Assembly: GCF_000154825.1 (NCBI RefSeq)
Contig: NZ_DS560019.1
Location: 1,220,501 to 1,284,500, forward strand
DNA: 64,000 bases
Direction of reading: 5' to 3'
DNA from: Anaerofustis stercorihominis DSM 17244
GTDB lineage: Bacteria > Bacillota > Clostridia > Eubacteriales > Anaerofustaceae
The notes beneath the pieces were generated by a model. The model saw nothing but the letters and a program-made list of their open reading frames with translations. It was not told the DNA's origin and did no database searches. Positions 1 to 64,000 of this stretch are shown here, piece after piece; the stretch's first letter is position 1; every line of letters begins with the position of its first letter. The position numbers and the translations under genes are program-made.

Positions 1-1807
1 GGAGATAAAAAAGCGAGCGATATTTTGGTTGACGGTCTTGCGAAATTAGAATACAGAGGATATGATTCAGCTGGGATTGCAGTATTCGAAGACGGGAAAA
101 TAAATATAAGAAAACATAAAGGCAGACTTGATAACTTAAAAGAAAGCCTTAAAAAGAACGATGTGGAAGGACATGTAGGTATAGGGCATACAAGATGGGC
201 GACTCACGGTGAACCATCGGATATAAATTCTCATCCGCATGCAAGTCACAACGGTAAAATCGTTATAGTTCATAATGGTATCATAGAAAACTATATTGAC
301 TTAAAAGAAGAATTGGTAGAAAAGGGGTATAGATTTATTTCTGATACTGATACGGAAGTGGCAGCACATTTAATAGAAAGTTTATATAACGGAGATTTAC
401 TTTCAACAGTAAAGGAAGCAACTAAAAAATTAGTCGGGTTCTTATGCTCTAGCAGTAATGTGCAAAGATAATCCCGATGAACTTATTGCAGTAAGAAAAG
501 ACAGTCCTTTGATAATAGGTAAAGGCGAAGGGGAAAACTTTATAGCAAGTGATATTCCTGCGGTACTTAAACATACAAGAGACATTTATCTTCTTGACGA
601 TGATGAAATCGCGGTTATCACAAAGGACAATGTAACTATTTACGATGAAGACGGTAAACAAGTCGGAAAACAAATCCTTAAAGTAAACTGGGATGCTGCC
701 GGAGCGGAAAAAGGCGGTTATGAACATTTTATGCTTAAAGAAATCCATGAACAGCCAAGAGCTATCAGAGATACTTTAAGAGGAAGGTTAGATGTAGAAA
801 AACATGAAGTAAAACTTGATGATATAACCATTACAAAAGAAGATTTGGATAAAATCAACAAGATTTATATCGTAGCCTGCGGTACTGCTTACTATGCAGG
901 TAACGTTGGTAAAAACGTAATAGAAAAATATGCAAGAATTCCGGTTGAAGTAGATATAGCCAGTGAATTTAGATATCGTAATCCTATCATAGACGAACAT
1001 ACACTTCTTATTTCTATTTCACAGTCGGGAGAAACGGCAGATACTTTAGCTGCAATGAGACTTGCAAAAGGTCAGGGGGCAAGAGTCCTAGCCGTAACAA
1101 ATGTTGTTGGAAGTACGGTTTCCAGAGAAGCAAGCGATGTCCTTTATACATGGGCAGGTCCTGAAATCGCAGTTGCTTCGACAAAAGCATATTCTACTCA
1201 GGTAGTAAGTATGTATTTGATTGCATTGTTATTTGGTAAGTTAACCGGAAATCTAAGCGATGAACATTTTGAAGAAGTAGCAAAAGGATTGATGGATATC
1301 GATAAAAATGTGGAAAATGTACTTGCAAAAGAAGAAGAAATAAAGAAAATAGCTTATGATCACTTTAAAGTTCATGATGTATTTTTCTTAGGAAGAGGAC
1401 TTGACTATTTCTTATCTTTGGAAGGTTCTCTAAAGATGAAAGAAATTTCATATGTTCACTCTGAAGCATATCAGGCAGGGGAGCTTAAGCATGGTCCTAT
1501 AGCATTGGTGGAAGAAGGAACTTTGATTATTGCTATTTGTACTCAGGATGCTTTATTTGAAAAAATGTTAAGCAATATAAAAGAAGTTGTTGCTAGGGGA
1601 GCATATATAGTAGGCTTTGCTAAGGAACATAACACAAATATCGAAAAAGAAGCAAATAAGGTAATGTATATTGATAATGTCATAGATGACTTGACTGTCG
1701 TACCGACTGTAGTTTATCTTCAGACATTGGCATATTATCTTGCCGTCGCAAGAAACTGTGACGTTGATAAACCAAGAAACTTGGCAAAATCCGTTACCGT
1801 TGAATAA
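1..1807 (+). pseudogene. glmS: glutamine-fructose-6-phosphate aminotransferase, 5' partial and frameshifted
   Basis: GlmS makes glucosamine-6-phosphate from fructose-6-phosphate and glutamine, the first step to UDP-GlcNAc and peptidoglycan. The window opens in frame about eight codons after the expected start, so the catalytic Cys1 lies upstream. The N-terminal class II glutaminase domain is seen ([30 protein letters not shown]), then two SIS sugar-isomerase domains (SQSGETADT; AVASTKAYSTQ) and the family C-terminus PRNLAKSVTVE. The reading frame breaks near 439-440: removing one T from the TT after GGG restores [18 protein letters not shown], joining both halves into about 609 residues, the normal family length. 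Because GlmS is usually essential, a sequencing or assembly error is at least as likely as a true lesion. A glmS ribozyme, if present, would lie outside the window. Confidence 0.95.
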
Positions 1808-1840
1808 ATAAGTTAATAATAACAATTTGTATGGGAGGCA

Positions 1841-1869
1841 AAACCAAGAGAATTTTTTCTCTTGGTTTT
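1841..1869 (+). terminator. terminator after glmS
   Basis: Twelve-bp perfect stem (1841-1852 with 1857-1868) closed by a TTTT loop. The stem itself ends in a T-rich arm, so it can work in either direction. It separates glmS from the queT leader. Confidence 0.75.
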
Positions 1870-1872
1870 ACT

Positions 1873-1994
1873 GGTATATGAAACGTCGTGTCTCATGGTA
1901 TTTCATATACCCTTTAGGGGTACCTAAGGCTGTCATACTGTTATTATCATATAAAATAACAAGCTGCAGTCTCTTTATTTTAAAGAGTTTTTTT
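1873..1994 (+). promoter_or_regulatory. structured 5' leader of queT with terminator; candidate preQ1-type riboswitch
   Basis: The leader contains an 11-bp perfect stem (1873-1883 with 1901-1911), a smaller hairpin (CCTTTAGG/CCTAAGG, 1911-1929), a GTTATT/AATAAC hairpin around 1940-1960 and a classic intrinsic terminator (CTCTTTA-TTT-TAAAGAG, then seven T, 1971-1994). The terminator sits immediately before the queT ribosome-binding site, which is the layout of a transcription-attenuating riboswitch. queT genes are known targets of preQ1 riboswitches. I cannot match the sequence to the preQ1-I or preQ1-II consensus by eye. preQ1-III or an unrelated leader is possible. Confidence 0.5.
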
Positions 1995-2013
1995 GCGGTG
2001 GATAGGAGATGTG

Positions 2014-2493
2014 ATGACAAACAGTAAAGTAAAATTTTTGACTAAAGCTGCTATAATTGCGGCTTTATACATTGTAAGCACAATGCTTATTTCTCCGATA
2101 GCCTTCGGAGAAAATCAAGTTAGAATTTCGGAAGCACTAAACGTGCTGGTGTATTTTACACCTTCTGCAATCCCCGGATTATTCGTAGGGTGCATACTTG
2201 CGAATTTATCCAGTCCTTTCGGAATAATAGATATAGCTTTTGGTTCTATTGCTACTCTTTTGGCGGCTTTTACCGCAAGTAAGATTAAAAATAAATATTT
2301 GGTTGGAATTCCAAGTATTTTATTCAATGGACTTTTTGTAGGTTTTATACTGTACCAAATGGCTTCAATTCCTTTTGTTGCCGGATTTACAAGCGTATCT
2401 ATAGGACAAGCGGTAAGTCTCTATGCCGTAGGACTTCCGTTATTATTATTAATAGAAAAAAATCAAAAATTGAGGAGCTTACTTTCAGATTAA
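2014..2493 (+). CDS. queT: QueT-type transporter for queuosine precursor (COG4708 family)
   Basis: Small integral membrane protein of about 159 residues with five or six hydrophobic segments, resembling the QueT (DUF988) S-component-like family that imports preQ1 or related queuosine precursors. Typical pieces are the N-terminal KFLTKAAIIAALYIV helix, the FGENQVRISEAL segment and the PSAIPGLFVGCILANL segment. I chose ATG 2014 because AGGAG lies 5 bp upstream; an upstream TTG (1993) falls within the terminator T-run. The stop overlaps the tadA start by one base, so the two are probably translationally coupled. A terminator-bearing leader just upstream suggests riboswitch control. Both partners act on the tRNA wobble base. 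Confidence 0.85.
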   Translation: MTNSKVKFLTKAAIIAALYIVSTMLISPIAFGENQVRISEALNVLVYFTPSAIPGLFVGCILANLSSPFGIIDIAFGSIATLLAAFTASKIKNKYLVGIPSILFNGLFVGFILYQMASIPFVAGFTSVSIGQAVSLYAVGLPLLLLIEKNQKLRSLLSD

Positions 2494-2930
2494 TGAATAC
2501 ATATATGCTTTTAGCGGTCCAAGAAGCTTTAAAAAGCGGAAAAGATGTTCCCGTAGGGGCTTTGATCGTTAAAGACGATAAAATAATATCAAAGGCTCAT
2601 AATGAAGTTATTAAAAATAATGACCCTACTGCTCATGCCGAGATATTAGCAATAAGAGAAGCATGCAGCATTCTTGATAGCTATAATTTAAGCGGATGCA
2701 GTATATATGTGACACTTGAACCATGTCCTATGTGTGCAGGAGCCATTATAAACGCTAAAATAGACAAAGTAGTATATGGTGCGATGGATATGGATTACGG
2801 TGCCTGTGGTAGCAAATATAACCTCTTAGAGGATAATAGGGCTAAAAGTATTGAGGTATACGCAGGTATAGAAGAAGATAAGTGTTCTGTGATTTTAAAA
2901 GATTTTTTTGAACAAATAAGAAATAAATAA
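2493..2930 (+). CDS. tadA: tRNA-specific adenosine deaminase
   Basis: TadA converts adenosine 34 of tRNA-Arg(ACG) to inosine. The 145-residue protein has the cytidine-deaminase-fold zinc site: HAEILAIREA supplies the zinc histidine and catalytic glutamate, and PCPMCAGAI supplies the two zinc cysteines. Length is normal for bacterial TadA. Its ATG overlaps the queT stop (TAATG), so it is read from the same transcript. The first residues (MNTYMLLAVQEA) are slightly short at the N-terminus but keep the helix that starts the domain. Confidence 0.93.
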   Translation: MNTYMLLAVQEALKSGKDVPVGALIVKDDKIISKAHNEVIKNNDPTAHAEILAIREACSILDSYNLSGCSIYVTLEPCPMCAGAIINAKIDKVVYGAMDMDYGACGSKYNLLEDNRAKSIEVYAGIEEDKCSVILKDFFEQIRNK

Positions 2931-2958
2931 AAGCAAGGGGTACCCACCTTGCTTTTTT
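2929..2958. terminator. terminator between convergent tadA and patatin-like gene
   Basis: AAGCAAGG/CCTTGCTT stem with a GGTACCCA-type loop and a T-run on the plus side. The A-run on the other side lets it serve the convergent minus gene too. Confidence 0.85.
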
Positions 2959-4234
2959 AGTTGAATAAATATATTAAAGTTACTATACCAAGCAGCATTT
3001 TATTGTTGATTTTATTAAAAACAATACTAAGTTTTGCATAATTCTGCGGTTTTGCGCTTATTAAAATCAAGAAATATTCCATAAACGTTTCTTTGTCTAT
3101 GCTTACCAAATCTTCGTTTCTTTTTATAAGTCTCGATAATACTTCTTTATCCTGAACTTTCTTTATTTGTATAGCTGTTTGTCTTTTTACTATATCTTCT
3201 ATGACGTTTTTAAACTCTGTAAAAGTATACTTTTTATTTTTTTCTATTCCAAGTATATTTCCCAGGTTTTCTATTAAGGATAATTCTAAATTTTTTTCTT
3301 TTCTGAATTCCGAGTATTTTATTAAATTATCTAATTTTTCTAATATGATTTGTTTATTTAAATGATTAGCTTCAAGCAATATTTTAATAAGATAATTTTT
3401 GCTTCTGCTCAATTTTTCTCCTAGATGTAAAGTGAATTTATCATATTCTTCATCGTTTATATAATCAATGTAATATATTTTCCCGCTGACTTTATTTATT
3501 GCTTTTAATGTATCCAAGTAGCCGGTGTTTATATGTTTTTTCATCTTAGCACTGTTATAACTGCTTTCTATTTCAAGAAAATCACTGCTTTTTATTATAT
3601 TTATATTTCTAAAACTTAAAGGCTCTATGGTTTCTTCGCTTGAGAGTATGTTTTGATAACCGTTATCCACCAATATATTTATTAAATCAGCATGGGTGTT
3701 TATAACCAAGCTGTTTTTTTTCTTAAACCTTGATATTTCCGGAAAGCATATCAAAAGCAGTATATATGAATGGAACTGTCCCAAAGGTATTTCGTTTATA
3801 TTTATTACTTCATAATCGAGCGTACTTAGATTGATGCTGTTTAAAAATAAAGTTGTATTTGAATTTCTTACTTTATTTTCTTTTATATATTTTTTAAGAG
3901 AGTTCTTTAAGTCATTTAGTCTTTCATCTGTAGCTAAAAACTTTGTAAACTCTTTTATGAACTGTCTGTCGTTTAATGTTGACCATGTGGTTTCGTATAT
4001 ATTTGCTATTAACTCTATCACTTTGAATAAATCTGTATTTATAGCCAGCGTCCAGAATTTAACCATATTATCAATATCCTGCATAGCTAAAAATGATGCA
4101 TTAATAACGCCGAGACCTCCCGCACATATAGCCTCAAAAGTTATATCGTTTTCTATAAAAGCAGAAAAGGAACCTATTTCAAAGAATTTCTTACTGCCGT
4201 CTAAGTTTAGTATAATAGCATCATATTTTTCCAT
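2957..4234 (-). CDS. patatin-like protein lacking the catalytic dyad (probable pseudoenzyme)
   Basis: A 425-residue cytoplasmic protein. The first ~210 residues follow the patatin phospholipase plan: IGSFSAFIENDITFEAICA followed by GGLGVINASFLA and WTLAI aligns with the family pattern in which GxSxG holds the nucleophile. Here the nucleophile position reads A-G-G-L-G, so the serine is replaced by glycine. The usual DG(G/A) catalytic aspartate region is replaced by INTHADLINILVDNGY. Both catalytic residues therefore appear lost. The C-terminal ~200 residues are helical, charged and unrecognised. GGGAG precedes the ATG by 7 bp. It is the only gene between the tadA and hup terminators. A sensor, scaffold or lipid-binding role is possible, but function is unknown. 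Confidence 0.6.
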   Translation of the reverse strand: MEKYDAIILNLDGSKKFFEIGSFSAFIENDITFEAICAGGLGVINASFLAMQDIDNMVKFWTLAINTDLFKVIELIANIYETTWSTLNDRQFIKEFTKFLATDERLNDLKNSLKKYIKENKVRNSNTTLFLNSINLSTLDYEVININEIPLGQFHSYILLLICFPEISRFKKKNSLVINTHADLINILVDNGYQNILSSEETIEPLSFRNINIIKSSDFLEIESSYNSAKMKKHINTGYLDTLKAINKVSGKIYYIDYINDEEYDKFTLHLGEKLSRSKNYLIKILLEANHLNKQIILEKLDNLIKYSEFRKEKNLELSLIENLGNILGIEKNKKYTFTEFKNVIEDIVKRQTAIQIKKVQDKEVLSRLIKRNEDLVSIDKETFMEYFLILISAKPQNYAKLSIVFNKINNKMLLGIVTLIYLFN

Positions 4235-4282
4235 TATATCACTCCCAGTTCATCAACTTAATTATTATATCACAAAGGGCAA

Positions 4283-4315
4283 TAAAAAAATACCTTCATA
4301 AAGGTATCTTTTTTT
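4283..4315 (-). terminator. terminator after hup
   Basis: ATACCTT/AAGGTAT stem (4290-4296 with 4301-4307) followed, reading minus, by seven T. It is placed just beyond the hup stop. Confidence 0.8.
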
Positions 4316-4337
4316 CATCATAATTATAAATTTAATA

Positions 4338-4610
4338 TTAGTTTAAAGAATCTTTTAAAGCTTTACCTGCTTTGAAAACTGGTGCATTGCTAGCTGGGAT
4401 AGTAATTTTTTCTTTAGTTTGAGGATTGATACCTTGTCTTTCAGCTCTTTCCTTAACTTCGAATGTACCGAAACCTACTAAAGATACTTTGTCTTGTTTT
4501 TGAAGTGTTTCTGTAATAGTTTCGATGAATGCTCCCAAACAGTTATCACATTCTTTTTTTGTAAGACCAGTTTTTTCGCTTAAAGCGCTTACTAATTCTG
4601 ATTTATTCAT
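4338..4610 (-). CDS. hup: HU family DNA-binding protein
   Basis: Ninety-residue histone-like protein that bends and compacts DNA as a dimer. It shows the HU signature: MNKSELVSALSEKTGLTKKE at the N-terminus, GFGTFEVKERAERQGINPQT for the beta-arm base with the conserved proline, and a basic C-terminus. Length and start are typical; GGAGG precedes the ATG. It is monocistronic, with its own terminator at 4283-4315. High AAA/GAA codon use agrees with a highly expressed gene. Confidence 0.96.
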   Translation of the reverse strand: MNKSELVSALSEKTGLTKKECDNCLGAFIETITETLQKQDKVSLVGFGTFEVKERAERQGINPQTKEKITIPASNAPVFKAGKALKDSLN

Positions 4611-4684
4611 TATAATTCCTCCAAATTTATATTTGTTGACTTAACAACTTTCCAACTCTAGATTATATTTTACCAAAAAAATAT

Positions 4685-6034
4685 TTATTTCAATAGTAAT
4701 TTAGCCTTTTCCCAATATTTTTCCAAAATTTCAGCTTTTAAACCCGTAATATCGTTATTATCGCCTTCAATCAGCTTTTCCATCATCGAAAACCTCGATA
4801 TAAACTTATTCGTTGACGCTTTTAAAGCTTCTTCGCTGTTTATGTCAAGCAACCTTAAAGTATTTACAACACTGAATAGTAAATCTCCGGCTTCCATGAA
4901 TAATTTGTCTTCATCATTGTTTATTTCATTTTTTAATTCATTGAGTTCTTCGTAAATCTTATCTATTGCTTGATTATAATTTTCAAAATCAAAGTTTGCA
5001 TTTTTTGCCCTTGACTGAATTTTATTTGCATATAATAAAGCCGGGAATACTTTAGGTACACTTTCCATTGTTTGTGAAAAATTAGAATAAGATTTTTCTT
5101 CTTTTTTTACTTCGTTCCATACTTTACTTGTGTCTTCGCCTTCTAAAATCGTATTGTCGAATACATAAGGATGTCTTCTTATTATTTTTGAACTTATACT
5201 GTCTATAACATCTCTTTCATCAAATGAATCGTTTTCTATTTCTATTTGACAGTGAAGGGCTATTTGAAGAAGTAAGTCTCCCAGTTCTTCTTTTAAGTCT
5301 TCTGTGTTATTTCTGTCAATGGCATCTATTAATTCATATGTTTCTTCCAGGAGATGTTTTTTTAGGCTGTCATGTGTTTGTTTTCTGTCCCACGGACACC
5401 CCTTATCGCTTCTTAGATAAGCTATTAGATCCATAAACGACTTTAAGCTTCCTTTGGTTAAAAGAAAATCTTGCTTTTTGATTATTAATGTTATTGGAAA
5501 TAGGGCTTCATCCCCGTTATTTAAGTCATTTAACCTTATTTTGTCGAGTTTTTCTTTTCTTATTACATAAATTTCAATTTTTTTACTAAAATATTTGATT
5601 AAATGCTCTTTTACCTTCTTTAAATCTTTTTTATCGTTTATATTTATAAATATATTAATGCTTTCACAGTCAGGTTTGTCCAAAGATGTCTTTCCTGCAT
5701 TGATTACTTTATAGCTATCCAAGTCATTATATAATATATTTGTTATGTTATCGTCTATATCTATTTCAATATTTTTATTTTCGATAAGACTATCCAGTAA
5801 TTTATTTTTGTTAAGAGTATCAAATATCAAGCAGATATTATTTTTATTTGAAAATCTATCTATCAGTTCTTCATAATTATTTATATCAATGTATTCTATT
5901 CTTTTATTAAAGGGAAATATAATTTTTTTGTTATTATTTTCTACATATATAATTCCCGCATTTTCTATCTTATTTAAGGTATTTAAATTTAGATTTCCTA
6001 CATTATCGATATTTACTATAAATATTCTTTTCAT
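4685..6034 (-). CDS. mazG: MazG nucleoside triphosphate pyrophosphohydrolase with degenerate N-terminal methylase-like domain (YabN type)
   Basis: MazG hydrolyses non-canonical or excess NTPs to NMP and pyrophosphate. The C-terminal ~250 residues carry the full family signature: LRSDKGCPWDRKQTHDSLK, the EExxE helix (EETYELIDAI), EELGDLLLQIALH with the metal-binding Glu/Asp, and RRHPYVF. The N-terminal ~195 residues are lysine/asparagine-rich and occupy the place of the tetrapyrrole-methylase domain found in YabN proteins, but I see no clear SAM-binding glycine motif, so that half looks degenerate. AGAGGT precedes the ATG. The AT-rich N-terminal half contrasts with the conserved C-terminal half. 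Confidence 0.88.
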   Translation of the reverse strand: MKRIFIVNIDNVGNLNLNTLNKIENAGIIYVENNNKKIIFPFNKRIEYIDINNYEELIDRFSNKNNICLIFDTLNKNKLLDSLIENKNIEIDIDDNITNILYNDLDSYKVINAGKTSLDKPDCESINIFININDKKDLKKVKEHLIKYFSKKIEIYVIRKEKLDKIRLNDLNNGDEALFPITLIIKKQDFLLTKGSLKSFMDLIAYLRSDKGCPWDRKQTHDSLKKHLLEETYELIDAIDRNNTEDLKEELGDLLLQIALHCQIEIENDSFDERDVIDSISSKIIRRHPYVFDNTILEGEDTSKVWNEVKKEEKSYSNFSQTMESVPKVFPALLYANKIQSRAKNANFDFENYNQAIDKIYEELNELKNEINNDEDKLFMEAGDLLFSVVNTLRLLDINSEEALKASTNKFISRFSMMEKLIEGDNNDITGLKAEILEKYWEKAKLLLK

Positions 6035-6128
6035 TATTGTACCTCTTTAAATTATATAATTACATTTTATCAAAGAATATATTAAGGTTACAATAGTTTA
6101 TGCTTTTATTTTTCCTTGATTTGTGACT

Positions 6129-6838
6129 TTATTCATTTTTTATTATACTTTTAGTCCATAAATAATAATGGTTCACTGCATTATTATTTTCATCAAACTC
6201 ATATACTAGTGGTATTCCTGTTGGTATATTTATATTGACTATTTTATCTTTATTTACATTATAAAATATTTTAAAAGAACTCTTATGGAATTGCCGTGTG
6301 CGGCTATGAAACCTCTTTTGCCATTGATTGTATCGTTCTCCATAATTCTTAGTAATATGGAATTACTCTTGCTATGGTAGTTTTTACGCTTTCATGTCTT
6401 GAAAGCTCCTCTTTTGATATATTCTTTATTTCATAAATCGGTTTTTTTCATCTTTTTCGTCTAGTTTTTGCGTAAGTATATCTAATGAACACCTCCATAT
6501 TTTTACTTATTCTTCTCCGTATTTCTCTGGGGTTTATGATTTATTAAGTTTCTGAAGTGCTTTCGTAATGTCTTTCATTTAATTTCCAACTTAATATAAC
6601 GACAAGCCATAGTCTGTCCATTTCGGTTAAAATATTATATAGAGTGTGTATTACTTTTTTTTAGTAAGAAGTATAACAGCTATTAAAATCATTTCCTTTT
6701 TTAGTATTTTTCCTGCTTTTTTAGTTTTTTTTACTCCGCCATTGGTTAAATCTACATTACTCTATACGGTAAATAAATTTTTCTTGTTCTATATGATTTT
6801 TCAGTGTTTGATAAGTACAGATTTATTTTTTGTTACTT
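6129..6838 (-). pseudogene. gpmA: decayed 2,3-bisphosphoglycerate-dependent phosphoglycerate mutase
   Basis: No long open frame exists here, but the minus strand reads as a nearly full-length GpmA with many lesions. In order I can read KSVLIKH-stop (family RHGES), NKKNLFTV-stop-SNVDLTNGGV, [43 protein letters not shown]-stop-TPEKYGEE-stop-VKIWRCS, AHGNSIR broken across frames, and a clean C-terminus VNINIPTGIPLVYEF ending NHYYLWTKSIIKNE-stop. At least five stop codons and several frameshifts are present, and the catalytic RHG is lost, so this is a true old pseudogene and not a sequencing error. It overlaps the whole 6.0-6.84 kb gap between mazG and the ZIP transporter. Glycolysis must use another mutase. 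Confidence 0.88.
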
Positions 6839-6839
6839 T

Positions 6840-7637
6840 TTAATATAATATTATCTGTTTTATTTTATCCGAGTGCAACTCTAAAATCATCATTATAAGA
6901 AATCCTACAGCAAATCCGATTGTGGCTATATTTGAATGCTCTCCTTCGTTTGCTTCGGGGATCAATTCCTCTACCACGACATATATCATTGCTCCTGCCG
7001 CAAATGATAATAAGTAGGGTAGGAGAGGCACTATAACGGATGATAACAGTATAGTTAGAAACGCTGCTATTGGTTCAACTATTCCCGATAAAGTCCCATA
7101 TATAAAAGATTTCGTTTTGCTTATACCTTCATTCTTTAAAGGCATTGAAATTATAGCTCCTTCCGGAAAATTTTGAATAGCTATACCTATAGAAAGTGAA
7201 AGTGCTCCAAGAAAAGTTATATCTGTATTTCCCGTCATAAATCCGGCAAATACCACTCCTACTGCCATGCCCTCGGGAATATTATGAAGAGTGACCGCTA
7301 AAATAAGCATAGTCGTTTTTTTCAGTTTACTGCTTACGCCTTCGACTTCATTGTCAAGATGCATATGAGGTATTATTTTATCTAAGCTAAGAAGAAATAG
7401 TATCCCAAGGGCAAAACCCACTGCAGCGGGAATAAAAGCCAATTTGTTCATATCAGCCGACATATCCATTGAAGGTATCAATAGTGACCATACCGAAGCT
7501 GCTATCATCACTCCCGCCGCAAACCCCAAAAGAGCTTTTTGTACAGAAGGTTTTATATCTCCTCTCATAAGATAAACCATTGCCGCACCGAGTGTCGTTC
7601 CTATAAATGGTATCATTATTCCAATAAATGTATTCAT
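6840..7637 (-). CDS. zupT: ZIP family metal transporter
   Basis: A 265-residue membrane protein with eight predicted helices that moves Zn2+ and/or other divalent metals into the cytoplasm. The two metal-site helices are explicit: HNIPEGMAVGVVFAG and IQNFPEGAIISMPL, as in ZupT and the GufA subfamily. A His/Asp-containing loop (DKIIPHMHLD) sits between helices. Length is normal. GGAGATAATT precedes the ATG. A short dyad, GTTAG-N6-CTAAC, lies in the leader and may be a metal-regulator site. ZIP specificity cannot be told from sequence. The stop lies next to the gpmA remnant. Confidence 0.9.
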   Translation of the reverse strand: MNTFIGIMIPFIGTTLGAAMVYLMRGDIKPSVQKALLGFAAGVMIAASVWSLLIPSMDMSADMNKLAFIPAAVGFALGILFLLSLDKIIPHMHLDNEVEGVSSKLKKTTMLILAVTLHNIPEGMAVGVVFAGFMTGNTDITFLGALSLSIGIAIQNFPEGAIISMPLKNEGISKTKSFIYGTLSGIVEPIAAFLTILLSSVIVPLLPYLLSFAAGAMIYVVVEELIPEANEGEHSNIATIGFAVGFLIMMILELHSDKIKQIILY

Positions 7638-7654
7638 AATTATCTCCTTTTTGT

Positions 7655-7670
7655 GTTAGTTCTAGCTAAC
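7655..7670. promoter_or_regulatory. possible metal-regulator operator upstream of the ZIP gene
   Basis: Inverted repeat GTTAG-TTCTAG-CTAAC located about 20 bp upstream of the transporter start. DtxR/MntR-type regulators bind dyads with TTAG/CTAA arms, which makes this a plausible operator. The match is short and not decisive. Confidence 0.35.
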
Positions 7671-7791
7671 TTGTGTATAAAATTTAAAGGACTTAAGCCC
7701 TTGTTTTCTTTATAAAAATATTACACTTTCAATCGAAATATGTCAATAAAAATGTAGAGTATATATTATTATATGTAAGTATTATTTTAAA

Positions 7792-7820
7792 TTGTTAAAA
7801 AAATTTAATTGTGATATAAT
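7792..7820 (+). promoter_or_regulatory. sigma-A-type promoter of the glyoxalase gene
   Basis: TTGTTA and TATAAT separated by 17 bp, about 28 bp before the start codon. Confidence 0.65.
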
Positions 7821-7847
7821 TTTATAATAATAAAGGAGGACGATACA

Positions 7848-8228
7848 ATGGATTTTAGATTTGGACATACTTCTCTCAGAGTATATGACCTTAAAAAAAG
7901 TTTGGATTTTTATGTTGGAGCTCTTGGAATGAAAGAGACGAGGAGAAAAGATTATCCCGGAGATTTTTGTTTGGTATTTTTAAAAGATGCGGCAGATACA
8001 TGTGAATTGGAACTTACTTATAATTATGACCCTAAAAAGCCATATGAAATCGGTAATGGATTTGCACATCTTGGATTTTATGTAAAAGATTTGAAAGCCG
8101 CTCATAAAGAGCTTAAAGAAAAAGGCTATAAGGTAACAGAATTTTCGGGACTAGGGGGAAATAAATCAAGCTTTTTCTTTGTGACGGATCCCGACGGATA
8201 TGATATTGAAATCATAAGAGAAAAATAA
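7848..8228 (+). CDS. gloA: lactoylglutathione lyase / glyoxalase I family protein
   Basis: A 126-residue single vicinal-oxygen-chelate protein. The four expected metal ligands are in place: His in RFGHTSLRV, Glu in CELELTYNY, His in FAHLGFYVKD and Glu in GYDIEIIREK; DPDGYDIE is the family C-terminal box. Glyoxalase I isomerises the hemithioacetal of methylglyoxal. Clostridia usually lack glutathione, so the thiol cofactor may differ. Strong AAAGGAGG ribosome-binding site and a near-consensus promoter precede it. Monocistronic. Confidence 0.88.
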   Translation: MDFRFGHTSLRVYDLKKSLDFYVGALGMKETRRKDYPGDFCLVFLKDAADTCELELTYNYDPKKPYEIGNGFAHLGFYVKDLKAAHKELKEKGYKVTEFSGLGGNKSSFFFVTDPDGYDIEIIREK

Positions 8229-8273
8229 ATAATTGAATATTTAGTTTTAAAGTTTTAATTAAATAGTAAAAAT

Positions 8274-8299
8274 AAAAGAGCAGATATACTGCTCTTTTA
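8274..8299. terminator. bidirectional terminator between gloA and yjbQ
   Basis: Ten-bp perfect stem AAAAGAGCAG/CTGCTCTTTT with loop ATATA. It serves the two convergent genes and overlaps the yjbQ stop. Confidence 0.85.
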
Positions 8300-8710
8300 T
8301 AATTTAAATTCGTCGTTATCATTTATTACATTTACAAAAAATCTTCTGTGTCTCGGTCCGTCAAACTCGGTAAAATATATTCCCTGCCAAGTCCCGAGAA
8401 CTAACTGTCCGTCTTTTATTATTACATTTTCGCTTGTTCCTATTACGCTGGATTTTATATGAGCGGTGCTGTTTCCTTCGTAATGCCTGAACTCTCTCAT
8501 ATCAGGGAAAAACTTATCGAGTGCAAATAACATATCTCTTACAACATCTGGATCTGCTGCTTCATTTATTGTTATTCCTGCAGTTGTATGAGGACAATAA
8601 ATCGTGCATATACCATTTTTAACTTTACTTCTTTCTACTGCTTCTCTTACTTCTGAAGTAATATTGTGAAAGTTTTCATTGTCGGTCCTAAGGTCAAATT
8701 CAAATAACAT
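8297..8710 (-). CDS. yjbQ: YjbQ family protein (UPF0047, secondary thiamine-phosphate synthase type)
   Basis: A 137-residue member of the YjbQ/UPF0047 family, recognised by CPHTTAGITINEAADPDV, the HYEGNSTAHIKSS segment with conserved His residues, and LGTWQGIYFTEFDGPRHRR near the C-terminus. Family members have weak thiamine-phosphate synthase activity in E. coli, but the true physiological role is unsettled. Length is typical. AAGGAG precedes the ATG. It is monocistronic. Confidence 0.9.
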   Translation of the reverse strand: MLFEFDLRTDNENFHNITSEVREAVERSKVKNGICTIYCPHTTAGITINEAADPDVVRDMLFALDKFFPDMREFRHYEGNSTAHIKSSVIGTSENVIIKDGQLVLGTWQGIYFTEFDGPRHRRFFVNVINDNDEFKL

Positions 8711-8772
8711 AATAAACTCCTTTTTATATTGTTAGTATCTATTATAAGGTATTTTATGATTTTAGTCTACAG

Positions 8773-8799
8773 TAAAAAAGACCTCATAGAGGTCTTTAT
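8773..8799 (-). terminator. terminator of the PspC/LiaF-like operon
   Basis: AAAGACCTC/GAGGTCTTT stem with ATA loop and, reading minus, a T-run. It lies just after the small membrane protein gene. Confidence 0.8.
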
Positions 8800-8800
8800 A

Positions 8801-9136
8801 TTAATAATCAAAGAAATTGAACGTATCGTGATTATAATTATCGTTAAAGTTAAATGTAGAATCGTTATGAAATATATTATGATAAGAAGAAACTGTAAAA
8901 TAACATGTTCCTGCTATAAGCAAAGCTAAAAATATACTTATAAAGACAGTTCTTACTTTTTTACTTGATGTAAGCAGATATACACCTATAACTACAAGGA
9001 ATAATGGCCATATGAATTCTAAAGCTCTAAAGAAGCCGTTAAATGAAATAATGTGTATATTAAGTAAATCAAGTATATATCCTGCACCGATTGCTATAAA
9101 TAATACTCCTAAGATGATTTTTAAATTTTTATTCAT
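8801..9136 (-). CDS. small membrane protein, LiaF/DUF5668-like N-terminal region
   Basis: About 111 residues with three or four hydrophobic segments: NLKIILGVLFIAIGAGYIL, FIWPLFLVVIGVYLL and VFISIFLALLIAGTCYF. The helix-turn pattern with a WP motif resembles the LiaI-LiaF-like transmembrane region found beside PspC proteins in envelope-stress operons. The tail is rich in Asn, Asp and Phe. I start it at ATG 9136, preceded by AAGGTG, rather than at GTG 9145. It overlaps the end of the PspC gene by 8 bp, so the two are translationally coupled. A role in sensing membrane stress is inferred from context only. Confidence 0.7.
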   Translation of the reverse strand: MNKNLKIILGVLFIAIGAGYILDLLNIHIISFNGFFRALEFIWPLFLVVIGVYLLTSSKKVRTVFISIFLALLIAGTCYFTVSSYHNIFHNDSTFNFNDNYNHDTFNFFDY

Positions 9137-9848
9137 TCTTATCACCTTCTTCTTTCATTTTAATTAATTCTTCTTTAGTAAATTCGCCTTGTAAATCTGC
9201 AGTTTCTTCATTTTTTATATCTTCCAGGTTTTCTTCACTTGTACCCATAAATATGATTTCATCTGAAGTTTCTATAAGTTTTATTTCTTCATCTTTATTT
9301 TCTTCTGATTTTGTTTCTTCCTTTTGGCTTGGGTTTTCTTTTGAATCAGAAGTTTCTTGGTTATAATTTTCTTTTTTGGTATTTAAATTATCCTCTTTTT
9401 TCTTTTTAGGTGAAGCTGAAGTTATAAGCAAAATACCTGCCACTAAAAATCCTATAGGTACTATAAATCTTGATATGAATTGCGGAAGGATTTTACTTAA
9501 AAATAATACTACGCCGATTATAACAAGAAAAATACCCAGGTTATATTGTCTCTTGTTTTCTTTTACCGGGGTTTCATAATCGTTATCTTTTTTTGTTTGA
9601 TAATTTTGATTGTTAGATGAATTAGCAGATTGTTTTTCATTTGTGTTATATGGAGTTATAGGTTCATAGGGAATTAAAAAACATAGTAAAATATAAATAA
9701 GAATTAATACTCCGCTGGTTGCAAATGATAAAAGGATCGTTGCGAGTCTGATAATTGTTGAGTCGATTTCAAAATATTCACCGATCCCCCCGCATACACC
9801 TCCTATATATTTGTCATCTCTGCTTTTGTAAAGCTTTTTTTCGTTCAT
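9129..9848 (-). CDS. PspC domain membrane protein
   Basis: About 239 residues. The N-terminus is a clear PspC domain: LYKSRDDKYIGGVCGGIGEYFEIDST, then a hydrophobic helix ending LLCFLIPYEP. A second membrane region follows (LGIFLVIIGVVLFLSKILPQ, RFIVPIGFLVAGILLIT), and the last ~100 residues are a Lys/Glu-rich, probably disordered cytoplasmic tail. PspC proteins take part in envelope-stress responses. ATG 9848 is preferred over TTG 9860 because GGAGG lies between them. It is the first gene of a two-gene operon. Confidence 0.85.
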   Translation of the reverse strand: MNEKKLYKSRDDKYIGGVCGGIGEYFEIDSTIIRLATILLSFATSGVLILIYILLCFLIPYEPITPYNTNEKQSANSSNNQNYQTKKDNDYETPVKENKRQYNLGIFLVIIGVVLFLSKILPQFISRFIVPIGFLVAGILLITSASPKKKKEDNLNTKKENYNQETSDSKENPSQKEETKSEENKDEEIKLIETSDEIIFMGTSEENLEDIKNEETADLQGEFTKEELIKMKEEGDKNE

Positions 9849-9968
9849 AACGTCCTCCAATTGTTCTTTTGTCTTAGTATATGTTATATAGTATAGGTGT
9901 AAGATAAGATATGAATTAATTAAAGATTAAAAACGGATTAAAAAGAATTTTATCAAAAATTCCTTTAT

Positions 9969-9997
9969 TTGATTTTATTATGAAAACAGAGTATAAT
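9969..9997 (+). promoter_or_regulatory. promoter of the marR-degV operon
   Basis: TTGATT and TATAAT with 17-bp spacing. The predicted start of transcription (~10004) falls at the edge of the TTTGA-N3-TCAAA dyad. Confidence 0.65.
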
Positions 9998-10005
9998 TTA
10001 GGTAA

Positions 10006-10018
10006 TTTGATAGTCAAA
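10006..10018. promoter_or_regulatory. FabT-like operator, probable autoregulatory site
   Basis: TTTGA-TAG-TCAAA dyad directly downstream of the -10 box and just before the MarR-family gene. FabT regulators of Gram-positive fatty-acid synthesis bind TTTGA-N3-TCAAA-type sites, so this supports both the identity of the regulator and repression by itself. Confidence 0.6.
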
Positions 10019-10034
10019 GTAATTGGGAGCGATA

Positions 10035-10493
10035 ATGAATAAAGAGGAAAGAATATTAAATGAATTTCTGGTAGAAAGTTTTAATGAGATTCTGAAGGTA
10101 GAGGAAGGTGCTTTAAAAAAAGGAAAATTTAAAAATCTCTCTATCAGAGAAATGCACGTCATCGAAGCTGTTGTAAAAAACGAAAAACAAGGGAAAAATA
10201 CTTCTTCAAATATTGCCAAAACTCTCGATATAACTCCGGGTACTCTTACTATAAGCGTCAATAGCCTGGAAAGAAAGGGATATTTGCTTAGAGAAAGGGA
10301 TATACATGATAAGAGAGTAATAAATATTTATACTACTGATTCAGGTAAAGAAGTAGAAGAAAATCATGCAAAATTCCATGAAAATATGGTAAAAGAAATG
10401 CTTGAGTTTTTCCCTGAGGAAAAAAGAAAAATATTAATGGAAGCTGTTGTTGAATTGGAAAAATTCTTTAAAAGCAGAAAGAAGGTAGATTAA
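10035..10493 (+). CDS. MarR family transcriptional regulator, FabT-like
   Basis: About 152 residues, a winged-helix MarR protein. The segment NLSIREMHVIEAV, the recognition region TSSNIAKTLDITPGTLTISVNSLERKGYL and the wing RDIHDKRVINIYTTDSGKE are typical of the FabT-like group, which senses acyl-ACP or fatty acids and represses fatty-acid synthesis. ATG 10035 follows GGGAG; the upstream TTG 10023 is not needed. A TTTGA-N3-TCAAA dyad overlaps its promoter. The stop codon abuts the degV start, so they form one operon. The pairing with a fatty-acid-binding DegV protein supports a lipid-sensing role. Confidence 0.8.
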   Translation: MNKEERILNEFLVESFNEILKVEEGALKKGKFKNLSIREMHVIEAVVKNEKQGKNTSSNIAKTLDITPGTLTISVNSLERKGYLLRERDIHDKRVINIYTTDSGKEVEENHAKFHENMVKEMLEFFPEEKRKILMEAVVELEKFFKSRKKVD

Positions 10494-11339
10494 ATGGTAA
10501 AAATTGTTGTTGACAGTACATGTGATTTAAGTAAGGAGCAAATCGAAAAGTTAGATATAACCGTAGTGCCTTTGAGTGTAAGGTTTGACGATGATGAATA
10601 TTTAGACAGTGTTACGATAAATAATGAAGAGTTCTATGAAAAACTCATTTTAGCGGGGGATGATATGCCTACAACATCCCAGCCGAGTCCAAAGAGTTTT
10701 GAAAAAGTATTTAAGGAATATGTAGATTAGGGTTACGATGTCGTTGCTATTATTGTATCTTCAAAACTAAGCGGAACGCTTCAGTCTGCATTTAATGCAA
10801 AAATGGAAGTGAGCGAAGATAAAATTCACTTAATTGATTCAAGGATTGCCAGTTTCGGGACTTATTTATTAATAAACGAAGCATGTAAATTGAGAGATGA
10901 AGGGAAAAGTGCTTCTGAAATAGTTATTAAAATAGAGCATATGATTAAAAATTTAAAGCTTTATGTATGCTTAAATACACTTAAATATTTAGTATATGGT
11001 GGACGAATTTCAAAGGCTACCGGAGTTGTAGGAACTATGCTAAATATCAATCCTATTTTAGAGGCTGTTGATGGAGAACTAGTTCAGGCAGGAAAAGTAA
11101 GAGGCAAAAAACTTTCTTATAAATTTATGTTGGAGAAAGTAAAAGATGATATTGATACTTCATATCCGGTTTCATTTGGTCATTCTCATGCACATAAAGC
11201 GATAAAAGACTTTGAAAGTTTTATGTCGGAACATATTGATATAAAAGAAAGAGAAATAATTTCGATAGGTCCAACCGTTGGTACTTACTCAGGTCCGGGG
11301 GCTATCGGCATAGCATATATAAAAAAAGATAAAGAATAA
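10494..11339 (+). pseudogene. DegV family fatty-acid-binding protein (FakB type), interrupted by an in-frame TAG
   Basis: DegV/FakB proteins bind a fatty acid and present it to the FakA kinase for entry into phospholipid. The frame from 10494 reads MVKIVVDSTCDLSKEQ, ITVVPLSVRFDDDEY, TSQPSP, then stops at TAG 10728-10730. With no frame change it continues GYDVVAIIVSSKLSGTLQSA, LYVCLNTLKYLVYGGRISKA and ends GPTVGTYSGPGAIGIAYI, all family landmarks. The total of 281 codons is the normal length, so a single amber codon is the only defect. Relatives usually have a Lys or Glu there. A nonsense mutation, readthrough or a sequencing error are all possible. An internal start at 10803 would yield only the C-terminal lobe. 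It starts directly after the MarR stop codon. Confidence 0.9.
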
Positions 11340-11361
11340 ATCCTATATTAATCTCTGACTT

Positions 11362-11387
11362 AAAGCACCTTAGGGTGCTTTTTATTT
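11362..11387 (+). terminator. terminator after degV
   Basis: AAAGCACC-TTAG-GGTGCTTT stem-loop followed by a T-rich tract. Confidence 0.8.
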
Positions 11388-11453
11388 TGAACACAATTAA
11401 TTATTTTTTCATACTATAAATAGAAATAATATTCCTGTATAGGAGGAGAAATA

Positions 11454-12098
11454 ATGAATGTAATTACATATTACAAATCAAGAGATGGTGAGAAGAAAGT
11501 TCCCGGTGCTCCCCATTTTAAAATAAAGGAATTCGCCTGTCATGACGGGACCGATAAAATATTTATTGACATAGACCATGCTAAAAAGCTTGAGAAAATA
11601 AGAGTGCATTTTAAAAAAGCCGTCCATATAAATTCGGGTTACAGGACTGTGTCCTATAATAGAAAAATAGGTGGAGCAAGCGGGAGCTATCACACAAAGG
11701 GCAGAGCTTTTGATATTTACATCAGCGGAGTAAATGTAAAAACTATAGCAAAATATGCTGAAGCTATAGGTATAAAAGGAATAGGATGTTATCCAAATGC
11801 AAATTTTGTTCATATAGATTCAAGACCTTCTAAATTTTTCTATTATTACACTAATTATTATCGTTCCGTAAGAACTTTTGGCGGAAGCCCGGCTTATTAT
11901 CCGATCATTGCAAAAGGAAGCAGGGGAGCGTATGTTAAGAAAGCACAAAATAGATTGATAAAGAAGGGATATAAAATATCAGCAGATGGTATCTTTGGGT
12001 CATCGACAGAAAATGCGGTTAAAAGGTTTCAAAAAAAATCGGAAATTACAGTTGATGGTATTGTAGGGAAGAATACTTGGAAACTGTTATATAAATAA
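11454..12098 (+). CDS. M15-type zinc peptidase with peptidoglycan-binding domain
   Basis: A 214-residue cell-wall hydrolase. Residues ~20-130 form a Peptidase_M15 domain of the YcbK type: FKIKEFACHDG, NSGYRTVSYNRKIGG, SYHTKGRAFDIYI with the zinc His and Asp, and NFVHIDSRP with the last zinc His. Residues ~150-214 are a PG_binding_1 domain (GSRGAYVKKAQNRLIKKGY, DGIFGSSTENAVKRFQ, VDGIVGKNTWKLL). No signal peptide is seen, which is typical of phage endolysins exported by a holin, though no holin is adjacent. AGGAGG ribosome-binding site. It could be a domesticated phage lysin. Confidence 0.85.
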   Translation: MNVITYYKSRDGEKKVPGAPHFKIKEFACHDGTDKIFIDIDHAKKLEKIRVHFKKAVHINSGYRTVSYNRKIGGASGSYHTKGRAFDIYISGVNVKTIAKYAEAIGIKGIGCYPNANFVHIDSRPSKFFYYYTNYYRSVRTFGGSPAYYPIIAKGSRGAYVKKAQNRLIKKGYKISADGIFGSSTENAVKRFQKKSEITVDGIVGKNTWKLLYK

Positions 12099-12126
12099 AA
12101 AGGACTTAGGTTAGTCCTTTTTTATT
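12097..12126 (+). terminator. terminator after the M15 peptidase
   Basis: AAAGGACT/AGTCCTTT stem with TAGGTT loop and T-run. Confidence 0.8.
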
Positions 12127-12134
12127 TGTAACAC

Positions 12135-12171
12135 GGGGCACTACGCCTCGCTTCGCGAGATTCCGCGCCCC
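12135..12171. repeat. 37-bp GC-rich palindromic repeat, copy 1
   Basis: GC-rich imperfect palindrome in an AT-rich intergenic region: GGGGC/GCCCC ends and an inner CTCGC-TTC-GCGAG hairpin. A second copy, inverted, lies at 26872-26908 and differs at only two positions, which are paired with each other in the hairpin. From 12172 to 12352 I see no gene or other signal. Confidence 0.8.
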
Positions 12172-12352
12172 TTACCCGCAGTCAAACATACTTCCCCTTC
12201 CGCTTAAAATAAAGAAACGATATATGCTCCCTGCCTTTGATAAAAACTGCCTCCCTTTAAAAGCAAAAGTATATACAAACAAAACATATTTAAAATCCCG
12301 ATCATAGGAAAATAGAATAAAATAAAGACATAAACATAAAAAGCAATATAAA

Positions 12353-12383
12353 TAAAAAAACATCTTACAATAAGTAAGATGTG
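12353..12383 (-). terminator. terminator after the tRNA-Ser pair
   Basis: ACATCTTAC/GTAAGATGT stem (12360-12368 with 12374-12382) followed on minus by seven T. Confidence 0.8.
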
Positions 12384-12394
12384 AAAATGCATAA

Positions 12395-12486
12395 TGGCGG
12401 AGAAGGAGGGATTTGAACCCTCGCGCCGCTTACACGACCTATACCCTTAGCAGGGGCACCTCTTCGGCCAACTTGAGTACTTCTCC
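12395..12486 (-). tRNA. tRNA-Ser (anticodon GCT)
   Basis: Ninety-two nt including encoded CCA. Acceptor GGAGAAG/CTTCTCC, D-arm, anticodon loop CTGCTAA reading GCT, a long class II variable arm and a T-arm with GGTTCAAATCC. The long variable arm and anticodon identify serine (AGC/AGU codons). Confidence 0.95.
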
Positions 12487-12526
12487 GTAATCCGAATAAA
12501 AAAAAAGATATTCAATTTAATCTTAA

Positions 12527-12615
12527 TGGCCGAGAGGGTGGGATTCGAACCCACGTGGGCTTGCACCCTAACGGTTTTCAAGACCGCCCCGTTATGACCA
12601 CTTCGGTACCTCTCG
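12527..12615 (-). tRNA. tRNA-Ser (anticodon TGA)
   Basis: Eighty-nine nt including encoded CCA. Acceptor CGAGAGG/CCTCTCG with G discriminator, anticodon loop CTTGAAA reading TGA, a long variable arm and a GGTTCGAATCC T-arm. It lies 40 bp upstream of the tRNA-Ser(GCT) on the same strand, probably in one transcript. Confidence 0.95.
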
Positions 12616-12692
12616 GGATTCATTAAGCTTAACTATATTATCATATAGAATTATTTTTGTCAACATCATAAGCCTTAATTATAAAATATTTT

Positions 12693-13505
12693 TTATTTAT
12701 TTCCGCTCATTTCCTTTGACTTTTCGATACTGGAAAGAAGTGCGTCTATGACATCTCCTCTAAAGCCGGAATATTCAAGAGAATTCACTCCTTTTATGGT
12801 CGTTCCTCCCGGAGAACATACGTTATCCTTGAGCTTTGCGGGATGTTCCTTAGTTTCAAGGACCATCTTTGCGGAACCCATGACAGTTTGTGACGCAAGC
12901 TTGTAAGCCATTTCTCTCTTCACTCCGCTTTCCACCGCCGCATCCGCCAAAGCTTCGATGAATACATACACAAAAGCAGGTCCGCAGCCGCTTAAGCTTC
13001 CCGCGGTATCTATCAAAGCTTCTTCCACGACTTCGCTCTTACCGAAGCTGTTGAATATCCTTAGTACATCTTCCAGATCCTCAAAAGTGGCGTTCCCGCT
13101 GGGACATATAAGGCTCATACCCGCCATTACCATTGCGGGAGTGTTGGGCATCGTCCTAATGAGCCTTATTTTCTTACCAAACATCTTTTCCACGTTTTCC
13201 ATGGTCTGACCCGCCGCTATTGTCACTATCAAAGTATCGTTACTTATGCAGTCCTTTATTTCGTTTATGACTATATGATACACGTTAGGCTTTACCGCAA
13301 GGAATAAAATATCGCTTTTCTTTGCCACTTCCTTGTTGTCCATCGTGACATTTATCCCATATGTATCTTGTGCATTTTTGAGAGTTTTATCCGTGGAAGC
13401 ACTGACGATTATATTTTTTTTATCCGTCACACCTCCCTCTATCATACCTCCCGCCATGGCTTTCGCCATATTACCGAATCCTATAAATCCCACTGTTTTG
13501 TTCAT
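12693..13505 (-). CDS. proC: pyrroline-5-carboxylate reductase
   Basis: Last step of proline synthesis, reducing pyrroline-5-carboxylate with NAD(P)H. The 270 residues begin with the Rossmann fold VGFIGFGNMAKAMAGGMIEGG and include FLAVKPNVY, RTMPNTPAMVMAGM, GSLSGCGPAFVYVFIEALADAAV and the C-terminal signature LKDNVCSPGGTTIKGVNSLE. Length is normal and GGAG precedes the ATG. The gene is clearly GC-richer than most of the window, as are the two genes downstream of it on the map. Confidence 0.96.
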   Translation of the reverse strand: MNKTVGFIGFGNMAKAMAGGMIEGGVTDKKNIIVSASTDKTLKNAQDTYGINVTMDNKEVAKKSDILFLAVKPNVYHIVINEIKDCISNDTLIVTIAAGQTMENVEKMFGKKIRLIRTMPNTPAMVMAGMSLICPSGNATFEDLEDVLRIFNSFGKSEVVEEALIDTAGSLSGCGPAFVYVFIEALADAAVESGVKREMAYKLASQTVMGSAKMVLETKEHPAKLKDNVCSPGGTTIKGVNSLEYSGFRGDVIDALLSSIEKSKEMSGNK

Positions 13506-13549
13506 AAATCCGTCTCCTTTTCTTATATTTGTTCTTTCATTTTTTTACA

Positions 13550-14266
13550 TTATACCAAAAACCACGTATCTTTGAATACAAAATCACTTCTCAGCTCGTC
13601 GGCATACCTGTCGTAATCGGGGAACATCTTATGTAACGTCCTGTAAAACCCCTTTTGATGATTTAAATGTCTCAAATGACATATTTCGTGCAGCAACACA
13701 CTCTTTATTACCTCATTGGAGTATTTTACAAGGCACAGATTTAAGCATATACTCTCGGTCTTTACCGAGTAGCTGCCGAACCTCGTCTTCATCAGCCTTA
13801 TCCTTAAAGAGAATTTTCTCCTGATACCCACCTCTTCCGCTATTTCTTTACATTCTTGGAGGAGTTTATTATTAAGTATATCACTGAAAACTGTTTTTAG
13901 ATAATCATTTATGAGTTTGGTTTGATATCCCATGTCATCTTCTTTGGAATATAAGATGAATTTGTCAGACGTAACTTCTATATCATCTTTATCGGACTTT
14001 ACGACCTCCATTTCATATCTCTTCCCTAGAATGCTTATGGTCTGCCCTTCATAGCTATCCACCGATGCATACCGCTTTTCCATTTTCTTTATCTGTTTTC
14101 TTATCCAGTCGTCTTTGAGCCTTAATACATTATAAACACCCTGTGTACTTAACTTCTTGTTGGCATTGATTATCACATTCAAATCTTTGTCTACTCTTAT
14201 ATAGATACTTTTAATATTTTTTCTGTTTATTATTACGTTGTAATCAAAATCCTTTATATCATTCAT
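13550..14266 (-). CDS. YgjP/SprT-like metallopeptidase domain protein
   Basis: A 238-residue soluble protein of the YgjP (DUF45) family. The zinc motif HEICH is in VLLHEICHLRHLNHQKGFYRTL, with the downstream helix expected for M48-like and SprT-like folds. Upstream, KFSLRIRLMKTRFGSYS corresponds to the family block often written as R.mk.rWGsc, here with FGS. Relatives lie beside restriction genes or alone; substrate unknown. AGGAAG lies upstream of the ATG, and the gap to the CorA gene is only 19 bp, so they are cotranscribed. Confidence 0.85.
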   Translation of the reverse strand: MNDIKDFDYNVIINRKNIKSIYIRVDKDLNVIINANKKLSTQGVYNVLRLKDDWIRKQIKKMEKRYASVDSYEGQTISILGKRYEMEVVKSDKDDIEVTSDKFILYSKEDDMGYQTKLINDYLKTVFSDILNNKLLQECKEIAEEVGIRRKFSLRIRLMKTRFGSYSVKTESICLNLCLVKYSNEVIKSVLLHEICHLRHLNHQKGFYRTLHKMFPDYDRYADELRSDFVFKDTWFLV

Positions 14267-14285
14267 ATTATTTTAATTCTTCCTC

Positions 14286-15197
14286 TTACTTAAAATACTT
14301 CCTCATCAAATAAAAACTGAAACCCACTACCGAAAGACTCAAAAGGATGACCCCCAAATATCCGTACTTCCACGTAAGCTCCGGCATAAATTTAAAGTTC
14401 ATACCATACCACCCCGCAATAAGAGCAAGGGGAGAAAACACTGCGGTGATTATGGTAAGGGTCTGCATGGTCCTGTTCTGTTTTATATCCGCCTGTGCCT
14501 GATAAAGGTCTCTGAGATGTCTAGTATACTCCATGAGCATATCCACTTTGCCGTTGAGCCTTACGACTTTATTGGTAAATATCCTAAATAGTCCCTTATA
14601 TCCGTTTATAAATATGTCTTCTTCGTTCTCTTCGAAGACCATACCCATTTCTATAAGCTGGTCATAATAATTGCTCAAAACAAGGAGCTGTCTTTTCATA
14701 TTTACGATAAAATAGTTGAAATTCTTCAAATCTCCCGTTAATACCCTGTCTTCGATCTCGTTTATGTTCGTTTCGAAATGCTCCAGATAATTAAGGTCCC
14801 CGCTTATGAGTATATCCAAAAAGTCGTATAAAAAATGGGATACGGAAGGATTTTTCCATTCTCTCTTTTCTTTTATGCTTTCTATTATGGGCTTTACCAC
14901 ATTGTCGCTGTCGATAAAATATATCCTATGATCTTTTATATAATACCCGAACTTACCCTGCTTTAAGTCTTTTCCCATTTTAGGTATAAAGAAAGTCCCG
15001 ACTATGACATCTCTGTATACTTCGGATTTTGAAAAGTTGATATTGTCAAAATCGGCATAGTACGTCGGTATGCCTTTATCACGGCAGGCTTCGTGCCACT
15101 GTTCCAGGGTAAGTAAGATCACTACGTCCTCTTTTTCCCCCACATTATCCAAGCTTTCTATCTCTTCAAGTTCATTAGCTATTTTATAATACATCAT
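14286..15197 (-). CDS. corA: CorA family divalent cation transporter
   Basis: A 303-residue CorA-type Mg2+/Co2+ channel. A soluble helical N-terminal domain is followed by two transmembrane helices; between them is the selectivity motif YGMNF in AGWYGMNFKFMPEL. The second helix is GYLGVILLSLSVVGFSFYLM, with a basic end. GAGGTGAG precedes the start (ATG-ATG, first one taken). It opens a probable operon with the YgjP-like gene. Confidence 0.9.
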   Translation of the reverse strand: MMYYKIANELEEIESLDNVGEKEDVVILLTLEQWHEACRDKGIPTYYADFDNINFSKSEVYRDVIVGTFFIPKMGKDLKQGKFGYYIKDHRIYFIDSDNVVKPIIESIKEKREWKNPSVSHFLYDFLDILISGDLNYLEHFETNINEIEDRVLTGDLKNFNYFIVNMKRQLLVLSNYYDQLIEMGMVFEENEEDIFINGYKGLFRIFTNKVVRLNGKVDMLMEYTRHLRDLYQAQADIKQNRTMQTLTIITAVFSPLALIAGWYGMNFKFMPELTWKYGYLGVILLSLSVVGFSFYLMRKYFK

Positions 15198-15265
15198 CTC
15201 ACCTCGGTATGTCTATAATATCACATTTACTTACTATATTTTAACACAATATTGAGTTTTTATTT

Positions 15266-15341
15266 ATTACCTGAAGACTTCGAATAAGTCTTGTGAATTT
15301 TACATATGTAAAATTCATATGTGTGAAACACATCAGGTAAT
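15266..15341. repeat. cloverleaf-shaped palindromic element
   Basis: A 9-bp perfect outer stem (15266-15274 with 15333-15341, ATTACCTGA/TCAGGTAAT) encloses three contiguous perfect hairpins: AGACTT/AAGTCT (15275-15291), a 24-nt perfect palindrome (15294-15317) and ATGTGT/ACACAT (15319-15333). Almost no base is unpaired except the loops. A further hairpin (ATTTTTC-AAA-GAAAAAT, 15349-15366) follows, and CAGGTA(A/T)TATGAGCG is repeated at ~15334 and ~15412. It could be a small RNA, a mobile palindromic unit or a DNA structure. The rest of the 15198-15548 gap is AT-rich with no gene. Confidence 0.6.
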
Positions 15342-15548
15342 ATGAGCGGATTTTTCAAAGAAAAATTTGCGAGTATTCCTAACTTCAATCATATATTTAT
15401 TTCAAAGCCTTGCAGGTATTATGAGCGAATAATCTTTATTATTTGAATATTTTTTATTTTTATCAGTTGACATAATTTATTATTTAAAATAATGATAAGT
15501 TTGTATTATAATAATTAATAAAATATTTTTATTTAATATATTTAAAAA

Positions 15549-15578
15549 TAAAAAAAGCCCTTTAAAGGGCTTTTTAAA
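15549..15578 (-). terminator. terminator after the oxidoreductase gene
   Basis: AAAAAGCCCTTT/AAAGGGCTTTTT perfect palindrome with T-runs either way. Confidence 0.8.
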
Positions 15579-15588
15579 ATTTTAAATA

Positions 15589-16545
15589 TCAGCACTTCCA
15601 TGAATTTTGTATCTCTTCCAATATTTCCACGGAATGTATCGTCATATCTTTTGTCATTATATCGCTTTCCGGCATTCCTTTTTCTATACATTCGTTAAAG
15701 TGCTTTACTTCAAATGTCATTTCACATGACATCGGATAGGAAACTTCTTTTACTACTCTGTCGTCGTAGTAGTGTATAGTCATTTTGTCCGCTCTGTAGA
15801 AGTTATCCATTTCTATGTATCCTTCGCTGCCGTAGATAAATAATTTGTTAAGTAACTTTACATATCCGGAAATCTTGCTTGTTGCCAGTGCCTCGTTGTC
15901 TATCTTGAAGTTTAGTATACACTCTTTATCTCCGCCGAACTCTTTGCTTTTAAGCCTCATCCCGGAATATAATGAAATAGGTTTACCGAAAATATATTCA
16001 AGGTATTCTATGCAGTATACCGCATTCGTGAAGAACACTCCGCCTCCCTTTGATAAATCGAGTGTCCACGCATTGTAGTCTCCCGGGAATGAAGTTGAAA
16101 AATCGAGAAGTCCCACATCTCCTATTTCCTTGTTTTTGATTATGTCTTTTACCATATTGGTTATAGGAAGGAAGATTTCCTTTTGTGCTTCAACCAAAAA
16201 TAATCCTTTTTCTTTAGCTAATCCGAATAATTCAATGGCTTCTTCTTTTTTAAGAACCATAGGCTTTTCGCATACTACATGCTTTCCCGCATTCAAAGCG
16301 TCTTTTATATTTTGATAATGAAGGAAGTTTATCGTTGCGATATAAATAACATCTACATCTTTATCTTCATATAATTCTTCGTAGCTTCCGTAGTATTTTT
16401 CGATGTTTAATTCTTCCGCCTTTTGTTTCGCTTTTGCTTCTCCTCTCGAAGCTATTGCTGTGACTTCACCGTTCCCGCTTTCTCTGACTCCTTTTACAAA
16501 TCTCGGAACAATTGATGCCGTGCTTAAAATCCCATATTTGATCAT
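15589..16545 (-). CDS. Gfo/Idh/MocA family oxidoreductase
   Basis: About 318 residues. The N-terminal Rossmann domain reads IKYGILSTASIVPRFVKGV; the family EKP motif is in GKHVVCEKPMVLKKEEA; YIATINFLHYQNI matches the usual loop. The C-terminal half is the alpha/beta substrate domain. Substrates in this family are sugars or sugar derivatives, and the exact one is not deducible. I chose ATG 16545, preceded by AGGAG, over the upstream in-frame ATG 16584 that would add a non-conserved tail. Monocistronic with its own terminator. Confidence 0.88.
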   Translation of the reverse strand: MIKYGILSTASIVPRFVKGVRESGNGEVTAIASRGEAKAKQKAEELNIEKYYGSYEELYEDKDVDVIYIATINFLHYQNIKDALNAGKHVVCEKPMVLKKEEAIELFGLAKEKGLFLVEAQKEIFLPITNMVKDIIKNKEIGDVGLLDFSTSFPGDYNAWTLDLSKGGGVFFTNAVYCIEYLEYIFGKPISLYSGMRLKSKEFGGDKECILNFKIDNEALATSKISGYVKLLNKLFIYGSEGYIEMDNFYRADKMTIHYYDDRVVKEVSYPMSCEMTFEVKHFNECIEKGMPESDIMTKDMTIHSVEILEEIQNSWKC

Positions 16546-16656
16546 AACCGTTCTCCTAAAATAAAATATAGATATATTATACACTACTTTAAAAAATTAC
16601 TAAAGTATAACTTTTTAACTTTATATTTCCATAAGTATTGAATTTTAATAAGTAAA

Positions 16657-16692
16657 AAACGAATCTAATATAATATTTAGATTCGTTTTTTT
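16657..16692. terminator. terminator after the restriction endonuclease gene
   Basis: AAACGAATCTAA/TTAGATTCGTTT stem around an AT loop, with T-run on the plus side and A-run on the other, so it may serve both directions. Confidence 0.75.
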
Positions 16693-16693
16693 A

Positions 16694-17503
16694 TCAAAAA
16701 TATAATTGTTTAATTCTTGATAATGCATTTTTTATGTAATTAGCACTTTCTTTATATTGTTCAAATATTACATTAAAGCCTTCGGTATCGTCGCAAACAA
16801 AATTCCAATAATCTTTGCCAATGAGTAATTCCTCTTCCGCAAAATATTGTTTAACTCTCTCCTGTTTCCATTCATTACCTTCTCCATACATATTATATGC
16901 AGTTGCTAAAAATAATTTTATTTTTTCATCGGGCTTATCTATTAATGAATTTTTTAATATAAAATATTCTTGAAGTAGAGCTAATTTTTCTGTTTTTGAT
17001 TTTTTATTATCTAAATCTCCTCCTGATTTTAATTCAATCAAATAATGTTCTTTCTTTTCCTTATTATAAAAATAATGGTCTGTTACATGTGATTTTTTAA
17101 AACTTCTTATATCACTGGGTATGATACAATAAAAATTATCATAATCTAATATTTGAGGCTTAGTATGCCTTTCATATTCTAAAACTATATAATCCATGTG
17201 CTGAGATTGTTGCGGAAGTAAAAAAGATTCTATATTACCTCTAACATCATATGATAATTTGGCTATGCTGTTACCCATGTTTTCTAATACTTTACCAAAT
17301 GAACTATCAAAACTTCGTACAAATGCACTGTAAAACATAAACTCTTTTCCTAATTCAGCTACAAAACAGTTGTTCTTTTTTCTGTTAATAACGCCTTTAG
17401 GGTCATTTACTTCGCTGGTATAGCGTAATTCAAATCCTTCAACAAAATTCTTTATGCTGGAATCAATGATTTGTTGAATTGCTTTTTTCTTTATTTCATC
17501 CAT
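16694..17503 (-). CDS. type II restriction endonuclease (possibly TdeIII-like)
   Basis: A 269-residue soluble protein next to a DNA methyltransferase, with one base between them, which identifies it as the cognate nuclease. A PD-(D/E)XK-like core is visible: an acidic residue in the VTDHYFYNKEKKEHY strand followed by LIELKSGGDLDNKKSKTEK, where E-x-K is the catalytic pair. SFLLPQQSQHMDYIVLEYERH recalls the TdeIII-type endonuclease family, but I hold that assignment at low confidence. Recognition sequence cannot be read out. GGAGA precedes the ATG. Confidence 0.75.
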   Translation of the reverse strand: MDEIKKKAIQQIIDSSIKNFVEGFELRYTSEVNDPKGVINRKKNNCFVAELGKEFMFYSAFVRSFDSSFGKVLENMGNSIAKLSYDVRGNIESFLLPQQSQHMDYIVLEYERHTKPQILDYDNFYCIIPSDIRSFKKSHVTDHYFYNKEKKEHYLIELKSGGDLDNKKSKTEKLALLQEYFILKNSLIDKPDEKIKLFLATAYNMYGEGNEWKQERVKQYFAEEELLIGKDYWNFVCDDTEGFNVIFEQYKESANYIKNALSRIKQLYF

Positions 17504-17504
17504 T

Positions 17505-18683
17505 TTATTCTCCGTTTAATTTATAATTTGTAATAAGTAAGTGTTTTGCTTCTTTATTATTTCTATCTTGAAAACTTACCAAATATTTTTTATCAAACAT
17601 AAATATACTTAATTGTTGATTATTAGCTGTTTTAATTCCTTTTTTATATAAATCAGAAATATATTCAGTATTTTTAATTATCAGCATCCAGTTGGCTTTA
17701 CATTCGTTAATTAAATAATCAGAAAGTCTTTTTTGATCACTTTTGTTAAATTCATTTCTGGCATATGTGCTGAATTCAGTGTCATAAGGAGGGTCTAAAA
17801 AAATAAAATCATTTTCATTTGGGACATATTTATTCATAAAATCGTAGAAATCTTTATTTTCTATAATAGTTTTATTTAAATGATTTATAAGATTTTTATC
17901 TTTAAAATAATTAATTTTATTTTTAAAAGATTTTCTATTATATGATATACCTCCATATGGTACATTAAATTTACCTGACTTATTATATCTAAACATTGAT
18001 GAATAACATGTTTGACGTATGAAAAAATAAATAGCACTGGAGAAGCCATCTGATAAATTTAGTAAGTTTTTATTATTTATTAAATATCTAAAATGCATAT
18101 AAAAAGCAGATTTGAAAGAACATTCAATATTAGAAATCAAATCATTATGTGAAATATCTCCTTTAGCTTTTTCCATTTTGTTCATTCTTACCATTTTGTT
18201 TTTTATATTTCTAAATAATTCATTTATAAAATTATCTATTTGATAATTGAAACTTCTATCTAATAAACCATTAAACTCGTCTTTGTTTGATAATACAAAT
18301 TGTGTTATTTCCTCAGAAAGTTGTTGCTCATTTAAAAAATTATTTTTATAATTTTTGTATAAATTTATTAATTCTTCTTTATGAAAATCTACAATATTAC
18401 TTATAATTTGCCAGTTATACTCTATGGCTTCAAGCTTATCTATAAATTCTTTGTTTTGTGTTTTTATCATTTTATATAATAAAATTAGTTCATCTGATTT
18501 ATCATTGATAAAATATTTATTAGCTTTTATAGTAAAGTAAACAGCTCCTCCGCCTACAAAAGGTTCATAATAATTATTTATTTTATCGGGAAGATGTGGG
18601 ATAATATGTGTTAATTCTTTTTCTTTTCCCCCCGGGTATTTCGTGATTGGAAATAGTTTTTTTTCTAAAACATACTTCGACAT
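17505..18683 (-). CDS. DNA adenine methyltransferase, D12 class
   Basis: A 392-residue N6-adenine methylase. Residues ~10-60 have the D12-class start KYPGGKEKEL, then YYEPFVGGGAVYFTI, the SAM-binding FxGxG motif. The catalytic DPPY is in FIFLDPPYDTEFSTYARNEF. It is longer than Dam (about 270 residues), with a central helical insertion (~90-200) that probably holds the target-recognition part. With the nuclease it forms a type II restriction-modification pair that protects against foreign DNA. A strong AT bias compared with proC/corA suits acquired DNA. Confidence 0.9.
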   Translation of the reverse strand: MSKYVLEKKLFPITKYPGGKEKELTHIIPHLPDKINNYYEPFVGGGAVYFTIKANKYFINDKSDELILLYKMIKTQNKEFIDKLEAIEYNWQIISNIVDFHKEELINLYKNYKNNFLNEQQLSEEITQFVLSNKDEFNGLLDRSFNYQIDNFINELFRNIKNKMVRMNKMEKAKGDISHNDLISNIECSFKSAFYMHFRYLINNKNLLNLSDGFSSAIYFFIRQTCYSSMFRYNKSGKFNVPYGGISYNRKSFKNKINYFKDKNLINHLNKTIIENKDFYDFMNKYVPNENDFIFLDPPYDTEFSTYARNEFNKSDQKRLSDYLINECKANWMLIIKNTEYISDLYKKGIKTANNQQLSIFMFDKKYLVSFQDRNNKEAKHLLITNYKLNGE

Positions 18684-18868
18684 TAATATTAGTCTCCTTA
18701 TTATTTTAATTTATTATATCAAAAATATGTTATTTATTAAAGATAATTTGTAGATGTTAAAATTAACTATTTATTTAAGTTTTTTATATGTTCTTAGTTA
18801 TTAAAATATATTTGTATTAAACAACAAAAGGAATTTATATTCAATTACTATAAATAAAATACAATTTA

Positions 18869-18897
18869 TTGAAATTATATTATCTAAGGTTTATAAT
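18869..18897 (+). promoter_or_regulatory. promoter of the sirtuin-lipoate ligase operon
   Basis: TTGAAA and TATAAT separated by 17 bp. The remainder of 18684-18868 is AT-rich with no further signal seen. Confidence 0.65.
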
Positions 18898-18929
18898 GTT
18901 ATAATAAAAAATAAAAAGGAATGATAAAT

Positions 18930-19484
18930 ATGATCATAGCATTTACTGGAGCGGGCATTTCAAAGCAAAGCAATATCCCTACTTTTATGGAAAGACCGGA
19001 AGTAAGGGAAAAGTTGTTCAGATCTTTTGCAATTTCCAATCCCAAAGAATATAATGAAACGATAAAAGAATTAAAAAACAATATGAACGGTGCAAAACCA
19101 AATGATGCACATTATGCACTTAAAGAATATGATATACCTATCATTACAATGAATATTGACGGGCTTCACAGATTGGCAGGGAGCGATCCTTTGGAACTAC
19201 ACGGAGGACTTCCCGATGACGATGAAATGGATATAGCTTATACGCTCTACAATAAGCCTGTTTTGTACGGAGACCCCGCACCGAATTATCAAAAGGCTTA
19301 CGAACTCGTGGACAGTATGAAAAACGGTGATGTATTCCTTGTGATAGGTGCTTCAATGCATACCGCTATAGCAGGAGACCTTAGGATGGTTGCAAAAAGC
19401 AGAGGTGCAAAAATCATTGAAATTCAGGAAGACGCACAAAAAAACGTAAGAAAAATTTTAGAAGAATTAAATAGTAAAAAATAG
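18930..19484 (+). CDS. divergent Sir2-family (sirtuin-like) protein
   Basis: About 184 residues, short for a sirtuin. It keeps FTGAGISKQSNIPTF (NAD-binding GAGxS), MNIDGLHRLAG (family QNIDGLH), LELHGG with the catalytic His and VIGASMHTAIAGDL (family GTS). It departs from ordinary deacetylases: the IPDFR loop is IPTFM, Gln is Met before NIDG, and the four-cysteine zinc module is missing. This places it among small zinc-less sirtuins that may be ADP-ribosyltransferases or deacylases. ATG 18930 fits the AAAAAGGA spacing better than ATG 18921. It leads an operon with a small unknown gene and a lipoate ligase. Confidence 0.8.
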   Translation: MIIAFTGAGISKQSNIPTFMERPEVREKLFRSFAISNPKEYNETIKELKNNMNGAKPNDAHYALKEYDIPIITMNIDGLHRLAGSDPLELHGGLPDDDEMDIAYTLYNKPVLYGDPAPNYQKAYELVDSMKNGDVFLVIGASMHTAIAGDLRMVAKSRGAKIIEIQEDAQKNVRKILEELNSKK

Positions 19485-19531
19485 TATCTTGGGAAAGAAT
19501 ATTATTATATTGTTTTCCGGGGAGGTATAAA

Positions 19532-19810
19532 ATGAAAGATGATTATTTACAAGGTATATTTATGGCAAATAAAAAGCTGGGTATTTTAGGCTGCAGTCAG
19601 GATATCTTCATTCAGCTTGAAAAGTATAACGATGAATTTTTGGAAGATGTTTTGAATTCACTTATTAAATATACTATGATAGAGACGAACGGTGTGGTTA
19701 ATAAATTTGCGAGATATGATACTTGTCTGGGCAATATCACCATCTATACTAAAAAAGGATACGATGACGAGATATATACCAATATATTGTTTTCGGGAGA
19801 GGTTTTATAG
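19532..19810 (+). CDS. small conserved-looking protein of unknown function
   Basis: Ninety-two residues preceded by GGGGAGG. The sequence is soluble with a mixed alpha/beta pattern, including NKKLGILGCSQDIFIQLEKY and YDTCLGNITIYTKKGYDDE. I do not recognise the family. It sits between the sirtuin-like gene and the lipoate ligase, ends in TAG three bases before the ligase ATG, and is in the same frame as it. The ligase is complete without it, so I read them as separate, coupled genes. Confidence 0.65.
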   Translation: MKDDYLQGIFMANKKLGILGCSQDIFIQLEKYNDEFLEDVLNSLIKYTMIETNGVVNKFARYDTCLGNITIYTKKGYDDEIYTNILFSGEVL

Positions 19811-19813
19811 TAT

Positions 19814-20806
19814 ATGAAGTATATAAAGACCAGGTGGAATATACCATATTACAACATGGCTTTTGAAAATTACGTAATGAACAATGATGATTTTAAGGAT
19901 GATTACGTATTTTTCTACATACATTCTCCTTCTATAATCGTAGGTAAACACCAAAATACCATAGAAGAGATAAATTCCAAATATGTAAAGGAAAACGATA
20001 TAATAGTTGCAAGGCGTAATACCGGAGGCGGTGCGGTATACCACGACGAAGGAAACCTCAATTTTTCTTTCATAACAACAAAGAAAGAAGACGAGAATGA
20101 AATCGATTTTAAGAAATATACTCTTCCTATCATAAATGCACTAAAAAAACTCGGCGTAGATGCTTATCTGAGCGGAAGGAACGATATATTGGTAGACGGG
20201 AAAAAAATAAGCGGCAATGCTCAGGGGCTCAATAAGAATAAAGTCCTTCATCACGGTACTTTAATGTTTAATGTCGATGTTGAATCTCTTGTCAATTCTC
20301 TTAACGTCAGTCAAATGAAGATAGAGTCAAAGGCGATAAAATCGGTAAAGAGCAGGGTTCTAAATATCAAAGATGTCCTTGATATCAAAATGGATATTTA
20401 CCAGTTCAAAGATTTTATTTTAGATGAAATATTCAGCGAAATGGATATGGAAGAATACAGGCTTACCGATAAGGACTATGAAAATATCGAAAAGCTTGTC
20501 AAGGATAAGTACGGTACTTGGGAATTCAATTACGGATATTCTCCTAAATTCTCCATAAAAAATAAAAAGAAATTTGAAAGTTCGGGGCTTATCGAAGTAA
20601 TGCTCGATGTCAAAAGCGGTATCATTGAAGATATAAAGATAAGCGGGGATTATTTTTCCGTTAAAGAGACAGATGAACTTGAGGATATGATAAAAGGGTT
20701 TAATTACAGAGAAGATGATATAAAATCTCTTCTCGAAACCATCAAGCTCGATGATTATATAACAAATATTAAAAATGAGGAATTCATATCATTACTCTTC
20801 GATTAA
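19814..20806 (+). CDS. lplA: lipoate-protein ligase
   Basis: A 330-residue ligase that activates lipoate with ATP and attaches it to lysines of lipoyl domains such as GcvH or E2. Motifs: VARRNTGGGAVYHDEGNLNF (lipoate-binding loop), GRNDILVDGKKISGNAQ with the AMP-binding lysine, HHGTLMFNVD, and the C-terminal accessory domain containing YGTWEFNYGYSPKFS. Length equals LplA with its C-terminal domain. The sirtuin neighbour is noteworthy, because sirtuin/lipoate-ligase pairing is known from lipoylation-dependent ADP-ribosylation operons, though no GcvH-like or macrodomain gene is visible here. Confidence 0.92.
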   Translation: MKYIKTRWNIPYYNMAFENYVMNNDDFKDDYVFFYIHSPSIIVGKHQNTIEEINSKYVKENDIIVARRNTGGGAVYHDEGNLNFSFITTKKEDENEIDFKKYTLPIINALKKLGVDAYLSGRNDILVDGKKISGNAQGLNKNKVLHHGTLMFNVDVESLVNSLNVSQMKIESKAIKSVKSRVLNIKDVLDIKMDIYQFKDFILDEIFSEMDMEEYRLTDKDYENIEKLVKDKYGTWEFNYGYSPKFSIKNKKKFESSGLIEVMLDVKSGIIEDIKISGDYFSVKETDELEDMIKGFNYREDDIKSLLETIKLDDYITNIKNEEFISLLFD

Positions 20807-20833
20807 AAGACTATGTAAATAGTCTTTTTTTAT
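20803..20833 (+). terminator. terminator after lplA
   Basis: AAAAGACTA/TAGTCTTTT stem and T-run. The following 20834-21228 stretch is AT-rich. I see no gene or clear RNA structure in it. Confidence 0.8.
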
Positions 20834-21228
20834 TTGTAAAGAATATAAATGAAAATTTAATATTTTCTTAATAGAAATTATATTGTATTAAATATCCTAA
20901 GTTTTATAATTTTAATCATAAAGGAAAAAATCAAGTTTGATAAAATGGATTGTATAAATGATTTTTAATTATCCCTTAAATCAAATTTAATAAAGTTTTA
21001 ACCTATATGAATGATAATCGTAATATATAGTTGGTTTAATATTTGGTTTATAAATAATTTATATATTTTTCTGCCTTAATGATTTTTTTGATTTTGATAC
21101 ATATATATTAAAGTAAACAAGCTTTTATGGATGATTTTGATTTATTGAGTATAAATCCAATTTTTTCTGCAAATTACGACAAATTTATGATATTATAAGG
21201 TGGGAAAACAATGTTGGAGGAACGTTAC

Positions 21229-22092
21229 ATGAAAATCAGACTAAAAAATAAGGAAGACAGAGTAAAGGTATGCAAGGCGGGATTTAGTTTTACCACGTTG
21301 TTTTTCGGACCTTTTGTCCCTTTATACAGGGCTGACTTTTTGTGGACGGGAATAATGTTTATATTCCATATGGTTTTGAATTATATAGTAAGTAAATTTC
21401 CTATAATAACATCGGCTCGTACTCTTTACGGATTTTTGGGCGTTACTTTTATTTCAAATATCATCTTTGCTTTTATTTATAATAGGATATATCTAAAAAA
21501 TGCTCTTTTGGATGGTTTTGTTGGCTACGATAAAGAAGATGATGAAAAGCTTATAAAGAAACATTTATCCGTTACATCTAAGCAGATAGAAGCTTATAAA
21601 AATAAAAAACAGGAACGCTTAAATAAAAAAGAAGAAAAAAGGGCTTTAAAAGAAGTAAAAGAAAAAGAGAACAGAGGGAAGAAAAAGGAACGTGAGAAAC
21701 TTAAGGATAAGGAAGAAAAAGATAAAAAAAATAAATCATTGTCAGTGAAGGAAAAATCTGAAAATGTAATAAAAAATGAAGAAGAAAACAATGAAGAAAT
21801 TGTTTCTGATACAGAAAACCCAAGGAAAAAGGGCAGAAAGAAAAAGAAATCAAAAGAAGACAGTTCTAAATCCTCAAAAGAAGATACTGATAATAAAGAG
21901 ATTATCATTTGTGAAACAATAGATGATAAAAAGGAAAATAAAAAATCGGATAACGACAAAGCCGATATAGATACATCAGCACCAAACGAAGAGGAAAATA
22001 ACTTGATCAGTGATGGGACATCAGAAATAACGACGGATAGTGACGATGATATAACCAAGGAAAATGAAGTAATTTTACCTCAGGAAGCATAA
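21229..22092 (+). CDS. DUF2628-like membrane protein with long charged tail
   Basis: About 287 residues. The first ~110 hold FSFTTLFFGPFVPLYRADFLW, the DUF2628-type pattern in which an aromatic GPF/LYR stretch starts a membrane hairpin, and two further helices (IMFIFHMVLNYIV, FLGVTFISNIIFAFIYNRIYL). From residue ~125 the protein is a very Lys/Glu-rich coiled coil, turning Asp/Ser-rich at the end, likely cytoplasmic and disordered. ATG 21229 follows GGAGG; the ATG at 21211 lies before it. Function unknown. Confidence 0.75.
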   Translation: MKIRLKNKEDRVKVCKAGFSFTTLFFGPFVPLYRADFLWTGIMFIFHMVLNYIVSKFPIITSARTLYGFLGVTFISNIIFAFIYNRIYLKNALLDGFVGYDKEDDEKLIKKHLSVTSKQIEAYKNKKQERLNKKEEKRALKEVKEKENRGKKKEREKLKDKEEKDKKNKSLSVKEKSENVIKNEEENNEEIVSDTENPRKKGRKKKKSKEDSSKSSKEDTDNKEIIICETIDDKKENKKSDNDKADIDTSAPNEEENNLISDGTSEITTDSDDDITKENEVILPQEA

Positions 22093-22096
22093 AAGT

Positions 22097-22127
22097 AAGA
22101 AGCAGTAGGATAAACTGCTTCTTTTTT
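22097..22127 (+). terminator. terminator after the DUF2628-like gene
   Basis: AAGAAGCAGT/ACTGCTTCTT stem and T6. Confidence 0.8.
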
Positions 22128-22200
22128 ATTAAAAGCATGTAAAAGATTACATTTGTGTGGTATAATCCTTATATACATATTTTTATAGGAGGAATTTAAT

Positions 22201-23760
22201 ATGAAACATTTAAGTAAAATGAAGGCGATTTGTTTATTTTTGTGCATGACCTTCTTTTTTTCTTGTATGGGAGGGACGAGCTCTTTTGCCAAGGAAAGTC
22301 ATGACAGTAAAATCATAAAAGAAAACAAATCTGTCCAATCAGACAAAAGCAAAACAGAAAAATCAAAGAAAGCCGAAAGCAAAAAAAATGTATCTGCAAT
22401 CGAAAGTGGTTTTAGATATATAGTAAATAACAACAGTGCTACGGTGACCGCATATGTCGGTTCTTCCGGCAGTCTGAATATACCAAATACTTTGGGCGGG
22501 TACCCTGTAAAATTTATAGATAATTCATTTGAAGTGGAAAGAGAAGACTTATATATAAAGAGTTTATCCATACCGAAGAATTTAGTATATATAGATTCAA
22601 GTATATTCGATCAGCTCTATGGACTTACAAATATTACCGTAGACTCAGGTAACCAAAGATATATATCTAAAGGCGGAGTTTTATATACAAAAGATATGAA
22701 AAGTTTGGTGGGTATTGCTTCAGGTAAAAAAATAACTACTTTTAATGTGCCCTCAGGTGTAGAAAGTGTTGAAAATTTTAATAATGTTTATGTGAAAGTA
22801 TTAAATATCCCTGCGTCCGTAAGATATTTGCCTTATGAAAATGAAGATGATGATTTTACTTTTTTCGGCAGTCTTGAAAAAATAAATGTAAGTTCTTCAA
22901 ATAAGTTCTATTCGTCTTACGGAGGTGTTTTATACAATAAATCAAAGACATATTTGATCGTATATCCTAATTTTAAAAAAGATAAATCTTATAAGATACC
23001 TAATACGGTAAATAAATTATCCTTTATTATTAATGATTACCTCGAAAACATCACACTGCCTGATAACTTGGGAAAAGGATATTATTATTTTTTCAATAGT
23101 TTAGAAAAATTAAAATCCGTCTCGGTATCAAAAAAATCTAAAAATTATTATTCCAAGAACGGAGTCCTTTTCAATAAAGAAAGAGATACCCTTATTTATT
23201 ATCCTGCGGGTAAAAAGTCTAAAAAATATACTATACCAAGCAGTGTAAAAAAAGTAGTTATTGGTTCTATGTCAAATAAATATTTGCAGGAATTGGTAAT
23301 AAGCAGGAATGTGACTAAAATCGGTGAAGACAATTTGAGTGAAGGTAGTTTAAAGAAAGTCATAGTACACAGTCCGAATGTTAAATTTGGTTATCTTTGT
23401 TTTGACGGTAACAAAGGTAAAATCAAATTTTACGGACTGCTTAATTCAACTACACAGAAGTATGCCAAGAAAAACAATTATTATTTCAAAGCAATCAAGT
23501 TAAAATATCCTACGGTAAAGGTAAAAAGCACTAAAAAGAAAACCGCAGTAATAAGTTATAAAAAAGTGAGCGGTGCAAAAAAATATAATATTTACAGGAA
23601 AACAGCCAAGGGTAAATATAAACTAATAAAGACTACAAATAAATCGAGTTATAAAGATAAGGGGCTTAAATCAAAGAAGACTTATTATTATAAAGTAAAA
23701 TCTATAGGAAATAAGCTTAAATCCGATGCTTCCAAAGCAGTTAAAGTAAAAATCAAATAA
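22201..23760 (+). CDS. secreted BspA-type leucine-rich repeat protein, tandem copy 1
   Basis: A 519-residue exported protein. The signal peptide ends near SSFA, followed by a Lys-rich linker. Residues ~75-420 are BspA-like LRR_5 repeats built around short blocks such as SLSIPKNLVYIDSS, NITVDSGNQRYISKGGVLYTKD and KKYTIPSSVKKV. The last ~95 residues are a fibronectin-type-III-like module (KVSGAKKYNIYRK, KTYYYKVK). No LPxTG or other anchor is visible, and the very basic C-terminal part may bind anionic cell-wall polymers. Such proteins act as surface adhesins. AGGAGG precedes the start. The neighbouring gene is a paralogue. Confidence 0.82.
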   Translation: MKHLSKMKAICLFLCMTFFFSCMGGTSSFAKESHDSKIIKENKSVQSDKSKTEKSKKAESKKNVSAIESGFRYIVNNNSATVTAYVGSSGSLNIPNTLGGYPVKFIDNSFEVEREDLYIKSLSIPKNLVYIDSSIFDQLYGLTNITVDSGNQRYISKGGVLYTKDMKSLVGIASGKKITTFNVPSGVESVENFNNVYVKVLNIPASVRYLPYENEDDDFTFFGSLEKINVSSSNKFYSSYGGVLYNKSKTYLIVYPNFKKDKSYKIPNTVNKLSFIINDYLENITLPDNLGKGYYYFFNSLEKLKSVSVSKKSKNYYSKNGVLFNKERDTLIYYPAGKKSKKYTIPSSVKKVVIGSMSNKYLQELVISRNVTKIGEDNLSEGSLKKVIVHSPNVKFGYLCFDGNKGKIKFYGLLNSTTQKYAKKNNYYFKAIKLKYPTVKVKSTKKKTAVISYKKVSGAKKYNIYRKTAKGKYKLIKTTNKSSYKDKGLKSKKTYYYKVKSIGNKLKSDASKAVKVKIK

Positions 23761-23798
23761 CATGATCGAAATTACATATTTTAGAGGAGATAATTGAT

Positions 23799-25376
23799 AT
23801 GAAAAAGAAATTTATAAAAAGCTGTTCGCTTCTTTTAGTATCCTTGATGATAGTTTTGTCCGTAGGACCGGGGACGAATATTTTGGCGAATACAAAAGAT
23901 GATACTGATATTAAAGAAAATGTAAAATTAACCAAATCAAATAAAGCAGATAGAAAAACTACAAAATCAATAGATACAAAAAATGACAAATCAAATAAAA
24001 AAGGTACATTGGGTATTGAAAATGATTTTAAATATTTCATAAACAGTGACGGAGCTACCGTAACCGCATATGTGGGTACTTCAAGCAGTATAACTGTTCC
24101 CGAAACTTTAGGCGGGTACACCGTAAAGTACATAGACGGTATGTTCAAGTCTCAGAAATATGGAGTAAAAATAAAATCCATATCCATACCCAAAAGTATA
24201 GAATACATAGATTCGGGTATGTTTTGCCAGCTTAATAGTTTAGCTTCGATCAAAGTAGATAATAATAATGCAAAATATTTGGTAAAGGACGGCATTCTTT
24301 TCACAAAAGATTTAAAATCATTGGTCGGGATACCTCAAAAACTTAAAGTTTATGATTATACTGTTCCTAATGGTGTAGAAAGTATTGATAATTTTATAAA
24401 TGACTATATTTCTACTTTAAATATATCGTCAAGTGTAAAAAGTTTACCGAATTATGATGATTATGATTTTACTATCGGAAAAAATTTAAAAAAGATAAAT
24501 GTATCATCCGAAAACAAAAAATATTCTTCTCAAAATGGTGTGCTTTATAATAAAGCAAAAACGGTATTGATAATATATCCGTGTAATAAAAGAGACAAGA
24601 CTTATGTAATGCCGTCAACCGTTAAAGAGGTTAGCGATATATCTAGCAGTTATTTACAGAAAGTAACATTATCAAAAAGTTTATTAGCGGAAGAATATTA
24701 CTTTGTACTTTTTTCGGAAAAATTGAATTCAATTTCCGTTCAAAAAGGAAGTAAGACCTATTCAGCTAAGGACGGAGTTTTATATAATAAGAATAAGACT
24801 GTGTTATTATGTTATCCTATAGGTAAAAAAGCTAAAAAATTTGCGGTTCCAAATAGTGTTAAGATAATCGATGAATCTGCTGCTGAAGACAATATATATT
24901 TAAAAGAATTGATAATAGGAAGAAATGTTTCAAAAATCAGAGCTTATAATTTTATATATGATAAGCTAAAAAAGGTCGTTATTAACAGTCCTAATGTAAA
25001 GATCGGAGATATGTGTTTTTATTATAGCAAAGGGAGTATGAAGATTTATGGTTTATATAATTCCACAGCACAAAAATATGCCAATAAGCATAAAATAAAG
25101 TTTAAAGCGATAAAATTAAAATATCCAAGTGTAAAAGTAAAAAGCACAAAAAAGAAAACAGCAGCTATAAGTTATAAAAAAGTAAGCGGTGCGGATAAAT
25201 ATAAGATTTACAGAAAATCGGCAAATGGAAAATATAAACTAATAAAGACTACAAATAATTTAAGCTATAAAGATACAAAACTTAAATCAAAGAAGACTTA
25301 TTATTATAAAGTAAAAGCAGTGGGTAAGAAACTCAAATCAGATGCCTCAAATGCTGTTATGGTAAAAATCAAATAG
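23799..25376 (+). CDS. secreted BspA-type leucine-rich repeat protein, tandem copy 2
   Basis: A 525-residue paralogue of the preceding gene, with the same order: signal peptide ending near NILA, Lys-rich linker, LRR_5 blocks (SISIPKSIEYIDSG, SIKVDNNNAKYLVKDGILFTKD), and an almost identical fibronectin-like C-terminal module (KKVSGADKYKIYRKSANGKY). Only 38 bp separates the two genes, with GAGGAGA before this start. Repeat cores differ much more than the C-terminal modules, which suggests that ligand-facing parts diverge while the wall-associated part is kept or gene-converted. Confidence 0.82.
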   Translation: MKKKFIKSCSLLLVSLMIVLSVGPGTNILANTKDDTDIKENVKLTKSNKADRKTTKSIDTKNDKSNKKGTLGIENDFKYFINSDGATVTAYVGTSSSITVPETLGGYTVKYIDGMFKSQKYGVKIKSISIPKSIEYIDSGMFCQLNSLASIKVDNNNAKYLVKDGILFTKDLKSLVGIPQKLKVYDYTVPNGVESIDNFINDYISTLNISSSVKSLPNYDDYDFTIGKNLKKINVSSENKKYSSQNGVLYNKAKTVLIIYPCNKRDKTYVMPSTVKEVSDISSSYLQKVTLSKSLLAEEYYFVLFSEKLNSISVQKGSKTYSAKDGVLYNKNKTVLLCYPIGKKAKKFAVPNSVKIIDESAAEDNIYLKELIIGRNVSKIRAYNFIYDKLKKVVINSPNVKIGDMCFYYSKGSMKIYGLYNSTAQKYANKHKIKFKAIKLKYPSVKVKSTKKKTAAISYKKVSGADKYKIYRKSANGKYKLIKTTNNLSYKDTKLKSKKTYYYKVKAVGKKLKSDASNAVMVKIK

Positions 25377-25382
25377 TTTTAT

Positions 25383-25412
25383 TAAAGAGATGTATTATAC
25401 ATCTCTTTTTTA
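25383..25412 (+). terminator. terminator after the LRR gene pair
   Basis: AAAGAGATGTA/TACATCTCTTT stem with TTA loop and T6. Confidence 0.85.
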
Positions 25413-25470
25413 TTGTAAATAATCGTATAAAAGAATATAATTGATTTATTAAATTTAAAGGAAATATATT

Positions 25471-26841
25471 ATGGATATCAAAGAAAAAATATTGCTCCAA
25501 AGAGATTTTTTTAATAGAGGAAAGACTTTGGATATTGATTATAGGATAGATATGTTAAAATATCTTCGAAACGGGATAATAGAAATGGAAGAGGAAATAT
25601 CCTCCGCACTTAAAAAGGATTTGGGAAAGAGTTCATTTGAAAGCTACATGTGTGAGATAGGGCTCGTTTTAAGTGAAATAAACTATATGATAAAACACAT
25701 AAGAAAGTTTTCCAAAAAGGAAAGAGTAAAGACTCCTCTTTCTCAGTTTAAAAGTAAAAGCTACAAGGTAAAATCTCCTTATGGGCTTGTACTTATAATG
25801 AGCCCGTGGAACTATCCTTTTATGCTTACTATATCTCCTCTCGTGGATGCTATTAGTGCCGGGAACGTTGCTGTTGTAAAGCCGAGTGCGTATTCCAAGT
25901 ATACTTCCGAAATAATCAAGAAGCTGCTGGAAAAGTATCTTCCTGTAGAAGTCGTTACCGTAGCTTTGGGAGGCAGAGATGTAAACAGTTATTTGCTTGA
26001 CTTGAAATATGATTATATTTTCTTTACGGGAAGTGTCAGTGTAGGAAAGCTGGTAATGGAAAAGGCGAGTAAAAATTTAACTCCCGTGACTTTGGAGCTT
26101 GGAGGAAAAAGCCCTTGTATCGTCGACAGCAGCACTGACCTTAAACTTGCCGCAAAGAGGATAGTCTTCGGTAAATATCTAAATCTCGGTCAGACATGTG
26201 TCGCTCCGGATTATGTCCTTGTAAAAGAGGATATGAAGGAGGAATTTATAAAATACCTTAAGGAAGAGATCCTCATTCAGTTTGGCAAAGACCCTATTGG
26301 TAACAAAGACTACGGAAAAATAATAAACGAGAAGCATTTTATAAGACTCAGGGGACTTATTGAAAATGAAGATGTCATAATAGGCGGGTTCTGCGATGAA
26401 GATAGGCTTAAGATAGAACCGACGGTCATTGATAATGTAACAATGGACAGCTCCTCCATGAAAGAAGAAATATTCGGTCCGATACTTCCCGTAATGACAT
26501 TCAATAACAGAGAAGATATAATCGATATAATAAAAATAAATCCTACTCCTCTTGCTTTGTACATTTTTACCGATGATGACGATTTAAAGAATTATATATT
26601 GAATAACGTAAGTTTCGGCGGAGGATGTGTAAATGATACGATAATCCATCTGGCAACGGAACAAATGGGATTTGGCGGAGTAGGGACAAGCGGAATGGGA
26701 AGTTATCACGGGAAAACCGGATTTGATACTTTTACTCATGAAAAAAGTATAGTCGAAAAGAGTAATTTTATTGATTTACCTATGAGATATCAGCCTTATA
26801 CGAAAAGACATGAAAAATTACTTAGGAAATTTTTAAAATAA
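25471..26841 (+). CDS. aldehyde dehydrogenase family protein
   Basis: A 456-residue NAD(P)-dependent aldehyde dehydrogenase of the class 3/fatty-aldehyde group, which is shorter than the usual 490 residues. It shows LIMSPWNYPF, VVKPSAYSKYT, FFTGSVSVGKLVM, the catalytic Glu in VTLELGGKSPCIV, and the nucleophile Cys in NLGQTCVAPDYV; KEEIFGPILPV and the SYHGKTGFDTFTHEKSI end are family hallmarks. It oxidises aldehydes to acids, with substrate unknown. AAAGGA precedes the ATG. Monocistronic with its own terminator. Confidence 0.92.
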   Translation: MDIKEKILLQRDFFNRGKTLDIDYRIDMLKYLRNGIIEMEEEISSALKKDLGKSSFESYMCEIGLVLSEINYMIKHIRKFSKKERVKTPLSQFKSKSYKVKSPYGLVLIMSPWNYPFMLTISPLVDAISAGNVAVVKPSAYSKYTSEIIKKLLEKYLPVEVVTVALGGRDVNSYLLDLKYDYIFFTGSVSVGKLVMEKASKNLTPVTLELGGKSPCIVDSSTDLKLAAKRIVFGKYLNLGQTCVAPDYVLVKEDMKEEFIKYLKEEILIQFGKDPIGNKDYGKIINEKHFIRLRGLIENEDVIIGGFCDEDRLKIEPTVIDNVTMDSSSMKEEIFGPILPVMTFNNREDIIDIIKINPTPLALYIFTDDDDLKNYILNNVSFGGGCVNDTIIHLATEQMGFGGVGTSGMGSYHGKTGFDTFTHEKSIVEKSNFIDLPMRYQPYTKRHEKLLRKFLK

Positions 26842-26865
26842 AAAGACCTTTATGGTCTTTTTTGC
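26839..26865 (+). terminator. terminator after the aldehyde dehydrogenase gene
   Basis: AAAGACC/GGTCTTT stem with short loop and T6. Confidence 0.8.
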
Positions 26866-26871
26866 TGTTTA

Positions 26872-26908
26872 GGGGCGCGGAATCTCACGAAGTGAGGCGT
26901 AGTGCCCC
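26872..26908. repeat. 37-bp GC-rich palindromic repeat, copy 2 (inverted relative to copy 1)
   Basis: Reverse complement of the element at 12135-12171 with two substitutions. In the inner hairpin, the G-C pair of copy 1 becomes A-T here (CTCAC-TTC-GTGAG), so both changes preserve pairing. Like copy 1, it sits just after a terminator in a short intergenic gap. Confidence 0.8.
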
Positions 26909-26923
26909 GTATTGTTTGGCATT

Positions 26924-26952
26924 AAAAAAGAACCTATTTATAGGTTCTTTTA
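26924..26952 (-). terminator. terminator after ychF
   Basis: AAAAGAACCTA/TAGGTTCTTTT stem with TTTA loop; functional on the minus strand and overlapping the end of the reading frame. Confidence 0.8.
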
Positions 26953-26953
26953 A

Positions 26954-28048
26954 TTATACATTAAATCTAAAGAAAATCACATCTCCGTCTTCAACGACGT
27001 AATCTTTTCCTTCCACTCTTGTATAAGCAAGCTCTTTTGCTTTTACGTCGCTTCCTGCTTCCATGAGTTTATCGTATTTTGTAACTTCCGCTCTGATAAA
27101 TCCTCTTTCGAAGTCGGAATGGATTTTTCCTGCAGCTCCCGGAGCTTTTGTTCCTTTTTTTATCTGCCATCCTTTTACTTCCTGTTTACCGGCTGTTAGG
27201 AATGTGATAAGGTCTAGGATTTTATATCCTTCTTTTATTATTTGGTCAAGTCCTGATTCCTTTATACCAAGGTCTTCAAGGAACATTTTCTTTTCGTCGT
27301 CATCAAGCTCGCTTAATTCTGCTTCAATTTTTGCACATACTTTTATTACTTCTATATTGGGATTTACACCCTTTACGTATTCTTTTAATGCTTTGACATA
27401 CTCATTATCTTCAAGTAAATCGTCTTCGCTCACGTTTGCTGCGTACATGATAGGTTTTGTTGTAAGTAAATCCTGTGTCTTTAAGTATTCGCTTTCATTT
27501 TCATCGAATTCATCAAGATTTATAAACTTTCCTTCTTCAAGAAGTTTCTTTGCTTTTTCTAAAGCTGCAAGCATAAGTTTTTCTTCTTTTCTGCCGCTTT
27601 TAGCCGCTTTTTGAACTGTCGAAATCCTTTTGTATACAAGTTCCAAGTCAGAGAATATAAGTTCGTAATTTATCGTTTCAGCGTCTCTGACGGGATCTAT
27701 GCTTCCGTCTACATGAGTTATGTTACCATCATCAAAACATCTTACTACCTGAAGTATCGCATGTACATTTCTTATATTTGACAAGAACTGATTTCCGAGT
27801 CCTTCTCCTTTTCCCGCATTTTTTACCAGTCCCGCAATATCCACAAACTCAACGGTAGCATAAATCGTCTTTAAAGTATCGTAAAGTTTGCTTAAATTAT
27901 CTATTCTATAATCGGGAACATTTACCACTCCTACATTCGGTTCTATCGTACAGAAAGGGTAGTTTTCCGCTCCCGCATTAGCTTTTGTAAGTGCATTGAA
28001 TAATGTGCTTTTTCCTACGTTTGGTAGTCCTACTAATCCGATTTTCAT
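26954..28048 (-). CDS. ychF: redox-regulated ATPase YchF (Obg-related)
   Basis: A 364-residue OLA1/YchF P-loop protein associated with ribosomes. The P-loop is GLPNVGKSTLFNALT, switch I contains NYPFCTIEPNVG, G3 is VDIAGLV, the NKxD position reads YAANVSE as in YchF (explaining ATP preference), and the C-terminal TGS domain runs from ~280 with FLTAGKQEVKGWQIKKGTKAPGAAGKIH. Length is normal. GGAG lies before the ATG, which sits 400 bp from the divergent HxlR block. Confidence 0.95.
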   Translation of the reverse strand: MKIGLVGLPNVGKSTLFNALTKANAGAENYPFCTIEPNVGVVNVPDYRIDNLSKLYDTLKTIYATVEFVDIAGLVKNAGKGEGLGNQFLSNIRNVHAILQVVRCFDDGNITHVDGSIDPVRDAETINYELIFSDLELVYKRISTVQKAAKSGRKEEKLMLAALEKAKKLLEEGKFINLDEFDENESEYLKTQDLLTTKPIMYAANVSEDDLLEDNEYVKALKEYVKGVNPNIEVIKVCAKIEAELSELDDDEKKMFLEDLGIKESGLDQIIKEGYKILDLITFLTAGKQEVKGWQIKKGTKAPGAAGKIHSDFERGFIRAEVTKYDKLMEAGSDVKAKELAYTRVEGKDYVVEDGDVIFFRFNV

Positions 28049-28129
28049 ATGTTTCTCCTTAAAATAATCTTTATAAAGTATATAATATATTTTTTCTTTA
28101 GTAAAGCCCGATAATTAAAATAGTTTTAT

Positions 28130-28456
28130 TTATTCTTTATTAACGCTTTGTTTATATGTATTACCCCATTTTATCATCGAGTCGATTACCGATTTTAAAC
28201 TTTTACCTGTTTTGGTAAGGGAATATTCGACTCTCGGCGGTACCTCTGCATACACCTTTCTTTTTATAAGTCCGCTTTCTTCCATATCTCTTAAATTGGA
28301 AGTCAATACTTTTTGTGATATGGTACCTATTGATTTTTTTAATTCTCCAAATCTTTTCGTTCCGTTTATCAAGTCTCTTATAATTAATACTTTCCATTTG
28401 TTTCCTATTAGCATAAGGGTAGTTTCAACGGGACAAGCCGGTAAATCTTTACTCAT
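28130..28456 (-). CDS. HxlR family transcriptional regulator
   Basis: A 108-residue winged-helix regulator. CPVETTLMLIGNKWKVLIIRDLINGTKRFGELKKSIGTISQKVLTSNLRDMEESGLI is cut here into its landmarks: the N-terminal CP with a conserved Cys (often the redox or electrophile sensor), GNKWK, FGELKKSIG and PPRVEYSLTKTG. It diverges from the flavin/ferredoxin-opuC operon and probably controls it in response to redox or aldehyde stress. AAGGAAG precedes the ATG. Confidence 0.9.
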   Translation of the reverse strand: MSKDLPACPVETTLMLIGNKWKVLIIRDLINGTKRFGELKKSIGTISQKVLTSNLRDMEESGLIKRKVYAEVPPRVEYSLTKTGKSLKSVIDSMIKWGNTYKQSVNKE

Positions 28457-28614
28457 TTGTTAACTTCCTTTCTAAATAATATGTTTATTATTTCCTTTAT
28501 TTATTTCAATAGTATCTATTTTATACTTTAGTTACCAAAAAGTGCTTACTTTACAAAAGAAGCTTTGTGGAATATTATATCATTATAAAATAAAAAGTCA
28601 ACGGGGAGGATACT

Positions 28615-29223
28615 ATGAACGCAAAGGAATTATTACTTATTCTTCGTGAAATAAAAGACGTTTCTTTTTCAAGTGTAGATAATAGCGGAAATCCGAAATG
28701 CAGAATAATAGATATTATGCTTATAGAAGATGAACGTTTATATTTTTTAACTGCAAGGGGAAAAGATTTCTACAGAGAATTAATGGAAAATAATCATGTT
28801 GCCGTTACGGCTCTTACAAAAAATTTCGAATCTATCAGACTGGAAGGCAAAGCAAACAAGGTAGGAGATAATAAATATTATCTTGATAAAATATTTGAAT
28901 GTAATCCGGCTATGAATGAAGTTTATCCGGGAGACAGCAGGAATATCCTGGATGTTTTTTGTATAGATAAAGGTATAATAGAATATTTCGATTTATCAAA
29001 ACATCCGATTTACAGACAAACTCTATCTTTTGGCGGAGAAAAAATAAAAGATAAGGGATATTTTATTAATGAAACATGTATAAACTGCAAAAAATGTTTT
29101 AATTTATGCCCTCAGAGTGCAATTTATGAATTAAATGGTATAATGAATATAAAAAATGAAAATTGTCTTCACTGCGGTCTTTGTTATGAAAACTGTCCCG
29201 TTAAGGCAGTTGAAAGGTGGTAA
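28615..29223 (+). CDS. pyridoxamine 5'-phosphate oxidase-family protein with C-terminal 2x[4Fe-4S] domain
   Basis: A 202-residue protein. Residues ~1-130 form a split-barrel flavin-binding domain (SVDNSGNPKCRIIDIMLIED, LYFLTARGKDFYRELMENN, VAVTALTKNFESIRLEG). Residues ~145-202 carry two ferredoxin-type clusters: CINCKKCFNLCP and CLHCGLCYENCP. It likely moves electrons from ferredoxin to a flavin and an unknown substrate. Strong GGGGAGG start. It lies four bases before the osmolyte-transporter gene and divergent from HxlR, so it is probably in that regulon. Confidence 0.85.
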   Translation: MNAKELLLILREIKDVSFSSVDNSGNPKCRIIDIMLIEDERLYFLTARGKDFYRELMENNHVAVTALTKNFESIRLEGKANKVGDNKYYLDKIFECNPAMNEVYPGDSRNILDVFCIDKGIIEYFDLSKHPIYRQTLSFGGEKIKDKGYFINETCINCKKCFNLCPQSAIYELNGIMNIKNENCLHCGLCYENCPVKAVERW

Positions 29224-29226
29224 AGA

Positions 29227-30762
29227 ATGAGTGAGATAATAAATCTATTTGCGGAGAGAAAATATTTTTTTCTGGGTTTACTTCTTGAACATTTAAAGAT
29301 TTCCATGACTGCAATAGTTGTCGCAGGAGTCATCGGTTTATTCCTGGGGATACTTATAAGCGAATATAGAAAGAGTTCAAAATTCGTCCTTTCATTGGTA
29401 AATTTTATATATACTATCCCTTCAATATCACTGCTCGGATTTTTGATCCCTTTATCGGGAATAGGAAATACAACCGCGATCATTGCTCTTAGTATATATG
29501 CTCTTCTTCCTATGGTAAGAAATACTTATACGGGTATAGTAAACATAGATGAAAAACTTTTGGAAGCCGCAAAAGGTATGGGCAGTACCGACTTTCAAAT
29601 ACTATATAAAATAAAACTTCCTCTTGCTATGCCTGTTATTATTTCCGGACTTAGAAACATGGCTACAATGACCATAGCTTTAGCGGGTATTGCTTCATTT
29701 ATAGGTGCGGGAGGTCTTGGGGTAAGTATTTACAGAGGTATAACAACGAACAATACTGCTATGACTGTAATAGGAAGTTTCCTTATAGCTCTCTTGGCTG
29801 TTTTGATTGATTTTATCCTTGGTATAATAGAAAAAAGTATTACCAAAAGAAAAAATAAAGTTAAAAGCAGAAAGCTGTTTACTATAACTGCTGTTTTAAT
29901 AGTCCTTTGCTTCGCAGCTTCAATGTTTAATACTTTTAATCAAAAGACTATAAATATTGCCTCAAAACCTATGACCGAACAATATATCATAAGTGAAATG
30001 TTAAAAGAAGTAATAGAAAGCGAAACAGATTTAAAAGTAAACTTAACTCAGGGAGTTGGGGGCGGTACTTCAAATATTCAGCCGGGTATGGAAAGTAAAG
30101 AATTTGATATGTATCCCGAGTATACCTCTACCGGCTGGAACATGGTGTTAAAGCATGATGGTTTTTACGATGAAAAAATGTTTAATAAACTAAATAAAGA
30201 ATATAATAAAAAATTTGATTTTTCATGGGTCTGTAATTTCGGATTTAATGATACTTTCGGGCTGGCTGTAAGAAAAGATTTAGCGGAAAAATATGATTTA
30301 AAGACTTATTCCGATCTTGCTAAAGTTTCAAATAAGTTAAATTTCGGCGCTGAATATGATTTCTTTGAAAGAGTTGACGGTTATGATGCTTTATGTAAAG
30401 AGTACGGATTTAATTTTAGTAAAACCACAGATCTTGATATAGGACTTAAATATAAAGCAATAAACAATAAGAAAGTAGATGTAATGGATATATTTACGAC
30501 TGACGGGCAGCTTAGCGTCAGCGATGTCGTTGTTCTTGAAGATGATAAAAATTTCTTTTCTTCCGCTATGTGTATGATGGTTATAAGAAATGAAGTCTTA
30601 AATGAATACCCTGAAATCAAAACCGTGCTTGAAAAACTTGAAGGTGTTCTTGATGATAATAAAATGGCAAAGATGAATTACGATGTAGAGGGTAACGGAA
30701 AAGATGCTAAAACCGTTTCACATGAATTTTTGATTGAAAATCACATTTTGGAGGACAAGTAA
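29227..30762 (+). CDS. opuC: glycine betaine/carnitine/choline ABC transporter, fused permease and substrate-binding protein
   Basis: A 511-residue fusion. Residues ~1-210 are a permease with five or six membrane helices and the EAA loop EAAKGMGSTDFQILYKIKLP. After a basic linker and another helix (~215-235), residues ~240-511 form a quaternary-amine-binding domain starting INIASKPMTEQYIISEML. The GGGTSNIQPGMESKEFDMYPEYTSTGW region is the ligand pocket signature. Such OpuCB/OpuCC fusions import osmolytes or choline. It starts four bases after the flavin/ferredoxin gene and its stop abuts the ATPase start. Confidence 0.92.
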   Translation: MSEIINLFAERKYFFLGLLLEHLKISMTAIVVAGVIGLFLGILISEYRKSSKFVLSLVNFIYTIPSISLLGFLIPLSGIGNTTAIIALSIYALLPMVRNTYTGIVNIDEKLLEAAKGMGSTDFQILYKIKLPLAMPVIISGLRNMATMTIALAGIASFIGAGGLGVSIYRGITTNNTAMTVIGSFLIALLAVLIDFILGIIEKSITKRKNKVKSRKLFTITAVLIVLCFAASMFNTFNQKTINIASKPMTEQYIISEMLKEVIESETDLKVNLTQGVGGGTSNIQPGMESKEFDMYPEYTSTGWNMVLKHDGFYDEKMFNKLNKEYNKKFDFSWVCNFGFNDTFGLAVRKDLAEKYDLKTYSDLAKVSNKLNFGAEYDFFERVDGYDALCKEYGFNFSKTTDLDIGLKYKAINNKKVDVMDIFTTDGQLSVSDVVVLEDDKNFFSSAMCMMVIRNEVLNEYPEIKTVLEKLEGVLDDNKMAKMNYDVEGNGKDAKTVSHEFLIENHILEDK

Positions 30763-31494
30763 ATGAGCAATATCATAGAGTTTAAAAACGTATCCAAAAC
30801 TTATGACGATAATACCGTCTTAAAAGATTTTAATTTAAATATAGAAAAAGGTGAGTTTTTGACCGTGATAGGTACTTCCGGTTCTGGAAAAACCACCATG
30901 CTTAAAATGATAAACAGTTTGATTGAACCTAGCGGCGGAGATATATTTGTAAATGGGATAAATAACAAAGACGTAGATAAGATCAAGCTTAGAAGAAATA
31001 TAGGATATGCGATTCAGGGCAGTGTATTATTCCCAAATATGAACGTTGAAAAAAATATTGCTTACGTACCTAATTTACTTAATAAGAAAGACAAAGAAAG
31101 AACAAAAAAAGCTGTGGCAAAGTGGATGGATATAGTAGGGCTTGAGGATTCATTCAGAGAAAGATACCCCGATGAATTATCGGGAGGGGAAGCTCAAAGA
31201 GTCAGCATTGCGAGATCCCTTGCCGCAAGCCCGGAAATCCTTCTCATGGATGAACCTTTCGGTGCGGTAGATGAGATAACAAGAATGAAGCTTCAGGATG
31301 AAATCCTAAAAGTATATAATAAAACTGACATAACTATAGTTTTTATTACTCATGATATAAAGGAAGCTTTTAAGCTTGGTACCAAAATTCTTATAATGGA
31401 TAAAGGTAAGATCGAGCAGTACGGAACAAAAGAAGAAATACTAAATAATCCGGGAAGCGAATTTGTCAAGAATTTAATAAAGTCGGTTATGTAA
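30763..31494 (+). CDS. opuCA: osmolyte ABC transporter ATP-binding protein
   Basis: A 243-residue ABC ATPase. Walker A GTSGSGKTT, Q-loop near YAIQGSVLFPN, signature LSGGEAQRVSIARSLA, Walker B ILLMDEPFGAVD and switch His in VFITHDIKEAF. It is shorter than osmosensing OpuCA/ProV proteins because the C-terminal CBS pair is absent, so gating by ionic strength through CBS domains is unlikely. It directly follows the fused permease/binding protein with no spacer. Confidence 0.93.
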   Translation: MSNIIEFKNVSKTYDDNTVLKDFNLNIEKGEFLTVIGTSGSGKTTMLKMINSLIEPSGGDIFVNGINNKDVDKIKLRRNIGYAIQGSVLFPNMNVEKNIAYVPNLLNKKDKERTKKAVAKWMDIVGLEDSFRERYPDELSGGEAQRVSIARSLAASPEILLMDEPFGAVDEITRMKLQDEILKVYNKTDITIVFITHDIKEAFKLGTKILIMDKGKIEQYGTKEEILNNPGSEFVKNLIKSVM

Positions 31495-31495
31495 T

Positions 31496-31525
31496 AAAAA
31501 AGCACTTACTTTTGTAAGTGCTTTA
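31496..31525. terminator. terminator at the end of the opuC operon
   Basis: AAAGCACTTAC/GTAAGTGCTTT stem with TTTT loop. It also lies at the end of the convergent HD-like gene. Confidence 0.85.
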
Positions 31526-32719
31526 ATTAAATATATTGGTAAGATGTATGTATATCAATTTTTGATATTCTTCATATGCACGGCTTACTCTTAATTCATA
31601 TAATCTTCTTAATACTTCTTCGTGATACCACCTATGTTTCTTTTTATCGGTTTCGCTGAAATGCTGCCATATACTGTCTTTATAAATTTGAAAATCCCTG
31701 TCTGTTTCTCTGAGTTTGGAGAGCTCATTGGATAAGATTATTATTTTAATACCGATACTTGCGTTATCCAGTTTGTATAATATGTTCTTTTTTGCTTCGC
31801 TACACTCTTTATCGTTGTTTAAGTTATCTTCCATCTGAGTTAGGTATAATAATCTTTTAGCAACATCAAGTCCAAAGTATTTCTTTACTTCTATGATATC
31901 TGTTCTTGTATTTTTTATAAGTCCGTGAAGTACACTTGTTATGAGCACACTTTCCTCACTCGTAAGAGAAGATGTTATAAGGAGCGTTTCAAGTGCATGG
32001 GATATATACGGTTTTCCTGATATTTTTCTTTTCATACCATGATAATAAAATGTGGCATACGTTACAGCCTGTCTTATACTGCTTGTGTACCATATATTTA
32101 AATCCTGCATAAAGAATTCTTCGAATGTTTCGGCTTCTTCTCTCGTTATTTCTATATATTTATCCGGATCTTCAGCTAGTTCAAACTCAATATCCTTTCC
32201 TATTTCGATTTGCCACTCGGTATCATTCAACGTTATGTAATATACTGATATGGGACTTACTTCATATATCCTGTTACCTAAGTTGTTATAATAATATTTT
32301 ACAAATAAATCTTTATAAAGATTATTTATTTCGATATATAATTTATCGGTACTTCTGTTTTCTGACAGTGGATGTAAAATATTTAAAATTTCATTATAGT
32401 ACCAAACCAGTTCTATTTTATTCGTATTGTAATGTTCATAAATATTTTCTTTAAATGTCTTATAGTCTTCTTTGAATTTTTGTAGTTCCTTGAAAAACTC
32501 TTTTGCAATTAATTCTCTTTCGCTGAATGAAGAGTTTTTTATCTTATCCAGTTTAGTAAAATATTTCTTTTTTAAATTATCATAAAAAGCTTTTGTTTGT
32601 TCTTCTTTAATAGGATTGTTTTTAAGATTTGTTAGATGTTTAAGTAATAATTCTGTGTTAAAATTTCCCATTGTTCCAGCTTGCCTTTCATATAAATTTA
32701 TAAACTTTTTATATACCAT
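31523..32719 (-). CDS. HD/RelA-hydrolase-like protein with lost catalytic residues
   Basis: A 398-residue protein. Around residues 215-300 it follows the ppGpp hydrolase (SpoT/MESH1) HD-domain pattern: AVTYATFYYHGMKRK, SGKPYISHALE, then LHGLIKNT and VKKYFGLDVAKRLLYLTQ. In active enzymes these read HxG..RKxSGxPYIxHP, HDxxEDT, and FG. Here HD is HG and ED is KN, so metal binding and hydrolysis are likely lost. The flanking N-terminal ~200 residues are helical and unrecognised. ATG 32719 overlaps the whiA stop by 11 bp; an alternative start at MGNF is possible. It may bind a nucleotide without cleaving it. Confidence 0.65.
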   Translation of the reverse strand: MVYKKFINLYERQAGTMGNFNTELLLKHLTNLKNNPIKEEQTKAFYDNLKKKYFTKLDKIKNSSFSERELIAKEFFKELQKFKEDYKTFKENIYEHYNTNKIELVWYYNEILNILHPLSENRSTDKLYIEINNLYKDLFVKYYYNNLGNRIYEVSPISVYYITLNDTEWQIEIGKDIEFELAEDPDKYIEITREEAETFEEFFMQDLNIWYTSSIRQAVTYATFYYHGMKRKISGKPYISHALETLLITSSLTSEESVLITSVLHGLIKNTRTDIIEVKKYFGLDVAKRLLYLTQMEDNLNNDKECSEAKKNILYKLDNASIGIKIIILSNELSKLRETDRDFQIYKDSIWQHFSETDKKKHRWYHEEVLRRLYELRVSRAYEEYQKLIYIHLTNIFN

Positions 32720-33647
32720 CCGCTATTTTCAGGATCTTTTTAAACCAGTTATTTATGGTCGAGCGGCTAATAGGCGGATCGAACATCCCCGATAGTTCAT
32801 TCAAAGATGCGTCAGGGTTATTAAGCCTCATTTTTGCCAAGGTAAGAATAGGTTCATCCAAATAATCCATTCCGTATCTGTCATTTATCTTATTTATTGC
32901 GTTTATTTGTTTTAAAGCTGTATTTACGGTTTTATCCATATTAGCTGTTTCACAGTTGAGTCTTCTGTTTACATTGTTTCTCATTTCCTTGATTACTTTT
33001 GTACTTTCTATTTCAAGGACCGCATTATGTGCTCCTATATTACCCAATAATTCTGTTATGGTAGCAGAGTCTTTTGTATATATTACATACTGTTCTTTTC
33101 TTTTTATATATTTTAAATTGATATCTATATTTTTAAGTAAGCTGATGAGGTTTTTTGCATATTCGAATTTATTAAATACAAATTCTATTTGGTATCCTTT
33201 TTTCTTCGGGTCACTTACATATCCGGAGGATAAGAATACACCTCTTAAATAATGTCTTATTTCGCTTATTGTAGGCAGTATATCTTCTTTGATGGTGTTG
33301 TTTATTTCAAATCCGGCGCTGAAATCTATTATATTAAAATAATCCAGTATATTCATGGAATCCGCACTGTCCATTACGATTAAATTATATAAGAAGTGTC
33401 CTTTTCTCAAGTTGTTTTTCTTTGCTGCGATTTCGATATTTATAGAAAATACATCCTTGATAAGCGCAAAAATCCTTCTTGCGACAGAAGGGTTTTCGGT
33501 TTCGAATATTAAATTAAGCCTTCCTCTTCCTTTTAAAGAAAGAGAACTTATACAGTGAAGATATCCATATAATTCACATTCTTTTTCGTATAGATTATTT
33601 AAAGTTATATGGCACAAGTTATTTTTTATATCGCTGCAGAAACTCAT
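32709..33647 (-). CDS. whiA: DNA-binding protein WhiA
   Basis: A 312-residue WhiA homologue. The N-terminal two-thirds is the degenerate LAGLIDADG homing-endonuclease-like fold (SSLSLKGRGRLNLIFETEN, YLRGVFLSSGYVSDPKKKGYQIEF), and the C-terminal helix-turn-helix contains LRLNNPD-like residues and MFDPPISRSTINNWFKKI. WhiA affects cell division and chromosome segregation in Firmicutes. In many genomes it follows yvcK and rapZ. Here its neighbours are pyrR upstream and the HD pseudoenzyme downstream. Confidence 0.93.
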   Translation of the reverse strand: MSFCSDIKNNLCHITLNNLYEKECELYGYLHCISSLSLKGRGRLNLIFETENPSVARRIFALIKDVFSINIEIAAKKNNLRKGHFLYNLIVMDSADSMNILDYFNIIDFSAGFEINNTIKEDILPTISEIRHYLRGVFLSSGYVSDPKKKGYQIEFVFNKFEYAKNLISLLKNIDINLKYIKRKEQYVIYTKDSATITELLGNIGAHNAVLEIESTKVIKEMRNNVNRRLNCETANMDKTVNTALKQINAINKINDRYGMDYLDEPILTLAKMRLNNPDASLNELSGMFDPPISRSTINNWFKKILKIADGI

Positions 33648-33656
33648 GTGTACTCC

Positions 33657-34157
33657 TTAATTTATTTCGACAAAAGAATTTTCTCCGTTTATTACGACAT
33701 TGACATTTTCTTTTATGGATGTGGGGATATTTTTACCTACATAATCCGCTCTTATAGGTATCTGTCTGTGTCCTCTGTCCACTAAAATAGCCAGCTGTAT
33801 TTTTTTAGGTCTTCCGAAACTGAAAATACATTCCAGGGCTGCCCTTGTTGTCCTTCCTGTAAACAGAACGTCATCTACAATGACTACCAATTTGTCGTTT
33901 ATGTCAATATCCAGCTGTTCTATTTTATCCGTCTTTTTTTTATCGTCTCTGAAAGGAGTTATATCCGCAAAAGTGACGGGTACGATAGTGTCTTCCATAC
34001 TGCTTAAATGATTTGCGAGCATTTTTGCAAGAGAAACTCCTCCGTTTTTTACACCCACCACGACAAGGTCTTCCACTCCATGGTTTTTTTCCACTATCTC
34101 ATAGGCAATTCTCTTAATGCTGCGATTTATATCATTATTAGTCATTAAAATTTTCAT
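33657..34157 (-). CDS. pyrR: bifunctional PyrR: pyr operon regulator / uracil phosphoribosyltransferase
   Basis: A 166-residue type I phosphoribosyltransferase. The PRPP loop is VIVDDVLFTGRT, and LVVVGVKNGGVSLAK plus LVDRGHRQIPIRADYVGKNIPT are PyrR hallmarks; the latter region is part of the RNA-binding face. PyrR normally binds pyr mRNA to cause attenuation in response to UMP. No pyr biosynthesis gene follows; it leads into whiA 10 bp later. The leader (34158-34250) shows no obvious PyrR anti-antiterminator by eye. Confidence 0.94.
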   Translation of the reverse strand: MKILMTNNDINRSIKRIAYEIVEKNHGVEDLVVVGVKNGGVSLAKMLANHLSSMEDTIVPVTFADITPFRDDKKKTDKIEQLDIDINDKLVVIVDDVLFTGRTTRAALECIFSFGRPKKIQLAILVDRGHRQIPIRADYVGKNIPTSIKENVNVVINGENSFVEIN

Positions 34158-34250
34158 TTAAATCTCCAATAAAATATTTTGTTTTAATACTATATTATGT
34201 TATAATCATAACATATTTATAAAAAATTGTCCAAATATTGAGGTAATTAA

Positions 34251-35090
34251 ATGAAACAAATCAAATCATTTTTAATATATTTAATAGCATTTATGTTTTT
34301 TATACTTCTCAGTGCATCATTTTGCAGCGAGAAATACTTAAATGAATCATATTCCGTTAATTTGTCGTCTAAGACGCTTTATTATGCTTTTGCTGGTAAT
34401 TTATCCGATTATTTGGAAGGTAAAATTGCGGACGATGATGATTTAAATTTAGACAGTGTGGATAAAGATTATTCCAAGACCTTTTCTGAAGGTGAAAGCG
34501 GAGATGAGATTTTAAGTTATAAATTGATTCTTTATTATTTGGATTATCTTTCAGATACTCCTAATAACACCTTTGATTCTACGACGACAAAAGCTGTAAA
34601 AGAGTATCAAACGAGCAGAGGGATCAAAGAAACATCTAAACTTGATAAAACAACGATGCAGACACTGGATAACGAAGTTGTCGATTATAAGACCGGTAAA
34701 TCCAGCGAAGATATAAAGAAATATAATTATATTTTATATTATTTGGGATATTTAACAAAAGAGCCAAACAGTACTTATACTGCCGAAACAAAAGTGGCTT
34801 GTGAAAATTATCAAAAAGCAAAAAGTCTTCCTGTTACGGGAACTATGACACCTCAAACGAGAAGAAGTCTTGATAGTGAAACTTTGACTTATAAACAAGG
34901 ACATAAAGGCGATGTTATTAAAGATTATCAGGAAATTTTGATAAGGACAGGGTATTTAAAGGGTACTGCCAACGGAACATTTGATTCTAAGACTACTGCT
35001 GCGGTAAAAAGTTATCAGACTAAAAAAGGATTAAGTGTAACAGGTAATTTAGATACTAAAACGATGGAAGCATTGGATAATGAACATTAA
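34251..35090 (+). CDS. membrane-anchored protein with three peptidoglycan-binding domains
   Basis: A 279-residue exported protein with one N-terminal hydrophobic segment (FLIYLIAFMFFILLSASFC), which may be uncleaved. Three PG_binding_1 repeats follow at ~75-140, ~145-205 and ~210-279, each ending in a DxxTxxAVKxYQ and TxxTMxxLDNE pattern, for example TFDSKTTAAVKSYQTKKGLS. No catalytic domain is present, so it probably tethers to the wall or acts as an adaptor for hydrolases. GAGGTAATTA precedes the ATG. Monocistronic with its own terminator. Confidence 0.82.
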   Translation: MKQIKSFLIYLIAFMFFILLSASFCSEKYLNESYSVNLSSKTLYYAFAGNLSDYLEGKIADDDDLNLDSVDKDYSKTFSEGESGDEILSYKLILYYLDYLSDTPNNTFDSTTTKAVKEYQTSRGIKETSKLDKTTMQTLDNEVVDYKTGKSSEDIKKYNYILYYLGYLTKEPNSTYTAETKVACENYQKAKSLPVTGTMTPQTRRSLDSETLTYKQGHKGDVIKDYQEILIRTGYLKGTANGTFDSKTTAAVKSYQTKKGLSVTGNLDTKTMEALDNEH

Positions 35091-35102
35091 TAATCAAACA
35101 TT

Positions 35103-35131
35103 GAAAAGCACCTAAATAAGGTGCTTTTTTT
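35103..35131 (+). terminator. terminator after the peptidoglycan-binding gene
   Basis: AAAAGCACCT/AGGTGCTTTT stem with AAATA loop and T7. Confidence 0.85.
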
Positions 35132-35292
35132 GTGTCTGAAATAATTATTTTACTTATTTTAATAAATCCTGTAATATTAAATATTTTTATTTCCTATAGT
35201 AGACGACTTCTTATTTTTTTGATTATTCATATACATACTATTGTTTAATAAAATCAATCTAAACGTTTTAATAATTTTTGATTGTAAATACC

Positions 35293-35320
35293 ATTACCTG
35301 TTGGATATCCGACAGGTAAT
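35293..35320. repeat. 28-nt palindrome sharing ends with the cloverleaf element
   Basis: Nearly perfect 28-nt palindrome (13 Watson-Crick pairs and one G-T) with terminal arms ATTACCTG/CAGGTAAT, identical to the outermost eight bases of the element at 15266-15341. It lies about 48 bp upstream of the NhaC-redox cluster, so it may instead be an operator for that cluster. Confidence 0.55.
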
Positions 35321-35367
35321 AGTTAAATGCAAGTGATATTATTAAGATAAACACAGAGGTGGTTAGA

Positions 35368-36813
35368 ATGAAAAATAAAGACGTAAATTCTTCATTGGAG
35401 TTTTATGTTTGTGAGGAATTTGCGATGTTGCCCATTGTTTTGTACGTTGTGCTTAGCGCCGTAATCATGATTTTTTTTCATTATTATTCCATGAAAGCAC
35501 TTATTGTTGCTGCAGTTATTTCTATTTTTATAGGATTTTTAATATGTAAGACAAAGAGTGAGTACTGGAACAGTATAGTAAGAGGATTGGCAAAGTATTC
35601 AAATGCGAGATTGATTTTAATATTTATGGTAATAGGTATTTTTTCAAATCTTTTGGTTACAGGGAAAATCGGAGCAGGGTTTATATGGCTGAGCCTTCAC
35701 CTTGGTATAAAAGGAGGCGGTTTTGTTGTTTTTTGTTTTATCGTTTCTTCGATCATATCCATGGGTGCGGGTGCTCCTATAGCTGCCTTATTGGCAGTAG
35801 TGCCGATATTTTATCCTGCGGGAGTTCTTCTTGGTGCTAACCCCGCAGTCCTTACAGGAGCAATGATGAGCGGTATTTTTTTCGGGGATGCTTTGTCTCC
35901 AAGCTCTCAGGTAATACATACGACTATAATGTCTCAGCATGATCCTGTTACAGGGGAGAGTGCCAAGCTGATCGAAACTATGAAAGAGAGACTGGTTTAT
36001 ATAATAATTGCGGGAGTTTTATCTGCAGTTATGTTTTATATAACAGGCGGGGGCGGAAACAGCGGGAATATCAGCGAACTTGTAAATATGTCCGATATAA
36101 GAGGTTTATGGATGTTACTTCCCATAGTGGTATTACTTATCATATGTTTTAAAACCAGTGATTTATTTGTTGGTGTATCCTTTGGGATACTAACGGGTTT
36201 GATTGTCGGTATATGTACAGGATTATTTGAAATTTCGGATATAGTAAATATCAATTCTTCTATCCCTCAGTTAAGCGGGATTTTATCGGATGGATTATCA
36301 TCGGTTATAGATATTATAGTATCAACGATTTTATTGTACGGACTTATATCCATCGCAGTGGAAGGTAAAATGATGGATAAATGCTGTGATTATATTTTAT
36401 CCAGAAAATTTGTCAAATCCGCAAAGGGAGCTGAAACCGTAATCGCTGTCGGGGTCGGCGTTGTAAATATATTGCTTGCGGGATGTGTCCTTCCGTCGAT
36501 ACTTATGTTTAAAGACGTTGCGGATACAATCGGTCAAAAAGCAGGTATACCTGCAAGCAGAAGAAGTATACTTCTTACCGCGATGTCGACAAATATTACA
36601 GCTATAATCCCTATTAACAGTGCATTTGTTATGGGAGCGATGACTGTAATAAATCAGCTTTCGGCAAAAAGCAGTTATCTGCCGATAACTACACCCATTA
36701 AGATATTTGTATCTTCATACTATTGTTTGATACTTACAGTTATCTGCATATTATGGGTCGGTTTCGGATTTGGCAGAAAAATCATAAATAAAAAAAATAC
36801 TATATCGGTTTAA
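35368..36813 (+). CDS. nhaC: NhaC family Na+/H+ antiporter
   Basis: About 481 residues with roughly twelve membrane helices. GIWxSSL-type pieces for NhaC are seen as IFMVIGIFSNLLVTGKIGAG, SSIISMGAGAPIAALLAVVPI, GIFFGDALSPSSQVIHTT and ILLTAMSTNITAIIPINSAF. The family exchanges Na+ or organic solutes for protons or one another. ATG 35368 follows AGAGGTGG; an in-frame GTG upstream is part of that site. It leads a cluster with thioredoxin reductase, arylsulfotransferase and a Crp regulator, so it may exchange a substrate linked to that redox chemistry and not simply sodium. Confidence 0.85.
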   Translation: MKNKDVNSSLEFYVCEEFAMLPIVLYVVLSAVIMIFFHYYSMKALIVAAVISIFIGFLICKTKSEYWNSIVRGLAKYSNARLILIFMVIGIFSNLLVTGKIGAGFIWLSLHLGIKGGGFVVFCFIVSSIISMGAGAPIAALLAVVPIFYPAGVLLGANPAVLTGAMMSGIFFGDALSPSSQVIHTTIMSQHDPVTGESAKLIETMKERLVYIIIAGVLSAVMFYITGGGGNSGNISELVNMSDIRGLWMLLPIVVLLIICFKTSDLFVGVSFGILTGLIVGICTGLFEISDIVNINSSIPQLSGILSDGLSSVIDIIVSTILLYGLISIAVEGKMMDKCCDYILSRKFVKSAKGAETVIAVGVGVVNILLAGCVLPSILMFKDVADTIGQKAGIPASRRSILLTAMSTNITAIIPINSAFVMGAMTVINQLSAKSSYLPITTPIKIFVSSYYCLILTVICILWVGFGFGRKIINKKNTISV

Positions 36814-36836
36814 CAAAAGTAAAGGAGTGGTTAGAT

Positions 36837-38006
36837 ATGAAAGATATGTATGATGTAATAATCATAGGAGGCGGTCCTGCGGGGCTTTCTGCGGCTATAT
36901 ATGCAGGAAGAGCGGAAAGAAAAACCTTAGTGATTGAAAAAGGGAGTTACGGCGGAAGAGTTAAAGATACATTAGAGATAAGAAATTATCCTGGGACTGT
37001 AACAGACAGCGGAGCGGGACTGATGGAAAAATTCAAAGAACATGCAAGTTCATTTCCGACAAATTCTTTTAAACGTACTACTGTTACGAGTATAACAAAG
37101 GAAGATGACGGCACTTTTACCGTACATACAAAACGTAGAGGTGATTTTGGGTGTGAATGTGTGATATTGGATGTAGGGACAAAGCCAAGAGTGCTGGGAA
37201 TTCCGGGAGAAGAAGAGTTCGTTGGACATGGGGTAGCATACTGCGCAACATGTGACGCGGAATTTTTCAAAGGAAAAGAAATATTTGTTTTAGGTGCCGG
37301 AGATCAGGCGATAGAAGAATCTTGTTATTTAACGGAGTTTGCCAATAAGGTCACGGTCATAGTACTACATGAAGAGGGACATCTTGACTGCAATGAAATT
37401 GCAGCCAACGAAGCTTTTAAAAATCCTAAAATTGATTTTGTATGGAATTCGACTCTTCAGGAAATCAAAGGTAATGAACATGTGGAGAGTGTGGTCATCA
37501 AAAATGTTGTAACCAGAGAAACAACGGAATTTAAGACGGACGGATTATTTTCATTCGTAGGTATGGTACCTCAAACCGATATTATCAAAGACATAGTAAA
37601 ATTAGATCCTAAAGGATATATACCTGTCAATGACAAGAAAGAAACAAATGTAGCGGGAATATATGCGGTGGGGGATTGCACGCAAACTTTCCTTCGTCAG
37701 GTCGTTACATCTGCGGCGGACGGTGCTGTAGCGGCTACTGCAAGCGAGCGTTATATCAGTGAAAAACGTCAGCTTGATAATATATTGACTGACAAATCGG
37801 GAGATATTGCTTTTGTATTTTATAATCCTTATGAAACCAGTCAAATAGATGAAGTTACAAAGCTTGAAGAAGAGCTTAAAAATACATATAAAGTTTACCG
37901 TCAGGACGTAACGAGACAGTCCTTGCTTTTTAAATTGTTGGGAATGGAAAAGACTGTTTCCAGTGCTTTCTTTAAAGACGGCAAACTTGTGAAAAAAAAT
38001 AATTAA
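36837..38006 (+). CDS. thioredoxin reductase-like flavoprotein with C-terminal Trx-like extension
   Basis: A 389-residue FAD/NADPH reductase. FAD motif IIIGGGPAGLSAAIYAGRA, redox cysteines in VAYCATCDAEFF, NADPH motif FVLGAGDQAIEES and the C-terminal FAD motif GIYAVGDC are all present. It is ~70 residues longer than normal TrxB. The extension (~320-389: DIAFVFYNPYETSQIDEV, ending SSAFFKDGKLVKK) resembles a thioredoxin fold in which CxxC is replaced, so it may dock a partner rather than do redox chemistry. It lies 23 bp after nhaC and 23 bp before the arylsulfotransferase gene. Confidence 0.87.
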   Translation: MKDMYDVIIIGGGPAGLSAAIYAGRAERKTLVIEKGSYGGRVKDTLEIRNYPGTVTDSGAGLMEKFKEHASSFPTNSFKRTTVTSITKEDDGTFTVHTKRRGDFGCECVILDVGTKPRVLGIPGEEEFVGHGVAYCATCDAEFFKGKEIFVLGAGDQAIEESCYLTEFANKVTVIVLHEEGHLDCNEIAANEAFKNPKIDFVWNSTLQEIKGNEHVESVVIKNVVTRETTEFKTDGLFSFVGMVPQTDIIKDIVKLDPKGYIPVNDKKETNVAGIYAVGDCTQTFLRQVVTSAADGAVAATASERYISEKRQLDNILTDKSGDIAFVFYNPYETSQIDEVTKLEEELKNTYKVYRQDVTRQSLLFKLLGMEKTVSSAFFKDGKLVKKNN

Positions 38007-38029
38007 ATATATAACGGAGGAATGAAATT

Positions 38030-39837
38030 ATGGGACAGCCACTAGTTTTCCCTCATGGGGTCACGGTTTATAATCCAAAAAAGTGTTTTAACGGATATAC
38101 TATAGTACCGTTGATAAATGACGGGGTATTATTGTTTGATATGAACGGAAATGAAATAAGAAGATGGAATATGCATGCAATGCCGCCAAAGCTATTACCC
38201 GGCGGATATGTAATGGGACTCAGTGGATATCGCCATCCCGATTATGGTATGCAGGACGGTGTAAACTTGATCGAAATCGATTATGATGGGAATATAGTTT
38301 GGGAATTTGATAAGTTTGAAGAAATCAATGACCCCGGAAGAGACCATAGATGGATGGCGAGACAGCATCACGACTATCAAAGGGAGGGTAATCCCGTGGG
38401 ATATTATGTTCCCGGAATGGAAGCTAAGGCTTTGGAAGGCAATACTTTGATCCTCGTTCATCAAACTATTAAAAATCCGTTAATAAGCGATAAAAAATTA
38501 CTTGATGATGCAATGATAGAAGTAGACTGGGAAGGTAATATTTTATGGAAATGGTCTGTAAGCGAGCATTTTGATGAACTTGGTTTTGATGAAGCTGCTA
38601 AAAATATTTTGTCGAGAGACCCAAATATGCGTACTCCGGACGGCGGAGTCGGTGATTATCTTCATGTAAACTGCATGAGCTATTTGGGACCGAATAAATA
38701 GTTCGACGGGGGTGATGAGAGATTTGATCCGGACAATATTATATTTGACTGCCGTGAAGCAAATATTTTAGCCATAATAGATAAGAAAAGCAGTCATATA
38801 GTATGGAGGATAGGTCCTGATTTTAATGAAACTCCTGAACTTAAAAAGCTGGGCTGGATAATAGGTCAGCATCATTTGCATATGATACCTAAGGGATTGC
38901 CCGGAGAAGGAAATCTTTTGGTATTCGATAATGGCGGCTGGGCCGGTTACGGAGTTCCGAACCCGGGGTCTAAAAACGGTTCTAAGAATGCTATCAGAGA
39001 TTACAGCAGGGTCATAGAATTTAACCCTGTAACATTGGAGATTGAATGGCAGGTAACTCCTAAAGAACTTGGTCATGCTATTCCTACGGATGCAAGTAAA
39101 TTTTATAGTCCGTATGTATCCAGTGCACAAAGACTTCCAAACGGGAATACACTTATAGACGAAGGAAGTGACGGAAGGCTCATAGAAGTGACGAAAGATC
39201 ATGAAATCGTATGGGAATGGATATCTCCTTATTATACTCATAATGAAGAGGGACAAAAAATAATATGATTTACAGAGCTTATCGTTATCCTTATGAGTAT
39301 GTGCCACAGGAACCAAGACCTAAAGAAGTTGAAATTAAGCCTATTGATAATACCACTTATCGTGTTCCCGGAGCAGGCAAACTGGGGGCAAAGAAAATTA
39401 TTGATATAGAAGGGACTCTTCCTTATTATCAAGACGTTGCACTTTGTGTCGCTACCGATGACGAAGGCGTCGTTTACAATAAAGAAAAGATTTTTACAGT
39501 CGATACTGATTTATTTAAGCCCGTTAACAGTATAAGTGAATGGTATGATAAAGTGCTGAATATTAAATCTAAACCTGTTTTGGTTCTTTTCGGGGCTGAA
39601 AGAGGTACTCACTGTAAGGCGCTTCATCCTATTTTGGAAGAAGCTTTGGAAGAAGAATTTAAAGATTTGTTTGGAATCCGTTTTGTTAATGTCGATGAAA
39701 ATTCCGATATTATAAAGTCTTTAAACATTTCTGGGATACCGGTTGTAGCGGTATTTAAAAACGGAGAAGAAATAAAGCGCTTTAACGGTGAAAGAGATTA
39801 CGATGACCTTTGTGATTTCCTTGATGAAGTATTATAA
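38030..39837 (+). pseudogene. arylsulfotransferase (ASST-like) fused to a C-terminal thioredoxin domain; one in-frame TAG and one frameshift
   Basis: Frame 1 from ATG 38030 is ASST-like: NGYTIVPLINDGVLLFD, GNEIRRWNMHAMPPKLLPGG, and HHDYQREGNPVGYY. A TAG at 38699-38701 interrupts LGPNK-stop-FDGGDERFDPDNIIFD, where relatives usually have an aromatic residue such as Trp. The same frame continues (WIIGQHHLHMIPKGLPG, EWQVTP) to 39268. One A missing from the six-A run at 39255-39260 then shifts the frame; adding it gives GQKNNMIYRAYRYPYEYVPQ, the normal ASST tail. The downstream part (39265-39837) ends with a thioredoxin-fold domain (KPVLVLFGAERGTHCKALHP) with a single active-site Cys. No signal peptide is seen, so it would be cytoplasmic. 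Confidence 0.82.
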
Positions 39838-39880
39838 TATTTATATATAAATATTTTCTATAAATCGGGAGGTTTCGGAA

Positions 39881-40552
39881 ATGCAGATAAATAATTCTAA
39901 AAATATGGGATACAGAGATAGAGAGTTTGCCGACTTATGTTTGAATAATACATATTTTAAATCTTATTTCGTTCAAAAAACATATAAAAATTCTACCGTT
40001 ATATTGTCTCAAGGTACATCTATCGAACATTTTGGGATCGTGATAGACGGCGTACTTAAAGCTGAGAAATGCACGCAAAAAGGAAGCGAACTTTGCTGTA
40101 CATATTTTGAAAACAATGATGTGTTTCCGGAACTTCTGTATTTTACGGGAGAGAGGATATATACTTATTCCTTGATTGCGGTTAAGAAAACTAAAGTAGT
40201 CTGGATACCTGTCAATATATTTGAGAAAATGCTGAGTGAAAATATTGAGCTTACGACTTCATTTATGTTCTATATATCTAAAAGAGCTTTGAAAAGTCAG
40301 TTATTGTTAAATTGTTTGAATTATTCTACCATAAAGCAGAGGATTGCTTGTTGGATACTGAGTATGAATGATATAAATCAAAGCGATATTATTTCTCTTC
40401 CCGGTTCTCAGACTATTTGGGCAAATACGCTGCATGTCAGCAGATCATCCTTAAATCAGGAACTAAGGCATATGAAAGAAAAAGGTTATTTTGATATAAA
40501 AGATAATAATCTTATACTCCTGGATCTTGAAGCTTTGGAAATGATTTTATAA
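39881..40552 (+). CDS. Crp/Fnr family transcriptional regulator
   Basis: A 223-residue regulator: N-terminal cyclic-nucleotide-binding-like beta-barrel (STVILSQGTSIEHFGIVIDGVLKAEK, FPELLYFTGERIYTYSLIAV) and a C-terminal HTH (LPGSQTIWANTLHVSRSSLNQELRHMKEKGYFDI). I see no Fnr-type N-terminal cysteine cluster. Cys residues occur in the barrel (KCTQKGSELCCTYF). It closes the nhaC-trxR-ASST cluster and is the likely controller of it. Sits 43 bp after the ASST-Trx reading frame, GGGAGG start. Confidence 0.85.
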   Translation: MQINNSKNMGYRDREFADLCLNNTYFKSYFVQKTYKNSTVILSQGTSIEHFGIVIDGVLKAEKCTQKGSELCCTYFENNDVFPELLYFTGERIYTYSLIAVKKTKVVWIPVNIFEKMLSENIELTTSFMFYISKRALKSQLLLNCLNYSTIKQRIACWILSMNDINQSDIISLPGSQTIWANTLHVSRSSLNQELRHMKEKGYFDIKDNNLILLDLEALEMIL

Positions 40553-40584
40553 AAACAGACTGTTAAAAAACAGTCTGTTTTTTA
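40553..40584 (+). terminator. terminator after the crp-type gene
   Basis: AAACAGACTGTT/AACAGTCTGTTT stem with AAAA-type loop and T6. Confidence 0.85.
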
Positions 40585-40650
40585 GATAGGTATATTTAGA
40601 TAAAATTTATATCATAGATTATTTAAATAATACTGAAATAAGTCATTATC

Positions 40651-41571
40651 CTAAAACAGTAATTGTGGTTCGTGAGCGTAATCGGGGTATATTATCATTT
40701 CTTTTTGAGATTTTATTTTATTGTAAGCTGCAAATTGAGTACTCGGGTGGCAGGATTCGTCTAAAATTGCAAGTGTCCAGTGTACTTTAGCGGTGATTCT
40801 GTCAGCTAAATTTGAAATATCAACATAGCTTAATTTATTGATTATATCTTTTTCCGTTTCGTGTTTTGGATCCACTCTTCTGAAATATTCCATGAATTCA
40901 TCTGCGTCAGTAAGATTATCTTCTAAGACGTGTTTTAGATCGCTCATAAATGGATAAGTTGGAGTTATTATTTTTACTCCCTCTACAAGTGAAGTTGCAG
41001 CTATCGTTATGGCTCCTCCTTGTGATTTTCCATTGATACCTATTCTTGTTTCGTCAATTTCATCCATACTCATCAGAGTTTTTACTGCTTTTACGCCGTC
41101 CAAGTAGATGTTTCTGGCGAATAGTTTTCTTATATCTTCATCCTGCATCCCTCTTATGAATTGTCCGTATTTTGTCGAACCTACTCCATCCCACGGATCC
41201 GTTGACAGACCTCCCTGACCTCTGATATCCATTGCTAAAACCGCTATGTCATTGTATACATATGGAAGGTATTGGAATGGACCTCTTGTGTTAGAACCAT
41301 ATCCATGGAAAAAAGTTATCCCCGGTATCTTATATTTTATATTTTTAGGTCTTATGTATAAACAGTGTATTTGCGCACCATATGTACTTTCAAAATATAA
41401 GTCGAACTGTTCTATATTCTTTTCTGCCGTTTCTATTTTTTTTAATGTATATCCTTGTTTTGTATTTTCTAATTCAGTTAATGAATCCCCCCAAAATTTA
41501 TCGAAATCATCAGGTTTAGAACTTATACCCATATAGTTTTTGTATTTGTTTATTGATGATAATAATGGCAT
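40651..41571 (-). CDS. acetyl xylan esterase / cephalosporin-C deacetylase family esterase (AXE1)
   Basis: A 306-residue alpha/beta hydrolase without signal peptide. GITFFHGYGSNTRGPFQYLPYV and AVLAMDIRGQGGLSTDP are the N-terminal strands of AXE1 proteins; the nucleophile is Ser in GINGKSQGGAITIA; the acid is Asp in LAILDESCHPSTQFAAY, and the His is in DYAHEPQLLF. The family deacetylates short acetylated sugars inside the cell. It follows the truncated PTS IIC gene by 27 bp, which suggests that the transporter once imported an acetylated or other glycoside. GAGGACATAC precedes the ATG. Confidence 0.87.
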   Translation of the reverse strand: MPLLSSINKYKNYMGISSKPDDFDKFWGDSLTELENTKQGYTLKKIETAEKNIEQFDLYFESTYGAQIHCLYIRPKNIKYKIPGITFFHGYGSNTRGPFQYLPYVYNDIAVLAMDIRGQGGLSTDPWDGVGSTKYGQFIRGMQDEDIRKLFARNIYLDGVKAVKTLMSMDEIDETRIGINGKSQGGAITIAATSLVEGVKIITPTYPFMSDLKHVLEDNLTDADEFMEYFRRVDPKHETEKDIINKLSYVDISNLADRITAKVHWTLAILDESCHPSTQFAAYNKIKSQKEMIIYPDYAHEPQLLF

Positions 41572-41598
41572 TGTATGTCCTCTTTTCTAAATTGATTA

Positions 41599-42729
41599 TT
41601 ATAGACAGACCATCTTGGCAAGGAAGAATGGTATCCATGTTATCCATTGACCTCCGATAGCCAGGTTTGTGATTTGTGCGGCACCTTCCGGAACAGTTAA
41701 ATTTGCCTGACTTGCAAGGCTTGTAACTATGCTTGCTCCGTAAGATGAAAATGTAAGTGCTATGGCACATAATACAGCCATTTCTATCAGTCCTCTGAAT
41801 AAATTGCCTTTGCTTGATAATACGCAAGGTACTGCCCAGAAAGGTAATGCTGCTAAATCTGCCAAAGGTAGGACGGTATTCCAAGGAAGAATTACTGCCT
41901 CAATTAGAATAATTGGAATAGCAAGAAGTCCGATTGAAATTACAAAAGGATGTCCTGTTGCAACGGCAGCGTCAAGACCTATATAAAGCTCTTTGCCCGG
42001 AAATTTCTTTTCAAGGAAAGACTGTGTCGCTTCTGAAATAGGCATCAAGCCTTCCATTAATAAGGAAACCATTCTGGGTATCAATACTAATACTGCCGCT
42101 ATATTCATACCTACTATTAAAATTTGCTGGATAGCTGTTCCTATATTTATTTCCGGTGAAGTGAACTGTGCCAAAGCCGATAAAAAGCCTCCGATAATAA
42201 ATCCCATCATTATAGGTTCTCCCAGTAAACCCAGCTTTTCTACTATACCTTCGCTTGTCCAGTGAATATTTTTTATTCCTGGTATTTTATCTAATAATTT
42301 ATCTATAGGATATGTATATAAACAGTTACACATAGATTGACAGTGAGGGAGTGATATCCCTTCAAGTCCGAATATTTCAACACAGTCTGATTGAGTCCAG
42401 TCTGCTATTATAAACATTATCCCCATGATTACGATTGCTTGGCCTATGGCAAATACCCATGCTAACAAAGTTCCTTTACATACCAGTAAGATAGCCGAAC
42501 CTGAGAACAGTACATGCCAGTAATTCCATATATCTACATCCATTGTTTTTGTCCAGCCTAACATTATCATTATTATATTTGTTATGATTATTGCTATGAA
42601 TATAAATGGTACCACTTGAGTCGACCATGCTATAGCCGAGCCTGAAGCCCAGCCTATATCTATTGCCGTTAATTTAAACCCTAAATTGTCTACTAATGAT
42701 TGTGCTACGGGTGAAATTGTAGATGACAT
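41599..42729 (-). CDS. PTS galactitol-type IIC component, N-terminally truncated
   Basis: A 376-residue GatC/SgaT-like sugar transporter. Conserved blocks include DIGWASGSAIAWSTQVV, LDKIPGIKNIHW, LGLLGEPIMMGFIIG, IPRMVSLLMEGLMPISEATQSFLEKKFPGKELYIGLDAAVATG and the final helix. Alignment with the complete IIC at 50491-51738 shows that the first ~55 residues (two helices) are absent: this protein begins where that one has its third segment. No IIA or IIB is adjacent. The break coincides with the truncated start of the divergent DeoR gene, so a deletion probably removed both 5' ends. Likely non-functional. Confidence 0.8.
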   Translation of the reverse strand: MSSTISPVAQSLVDNLGFKLTAIDIGWASGSAIAWSTQVVPFIFIAIIITNIIMIMLGWTKTMDVDIWNYWHVLFSGSAILLVCKGTLLAWVFAIGQAIVIMGIMFIIADWTQSDCVEIFGLEGISLPHCQSMCNCLYTYPIDKLLDKIPGIKNIHWTSEGIVEKLGLLGEPIMMGFIIGGFLSALAQFTSPEINIGTAIQQILIVGMNIAAVLVLIPRMVSLLMEGLMPISEATQSFLEKKFPGKELYIGLDAAVATGHPFVISIGLLAIPIILIEAVILPWNTVLPLADLAALPFWAVPCVLSSKGNLFRGLIEMAVLCAIALTFSSYGASIVTSLASQANLTVPEGAAQITNLAIGGQWITWIPFFLAKMVCL

Positions 42730-42741
42730 TAGCTTTCTAAA

Positions 42742-43422
42742 ATGTTTGATGTTTCCATTTCTACTATGAAAAGAGATTTGGATACTATGAATAATAAAGG
42801 GCTTTTAAAACGGGTTCCCGGAGGAGTGACGACTACGAAGGGAGAACTTGCCACACCTACATCTATAGCTTCTTATGCCAATGTAAATGCAGAAAAAAAA
42901 CTTAAGATATCCGGTGCAATAAATGAAGTAATAGAGGATGGGGATTCTTTGTTTCTGGAAGTAGGATCCACATGTCATTATGCTTATCAGCATCTAAACA
43001 GAAAAAATCTTACTATTTTTACTCCGTCTCTTCAGATACTGACTACTAAAAATGATAATGTAGATCATTTATATTGTATGGAGGGCGAAGCTGTACTGCC
43101 TTATCTTATCATTAGGGGCTTTCCTTTACTCGAGAATTTAAAAAGGATAAATCCAAATAAAATAGTATTTTCATGCTACGGATTAAATGAAGATTATGAC
43201 TTGGTTGGCAGAGTAGATTATGATAATGCGGTTTTAAGGACATTATTAGATATGAGAGGGGAGAAAATACTTTTATTGGATTCTTCAAAGATATGTGTTA
43301 ACAATACATTTTTTGTGCCCGATATAACTAAAATTGATGTTCTGATAACCGATGACGGGATAGATGAAGAGCACTTAAATAAAATAAGAGAAAAAGGTGT
43401 TAAGGTCATTATTGGAAAATAA
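42742..43422 (+). CDS. DeoR family transcriptional regulator, N-terminally truncated
   Basis: A 226-residue open frame. The beginning, LSKMFDVSISTMKRDLDTMNNKGLLKRVPGGV, is the second half of a DeoR helix-turn-helix (an in-frame TAG lies just before LSK), and the first ~25 residues are missing. The effector domain (LFLEVGSTCHYAYQHLN, KIVFSCYGLNEDYDLVG, LRTLLDMRGEKILLLDSSKI, ITDDGIDEEHLNKIREKGVKVI) is intact. No ribosome-binding site precedes ATG 42742, and only 12 bp separate it from the facing IIC gene. Probably a pseudogene produced by a deletion over the shared promoter region. Confidence 0.78.
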   Translation: MFDVSISTMKRDLDTMNNKGLLKRVPGGVTTTKGELATPTSIASYANVNAEKKLKISGAINEVIEDGDSLFLEVGSTCHYAYQHLNRKNLTIFTPSLQILTTKNDNVDHLYCMEGEAVLPYLIIRGFPLLENLKRINPNKIVFSCYGLNEDYDLVGRVDYDNAVLRTLLDMRGEKILLLDSSKICVNNTFFVPDITKIDVLITDDGIDEEHLNKIREKGVKVIIGK

Positions 43423-43548
43423 AAGTAAAATAGTTTTAGAACAGATAAATTTAATCTTATTTAACATTTAAATTTTATGATTTAAATCTATTTACTATAT
43501 TTAAGAATCAGTGATAAAATAAATATAATATAAACAGCGAGGTGAAAA

Positions 43549-44400
43549 ATGAAAAGTTTAAAGGACACATTTAAATTAAATAACGGTTATGAAATCCCGT
43601 GTATAGGTTATGGAACATTTCAGACTCCTGACGGTGATAGCGTCGTAAATGGAGTAAAGGAAGCAATCAAGGCAGGGTATAGACATATCGATACTGCTTG
43701 GTTTTATCAAAACGAGAAAGGTGTAGGTCAAGGTATAAGGGAAAGCGGAGTTAAGAGAGAAGACTTATTTATTACGAGTAAACTTTGGAACAGCGATAGA
43801 GGATATGAAAGTGCAAAAGAAGCTTTTGAAAAGACTATGGATAATTTGGGGCTGGAATATCTTGATTTATATCTGATACACTGGCCGGCAAATAAGAAGC
43901 AATTTGATAATGCAGAAGAAATCAATGCAAATACATGGAGAGCTTTTGAAGATATATATGAGACGGGAAGAGTAAAATCGATTGGGTTAAGCAATTTCTT
44001 ACCGCAACATATCGATGAATTGATGAAGACGGCAAAAATCAAACCTATGGTAAATCAAATTGAGTTTCATCCCGGATTTGCTCAAATCGAAACGGCAGAA
44101 TACTGCATTAAAAACGATATAGTGGCAGAAGCTTGGTCACCCCTTGGCAGAAAAGATGCACTAAGCAACGAAACTTTGATTGAACTTTCAAAAAAATATG
44201 ATAAAAGCGTTGCTCAGATTTGTATAAGGTGGGTGCTTCAGCATAATATTCTCCCTCTTCCGAAATCTGTTACACCAAGCAGGATAATAGAAAATGCGGA
44301 CGTATTTGATTTTGAAATAGATAATGAAGATATGAAAATAATTGATGATATCCCATATTGCGGCGGTCAGTGTGCTGACCCCGATGAAGTGGATTTTTAA
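43549..44400 (+). CDS. aldo/keto reductase
   Basis: A 283-residue AKR. YGTFQTPDG, AGYRHIDTAWFYQNEKGVGQGI (catalytic Asp and Tyr), LIHWPANKK with catalytic His region, SIGLSNF, NQIEFHPG, and the NADPH-binding end KSVTPSRIIENADVFDF are all present. Reduces aldehydes or keto sugars. AGGTGAAAA precedes the ATG. Monocistronic. Confidence 0.93.
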   Translation: MKSLKDTFKLNNGYEIPCIGYGTFQTPDGDSVVNGVKEAIKAGYRHIDTAWFYQNEKGVGQGIRESGVKREDLFITSKLWNSDRGYESAKEAFEKTMDNLGLEYLDLYLIHWPANKKQFDNAEEINANTWRAFEDIYETGRVKSIGLSNFLPQHIDELMKTAKIKPMVNQIEFHPGFAQIETAEYCIKNDIVAEAWSPLGRKDALSNETLIELSKKYDKSVAQICIRWVLQHNILPLPKSVTPSRIIENADVFDFEIDNEDMKIIDDIPYCGGQCADPDEVDF

Positions 44401-44411
44401 ATTGACTGATT

Positions 44412-44443
44412 TAAAGAGCTTATTTTAATAAGCTCTTTTTTTT
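44412..44443 (+). terminator. terminator after the aldo/keto reductase gene
   Basis: AAAGAGCTTATT/AATAAGCTCTTT stem with T8 tail. Confidence 0.85.
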
Positions 44444-44459
44444 GATATTTATTTAGTTG

Positions 44460-44488
44460 TTGACTAAAAATTTTTATTTGGTTATGCT
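44460..44488 (+). promoter_or_regulatory. promoter of the C45-type acyltransferase gene
   Basis: TTGACT and TATGCT with 17-bp spacer. Confidence 0.55.
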
Positions 44489-44530
44489 TTAACTATGGGG
44501 CGCGTCTTGAATAATAAAAGGAGAGATATT

Positions 44531-45544
44531 ATGTATCATTCAAGATTTAAAAATAGTTATTATGATGCGGGGTTTAAGTATGGGAGTTTATTATTTGATA
44601 ATGGAAAATCCCTTAATAAAGCTCATATTTTAAATTTAAGCGAAGAAAAAAGAGACTTTACCATTAAGAGTATTGAAATTTACAAAAGGGAATATCCCGA
44701 GATACTGGAAGAAATAAAAGGTATTGCCGATGGGCAAAGAATGGAGTTTTTGGACCTTGCCTGTTTTATTCTGGGTATGTATAATTTTACTTTGGAAAAT
44801 TACTGCAGCTGTGTTGTCGTAAAAAGCGGAGAAAATATTATCTTTGGAAGGAACAGTGACTTTTTAGTTGAATTGGAACATCTTTATGAAAGCTGCTATT
44901 ATGATTTATATAACAGCTATTCATTTATAGGAAATACCACAGCAGTTACTCAAATAGAAGACGGAGTAAACGAATACGGACTTGCAGCAGGACTTACATT
45001 TATTTATCCCACAGTTAAAAAACCGGGAATAAATGCGGGACTTTTAATAAGGTATATTTTAGAAAAATGTAAGACGGTCAAAGAGGGGATATATGCTCTA
45101 AATAAACTAACAATATCCTCTAATCAAACTATAACTATTGCGGATAAGTACGGTGATATGGCGGTAATCGAGTGTAACTGCAATGAAATGGAAATAATAA
45201 AACCAAAAGGGAATGAAAATGTCGTTTATACCACAAACCATTTTAATACCGATAAAATGAAAAAATATAATCCTCAAAAGGCTTTAAATGGAGAAGATTT
45301 GTTTTCTTATAAAAGGTATGAAGTTTTAAAAGATGTATTAAGTGTTAAAAAAGAATATGACTTTGAATTCATAAAAAATTTGCTTGGAGGAAAATATGGA
45401 TTTATGTGTCAGTATGATAGGAGATTAGGGGCGGATACAGTATGGTCTTCAATATATTTATTGAATAAAAATAAAGTATACAGATGTGAAGGGAATCCTT
45501 CGAGAAAAACTTATAAATCAGATAAGAGGCTTCCTTTTAAATAA
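44531..45544 (+). CDS. C45-family autoproteolytic acyltransferase/hydrolase
   Basis: A 337-residue N-terminal-nucleophile protein of the acyl-CoA:6-aminopenicillanate acyltransferase / C45 family. The nucleophile Cys is in NYCSCVVVKSGENIIFGRNSDF, where cleavage before the second Cys would expose it. Further family blocks are NEYGLAAGLTFIYP, AGLLIRYILEKCKTVKEG and VVYTTNHF. Activity in gut anaerobes is generally on amide bonds. ATG 44531 follows AGGAGAG; an upstream in-frame ATG would add an unlikely tail. Substrate unknown. Confidence 0.82.
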   Translation: MYHSRFKNSYYDAGFKYGSLLFDNGKSLNKAHILNLSEEKRDFTIKSIEIYKREYPEILEEIKGIADGQRMEFLDLACFILGMYNFTLENYCSCVVVKSGENIIFGRNSDFLVELEHLYESCYYDLYNSYSFIGNTTAVTQIEDGVNEYGLAAGLTFIYPTVKKPGINAGLLIRYILEKCKTVKEGIYALNKLTISSNQTITIADKYGDMAVIECNCNEMEIIKPKGNENVVYTTNHFNTDKMKKYNPQKALNGEDLFSYKRYEVLKDVLSVKKEYDFEFIKNLLGGKYGFMCQYDRRLGADTVWSSIYLLNKNKVYRCEGNPSRKTYKSDKRLPFK

Positions 45545-45546
45545 AT

Positions 45547-45579
45547 GGAAAAGGACCGGCATATGCCGGTCCTTTTCGT
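45547..45579. terminator. strong terminator after the C45-type gene
   Basis: AAAAGGACCGGC/GCCGGTCCTTTT palindrome with short AT loop. It also lies at the end of the convergent phage-like cluster. Confidence 0.85.
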
Positions 45580-45603
45580 TGGGTTTTTATCTATGAAAAT
45601 AAT

Positions 45604-45933
45604 TTATATCTTGGCTCTCTGCTTAAGATAATACTCATATTTTTTAATATGCATTTCAATATGAGTTATTATAAAATCATTTAGCGGTACAAATTTTTTA
45701 ATGTAGTTCAATTCGCCTTTCAATTTATTCAGATTGTCATATGTCCTCATTACCATACTTAAATCCGTTTTGTTAAGTGAAAGTACATCAATTTCAAGTT
45801 TGGATAAAGCTCTGATTAAAGAATCTTTCAATGAAGCTACATTATCATTTGTAATTTCATTTATACCGCTGTCATATACCTTATCCTGATTGGCTTGATT
45901 TTTGTTTTTGAAATAGTAGTTATTTTTACTCAT
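45604..45933 (-). CDS. unknown protein of the phage-like cluster
   Basis: A 109-residue soluble protein. Helix-rich from ~30 (SLKDSLIRALSKLEIDVLSLNKTDLSMVMRTYDNLNKLKGELNYIKKFV), with Asn/Lys-rich ends; no cysteine or metal motif. I do not recognise it. Last gene of a minus-strand set with the 241-, 131- and 52-residue genes, 135 bp downstream of the 241-residue gene. Confidence 0.6.
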   Translation of the reverse strand: MSKNNYYFKNKNQANQDKVYDSGINEITNDNVASLKDSLIRALSKLEIDVLSLNKTDLSMVMRTYDNLNKLKGELNYIKKFVPLNDFIITHIEMHIKKYEYYLKQRAKI

Positions 45934-46068
45934 TTCCCCATACCCCTTTTTATAAAAAAATTATCAATATTAATAAAAACGTGCTATGAACTAATTATAC
46001 TACGGATATAATGGTAAATTTTGTCGGTTTGTTGATAATATATTGCTTCAAAATTGACATTAATTTGA

Positions 46069-46794
46069 TTAGTTACCGATTACAATCAACGTCAGATTTA
46101 AATCACTTTGGTAAACTGCTCTGTTTGATATCTTTATAAGTTCGAGATATATTTTGACTGCGCTCATATCGAAGCTTTTTAGTTTTATTGAAAAGTCAGA
46201 TGAATTGATTATAGGAACGGCAAGAAATATATTTTCAAAATTCACTTTGCTTTTATCCAGATATTTTGATACCTCGAATATAGTTCTTGATTCCACATCA
46301 CTTCCTATATCAATAATTGTGTTTATAACTGATATTTTATAACTGCCTTGTTCTCCGTCAAAGAAAATGGGAACTTTACTTATATCAAGATCAATGGAAT
46401 TTATTATGCTTTTTATATCATCGATTTTATTATTTGCACTGTCAATTTGTTCTTTGAATATATTCATGGAAGGTGCTTTGGTAAGTTCGGTAGAACTGAT
46501 ATCATTTGTTATGTAGTCTTCGCTTTTTATTTTTTCAAGTTCGGTTAATTTGTCGTTTATATTATTTTCTTTAATGTCACATTCTTCTTTTGTATAATAA
46601 TTCTCTTTATCTCTTAATTTAAAATATGTATTATTTGCTTCCTCTTTAGATAATATGTTGTTTTGTATGTAATTATTTAACATTTCGTTATTTTCTGTAA
46701 TTACATTGTCCCATGCAGTCTTTGGATAATATGCTTCGTATTCGTCAAACGAATTCTTTTTTGCTTTAAGTGTAAATTTATTTTCTTTTAACAT
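46069..46794 (-). CDS. unknown protein with phage tail-fibre-like repeat
   Basis: A 241-residue protein without signal peptide. Residues ~45-75 read SKEEANNTYFKLRDKENYYTKEECD, which resembles the tYYTKEEvD repeats of phage tail fibres. A coiled-coil stretch follows, then a beta-rich C-terminal half (VPIFFDGEQGSYKISVINTI, FENIFLAVPIINSSD, LNLTLIVIGN). No family is recognised with confidence. It starts four bases after the 131-residue gene. Confidence 0.6.
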   Translation of the reverse strand: MLKENKFTLKAKKNSFDEYEAYYPKTAWDNVITENNEMLNNYIQNNILSKEEANNTYFKLRDKENYYTKEECDIKENNINDKLTELEKIKSEDYITNDISSTELTKAPSMNIFKEQIDSANNKIDDIKSIINSIDLDISKVPIFFDGEQGSYKISVINTIIDIGSDVESRTIFEVSKYLDKSKVNFENIFLAVPIINSSDFSIKLKSFDMSAVKIYLELIKISNRAVYQSDLNLTLIVIGN

Positions 46795-46798
46795 CTTT

Positions 46799-47194
46799 TT
46801 ACATCCTTTCTTCTTTCATGAAAATACTTCTTGTATCATAAGCTCTTGCTTTCATTTCATTTTCAAAATATTTTTTATTTTGTTTTTCTTTCTCTTTGTT
46901 TTTTCTATTCATTTCTTCAATCAATTTATCACTGTTTTCTATCCTTGTCTTTAAGCAGTAGTAATAAGTTCTTATGTCTAAATGTTTGTAAGGAACCATA
47001 AAGCAAAAAGTTCCCATTTTATTAAATGCATTATGTACTTCATATTTGTTTTTATTTGTATTGAATACTATAAAATAACCTTCATCGATTTCTTTTAATC
47101 TATTTGAAATATCAAATAAATCATTTTCTATCAAAATAAAATATTTACTCTTTAAAAACAGATCTCTTATTTTGTTTTTTCTTTCTCTTTTCAT
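46799..47194 (-). CDS. phage-like protein of unknown function
   Basis: A 131-residue protein whose middle, ISNRLKEIDEGYFIVFNTNKNKYEVHN-type text through MVPYKHLDIRTYYYCLKTRIEN, follows a pattern I associate with proteins in Gram-positive phage structural modules (small EIDxGYFxVFN...KYEVHN proteins). The C-terminal third is a charged coiled coil. Function unknown. Its start overlaps the small upstream gene by about 50 bp. Confidence 0.6.
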   Translation of the reverse strand: MKRERKNKIRDLFLKSKYFILIENDLFDISNRLKEIDEGYFIVFNTNKNKYEVHNAFNKMGTFCFMVPYKHLDIRTYYYCLKTRIENSDKLIEEMNRKNKEKEKQNKKYFENEMKARAYDTRSIFMKEERM

Positions 47195-47303
47195 CTTTAC
47201 TTTCTTCCTTATTTTCTTTAAATTCTTTCTTTAAAAAATAGGATTTTGTTTTTATCCTGATTTTATGTTCATATTCTTTTTCTAAGTATTCTCTTCCTTT
47301 CAT
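47145..47303 (-). CDS. small basic protein, 52 residues
   Basis: MKGREYLEKEYEHKIRIKTK start followed by a Lys/Glu-rich tail. It has the strongest ribosome-binding site of the set (AAGGAG, 8 bp from ATG) and is the first gene of the minus-strand set, overlapping the next start by 50 bp in another frame. Too short for most gene finders. No family recognised. Confidence 0.5.
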   Translation of the reverse strand: MKGREYLEKEYEHKIRIKTKSYFLKKEFKENKEESKDEKRKKKQNKRSVFKE

Positions 47304-47327
47304 TGTTTTTCTCCTTAAAAATAATAA

Positions 47328-47358
47328 AAGACAAGAAATTTCTTTCTCGTCTTTTTTA
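47328..47358. terminator. hairpin upstream of the phage-like cluster
   Basis: AAAAGAC(A/G)AGAAA arms of a near-perfect stem with T6 on the plus strand. On the minus strand it lies in the 5' leader of the phage-like genes, so it may be an attenuator. The GACGAGAAA arm recurs at ~47397. Confidence 0.5.
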
Positions 47359-47473
47359 TATTTTAAGTATAATATTACATTTCTTTATATGCAATGACGA
47401 GAAATTACACTTTTTTTATTTCTTTTTTTATATATATTTGTGTATAATAGTAGAAAAGTCAGCGAGGTAGATT

Positions 47474-48301
47474 ATGAATATTCAATGGTATCCCGGTCAC
47501 ATGGCTAAGGCTACGAGACTAATAAAAGAGGATCTTAAAAATGTTGATGTAATAATAAAACTTCTTGATGCGAGAGCAGTAATAAGAAGTGAAAATAAAG
47601 ATTTTAATAAAATAATAAATCAGAAAAAATCTATAAAGGTATTTAATAAGACTGATTTGGCAGATGACAATAAAACTGCTGAGTGGATCAAGTATTTTAA
47701 AGATAACAACGAAGATGTTTTCTTCGTGGATGCTTTAAACAAAAAAGGGCTAAATGACGTTGTTAATTATTTAAATGATATAAAAGTTAATTTCAGGGCA
47801 AACAGGGAAGTCAGAGCTATGGTCGTTGGTATACCAAATGTAGGTAAATCAATGTTTATCAACGCAATAACAAGGAAGTCAAATGCCAGAACGGGAAATA
47901 AACCGGGCGTTACATTATCAAAACAGTGGATAAAGGTCAAAGGGGAATTTTACTTGCTTGATACTCCGGGAGTCCTGCCTCCTAAATTTGATAATATAGA
48001 AGACGGAGTTTGTCTTGCTTCGATTGGATCGGTTAAGGAAACCATACTCGACAGAGAAGAACTTGCTTTGAAATTAATAGAATTCCTTATAGATAAATAT
48101 CCGAATGATTTGATAAACAGGTATAAACTTGATAGCGTAGATAAGTTACCTTTAGAAGTATATGAGGATATAGGCAGGAAAAGAGGATTTTTGTTAAAGG
48201 GCGGAGAAATCGATTATTTAAGGACAGCCGTTACGGTCCTTGATGAATTCAAAAACGGAAATATAGGTAAAATTTCATTCGACGGTGTAAATGATTTATA
48301 G
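47474..48301 (+). CDS. ylqF: ribosome biogenesis GTPase YlqF (RbgA)
   Basis: A 275-residue circularly permuted GTPase needed for late 50S assembly. MNIQWYPGHMAKATR is the family start; G4 comes first (FNKTDLAD), then G1 in VVGIPNVGKSMFINAI, GNKPGVTLSKQW, and G3 in LLDTPGVLPPK. The C-terminal ANTAR-like domain extends to GINDL-type ending. Length is normal. The stop (TAG) is followed 10 bp later by rnhB, with shared RBS AGGAG. Confidence 0.96.
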   Translation: MNIQWYPGHMAKATRLIKEDLKNVDVIIKLLDARAVIRSENKDFNKIINQKKSIKVFNKTDLADDNKTAEWIKYFKDNNEDVFFVDALNKKGLNDVVNYLNDIKVNFRANREVRAMVVGIPNVGKSMFINAITRKSNARTGNKPGVTLSKQWIKVKGEFYLLDTPGVLPPKFDNIEDGVCLASIGSVKETILDREELALKLIEFLIDKYPNDLINRYKLDSVDKLPLEVYEDIGRKRGFLLKGGEIDYLRTAVTVLDEFKNGNIGKISFDGVNDL

Positions 48302-48310
48302 GAGATAGTT

Positions 48311-49450
48311 ATGATAGATATTAGCGGAATAAGTGTCAATAAATTAAGGAAGATGTTTTATGATATCAAAGAAGATGAGTATCCCGATTATATAGAAGCT
48401 TTCATTAATGACGGAAGAAGAGAAGTTAATAAATTCGGTGAAAGACTTATCAAAAAGAACGAAAAGTATCAAATGGAAATCAAAAGGATCGAAAATATAA
48501 AAGCATTTGAAAATTCGCTTCATGATGAAGGGTATAAATATATAGCGGGGATTGACGAGGTGGGAAGAGGACCTTTAGCCGGACCTGTTGTCACTGCCGC
48601 TGTAATGCTCCCAAAAGAGAGTAATATTTTATATATAAATGATTCTAAAAAGTTGAGTTCTCAGAAAAGAGAGGAACTGGCAGAAAAAATAAAAGAAGAA
48701 GCGATAAGCTATGCTATCGGTATTAAAGATAATGGTATTATAGATAAAATAAATATTTTAAATGCAACAAAGGAAGCTATGCTTGAAGCTGTTGATAATC
48801 TTAAAATAAAACCGGAAATTCTATTAATAGATGCAGTGCATTTGAACACAGATATCAAACAGGAGTCGTTTGTAAAAGGAGACGAAAACATATACTCTAT
48901 AGGTGCTGCCAGCATATTAGCAAAAGTTTACAGAGATAAGCTAATGGAAGACTATGCAAAGGACTATCCTGAATATGGATTTGAAAAGAATAAAGGTTAT
49001 GGTACTTTTGACCATATAGAGGCTATTAAAAATAATGGGTTATGTCCTATTCACAGAAGTTCTTTTACAAATAATCTGGTTACAAATACTGTTCAAAAAG
49101 GTAAAAATTACGAAAAAGTAGTTTGTAATTATTTGGAAAAACACGGCTATGACTTGCTTTTCAGAAATTATAAGTGTAAGTACGGGGAAATAGATATTAT
49201 CATAAAAAAGAAAAATGTCATTGCATTTGTTGAAGTAAAAGGCAGACATAAAAATTTGATTGAACCAAGAAAATATGTAAATGAAGATAAGCAGAAAAAA
49301 ATAGTTTTGAGTGCAATGAATTACTTAAAAGAAAAGAATATAGAGGATTGTTCTTATAGATTTGATGTGGTAGAAATCATAGATAAAACCAGAGGAAGTT
49401 TTGAAATCAATGTAATAGAAAATGCCTTTAATGCAGATGTCATCAATTAA
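48311..49450 (+). CDS. rnhB: ribonuclease HII fused to a YraN (UPF0102) nuclease-fold domain
   Basis: A 379-residue fusion. Residues ~70-255 are RNase HII: IAGIDEVGRGPLAGPVVTAAV (catalytic Asp-Glu), ILLIDAVHLN and SIGAASILAKVYRDKLM with the remaining acidic residues, then YGFEKNKGYGTFDHIEAI and HRSSF. Residues ~265-379 are a UPF0102 domain: GKNYEKVVCNYLEKHGYDLLFRNYKCKYGEIDIIIKK, AFVEVKGRH with the PD-(D/E)XK-like acid pair, and DKQKKIVLSA. In most bacteria rnhB and yraN are separate, often adjacent, genes. The N-terminal ~65 residues match the extra helix of Firmicute RnhB. It acts on RNA-DNA hybrids. Confidence 0.93.
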   Translation: MIDISGISVNKLRKMFYDIKEDEYPDYIEAFINDGRREVNKFGERLIKKNEKYQMEIKRIENIKAFENSLHDEGYKYIAGIDEVGRGPLAGPVVTAAVMLPKESNILYINDSKKLSSQKREELAEKIKEEAISYAIGIKDNGIIDKINILNATKEAMLEAVDNLKIKPEILLIDAVHLNTDIKQESFVKGDENIYSIGAASILAKVYRDKLMEDYAKDYPEYGFEKNKGYGTFDHIEAIKNNGLCPIHRSSFTNNLVTNTVQKGKNYEKVVCNYLEKHGYDLLFRNYKCKYGEIDIIIKKKNVIAFVEVKGRHKNLIEPRKYVNEDKQKKIVLSAMNYLKEKNIEDCSYRFDVVEIIDKTRGSFEINVIENAFNADVIN

Positions 49451-49476
49451 TTGTATATATTTCCGATACTTTTCAA

Positions 49477-49491
49477 AATATTTAGAAAATT
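49477..49491. promoter_or_regulatory. candidate CodY-binding box upstream of codY
   Basis: AATATTTAGAAAATT matches the AATTTTCNGAAAATT CodY consensus at all but two positions. It lies 67 bp before the codY start, so autoregulation is plausible. Confidence 0.45.
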
Positions 49492-49557
49492 GTTGAATTT
49501 TTAGCCGAATTGATGTAAGATGTAAATGATATTATTATTTTGGAGGACGAATATATA

Positions 49558-50328
49558 ATGGAATCTGTTCTACTGGATAAAATTAGAAAATTAAACGAAA
49601 TATTAAAGCTCACTGCAACTGACGTTGTGTCTTTTGATGCTTTAACAGAAGAGTTAAGCAATATATTAAATGTTAACGTATATGTTTCGGAAAATGACGG
49701 CACTATTTTAGCTTATTCGACAAGCGATAGGTTTAAATGCGGACTTACTTATTCTTCTCACGAAGAAACTCATTTTCCTGATAATTTTAATAATAAATTG
49801 CTTTCTTACAATGATACTGTAGAAAATGAATATGATGAAAGCCCTATTTGTACATTCGGAGATCAAGGACCTTGTGTTTATAAAGACAGATATTTGACGA
49901 TAGTTCCTATAAACGGTCTGGGGGAAAGAATGGGGACTTTATTGTTTTCTAAGTACGGCGGTAAGTTTAACGATGATGAGATAATCCTTTGTGAATATTC
50001 TGCGGCTATAGTGGTGATGGAACTTTTAAGATATGTTCAGGATCAGCGAAAGAAGAATGATGCAGATGTGGCTGCGGCTAAAATGGCTCTTTCTACATTA
50101 TCCTATTCCGAAGTGGAAGCCGTAAGGATGATATTTAAAGAGGTAAAAGACGAAGGACTTGTAGTTGCAAGTAAGATTGCAACAGAAGCTCAGATCACTC
50201 GTTCTGTTGTTTCAAATGCGCTTAGAAAACTGGAAAGCGCGGGAATAATCGAAACGAGAAGTCTTGGGATGAAGGGTACTTATATCAAAATATTAAATCA
50301 GGAACTCCGTTCTCAGCTTAATATTTAA
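49558..50328 (+). CDS. codY: GTP-sensing transcriptional regulator CodY
   Basis: A 256-residue global regulator responding to GTP and branched-chain amino acids. N-terminal GAF-type domain (LDKIRKLNEILKL, VNVYVSENDGTILAYSTSD, TIVPINGLGERMGTLLFSKYG) and a C-terminal winged helix with the near-invariant ASKIATEAQITRSVVSNALRKLESAGIIETRSLGMKGTY block cut here into KIATEAQITRSVVSNALRK and GMKGTYIKIL. ATG 49558 follows GGAGG; TTG 49540 precedes that site. Preceded by rnhB with no terminator seen, so part of the transcript may be shared. Confidence 0.95.
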   Translation: MESVLLDKIRKLNEILKLTATDVVSFDALTEELSNILNVNVYVSENDGTILAYSTSDRFKCGLTYSSHEETHFPDNFNNKLLSYNDTVENEYDESPICTFGDQGPCVYKDRYLTIVPINGLGERMGTLLFSKYGGKFNDDEIILCEYSAAIVVMELLRYVQDQRKKNDADVAAAKMALSTLSYSEVEAVRMIFKEVKDEGLVVASKIATEAQITRSVVSNALRKLESAGIIETRSLGMKGTYIKILNQELRSQLNI

Positions 50329-50356
50329 GACACTTTAATTAGTGTCTTTTTTATTT
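50328..50356 (+). terminator. terminator after codY
   Basis: AAGACACT/AGTGTCTT stem with TTAATT loop and T6. Confidence 0.85.
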
Positions 50357-50397
50357 ATAAAAAGTTTGCAAATAATGTAAATAGGATATATAATAAA

Positions 50398-50468
50398 TAA
50401 AAAACGACCCCGACTATAATAGTAATGAGTGTAGAAAGTTGTGCTATTATAGAAGGAGTTGTTTTTTT
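50398..50468. terminator. long inverted repeat between codY and the PTS operon
   Basis: About 70 nt forming a long stem: ACGAC/GTTGT, GGGGTCG-like bulged part and perfect CTATAATAG/CTATTATAG, around a ~20-nt loop. T- and A-runs flank it, so it can terminate the convergent transcripts. Confidence 0.65.
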
Positions 50469-50490
50469 ATTTAAACTTTATTGTATTTAT

Positions 50491-51738
50491 TTAAAATATG
50501 GAAGTTATTTTAACTATGATCCATGCAATCAATTCTCCGCCTCCGCTGAGTGCAGATACTGATTTGGTTCCTGCTTCAACAAGTCCGCTTGATTGTCCCA
50601 CAGATGTAAATAAAGGCGCAAGATCCGTTGCTATATATAACATTCCTATAATCACTATAATACCGATAAATAATGAACGGAATGAGTTTCTCTTTGCTGC
50701 GATTACAGGTGCTGCCATAAAGTATGTTAGTGCAGGAAGATCTGTGAATGGTAAGAGTTTATTTCCCGGCAGTACTACAGCTAGAAGTAATGTAATAGGT
50801 ACCATGACCATTGCCATAGTGATGATTTCTTTATCTCCGAGTAAAACTGCCAAGTCCATACCTATGTTGACTTTTCTTCCCGGGAATTTTTTACTCATGA
50901 AGCTTTGTGCCGCATTTGACAGTGGGCTTAATCCTTCCATTAGTATTTTTACCATTCTAGGCAATATGAACATGACCGCTGCCATTCCGGCACCTGCTGC
51001 AAGCGCTGCTTCCCAGCCAAGTCCTCCGATAAGTGTTAATATAAAGCCGAGGATAAATCCTAAGAATAATGGTTCTCCGAGGAATGAAATTTTAGGATTT
51101 AATTTTGTCAAGCTGAAGTGTATTTTATTTATGCCGGGTATCCTGTCAAGTAACCAGTCGATACCCATACATATATAAAGCATCAATGGGAATGACTGTG
51201 TCGTTATAGTTACTCCCGGATATCCTAAGAAGTCTTTTATTTTATCTGCATGTTTGTCGGCAAGAAATAGTACAGTCCCTCCGTACAGCCCGCCTGCGAT
51301 ACATCCCATAACGAAGTTTCCCGTAAGAGCATAAACCAATGCTCCGCCCATTATAAAATGCCAGAAATTCCAGAGGTCTACATTAAGTGTATCCGTTGCT
51401 TTAAATATTAGCATAAGTATATTTATTGCTATCAATATTATAAACATAGCAACTACCAAAGAACCGTTACTGAATGCGATCCCGGAAGATACAGGCCAGC
51501 CCATATCATAAGTGTCGAGAGTCATATGCCAGTTTTTTTGAAGCCCTTCTATTATAGGTGTCATGTATGTACCCATGGTCCCGGTAATTAAATTTATACC
51601 TATAAAGCCTACACCAACTGTAAGCCCCGCTCTTAAGGCTTTTATAGGTTTCATTCCAACAATAAGTCCGATAATTAAAATGATTAGAGGCATCATAACG
51701 GATGCGCCTAAATCCAATATAGTTTGAATAATACTCAT
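50491..51738 (-). CDS. PTS galactitol-type (Gat) IIC component
   Basis: A 415-residue GatC/SgaT membrane channel with about ten helices. ILDLGASVMMPLIILIIGL, KALRAGLTVGVGFIGINL, YDMGWPVSSGIAFSN, LLDRIPGINKIHF and AAVMFILPRMVKILMEGLSPLSNAAQSFMSKKFPGRKVNIG are family blocks. It moves a polyol or similar sugar across the membrane while the IIB domain phosphorylates it. It is last in the IIA-IIB-IIC operon, 25 bp after IIB, and unlike the paralogue at 41599-42729 it is complete. GAAGGAG precedes the ATG. Confidence 0.93.
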   Translation of the reverse strand: MSIIQTILDLGASVMMPLIILIIGLIVGMKPIKALRAGLTVGVGFIGINLITGTMGTYMTPIIEGLQKNWHMTLDTYDMGWPVSSGIAFSNGSLVVAMFIILIAINILMLIFKATDTLNVDLWNFWHFIMGGALVYALTGNFVMGCIAGGLYGGTVLFLADKHADKIKDFLGYPGVTITTQSFPLMLYICMGIDWLLDRIPGINKIHFSLTKLNPKISFLGEPLFLGFILGFILTLIGGLGWEAALAAGAGMAAVMFILPRMVKILMEGLSPLSNAAQSFMSKKFPGRKVNIGMDLAVLLGDKEIITMAMVMVPITLLLAVVLPGNKLLPFTDLPALTYFMAAPVIAAKRNSFRSLFIGIIVIIGMLYIATDLAPLFTSVGQSSGLVEAGTKSVSALSGGGELIAWIIVKITSIF

Positions 51739-51763
51739 GGTCGTTCTCCTTCACAAATTATTT

Positions 51764-52060
51764 TTATTTCTTATTTAATACTTCTGCGATTTGTTCATAT
51801 AGCGGTTCTGTATTTATATTCATTAAAATAGGTACCGCGTCAAATGAAGGTATATCTTTTGTATCGACGCTTTCCAGCGATGTGGTATGAATGATGATAT
51901 CCGGAGGGTTGTTTTGAATAAGTCCGCCCGCTTCCGATACGTTTGCTTCCTGGATGTTTAGTTCTGTGATACCAAGCTCTTCAAGTCCGTCCTTCAATCG
52001 TTCTGCCACCAATGTTGATGTTGCAATACCGCTTCCGCAGATTGATAAAATATTATACAT
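51764..52060 (-). CDS. PTS galactitol-type IIB component
   Basis: A 98-residue cytoplasmic phosphotransfer protein. The phosphorylated Cys8 is in ILSICGSGIATSTLVAERL, the PTS IIB(Gat) loop. VSEAGGLIQNNPPDIIIHT and FDAVPILMNINTE match the fold. It passes phosphate from IIA to the incoming sugar. AGGAGAG ribosome-binding site, 17 bp after the IIA stop. Confidence 0.93.
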   Translation of the reverse strand: MYNILSICGSGIATSTLVAERLKDGLEELGITELNIQEANVSEAGGLIQNNPPDIIIHTTSLESVDTKDIPSFDAVPILMNINTEPLYEQIAEVLNKK

Positions 52061-52077
52061 TTTTTCTCTCCTTTCTT

Positions 52078-52527
52078 TTATTTGATATATTTTGTTACAG
52101 TTTTAAAGATGTTTTCCTTTGTAGTTGCATTTAAGAGCATTTCCATCGCATCTTTGTCCTGTGTTATGGATATGATATTTGATAGTAAAGGAAGTTGTTT
52201 TTTCCCGTCCGTGAAAACTAATCCAAATACATATTTAACGTTTACATCATGTTTAGGGTTAGCCATTTCTTTAAATTTGACTATATTTTTAAGTTTAAAA
52301 ATTATTATGCATGGTTTTATCACATGTTCAGGGTCGGTATGAGGAATTGCTATTGACCACGGGGATAATGGCAGTCCGGTGGGACTCATTTCCTCTCTGT
52401 TAAGTAATGATTTAGTATAGCTTTCTTTTACATATCCTTTTTTATATAAAATATCTCCGATTTTTTTTAGAATATCCTTATAATTTTCTTCTTTAACATC
52501 CAGATAAATATTGTCAATATTAATCAT
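52078..52527 (-). CDS. PTS IIA component, fructose/mannitol (Gat) type
   Basis: A 149-residue IIA. The phosphorylated His is in PLSPWSIAIPHTDPEHVIKP, the fructose/mannitol-family motif. FKEMANPKHDVNVKYVFGLVF is the following strand pattern. Lies 15 bp after the PRD regulator and 17 bp before IIB, so the whole minus operon is regulator-IIA-IIB-IIC. AAAGGGAAT precedes the ATG. Confidence 0.92.
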   Translation of the reverse strand: MINIDNIYLDVKEENYKDILKKIGDILYKKGYVKESYTKSLLNREEMSPTGLPLSPWSIAIPHTDPEHVIKPCIIIFKLKNIVKFKEMANPKHDVNVKYVFGLVFTDGKKQLPLLSNIISITQDKDAMEMLLNATTKENIFKTVTKYIK

Positions 52528-52542
52528 GTCATATTCCCTTTC

Positions 52543-54531
52543 TTATGATAATTTTTTTACGCTTTCTATAAATTCTTTAAATGTCTTTGAATTTACTAAT
52601 TTATCAACTTTATTTTTATCATCCATAAGTCTGCTTATAAATTTAAAAACATTTCTCATATATGCTTTTTCATCTTTTCTAACCGCTAAGACAAATATGA
52701 GTTTTACTTTATAATCTCCCCAGGTTATGGCTTTTGGCAGTGATATAACACCTATAATCGTTTTATTTGCACATGCTTCAACGGGGTGGGGGATTGCGAT
52801 CATGTTATCCAGTACCGTATTTGATAATTTTTCTCTTTCCAAAACTTTATCTAGAAAATCATTATTTACATATCCTTTTAGAAGCATTACGTTTGATATA
52901 AGAGAAAGTGCTTCTTCTTTTGTATTTACATTAAGATTTGGAAAAAATAGATCCTTGTTAAATTTATTAATGATACTTTCATCTATATTCTCTGCTTTGC
53001 TTGATTTTTTGTATACAAACTCGCTTCTTACATCTTCTATCAAGCTGGCTAATATCTGCTGTTCTTCATTTGAAAGTACAAGGCTTATTTCCATATGTTT
53101 TATATTTGCCGGTATATTCAAATTTTCGATTTTGCAGGTAGAAAGTATTATTGAGGGATTTTCCTCAAGTGCTTCATCAATTTTGTACACCGGATATGAA
53201 CCTATGATTTCAATATTTTGTGAAAAAATATTTTTTAAGTTTGATACAAGTAATTTTGTATAGCTTGGTGCCATATGTGAGATGATAGCTATTTTTACTC
53301 CCGCTTTTCCATAATGAAGTCTCATTCTTTCTATTGCTGCGGCTATATGAGCTGCTATATAACTAAGCTCGCTTTCCGTTAATTTGATCCCAAGGACCTT
53401 TTTGAATATTTCATATATGTGAAGTGATAGCTCGAATATAAATGTATATTGTTTCTTTATCATATCCAAAATCGGACTTTCCACGAGCTGCTGATATTTT
53501 ACTCTGTTTATCAAAGCTCGTACATGAAATATAAGCCCCATGAATAGTTCATCATCCATACTTAAATCCAGGTCGTAGTCATCTTTTATATTTGATATCA
53601 AAGATTCTACTATTTCTATTATTTGACTCGGCATTTGTCTTTTTGCTTCTTCTCTTGTTAGGTTCAACGGAGTAAATAAATTTACAAAGGATAATTTAAC
53701 CGCTATCTGATTTATTTCATTTTGTTTATAGTCATTTTCACTTTTATCTTCAAGGATTTCCTTATAAAGTTCTTCTCCGATTTTATAAAGTATGTCATTA
53801 TCTTTATTTACTTCATCCTTTAATTTGATTATTCTTTTATTTAGTTTTAACCTGACTTTTGCTATTAATAGATATACTGCTATGTCTGCCACTGCACTGT
53901 CATCTATATCCAAATGATATTTAAGTGCTATTTTAGAAACATTATCTCTGATTACTTCAAAACTTTCTTTCTTAAAATATTTGTTTTGTATAAAAAGTTT
54001 TTGTTTTTTTGAGTCATACTTGAGCATTAATATTTCATTTAAAAGAAATCTTAAAGTAGTTTCATTACCTATAAGTTCGATTTTTCCTTTTTCTCTTCTT
54101 AAATCTATAGAGGGATAAAAACTTTTTAACATTTCTTTTATATTTTGAATTTCATTTTCCAGTGTAGTCCTGCTTATAAATAATGAGTCCTCTATTTCGT
54201 ATAAATCAACATTGTTTTTTTCGCATAAAAGCATAATTATGATGTCGTAAACTCTCTCTTTCTTTTGATTTTTATATCCGGAGTACTGGGAGAGTATACT
54301 GTTTAATAGTTCCTTGTTTTCTGATTTTAATATGTAACCTTTTCCTCTTTTTGATATTACCTGGCAGTTATATTGTTCAAGCACATAATTCAAAATACCG
54401 ACATCATTTCTTATTGTTCTGTCTGAAACTCCTAACTTATTGGATAGCTCCGGTCCTGTAATATAACCTTCTGAGGAAATCAGGAGTTTAAGCATTTTCC
54501 TTTGTCTGGGTGAACAATAGAATAAATTCAT
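52543..54531 (-). CDS. PRD-containing transcriptional activator (MtlR/LicR type) with PTS IIB/IIA-like domains
   Basis: A 662-residue regulator: N-terminal HTH (RQRKMLKLLISSEGYITGPELSNKLGVSDRTIRNDV), Mga-like region, two PTS regulatory domains (about 190-295 and 300-405; EIVESLISNIKDDYDLDL and FELSLHIYEIFKK, ELSYIAAHIAAAIERM), an EIIB-Gat-like domain (~410-500) and an EIIA-like domain at the end (AIPHPVEACANKTIIGVI). The IIB-like loop reads ISHMAPSYTKLLV and lacks the usual Cys, so one regulatory phosphorylation site is gone. It probably senses whether the local PTS is busy and activates both divergent operons. GGGGG precedes the ATG. Confidence 0.9.
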   Translation of the reverse strand: MNLFYCSPRQRKMLKLLISSEGYITGPELSNKLGVSDRTIRNDVGILNYVLEQYNCQVISKRGKGYILKSENKELLNSILSQYSGYKNQKKERVYDIIIMLLCEKNNVDLYEIEDSLFISRTTLENEIQNIKEMLKSFYPSIDLRREKGKIELIGNETTLRFLLNEILMLKYDSKKQKLFIQNKYFKKESFEVIRDNVSKIALKYHLDIDDSAVADIAVYLLIAKVRLKLNKRIIKLKDEVNKDNDILYKIGEELYKEILEDKSENDYKQNEINQIAVKLSFVNLFTPLNLTREEAKRQMPSQIIEIVESLISNIKDDYDLDLSMDDELFMGLIFHVRALINRVKYQQLVESPILDMIKKQYTFIFELSLHIYEIFKKVLGIKLTESELSYIAAHIAAAIERMRLHYGKAGVKIAIISHMAPSYTKLLVSNLKNIFSQNIEIIGSYPVYKIDEALEENPSIILSTCKIENLNIPANIKHMEISLVLSNEEQQILASLIEDVRSEFVYKKSSKAENIDESIINKFNKDLFFPNLNVNTKEEALSLISNVMLLKGYVNNDFLDKVLEREKLSNTVLDNMIAIPHPVEACANKTIIGVISLPKAITWGDYKVKLIFVLAVRKDEKAYMRNVFKFISRLMDDKNKVDKLVNSKTFKEFIESVKKLS

Positions 54532-54609
54532 TTTTTGTACCCCCTTTTAATTATTATTAAAGCTTTAAAATCGTATCTGTTTTTTATTGACAATCTTTTA
54601 TGCACCCTC

Positions 54610-54639
54610 ATTATATTAAATATTCCTTTCTCTTATCAA
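54610..54639 (-). promoter_or_regulatory. promoter of the PRD regulator-PTS operon
   Basis: On minus: TTGATA and TATAAT with 18-bp spacing. The 54649-54666 dyad lies 9 bp upstream of its -35 box. Confidence 0.55.
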
Positions 54640-54648
54640 ACCGACCTT

Positions 54649-54666
54649 TTCCGTTATGAAGCGGAA
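54649..54666. promoter_or_regulatory. candidate activator site 1, TTCCG-N8-CGGAA
   Basis: Dyad with arms extended to CTTTTCCG/CGGAAAAG (54646-54669). It has the same arms and spacing as the dyad at 54825-54842, and lies just upstream of the minus-strand -35 box. Confidence 0.6.
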
Positions 54667-54824
54667 AAGAATAGTATTTTATAACGTTTTTTATATGTTT
54701 TTATTATTTGGCTGTTTTAAATTTAATAATGTAGATATATAAAATAATAAAGACTATATCAATATCATTATATTTGATTTTAGTATGCATTTGTAGTATT
54801 TAATACTTCCAAAATTTGTTATCT

Positions 54825-54842
54825 TCCGTAATCATACGGAAG
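54825..54842. promoter_or_regulatory. candidate activator site 2, TTCCG-N8-CGGAA
   Basis: Dyad CTTCCGTA-ATCA-TACGGAAG, same TTCCG-N8-CGGAA pattern as site 1, 8 bp upstream of the plus-strand -35 box. Confidence 0.6.
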
Positions 54843-54850
54843 TATTTGGT

Positions 54851-54879
54851 TTGTTTTGGTTTTTATCATTCTCTATACT
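54851..54879 (+). promoter_or_regulatory. promoter of the dehydrogenase-aldolase-alcohol dehydrogenase operon
   Basis: TTGTTT and TATACT with 17-bp spacing, 35 bp before the dehydrogenase start. Confidence 0.6.
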
Positions 54880-54913
54880 TTGGGTATATTAAAATTTCGG
54901 AGGTATAGATTTA

Positions 54914-55948
54914 ATGAAAGCAGCAGTACTGAATAATGCAGAAGATTTAAGGATTATGGATTTGGAAATGCCCCGTGCGGGAGAAGGGGAAATAATAATG
55001 AAAGTAAAAAGTGCCCTTACCTGCGGTACGGACGTAAAAACATTTAGAAGAGGACATCCGACAATTCCTTTCGGAGGAAATAAAACAGCATTCGGACATG
55101 AAGGAAGCGGCGTTGTTTATGAAGTGGGAAGAGGTGTTGATAAATTTAAGGTTGGAGACAGGATAGCTGCACATAACACAGCACCTTGTCATTCATGTTA
55201 TTCCTGTCAGGTAGGGGATTACAGCATGTGTGATGATTTGAGACAGATGAGAGGAACTTGGGCAGAGTACGTAAAAATCCCCGCTTCTCTCGTAAGAGAA
55301 ACCATTTTTAAAATACCGGATACGATGTCACATAAGCAGGCGGCATTATTGGAACCGCTTTCCTGTGCGGTTTACGGAGTTGATTTATCTGATATAAAGC
55401 TTGGTGATTTAGTAGTGGTGAATGGATGCGGACCTATAGGGCTTATGATGCTTAAATGTGCTAAACTAAAAGGTGCAACGGTAATAGCGTGCGATTTTAC
55501 TGATTTAAGACTTGAGACGGCAAAAAAACTTGGAGCGGATATGACAGTTGACTTAAAGGACGTTGATAATCAGGTGGAGGCTGTACGAGAACTTACACCT
55601 TACGGAAGAGGTGTAGATGTTGCTATCGAGGCAACTGGAGTTCCCGAAGTTTGGGAAAAGAATATGCTAATGGCGAGGAAAGGCGGAATGGTCATGGAAT
55701 TCGGAGGATGTAAACCCGGAACTACTATAACCGTTGATACAAAGCTGCTTCATTATTCTCAGCTTACCATAAAAGGCGTTTATCACACTACACCGAAGCA
55801 TGTGGGTATGGCTTTTGAACTGATTAAAAGAGGAGAATTCCCGGAAGAGTTAATGATCAACAAAAGTTTCAAACTCGATAAGGCATTGGATGCATTGCTT
55901 TCCCATGCAAAGGGCGAAGTAATTAAAAATGAAATAGTAATAGATTAG
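54914..55948 (+). CDS. zinc-dependent polyol (galactitol/sorbitol-type) phosphate dehydrogenase
   Basis: A 344-residue medium-chain dehydrogenase. Catalytic zinc ligands: Cys in LTCGTDVKTFRRGHP and His/Glu in FGHEGSGVV; structural zinc CHSCYSCQVGDYSMC; NAD loop VVVNGCGPIGLMMLK with an acidic residue in IACDFTDLRLE favouring NAD. It resembles galactitol-1-phosphate or sorbitol-type dehydrogenases. Next to a Gat-type PTS it probably oxidises the imported polyol phosphate to a ketose phosphate. GGAGGTATAG precedes the ATG. First gene of a three-gene operon. Confidence 0.9.
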   Translation: MKAAVLNNAEDLRIMDLEMPRAGEGEIIMKVKSALTCGTDVKTFRRGHPTIPFGGNKTAFGHEGSGVVYEVGRGVDKFKVGDRIAAHNTAPCHSCYSCQVGDYSMCDDLRQMRGTWAEYVKIPASLVRETIFKIPDTMSHKQAALLEPLSCAVYGVDLSDIKLGDLVVVNGCGPIGLMMLKCAKLKGATVIACDFTDLRLETAKKLGADMTVDLKDVDNQVEAVRELTPYGRGVDVAIEATGVPEVWEKNMLMARKGGMVMEFGGCKPGTTITVDTKLLHYSQLTIKGVYHTTPKHVGMAFELIKRGEFPEELMINKSFKLDKALDALLSHAKGEVIKNEIVID

Positions 55949-55957
55949 GAGTAAGAT

Positions 55958-56602
55958 ATGAAATATAAAGATATAAGAGAACAAGTATTGAAAGCAATTT
56001 TAGAGGCTACGAAATTAGGTTTGATACACGGTACTTCAGGTAATATCTCGGTTAGGGATAAAAACGAAAATGTAGTTGCCATAACACCAAGCAACCTTGC
56101 ATATGACACGATGACCGTAGAAGATATAGCTATAGTTGATATAAACGGAAATCAGCTGGAGGGGAAGTATAAGCCGTCTTCCGAGACACCTATGCATACG
56201 GCTGTCATGAGGATGAGAGAGGATGTAAATGCAGTAGTACACACACATTCCAAGTATGCAACCGTAATGTCAATGAGAGGAGAGCCTCTACTTAGGGCAA
56301 CCGTTCCTTCTAATATGTATTATCCTATAAAAACCACTACAGAGTTTTTCCCACCGGGTTCCGAAGGGCTTGCCAAAACTGCGGTCGAAGCAATCGGAAA
56401 AGACGGAGATGTTACGCTTCTTAAAAATCATGGACTTCTTGCCACAGGGGCGGATATTGATTCTGCAATGACATGTGCCATATATACCGAGGAATGTGCA
56501 GAAATCGGATACTTGGCGGCACTTGCGGGTTTTAACGACTTTATAAGTGAAGAAGATTCTTTATTCATAAGAAATATTGCTAAAGGGGGAAATGCTGTAT
56601 AG
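55958..56602 (+). CDS. class II aldolase, L-fuculose-phosphate aldolase type
   Basis: A 214-residue zinc aldolase of the FucA/AraD family. HGTSGNISVRD binds the phosphate; SSETPMHTAVMRMREDVNAVVHTHSKYATVMS supplies Glu73-like acid and zinc histidines (read as EDVNAVVHTHS); LLKNHGLLATG carries the last zinc His. Such enzymes split ketose-1-phosphates into dihydroxyacetone phosphate and an aldehyde. This makes DHAP plus a short aldehyde the expected products here. It starts 9 bp after the dehydrogenase, with the RBS across that stop codon. Confidence 0.92.
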   Translation: MKYKDIREQVLKAILEATKLGLIHGTSGNISVRDKNENVVAITPSNLAYDTMTVEDIAIVDINGNQLEGKYKPSSETPMHTAVMRMREDVNAVVHTHSKYATVMSMRGEPLLRATVPSNMYYPIKTTTEFFPPGSEGLAKTAVEAIGKDGDVTLLKNHGLLATGADIDSAMTCAIYTEECAEIGYLAALAGFNDFISEEDSLFIRNIAKGGNAV

Positions 56603-56614
56603 CATTTATATATC

Positions 56615-57793
56615 ATGAATAATTTTGAATATTACGCCCCTACAAAAATAGTATTTGGTGTAGGTGAATTTGAAAATTTAGGAAGAGAAGTAAATATATA
56701 TGGTAAAAGGGCTTTGCTTGTAGAACAAAACGGTCCTTTAGACGAAATGGGAGTATTTGACAGTGCGATAAGATATATGAAAGATTGTAGCATTGAGGTT
56801 TTTGAATTAAAGGGTGTTGAAAGTAATCCGAAGCTTTCTAAAATCGAAGAAGGGATAGATTTTGTTCGGGAAAAAAATATAGAAGTAATAGTTGCTGTCG
56901 GAGGCGGAAGTACTATAGATACCGCTAAAGCTATCGCCTTCGGTTCCGTAATAGATGTAGATGTATGGGATTATTTCAGTTTAAAAAGAGAAATCGAATC
57001 TTCTCTTCCTGTAATTGCTGTTTCAACCATATCGGCAACGGGAGCGGAAACTTCAATGCACTGTGTGGTGACAAATGATAGAGATGATGATAGTTCCAAT
57101 TGGCAGAAATGGGCGGTTCACAGCCCATATGTTTTTCCTAAGACTGCCGTTATTGATCCTATACTTCTTAAAAGTGTTCCGAAAAGATTGACAGCTGCCG
57201 GAATGGCTGATACTATTTCTCACATTATAGAAGGTTATTTTGACGGTGTACCTAATAATCCAATATCGGATAGGGTAGGTGAGGGGATCGTAAAAACAGT
57301 TATAGAGAATGATTATGTGCTTGATGATTTAAATGATTTAAATGCCAGGTCAAATATTGCATGGGCTTCTACTCTTGCTATGAGCGGACTTCAGGACTGC
57401 GGACGTTCCAATGTGGGATTTCCCGCACATTGGATACAGCATGCGGTAGGTGCCATGACGGATTCTTCTCACGGAGAAGGTTTGGCGGTAATAAATCCTG
57501 CATGGCTTATTCTCCAAAATGAAAAGGATTCAAGTAAATTTGTTCAGTTTACTAAACGAGTATTTAATTTAGATAAAGGCAACATGTCTGATAAAGAATA
57601 TGGACTGAAAGGTATAGAATTATTAAAAGAAAAATTTGCATCATGGGGACTTCCGAGCTCTTTAAGCGAACTGGGAGTAAAAGAAGAAATGCTTATGGAT
57701 ATAGTTGATAAAGTGATGAACAGCAAAGAGACCTATGTTTTTGATAGAGATGAAATCATGAAAGTATTAAAACTGTGTTTATATAATAAATGA
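56615..57793 (+). CDS. iron-containing alcohol dehydrogenase
   Basis: A 392-residue Fe-ADH of the BDH/YqhD/FucO superfamily. NAD(P) loop VIVAVGGGSTIDTAKAIAFG; metal ligands Asp/His in AGMADTISHIIEGYF and His/His in PAHWIQHAVGAMTDSSHGEGLAV. It likely reduces the aldehyde released by the aldolase (for example glycolaldehyde or lactaldehyde) to an alcohol, re-oxidising the NADH formed by the first gene. It follows 12 bp after the aldolase; the ribosome-binding site is weak, so coupling is probable. Confidence 0.9.
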   Translation: MNNFEYYAPTKIVFGVGEFENLGREVNIYGKRALLVEQNGPLDEMGVFDSAIRYMKDCSIEVFELKGVESNPKLSKIEEGIDFVREKNIEVIVAVGGGSTIDTAKAIAFGSVIDVDVWDYFSLKREIESSLPVIAVSTISATGAETSMHCVVTNDRDDDSSNWQKWAVHSPYVFPKTAVIDPILLKSVPKRLTAAGMADTISHIIEGYFDGVPNNPISDRVGEGIVKTVIENDYVLDDLNDLNARSNIAWASTLAMSGLQDCGRSNVGFPAHWIQHAVGAMTDSSHGEGLAVINPAWLILQNEKDSSKFVQFTKRVFNLDKGNMSDKEYGLKGIELLKEKFASWGLPSSLSELGVKEEMLMDIVDKVMNSKETYVFDRDEIMKVLKLCLYNK

Positions 57794-57817
57794 TTTATAT
57801 AAAGAACTCTCCTTAAA

Positions 57818-57864
57818 ATTAACCTAAAAAGGACACTGTTATAATGTGTCTTTTTTAGGTTAAT
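57818..57864 (+). terminator. terminator after the polyol operon
   Basis: Nineteen-bp stem (one wobble) from ATTAACCT at 57818 to AGGTTAAT at 57864 with TGTTATAAT-type loop. Confidence 0.85.
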
Positions 57865-57920
57865 AGATTATTTTATTGTTTTCTATAAGTAATATTTCCT
57901 ATTTTTTCATGTATTAATTA

Positions 57921-58334
57921 TTACTGCTTCAAGCTCTTAGGCACTTCCGATTTTGTTAAGTATAAACTTCCAAGTGTATCATGAGATATAACCAGCCCGT
58001 TTTCTTCATTTGTTACCGCATATGTTAATACATTATCATTACCTTGTTTTATCACTAAAAGGATCTGATTGTCTTCTTCCTTAATTTCATATGTAAAATC
58101 AGTCTTGACATCTTCAAAAATAATATTCCCCGTTAAATCATTATTGAATACATAGTAAAAATTAAGGTTAGAATAATCCACTTCCTTTTTATCCACTGTC
58201 ACTTTTTCGAGTTTATATTCTCCGGTGATATCAACGGTATTATCTTTCTTTAGCCCCGAGAAAATTGCAAATGCGGCAAGGATTATGACTAAGACTACAG
58301 TAATTATTATAAACCAGATGTTCTTCTTGTTCAT
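57921..58334 (-). CDS. membrane-anchored protein of unknown function
   Basis: A 137-residue protein with one N-terminal helix (NIWFIIITVVLVIILAAFAIFSGL), no lipobox, and a beta-rich outside domain (VDITGEYKLEKVTVDKKEVDY, FTYEIKEEDNQILLVIK, GSLYLTKSE) suggesting a small lipocalin-like barrel. Similar short anchored proteins occur widely in Firmicutes; function unknown. GGAGGTTTAGA precedes the ATG. Confidence 0.7.
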   Translation of the reverse strand: MNKKNIWFIIITVVLVIILAAFAIFSGLKKDNTVDITGEYKLEKVTVDKKEVDYSNLNFYYVFNNDLTGNIIFEDVKTDFTYEIKEEDNQILLVIKQGNDNVLTYAVTNEENGLVISHDTLGSLYLTKSEVPKSLKQ

Positions 58335-58528
58335 TCTAAACCTCCAACTTCTTTATATTTAAATGTATGAAGGTGCAGTGTTAAGTATGCTTTATCTTGT
58401 TTAAAATAAAATCAGATTTTTATTTTAACATTAAGTAAAATTAATGGAAGGATTTCATTTATTGAGAATATATGACTTGCACAGTGAAAATAATATACAA
58501 GATATTGTTTGAATTATTTGAATAATAT

Positions 58529-58550
58529 ACAATATATCATGATATATTGT
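58529..58550. promoter_or_regulatory. 22-bp perfect palindrome upstream of glyA
   Basis: ACAATATATCA followed by its reverse complement TGATATATTGT, about 30 bp upstream of the predicted glyA -35 box. A related half-site GATATTGT occurs at ~58500. It resembles an operator. No known regulator matches. The rest of 58335-58639 shows no gene. Confidence 0.45.
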
Positions 58551-58580
58551 TGTTTTTTGTATATTTTATAATAAAAGTGT

Positions 58581-58608
58581 TTGCAAAACATATAAAAAAT
58601 TGTAAAAT
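58581..58608 (+). promoter_or_regulatory. promoter of glyA
   Basis: TTGCAA and TAAAAT separated by 16 bp, 31 bp before the start codon. Confidence 0.5.
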
Positions 58609-58639
58609 AGTTATAATACATTTTAGGAGGATTAGTTTA

Positions 58640-59887
58640 ATGGATGTAGAAAAGAATATAAAAGATCTAATCGGATATGATGAAGAAGTTGGAAACAGTA
58701 TTTTAAAGGAATATAACCGTCAGTGCAGAAACATAGAACTTATCGCGTCTGAGAATGTAGTATCTCCTGCAGTAATGGCAGCAATGGGTACGGTTCTGAC
58801 CAATAAGTATGCGGAAGGTTATCCGGGGAAAAGATATTACGGCGGATGTAAATGTGTTGATAAAACGGAAAATATCGCAATAGAAAGAGTATGTAAATTA
58901 TTTGGTGCTAAATACGCCAACGTACAGCCTCACTCCGGTGCACAGGCAAATATGGCCGTTTATCAAGCATTATGTGAAGTTGGGGATACTGTAATGGGTA
59001 TGAGCCTAGATAACGGAGGACATTTGACTCATGGTTCACCTGTAAATCAATCCGGATTGTTATATAATATGGTTTCATATGGAGTTGATGATGAAACTCA
59101 CATGATAGATTATGATGCGGTTAGAGAACTTGCTAAAAAAACTAAGCCTAAAATGATTATAGCAGGTGCTTCTGCTTATCCGAGAGAAATTAGGTTTGAT
59201 ATATTCAAAGATATAGCTAAAGAAGTAGGTGCATATTTATTTGTAGATATGGCTCATATTGCGGGACTCGTTGCAGGCGGATGTCATATGAACCCTGTGG
59301 AATATGCAGATGTAGTAACAACTACGACTCATAAGACTTTAAGAGGTCCCAGAGGCGGCGTAATTTTAACCAATGATGATGAACTTATTAAAAAATTCAA
59401 TAAAGCTATTTTCCCGGGAACTCAAGGCGGTCCTTTAATGCATATAATAGCTTCTAAAGCAGTTTGTTTCGGTGAAGCTTTGAAACCTGAGTTTAAGGAA
59501 TATGCTAAGCAAGTGGTTAAAAATGCAAGTGTTCTTGCAGATGAACTTATTAAGCAAGGTATCGATCTTGTATCAGGCGGTACCGATAATCATTTGATGT
59601 TGGCTGACCTTACAAAAGTAGGTGTTACGGGAAGAGAACTTCAGCATAGACTTGACGAAGTATATATAACAGTTAATAAGAATACCATTCCAAATGATCC
59701 TCAAAGTCCTTTTGTTACCAGCGGGGTAAGGATAGGTACTCCTGCGGTTACTTCAAGAGGATTTAAAGAAAGTGAAATGAAAGAAATTGCTGAATATATT
59801 TATTTAGCGGCTACAGACTTTGATAATAAGGGTGATTATATCAGAGAAGGTGTCGAAGCTCTTACGAAGAGATTTCCTCTTTATTAA
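58640..59887 (+). CDS. glyA: serine hydroxymethyltransferase
   Basis: A 415-residue PLP enzyme interconverting serine and glycine with tetrahydrofolate. The PLP lysine is in [50 protein letters not shown] and [14 protein letters not shown] are family blocks. ATG 58640 follows AGGAGG; the longer in-frame start upstream adds a hydrophobic stretch unlike SHMT and spans the promoter. Length is normal. A 22-bp palindrome lies upstream. Confidence 0.96.
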
Positions 59888-59906
59888 TAATAGATTAAAA
59901 TTTATA

Positions 59907-59938
59907 AAATCACTGGTTCAGCCGGTGATTTTTTTATA
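59907..59938 (+). terminator. terminator after glyA
   Basis: AAATCAC(T)GG/CCGGTGATTT stem with TTCAG-type loop and T7. Confidence 0.8.
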
Positions 59939-59962
59939 TAATCAATAAAAAAGGAGTGCGAT

Positions 59963-60412
59963 ATGAAAAAATATATTATAGTTTTAATTAGTTTTCTTAT
60001 GGTATTGTCTTTTAGTGCATGCAGTATCTATATAAATATCGGTGATGACGATAATGATAGTTCAGCAAATCAAAATACAATCATATCAGAGTCGGATAAA
60101 GATTTAGATGAAATCGATGGAAATATTAAATCATTTACCGATAAAGTCAACATACTTGTTAAAGAAGCTGATAGTGCAGAAGTCCAGTCTACAAGAGAAA
60201 AAAGTCTTAAATTATATAGAAAAATAGATAAAAAAATTGATGATTTAGATAATAAAATCTCATCATATGAAGATAGCTTGGAGAGGATGTATGAGAATAA
60301 AGAGTTGACAAGAGCTACATATGAGAAGAAAGATAAAGAGTTGGATGATCTTGAAAATAAACTCGATAAGGCAGAAGAAAATTTAGAATTTACATTCGGG
60401 ATTGATGATTAG
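59963..60412 (+). CDS. coiled-coil lipoprotein, paralogue 1
   Basis: A 149-residue lipoprotein: hydrophobic signal IVLISFLMVLSFSAC with Cys19-20 lipobox, acidic linker, then ~100 residues of helical coiled coil (LKLYRKIDKKIDDLDNKISSYEDSLERMYENKEL). It shares its layout and the closing motif ENLEFTFGIDD with the two following genes. Function unknown; likely an envelope protein. GGAGTG precedes the ATG. Confidence 0.78.
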   Translation: MKKYIIVLISFLMVLSFSACSIYINIGDDDNDSSANQNTIISESDKDLDEIDGNIKSFTDKVNILVKEADSAEVQSTREKSLKLYRKIDKKIDDLDNKISSYEDSLERMYENKELTRATYEKKDKELDDLENKLDKAEENLEFTFGIDD

Positions 60413-60434
60413 AACTTAGATGAAAGGAATTTAT

Positions 60435-60872
60435 ATGAAAAAGAAAATACTTTTAATTTTGATTTTTCTATTTGTTTTTGTATCAATATCGGGATGTAAT
60501 ATAGATAATAATAGGAAAGGTTCTTCTTCACAAAATAAAATATCAGAAGAAAGCAGTTCTCCCGAATTAAAAGAAATAGATAAAAATATAAATGAATTTA
60601 AGAAAGAAGTAGATGATATTAAGCTTGGTATAGATGATTTATATCCGAGCGAAGATGAAGAAGAAAACGATGATGTACTTTATGTTTATGATTATAATAT
60701 AAGCGAACTCAGTAAAAAAATCGAAACTTATAAGAGTACAGTTGAAAAATCTTATAGGAAAAAAAGTATTTCTATTGAAGAGTATCATAATAGGATTGAA
60801 AAATTGAATAAAATTAAAAAAAAGAATCTTGATAAATCAGTAAAATCTTTAGAAAAGACATTTAATTTATGA
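60435..60872 (+). CDS. coiled-coil lipoprotein, paralogue 2
   Basis: A 145-residue lipoprotein with lipobox VSISGC, Ser-rich linker and a coiled coil (IDKNINEFKKEVDDIKLGID, IETYKSTVEKSYRKKSISIEEY). ATG 60435, preceded by AAAGGA, is preferred over ATG 60420. The most diverged of the three. It follows paralogue 1 by 22 bp and ends at a terminator identical to that after paralogue 3. Confidence 0.75.
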   Translation: MKKKILLILIFLFVFVSISGCNIDNNRKGSSSQNKISEESSSPELKEIDKNINEFKKEVDDIKLGIDDLYPSEDEEENDDVLYVYDYNISELSKKIETYKSTVEKSYRKKSISIEEYHNRIEKLNKIKKKNLDKSVKSLEKTFNL

Positions 60873-60902
60873 TAAAAAGAGAAGTTTAACTTCTCTTTTT
60901 TA
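60873..60902 (+). terminator. terminator after lipoprotein 2
   Basis: AAAAGAGAAGTT/AACTTCTCTTTT stem with T6. Confidence 0.85.
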
Positions 60903-60963
60903 ATGTTTATAGATTATTGAATATTTTAAGTAAAAAAGAAAAAAATATTTTAGAGGTGATAAT

Positions 60964-61422
60964 ATGAAAAATAAAATTATTGGGATTATACTATGTTCTT
61001 TTTTACTTGTAGGTCTTGTTGGCTGCGGTAACAGTAACGAAACTGCAAACAATACTAATACAACGGAACAATCAGAACAAAACAGTTCCATAAAGAATGC
61101 AAATGAAACTTCAAGAATGAGTAATATTGAAAAGTTAAGTGACATTGAAGGAAGAATTGAAAATTTTAAAGCAAAAGTAGATAAGTTGAAAGTTACAAAA
61201 GGCGATAAAAATAATAAGTCAACTTATACTGATTTGAATGAAGAGCTTGAAAATCTTGATAATGAACTCAATGTTATGGAAGATGATTTGGAAATTCTTT
61301 ATAAAGAAGATAAAATCACAAGAGATGAATATAGTGTGAAGGAAAAGAAAATTGATCAGCTTGAAAAAGTTCTTGATAGAGCAGAAGAAAGACTTGAAGA
61401 TATATTCGGTTATGATGATTAA
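60964..61422 (+). CDS. coiled-coil lipoprotein, paralogue 3
   Basis: A 152-residue lipoprotein with lipobox VGLVGC, Asn/Thr/Gln-rich linker and a coiled coil (IEGRIENFKAKVDKLKV, ELENLDNELNVMEDDLEILY), ending LEDIFGYDD, very close to paralogue 1 (FTFGIDD). AGAGGTGATAAT precedes the ATG. Confidence 0.78.
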   Translation: MKNKIIGIILCSFLLVGLVGCGNSNETANNTNTTEQSEQNSSIKNANETSRMSNIEKLSDIEGRIENFKAKVDKLKVTKGDKNNKSTYTDLNEELENLDNELNVMEDDLEILYKEDKITRDEYSVKEKKIDQLEKVLDRAEERLEDIFGYDD

Positions 61423-61448
61423 AAGAGAAGTTTAACTTCTCTTTTTTG
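61421..61448 (+). terminator. terminator after lipoprotein 3
   Basis: Same AAAAGAGAAGTT/AACTTCTCTTTT hairpin as at 60873-60902, which shows the terminator was duplicated with the gene. Confidence 0.85.
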
Positions 61449-61604
61449 TTTTATTATTTTTAATTTTAAAAATTTATTATATAAATTATATGAATAATAT
61501 CAAGTAGTATAAAAAAATTGTATATGTATGTTGTATATAATATATAGAGGTGATAAAATAAATATATAAATATGATAACGTTATCTAGAAAGAGGCAAAT
61601 TTAT

Positions 61605-62927
61605 ATGAAAAGATTAAGAAAATTTGTTGCTTATTTTTGTATTGGTTTATTTTTATGTTCGATAACGTTTATGTTAAAGCCTAGTATTAGTAAAGCTGCA
61701 GACAGAACATTGGAAGCTCGATATTTTAATATCCCCGGTGATTGCAGTTATTTACGTTTTACTAACGGTTCAACAGGAAATACAAGAACCATGTTGGTTG
61801 ATACCGGAACCGATGGAGCTAAACTTTTAACTAAATTGCGATCTGATGGTATATATGATCAAATGCATAAAGGTAAATCGGGCGGGGCTCATCAATATGA
61901 ACGTGTTATAGACCACGTTTTTATAACTCATATGCATGGAGATCATGCAGGTGGGTTAAAAGCCTTACTTACTTCAAGTTCCGCTAATGGGGGAAAAGGT
62001 TTTGTTATAGATAACTTATATATCAATGACAGACTTGCTCAGGCAGATTCTAATGGTAATGTAGACGGAGAAAGTACGAGAATTAATATAGTTAATTTAG
62101 CTTATAAATATTCAAGCAATGTTAATGGTGCTGTAAATACTAAAAAATCAGTTTCTCATAGCAAAATAATAAATACATATTTTGTTAAGACAAAAGGATA
62201 CGATAAAACTGCAAGCGGACAAATTAATGATATTAAAACCATTACAGTTGGCTCTGGTGTTACGGCAACAATTTTACCTCCTCATCCTATAAAAACTACA
62301 AATACTAATAATATGAGTATGCAGGTAAAAATTAAAGCCGGAAGTACAAATTATGTATTTGCAGGGGATTCTTTGGTACCTTAGTTAAATGCTATATTAA
62401 ATGATAATTCTTATAGAAATACATTAAAAGCAGCATCCGGAGAAACTACATATTTAAAAATTTCTCATCACGGTTCTAGACGAGTAACCGAAGGCGGAGG
62501 TGTAATAGGTTTTGATGGGTTATATGGTAATGCTAATGTATTAAAAAATTTACCTATCCTTGAAAAGTCTCCGAGCAGTAAAGTTGCCGAAAGATTTATT
62601 AAAACGGGTGTTGATAGTCAAGGAAATCATTTATATGAAGCAAAAGGACTTGATGGTAGTGTAATAAAGAATTTGAAAAATGTAGATGAAAAATACAATA
62701 GTTTATTTACGGGGAGTGGTAACACTGTTGTAGGTATTACTGATGTAAAAGCAGGGACAAATGCAGATTCTATGTGCGGATTTGCCTATATAGGTATAAA
62801 TTCGATACGAGATGTTGCTCCGGATAATAATATATTAAATTTATTAAAGGTCAACAATGCTTCTGCACTTAAATTCCCTGCAGTAACGCAAGCAAAAACT
62901 ACTTATAAAAAAACAATTACTTTTTAG
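61605..62927 (+). pseudogene. secreted ComEC-like metallo-beta-lactamase-fold hydrolase, interrupted by an in-frame TAG
   Basis: About 440 codons. Signal peptide MKRLRKFVAYFCIGLFLCSI then SKAA. The MBL zinc motif is in HVFITHMHGDHAGGLKALL, a later ligand region is AGDSLVP, and KISHHGSRR is the ComEC-type HHGS motif. A single TAG at 62382-62384 falls between these, right after AGDSLVP, where relatives continue. The frame resumes LNAILNDNSYRNTLKAASGE to TTYKKTITF. Without suppression, the last third, including HHGS, is lost and activity is unlikely. ATG 61605 follows AGAGG. A 12-bp palindrome GATAACGTTATC precedes it (61574-61585). Confidence 0.82.
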
Positions 62928-62933
62928 TTATAA

Positions 62934-62961
62934 AGAGGGGCTATATACCTCTCTTTTTTTA
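62934..62961 (+). terminator. terminator after the MBL gene
   Basis: AAAGAGG/CCTCTTT stem with AT loop and T7. Confidence 0.7.
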
Positions 62962-63193
62962 TATAAATGAATTTTAAAAATTATATCTCTAACAAACCTC
63001 TAACAAAATATATTTTATAAAAACTACTATCACGTGAAATCCTTTATTTAAGGCACTTTCAGACACACTCTTAAATTAACGGTGAGAACTTATTGAAAAT
63101 TTTGTGTTTTTTTACTTTTCCCTTTTTATTGCAGCCAAAACTTGTTAAAATACTTATTGTATTATTAAAAATTATATTGAAAGAGAGTTTATT

Positions 63194-63850
63194 ATGGAGA
63201 CAAAAAACAAGAAAAAGAAAATCACATCAAAAAGTTTAAGGGTTTATGCCATTATATTTTTAGTGGTAGGTGCTGTTTATATATTAAGTGGTATTTATTC
63301 ATTCTTTACAACTATAAACGGATATGTTTCACAGGGGTATGCTACATCTGAAGTACTTATGTATCTTCTTCCTTCGCAGTTCCTTCCTACTGTAATTGAA
63401 CCGCTTGCTATATTTGGAGGTTTTGCACTTTTATTATTTGGTGTATCGGAAGTACTATCGAGACTAAATGCAGATGATAACGAGACTGTTGATGAACAAG
63501 AAGTTGCAGAAGAAATCAAAGAAACTGAAGAAACTGAAGTAATCGAAGACGCACAAGAAGAAATCAAAGATGAAGAAGCAAATGTCAACGAAGACACAAA
63601 AGATGCTAAAGACAATGAAGAAGTTATTGAAGATGATAGCTTAGAAGAAAATGTAGAGACAGCCGATGAAGAAACAAATGAAGATGTTGTCGAAACTGAA
63701 AGTGAAGAAACAAAAGAAGTTGCTGCAGATACAGAAAGTGAAGGATCAATAGACGAAAGTACAGAAGAAATGGACGAAGAAGATAATTTGGATAAGACTT
63801 TAGATAAGGAAGATAAATCGTCCGATAATGATGATGAACATGATGAATAG
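63194..63850 (+). CDS. membrane protein with long acidic tail
   Basis: A 218-residue protein. Two transmembrane helices (YAIIFLVVGAVYILSGIYSFF, VIEPLAIFGGFALLLFGVSEV) occupy the first ~95 residues, after a basic start. The rest is a highly acidic Glu/Asp/Thr low-complexity tail (EEIKETEETEVIEDAQEE and similar), probably disordered in the cytoplasm. Function unknown. It resembles in design the DUF2628-like protein at 21229-22092 with a charged tail, but the sequences differ. 62962-63193 holds no clear signal. Confidence 0.7.
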   Translation: METKNKKKKITSKSLRVYAIIFLVVGAVYILSGIYSFFTTINGYVSQGYATSEVLMYLLPSQFLPTVIEPLAIFGGFALLLFGVSEVLSRLNADDNETVDEQEVAEEIKETEETEVIEDAQEEIKDEEANVNEDTKDAKDNEEVIEDDSLEENVETADEETNEDVVETESEETKEVAADTESEGSIDESTEEMDEEDNLDKTLDKEDKSSDNDDEHDE

Positions 63851-63856
63851 TAATCA

Positions 63857-63888
63857 CTTTAAAAGAAGGGGTATCCCTTCTTTTTTTA
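63857..63888 (+). terminator. terminator after the acidic membrane protein gene
   Basis: AAAGAAGGG/CCCTTCTTT stem with GTAT loop and T7. Confidence 0.85.
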
Positions 63889-63974
63889 TTTATAAGGTAA
63901 GTTTCTCTATGATATAATAATATAAAATATATTTAAGTACAATTTAAATAAAAATACTATATAAAGGAGAAAAC

Positions 63975-64000
63975 TATGGATTATAAAGTTATAGGGGATA
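63975..64000 (+). CDS. start of an unidentified gene, 3' partial
   Basis: ATG 63975 preceded by AAAGGAGAAAAC, reading MDYKVIGD before the window ends. Too short to identify. Confidence 0.5.

Follow-up and report, generated by a model that had tools for sequence, protein, structure and literature searches.

Structured intergenic repeats are known in Firmicutes from the bcr1 repeats of Bacillus cereus, which the element described here resembles in this respect. The REP and REPIN sequences are short intergenic palindromic repeats, often arranged as inverted pairs and regarded as non-autonomous mobile DNA, and a supplementary figure legend speaks of a REPIN 'clover' fold (PMC3116915, PMC3733652). 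The palindromic repeats of Volvox organelles, whose hairpins average about 50 nt, are described as mobile-looking, intergenic and nested in one another in both orientations (PMC2670323). The sole literature match linking Anaerofustis with palindromes concerns Prevotella. We report here on a cloverleaf-shaped palindromic structure in a 64,000-nucleotide stretch of the genome of Anaerofustis stercorihominis DSM 17244 (hereafter the window). It belongs to a dispersed family of non-coding elements that measure about 100 bp, conserve their structure and, in the collections searched, occur in Anaerofustis alone. Like REP and REPIN sequences, the element is intergenic and palindromic and forms inverted pairs at several loci; unlike them, it is about 100 bp long with five helices, has many copies inside other repeats, occurs in three Anaerofustis genomes in which no RAYT/Y1 transposase was found, and lacks a GTAG or CGTC tag at a constant place next to its hairpin (of 56 copies, 2 contain GTAG and 10 contain CGTC, with the reverse forms present in 1 and 4 and the positions varying). 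With the Volvox repeats and the mitochondrial double-hairpin elements it shares nesting, intergenic location and both orientations, but it resides on a bacterial chromosome and has a fixed multi-branched fold. It is small, non-coding, multicopy and foldable, as are the classical bacterial MITEs (PMC10969869, PMC2229807); in contrast to MITEs of the TIR type, its ends (near TTGACT and near GCGART) are not complementary, and no target duplication was seen at its junctions.

The genes on either side of the cloverleaf are CorA-like (14286-15197, -) and Gfo/Idh-like (15589-16584, -). The initial annotation had seen here a nine-bp stem enclosing three adjoining hairpins, with a fourth hairpin behind them, and had called the folding far from chance; the predicted fold bears out both statements, since the folding energy of positions 15240-15400 is -41.1 kcal/mol, compared with -22.3 +/- 3.34 in 200 dinucleotide shuffles (z -5.63), none of which was equally good. 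Its word 'perfect' is to be qualified slightly, as there are G.U pairs in H4 and at the outermost pair of H2, and the loop of H1 has 5 nt. Folded on its own, the exact cloverleaf interval gives the same cloverleaf with RNA parameters (-28.0), and DNA parameters give a cloverleaf from both strands (-19.9 and -19.5). H1, H2 and H3 abut without a spacer, and the 9-bp register 15266-15274/15333-15341 is equivalent to the one tabulated for the closing stem P1, ten bases being complementary in total. Directly beyond the Gfo/Idh-like gene, the window contains a type II restriction-modification pair (16694-18683, -) of a TdeIII-like endonuclease (PF09520) and a D12 adenine methyltransferase (PF02086).

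Table. Features of the cloverleaf locus, in positions of the window.
Feature	Position	Strand	Remarks
Closing stem P1	15265-15273 pairs with 15334-15342	+	TATTACCTG/CAGGTAATA; fold prediction
Hairpin H1	15274-15292	+	7 bp, 5-nt loop
Hairpin H2	15293-15318	+	11 bp, 4-nt loop; nearly perfect palindrome
Hairpin H3	15319-15333	+	6 bp, GAA triloop
Hairpin H4	15346-15370	+	11 bp, AAA loop; downstream of cloverleaf
ATGA, 5' side of motif Y-GA-[H4]-GA-R	15342..15345	+	First base shared with P1 pairing
GAGT, 3' side of motif Y-GA-[H4]-GA-R	15371..15374	+	Family motif count
Core-model match, cloverleaf and H4	15259..15381	+	cmsearch with model R1, 115 bits, E 3.1e-20; a match by construction, this copy being among the 14 that built R1
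Possible truncated second copy: P1 3' end, TATGAGC motif, H4-like hairpin	15413..15445	+	Weak

With a 161-base BLAST query, five other places in the same genome aligned to the cloverleaf, an extra hit being the palindrome matching itself, and a 201-base query against 40 relatives found five places in one of the two other Anaerofustis genomes. One match (L010 in genome G015), among those obtained by BLAST in 3 of 41 genomes, was short and chance-like, and was excluded before alignment. The covariance model from 14 copies (E<=0.01) detected at least 37, at least 5 and at least 14 copies in the three Anaerofustis genomes, designated G000 (the genome of the window), G001 and G002, respectively; as only the best 150 of up to thousands of first-look candidates were scored in these searches, these counts are minimum values, and distant relatives with weak scores may have escaped. 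The same model had no match in 10 other genomes of the family, and a model from 56 copies matched only two Anaerofustis genomes among 341 from the class, in a search that scored the best 10 candidates under stricter filters (G000 gave 10 matches) and for which G002 was apparently outside the genomes drawn. A pattern scan of 84,980 species genomes found four contigs, all of Anaerofustis stercorihominis DSM 28733, with a pattern that was modelled on the common subfamily and would miss copies like that of the window; the genomes scanned may not have included that of the window. Viral contigs gave no match with two patterns, plasmids none with one query from the window, and phages none with one query from G002. 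Among the at least 37 copies of G000 (best 150 candidates scored), 24 are on contig C1, 9 on C3, 1 on C4 and 3 on C5; C1 and C3 together make up about a third of the genome, and C5 has 1.29 Mb. The genome search and the covariance model, both suggested in the initial annotation, turned up many copies in the same genome and in relatives, and a lack of copies in relatives, which together with a missing transcript it had named as an argument against its own reading, is not what these searches found.

The copy in the window is a diverged, solitary member of this family. When eight host-repeat regions were used as queries, the window was matched at the cloverleaf core alone; the copy has lost the TTGACT mark common in the family, is one of two mixed cases at the H4 flanks, and has a P1 whose letters are unlike those of other copies while the pairing is kept. 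We consider this copy to be probably inactive. The 15-base motif CAGGTAWTATGAGCG at 15334-15348 is repeated at 15413-15427 with zero mismatches, the chance mean of 1.88 counting occurrences with up to 3 mismatches; the region 15413-15445 has no match to model R1, and its reading as a second copy is therefore weak. Gene order around the copy differs between genomes, in that G002 (contig C3) has four genes between the genes that flank the copy at 15197-15589 of the window. In G000 this four-gene block, which from its sequence we take to encode NrdR, NUDIX, SpoIIM-like and DacF-like proteins, sits on contig C4, where no model match was found within about 1.5 kb of it, so that a link between element and breakpoint, and with it a causal role of the element in the rearrangement, is unsupported.

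The fold is conserved beyond the sequence of individual copies. In a MAFFT alignment of 14 copies, built without reference to structure, 90.1% of cells pair and both sides change in 21 of 42 pairs; the alignment values were reached by 0 of 500 shuffles on four of five measures and by 4 of 500 on the number of pair types, and every slid structure scored lower. The alignment of 56 copies (55 distinct), which was fitted to the structure and is hence biased in its favour, has 91.7% pairing and two-sided change in 35 of 42 pairs (416 cells), with 0 of 500 shuffles on all five measures. The most constant positions are the junctions: the 5' base carries TTGACT, and H4 is preceded by AACAYGAGC and followed by GCGART, with GACT present in 48 and GCGA in 41 of the 56 copies. 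The bases flanking H4 covary (ATGA..GAAT in 20, ACGA..GAGT in 12, mixed in 2 and other in 22 of 56), and could, judging from the sequences, form tandem G.A pairs with a covarying Y-R pair closing them. GAA or AAA triloops, which are especially stable in DNA, close 29 of 54 H1 and 24 of 51 H3 hairpins, counts that serve as a hint only since the copies are related.

For about half of the copies, equivalent positions in other hairpin-rich repeats either contain the whole unit or lack it. An empty counterpart was found among the loci compared for 30 of 56 copies (4 of 199 for decoy points), mostly in similar host repeats elsewhere rather than at the same locus of another strain; for the other 26, the copy in the window included, none was found among these loci. 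In G001, the flanks of the five copies recur without the core at six places, to which a recheck added two; all eight empty places read CCTC-T6/7-G-ACAAGC, and the five filled places carry the core there. When the five filled and six empty sites were aligned, no target-site duplication was visible, the T runs at the junctions leaving one of 1-2 nt undecidable, and the ends of the element can be placed only approximately, as filled and empty sites differ by a few T's. Hairpin repeats of no fewer than three kinds act as hosts, represented by a tip hairpin (for example CCATATTTTGGACAAGCAAAATATGG), a long hairpin that contains GGTCGGATTT, and the site GGAAGAATTT. On contigs C1 and C3 of G000 (L049-L061), other hairpin repeats form long intergenic mosaics in both orientations that host the cloverleaf, one example (L052:2652-3217) folding at -201 kcal/mol.

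Larger differences were also observed. One intergenic gap of 706 bp with an inverted pair of cores in G002 corresponds to a gap of 39 bp in G000, which holds a small GGGGC hairpin, both flanking sides being about 90% identical between the two genomes. The inverted pair at L067:3048-3343 is 90% identical to that at L049:2852-3145, and the flanking genes differ. Touching pairs of + and - copies occur at several loci, among them C1:227222+/227345-, C1:188871+/188996- and G002 C6:22567+/22691-, and many copies are single. At four places, two species carry a copy in the same position and orientation (L071/L063, L068/L054, L067/L053, and L064 of G001 with L051 of G000), which indicates that some insertions are not recent. 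At L071/L063, agreement extends to 77 of 84 columns in the flank and H4 but to only 46 of 74 in the cloverleaf, a pattern suggestive of an exchange of hairpins. Such an exchange would suit a spread without a dedicated enzyme, in which replication template switching in or between hairpins, together with gene conversion among copies, would place copies of hairpins in the tips of others and correct the arms. Template switching has been proposed to create and maintain RNA hairpins, and can give rise to compensatory change without G.U steps (PMC8794818); the two-sided changes without G.U excess in most stems, and the inserts in or beside hairpins, are in line with it. However, a unit of about 100 bp with constant internal ends in at least three host contexts is easier to obtain with recognised ends, and the conserved junction motifs are left unexplained, for which reasons we regard spread without a dedicated enzyme as unlikely, if the most serious of the alternatives to a mobile element acting as folded DNA.

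The evidence on whether the structure acts as DNA or RNA is mixed with regard to strand. On the + strand, all helices of the 56 copies together show 123 G.U against 49 A.C, and with three column pairs removed 58 against 49. H4 is strongly one-sided (64 against 9) and P1 has 30 against 13, whereas H1-H3 together have 29 against 27; strand preference is therefore present in H4 and the base of P1 and lacking in H1-H3, and the near equality outside the three column pairs favours a DNA-level element over a small RNA. Among 29 copies in tandem gene pairs, 16 have the orientation of the genes and 13 the opposite one; divergent gaps hold 8 copies and convergent gaps 7, another 6 overlap seemingly spurious ORFs of 84-131 aa, and 6 close to the ends of contigs were left unclassed, genes being called by a simple ORF caller at 80 aa or more. 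None of the 56 copies was clearly within a gene, and no orientation preference to genes was found among them. Rfam had no match on the element above the gathering score of a family, either in the window or in 9 copy-bearing loci, where all 8 Rfam matches were elsewhere. An OLE RNA (RF01071, 455.8 bits) was detected at L018:3648-4262 (-) in G002, on the same contig as one copy.

These observations bear on a further alternative, a multicopy family of structured small RNAs or cis-acting RNAs that was formerly mobile. The strong covariation, the favoured + strand in H4 and P1, and the four loci with the same place and orientation in two species would agree with it, but the lack of an Rfam match, of orientation to flanking genes and of a G.U excess in H1-H3 argue against it, as do the diverse neighbours among the 20 flanking proteins scanned out of 73 listed, and we judge it more doubtful still than spread without a dedicated enzyme. 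The initial annotation had left the choice between an unknown small RNA and a mobile palindromic element; its mobile half gained support from the copies in relatives, the occupied and empty sites and the conserved structure, and its small-RNA half found no such support, with no Rfam match on the element, no orientation preference and no general G.U excess outside three column pairs.

Several candidates for a mover were considered. The partner TnpA of IS200/IS605-derived elements (Y1_Tnp, PF01797) was found in 0 of the 3 Anaerofustis genomes, in a search whose control detected PF01797 in 5 of 14 genomes, which sets the element apart from that group, and a Y1 transposase was rejected as the mover on this ground. 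The 20 flanking proteins scanned belong to diverse families and offered no candidate for a mover or a common neighbour gene. Reverse transcriptase was set aside as it was not found in all three genomes: RVT_1 is present in G000 and G002, the latter of group II type with a GIIM domain, and the search of G001 found none. In G000, the gene encodes a 319-aa protein (L124:1378-2337, +; C1 near 222859), which is presumably retron-like and lies about 3 kb from a copy. Copying through RNA by a chromosomal reverse transcriptase would be served by these two genes, but they are of different kinds, and G001, where none was found, has the five copies that are most alike; such a retro-mobile element appears quite improbable. 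A folded-DNA site for site-specific recombination, as in integron attC, would fit a structure more conserved than its sequence and the clustering of copies on two contigs, but appears very improbable, since the fold is multi-branched rather than a single long hairpin and the context does not suit gene cassettes, with many copies inside other repeats and ordinary genes as the neighbours scanned. A Csm6-like gene (HEPN and CARF) was noted in G001 at L065:504-1832 (-), about 0.9 kb from a copy, and a type III CRISPR system may be located nearby.

The reading we prefer, with rather more confidence than doubt, is that of a non-autonomous mobile palindromic element acting as folded DNA, the mobility of which we infer. 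Points against it are the 26 copies for which the loci compared gave no empty counterpart, the lack of a visible target duplication, the one-sided G.U of H4 and P1, and the failure to find Y1_Tnp in any of the three genomes or a reverse transcriptase in more than two. Its acting form would most likely be single-stranded DNA, for example on the lagging strand, and insertion would take place at T-rich positions, inside or beside other hairpins. The marks for a putative enzyme may be TTGACT, where P1 begins to pair, together with the AACAYGA that precedes H4 and the GA-R that follows it, while of H1-H3 folding alone would be required. More tentatively, and with the balance of probability against it, the element may represent a new class of mobile DNA that is set by a multi-branched single-strand fold and not by sequence: a 'hairpin cassette' of about 100 bp, entering the hairpins of other palindromic repeats and recognised via its tandem G.A-flanked hairpin by a putative enzyme outside Y1/RAYT, as a bacterial counterpart of the nested organelle palindromes.

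Covariation as strong as that observed here is usually taken as a sign of functional RNA. Here most stems have G.U and A.C in nearly equal numbers, the copies show no preferred orientation to genes, and they are present or absent as units, which makes the element a test case for a DNA-level or mutational origin of paired stems. Its filled and empty sites, in gut bacteria that can be cultivated, may also offer a way to find what moves orphan palindromic repeats, a long-standing problem.
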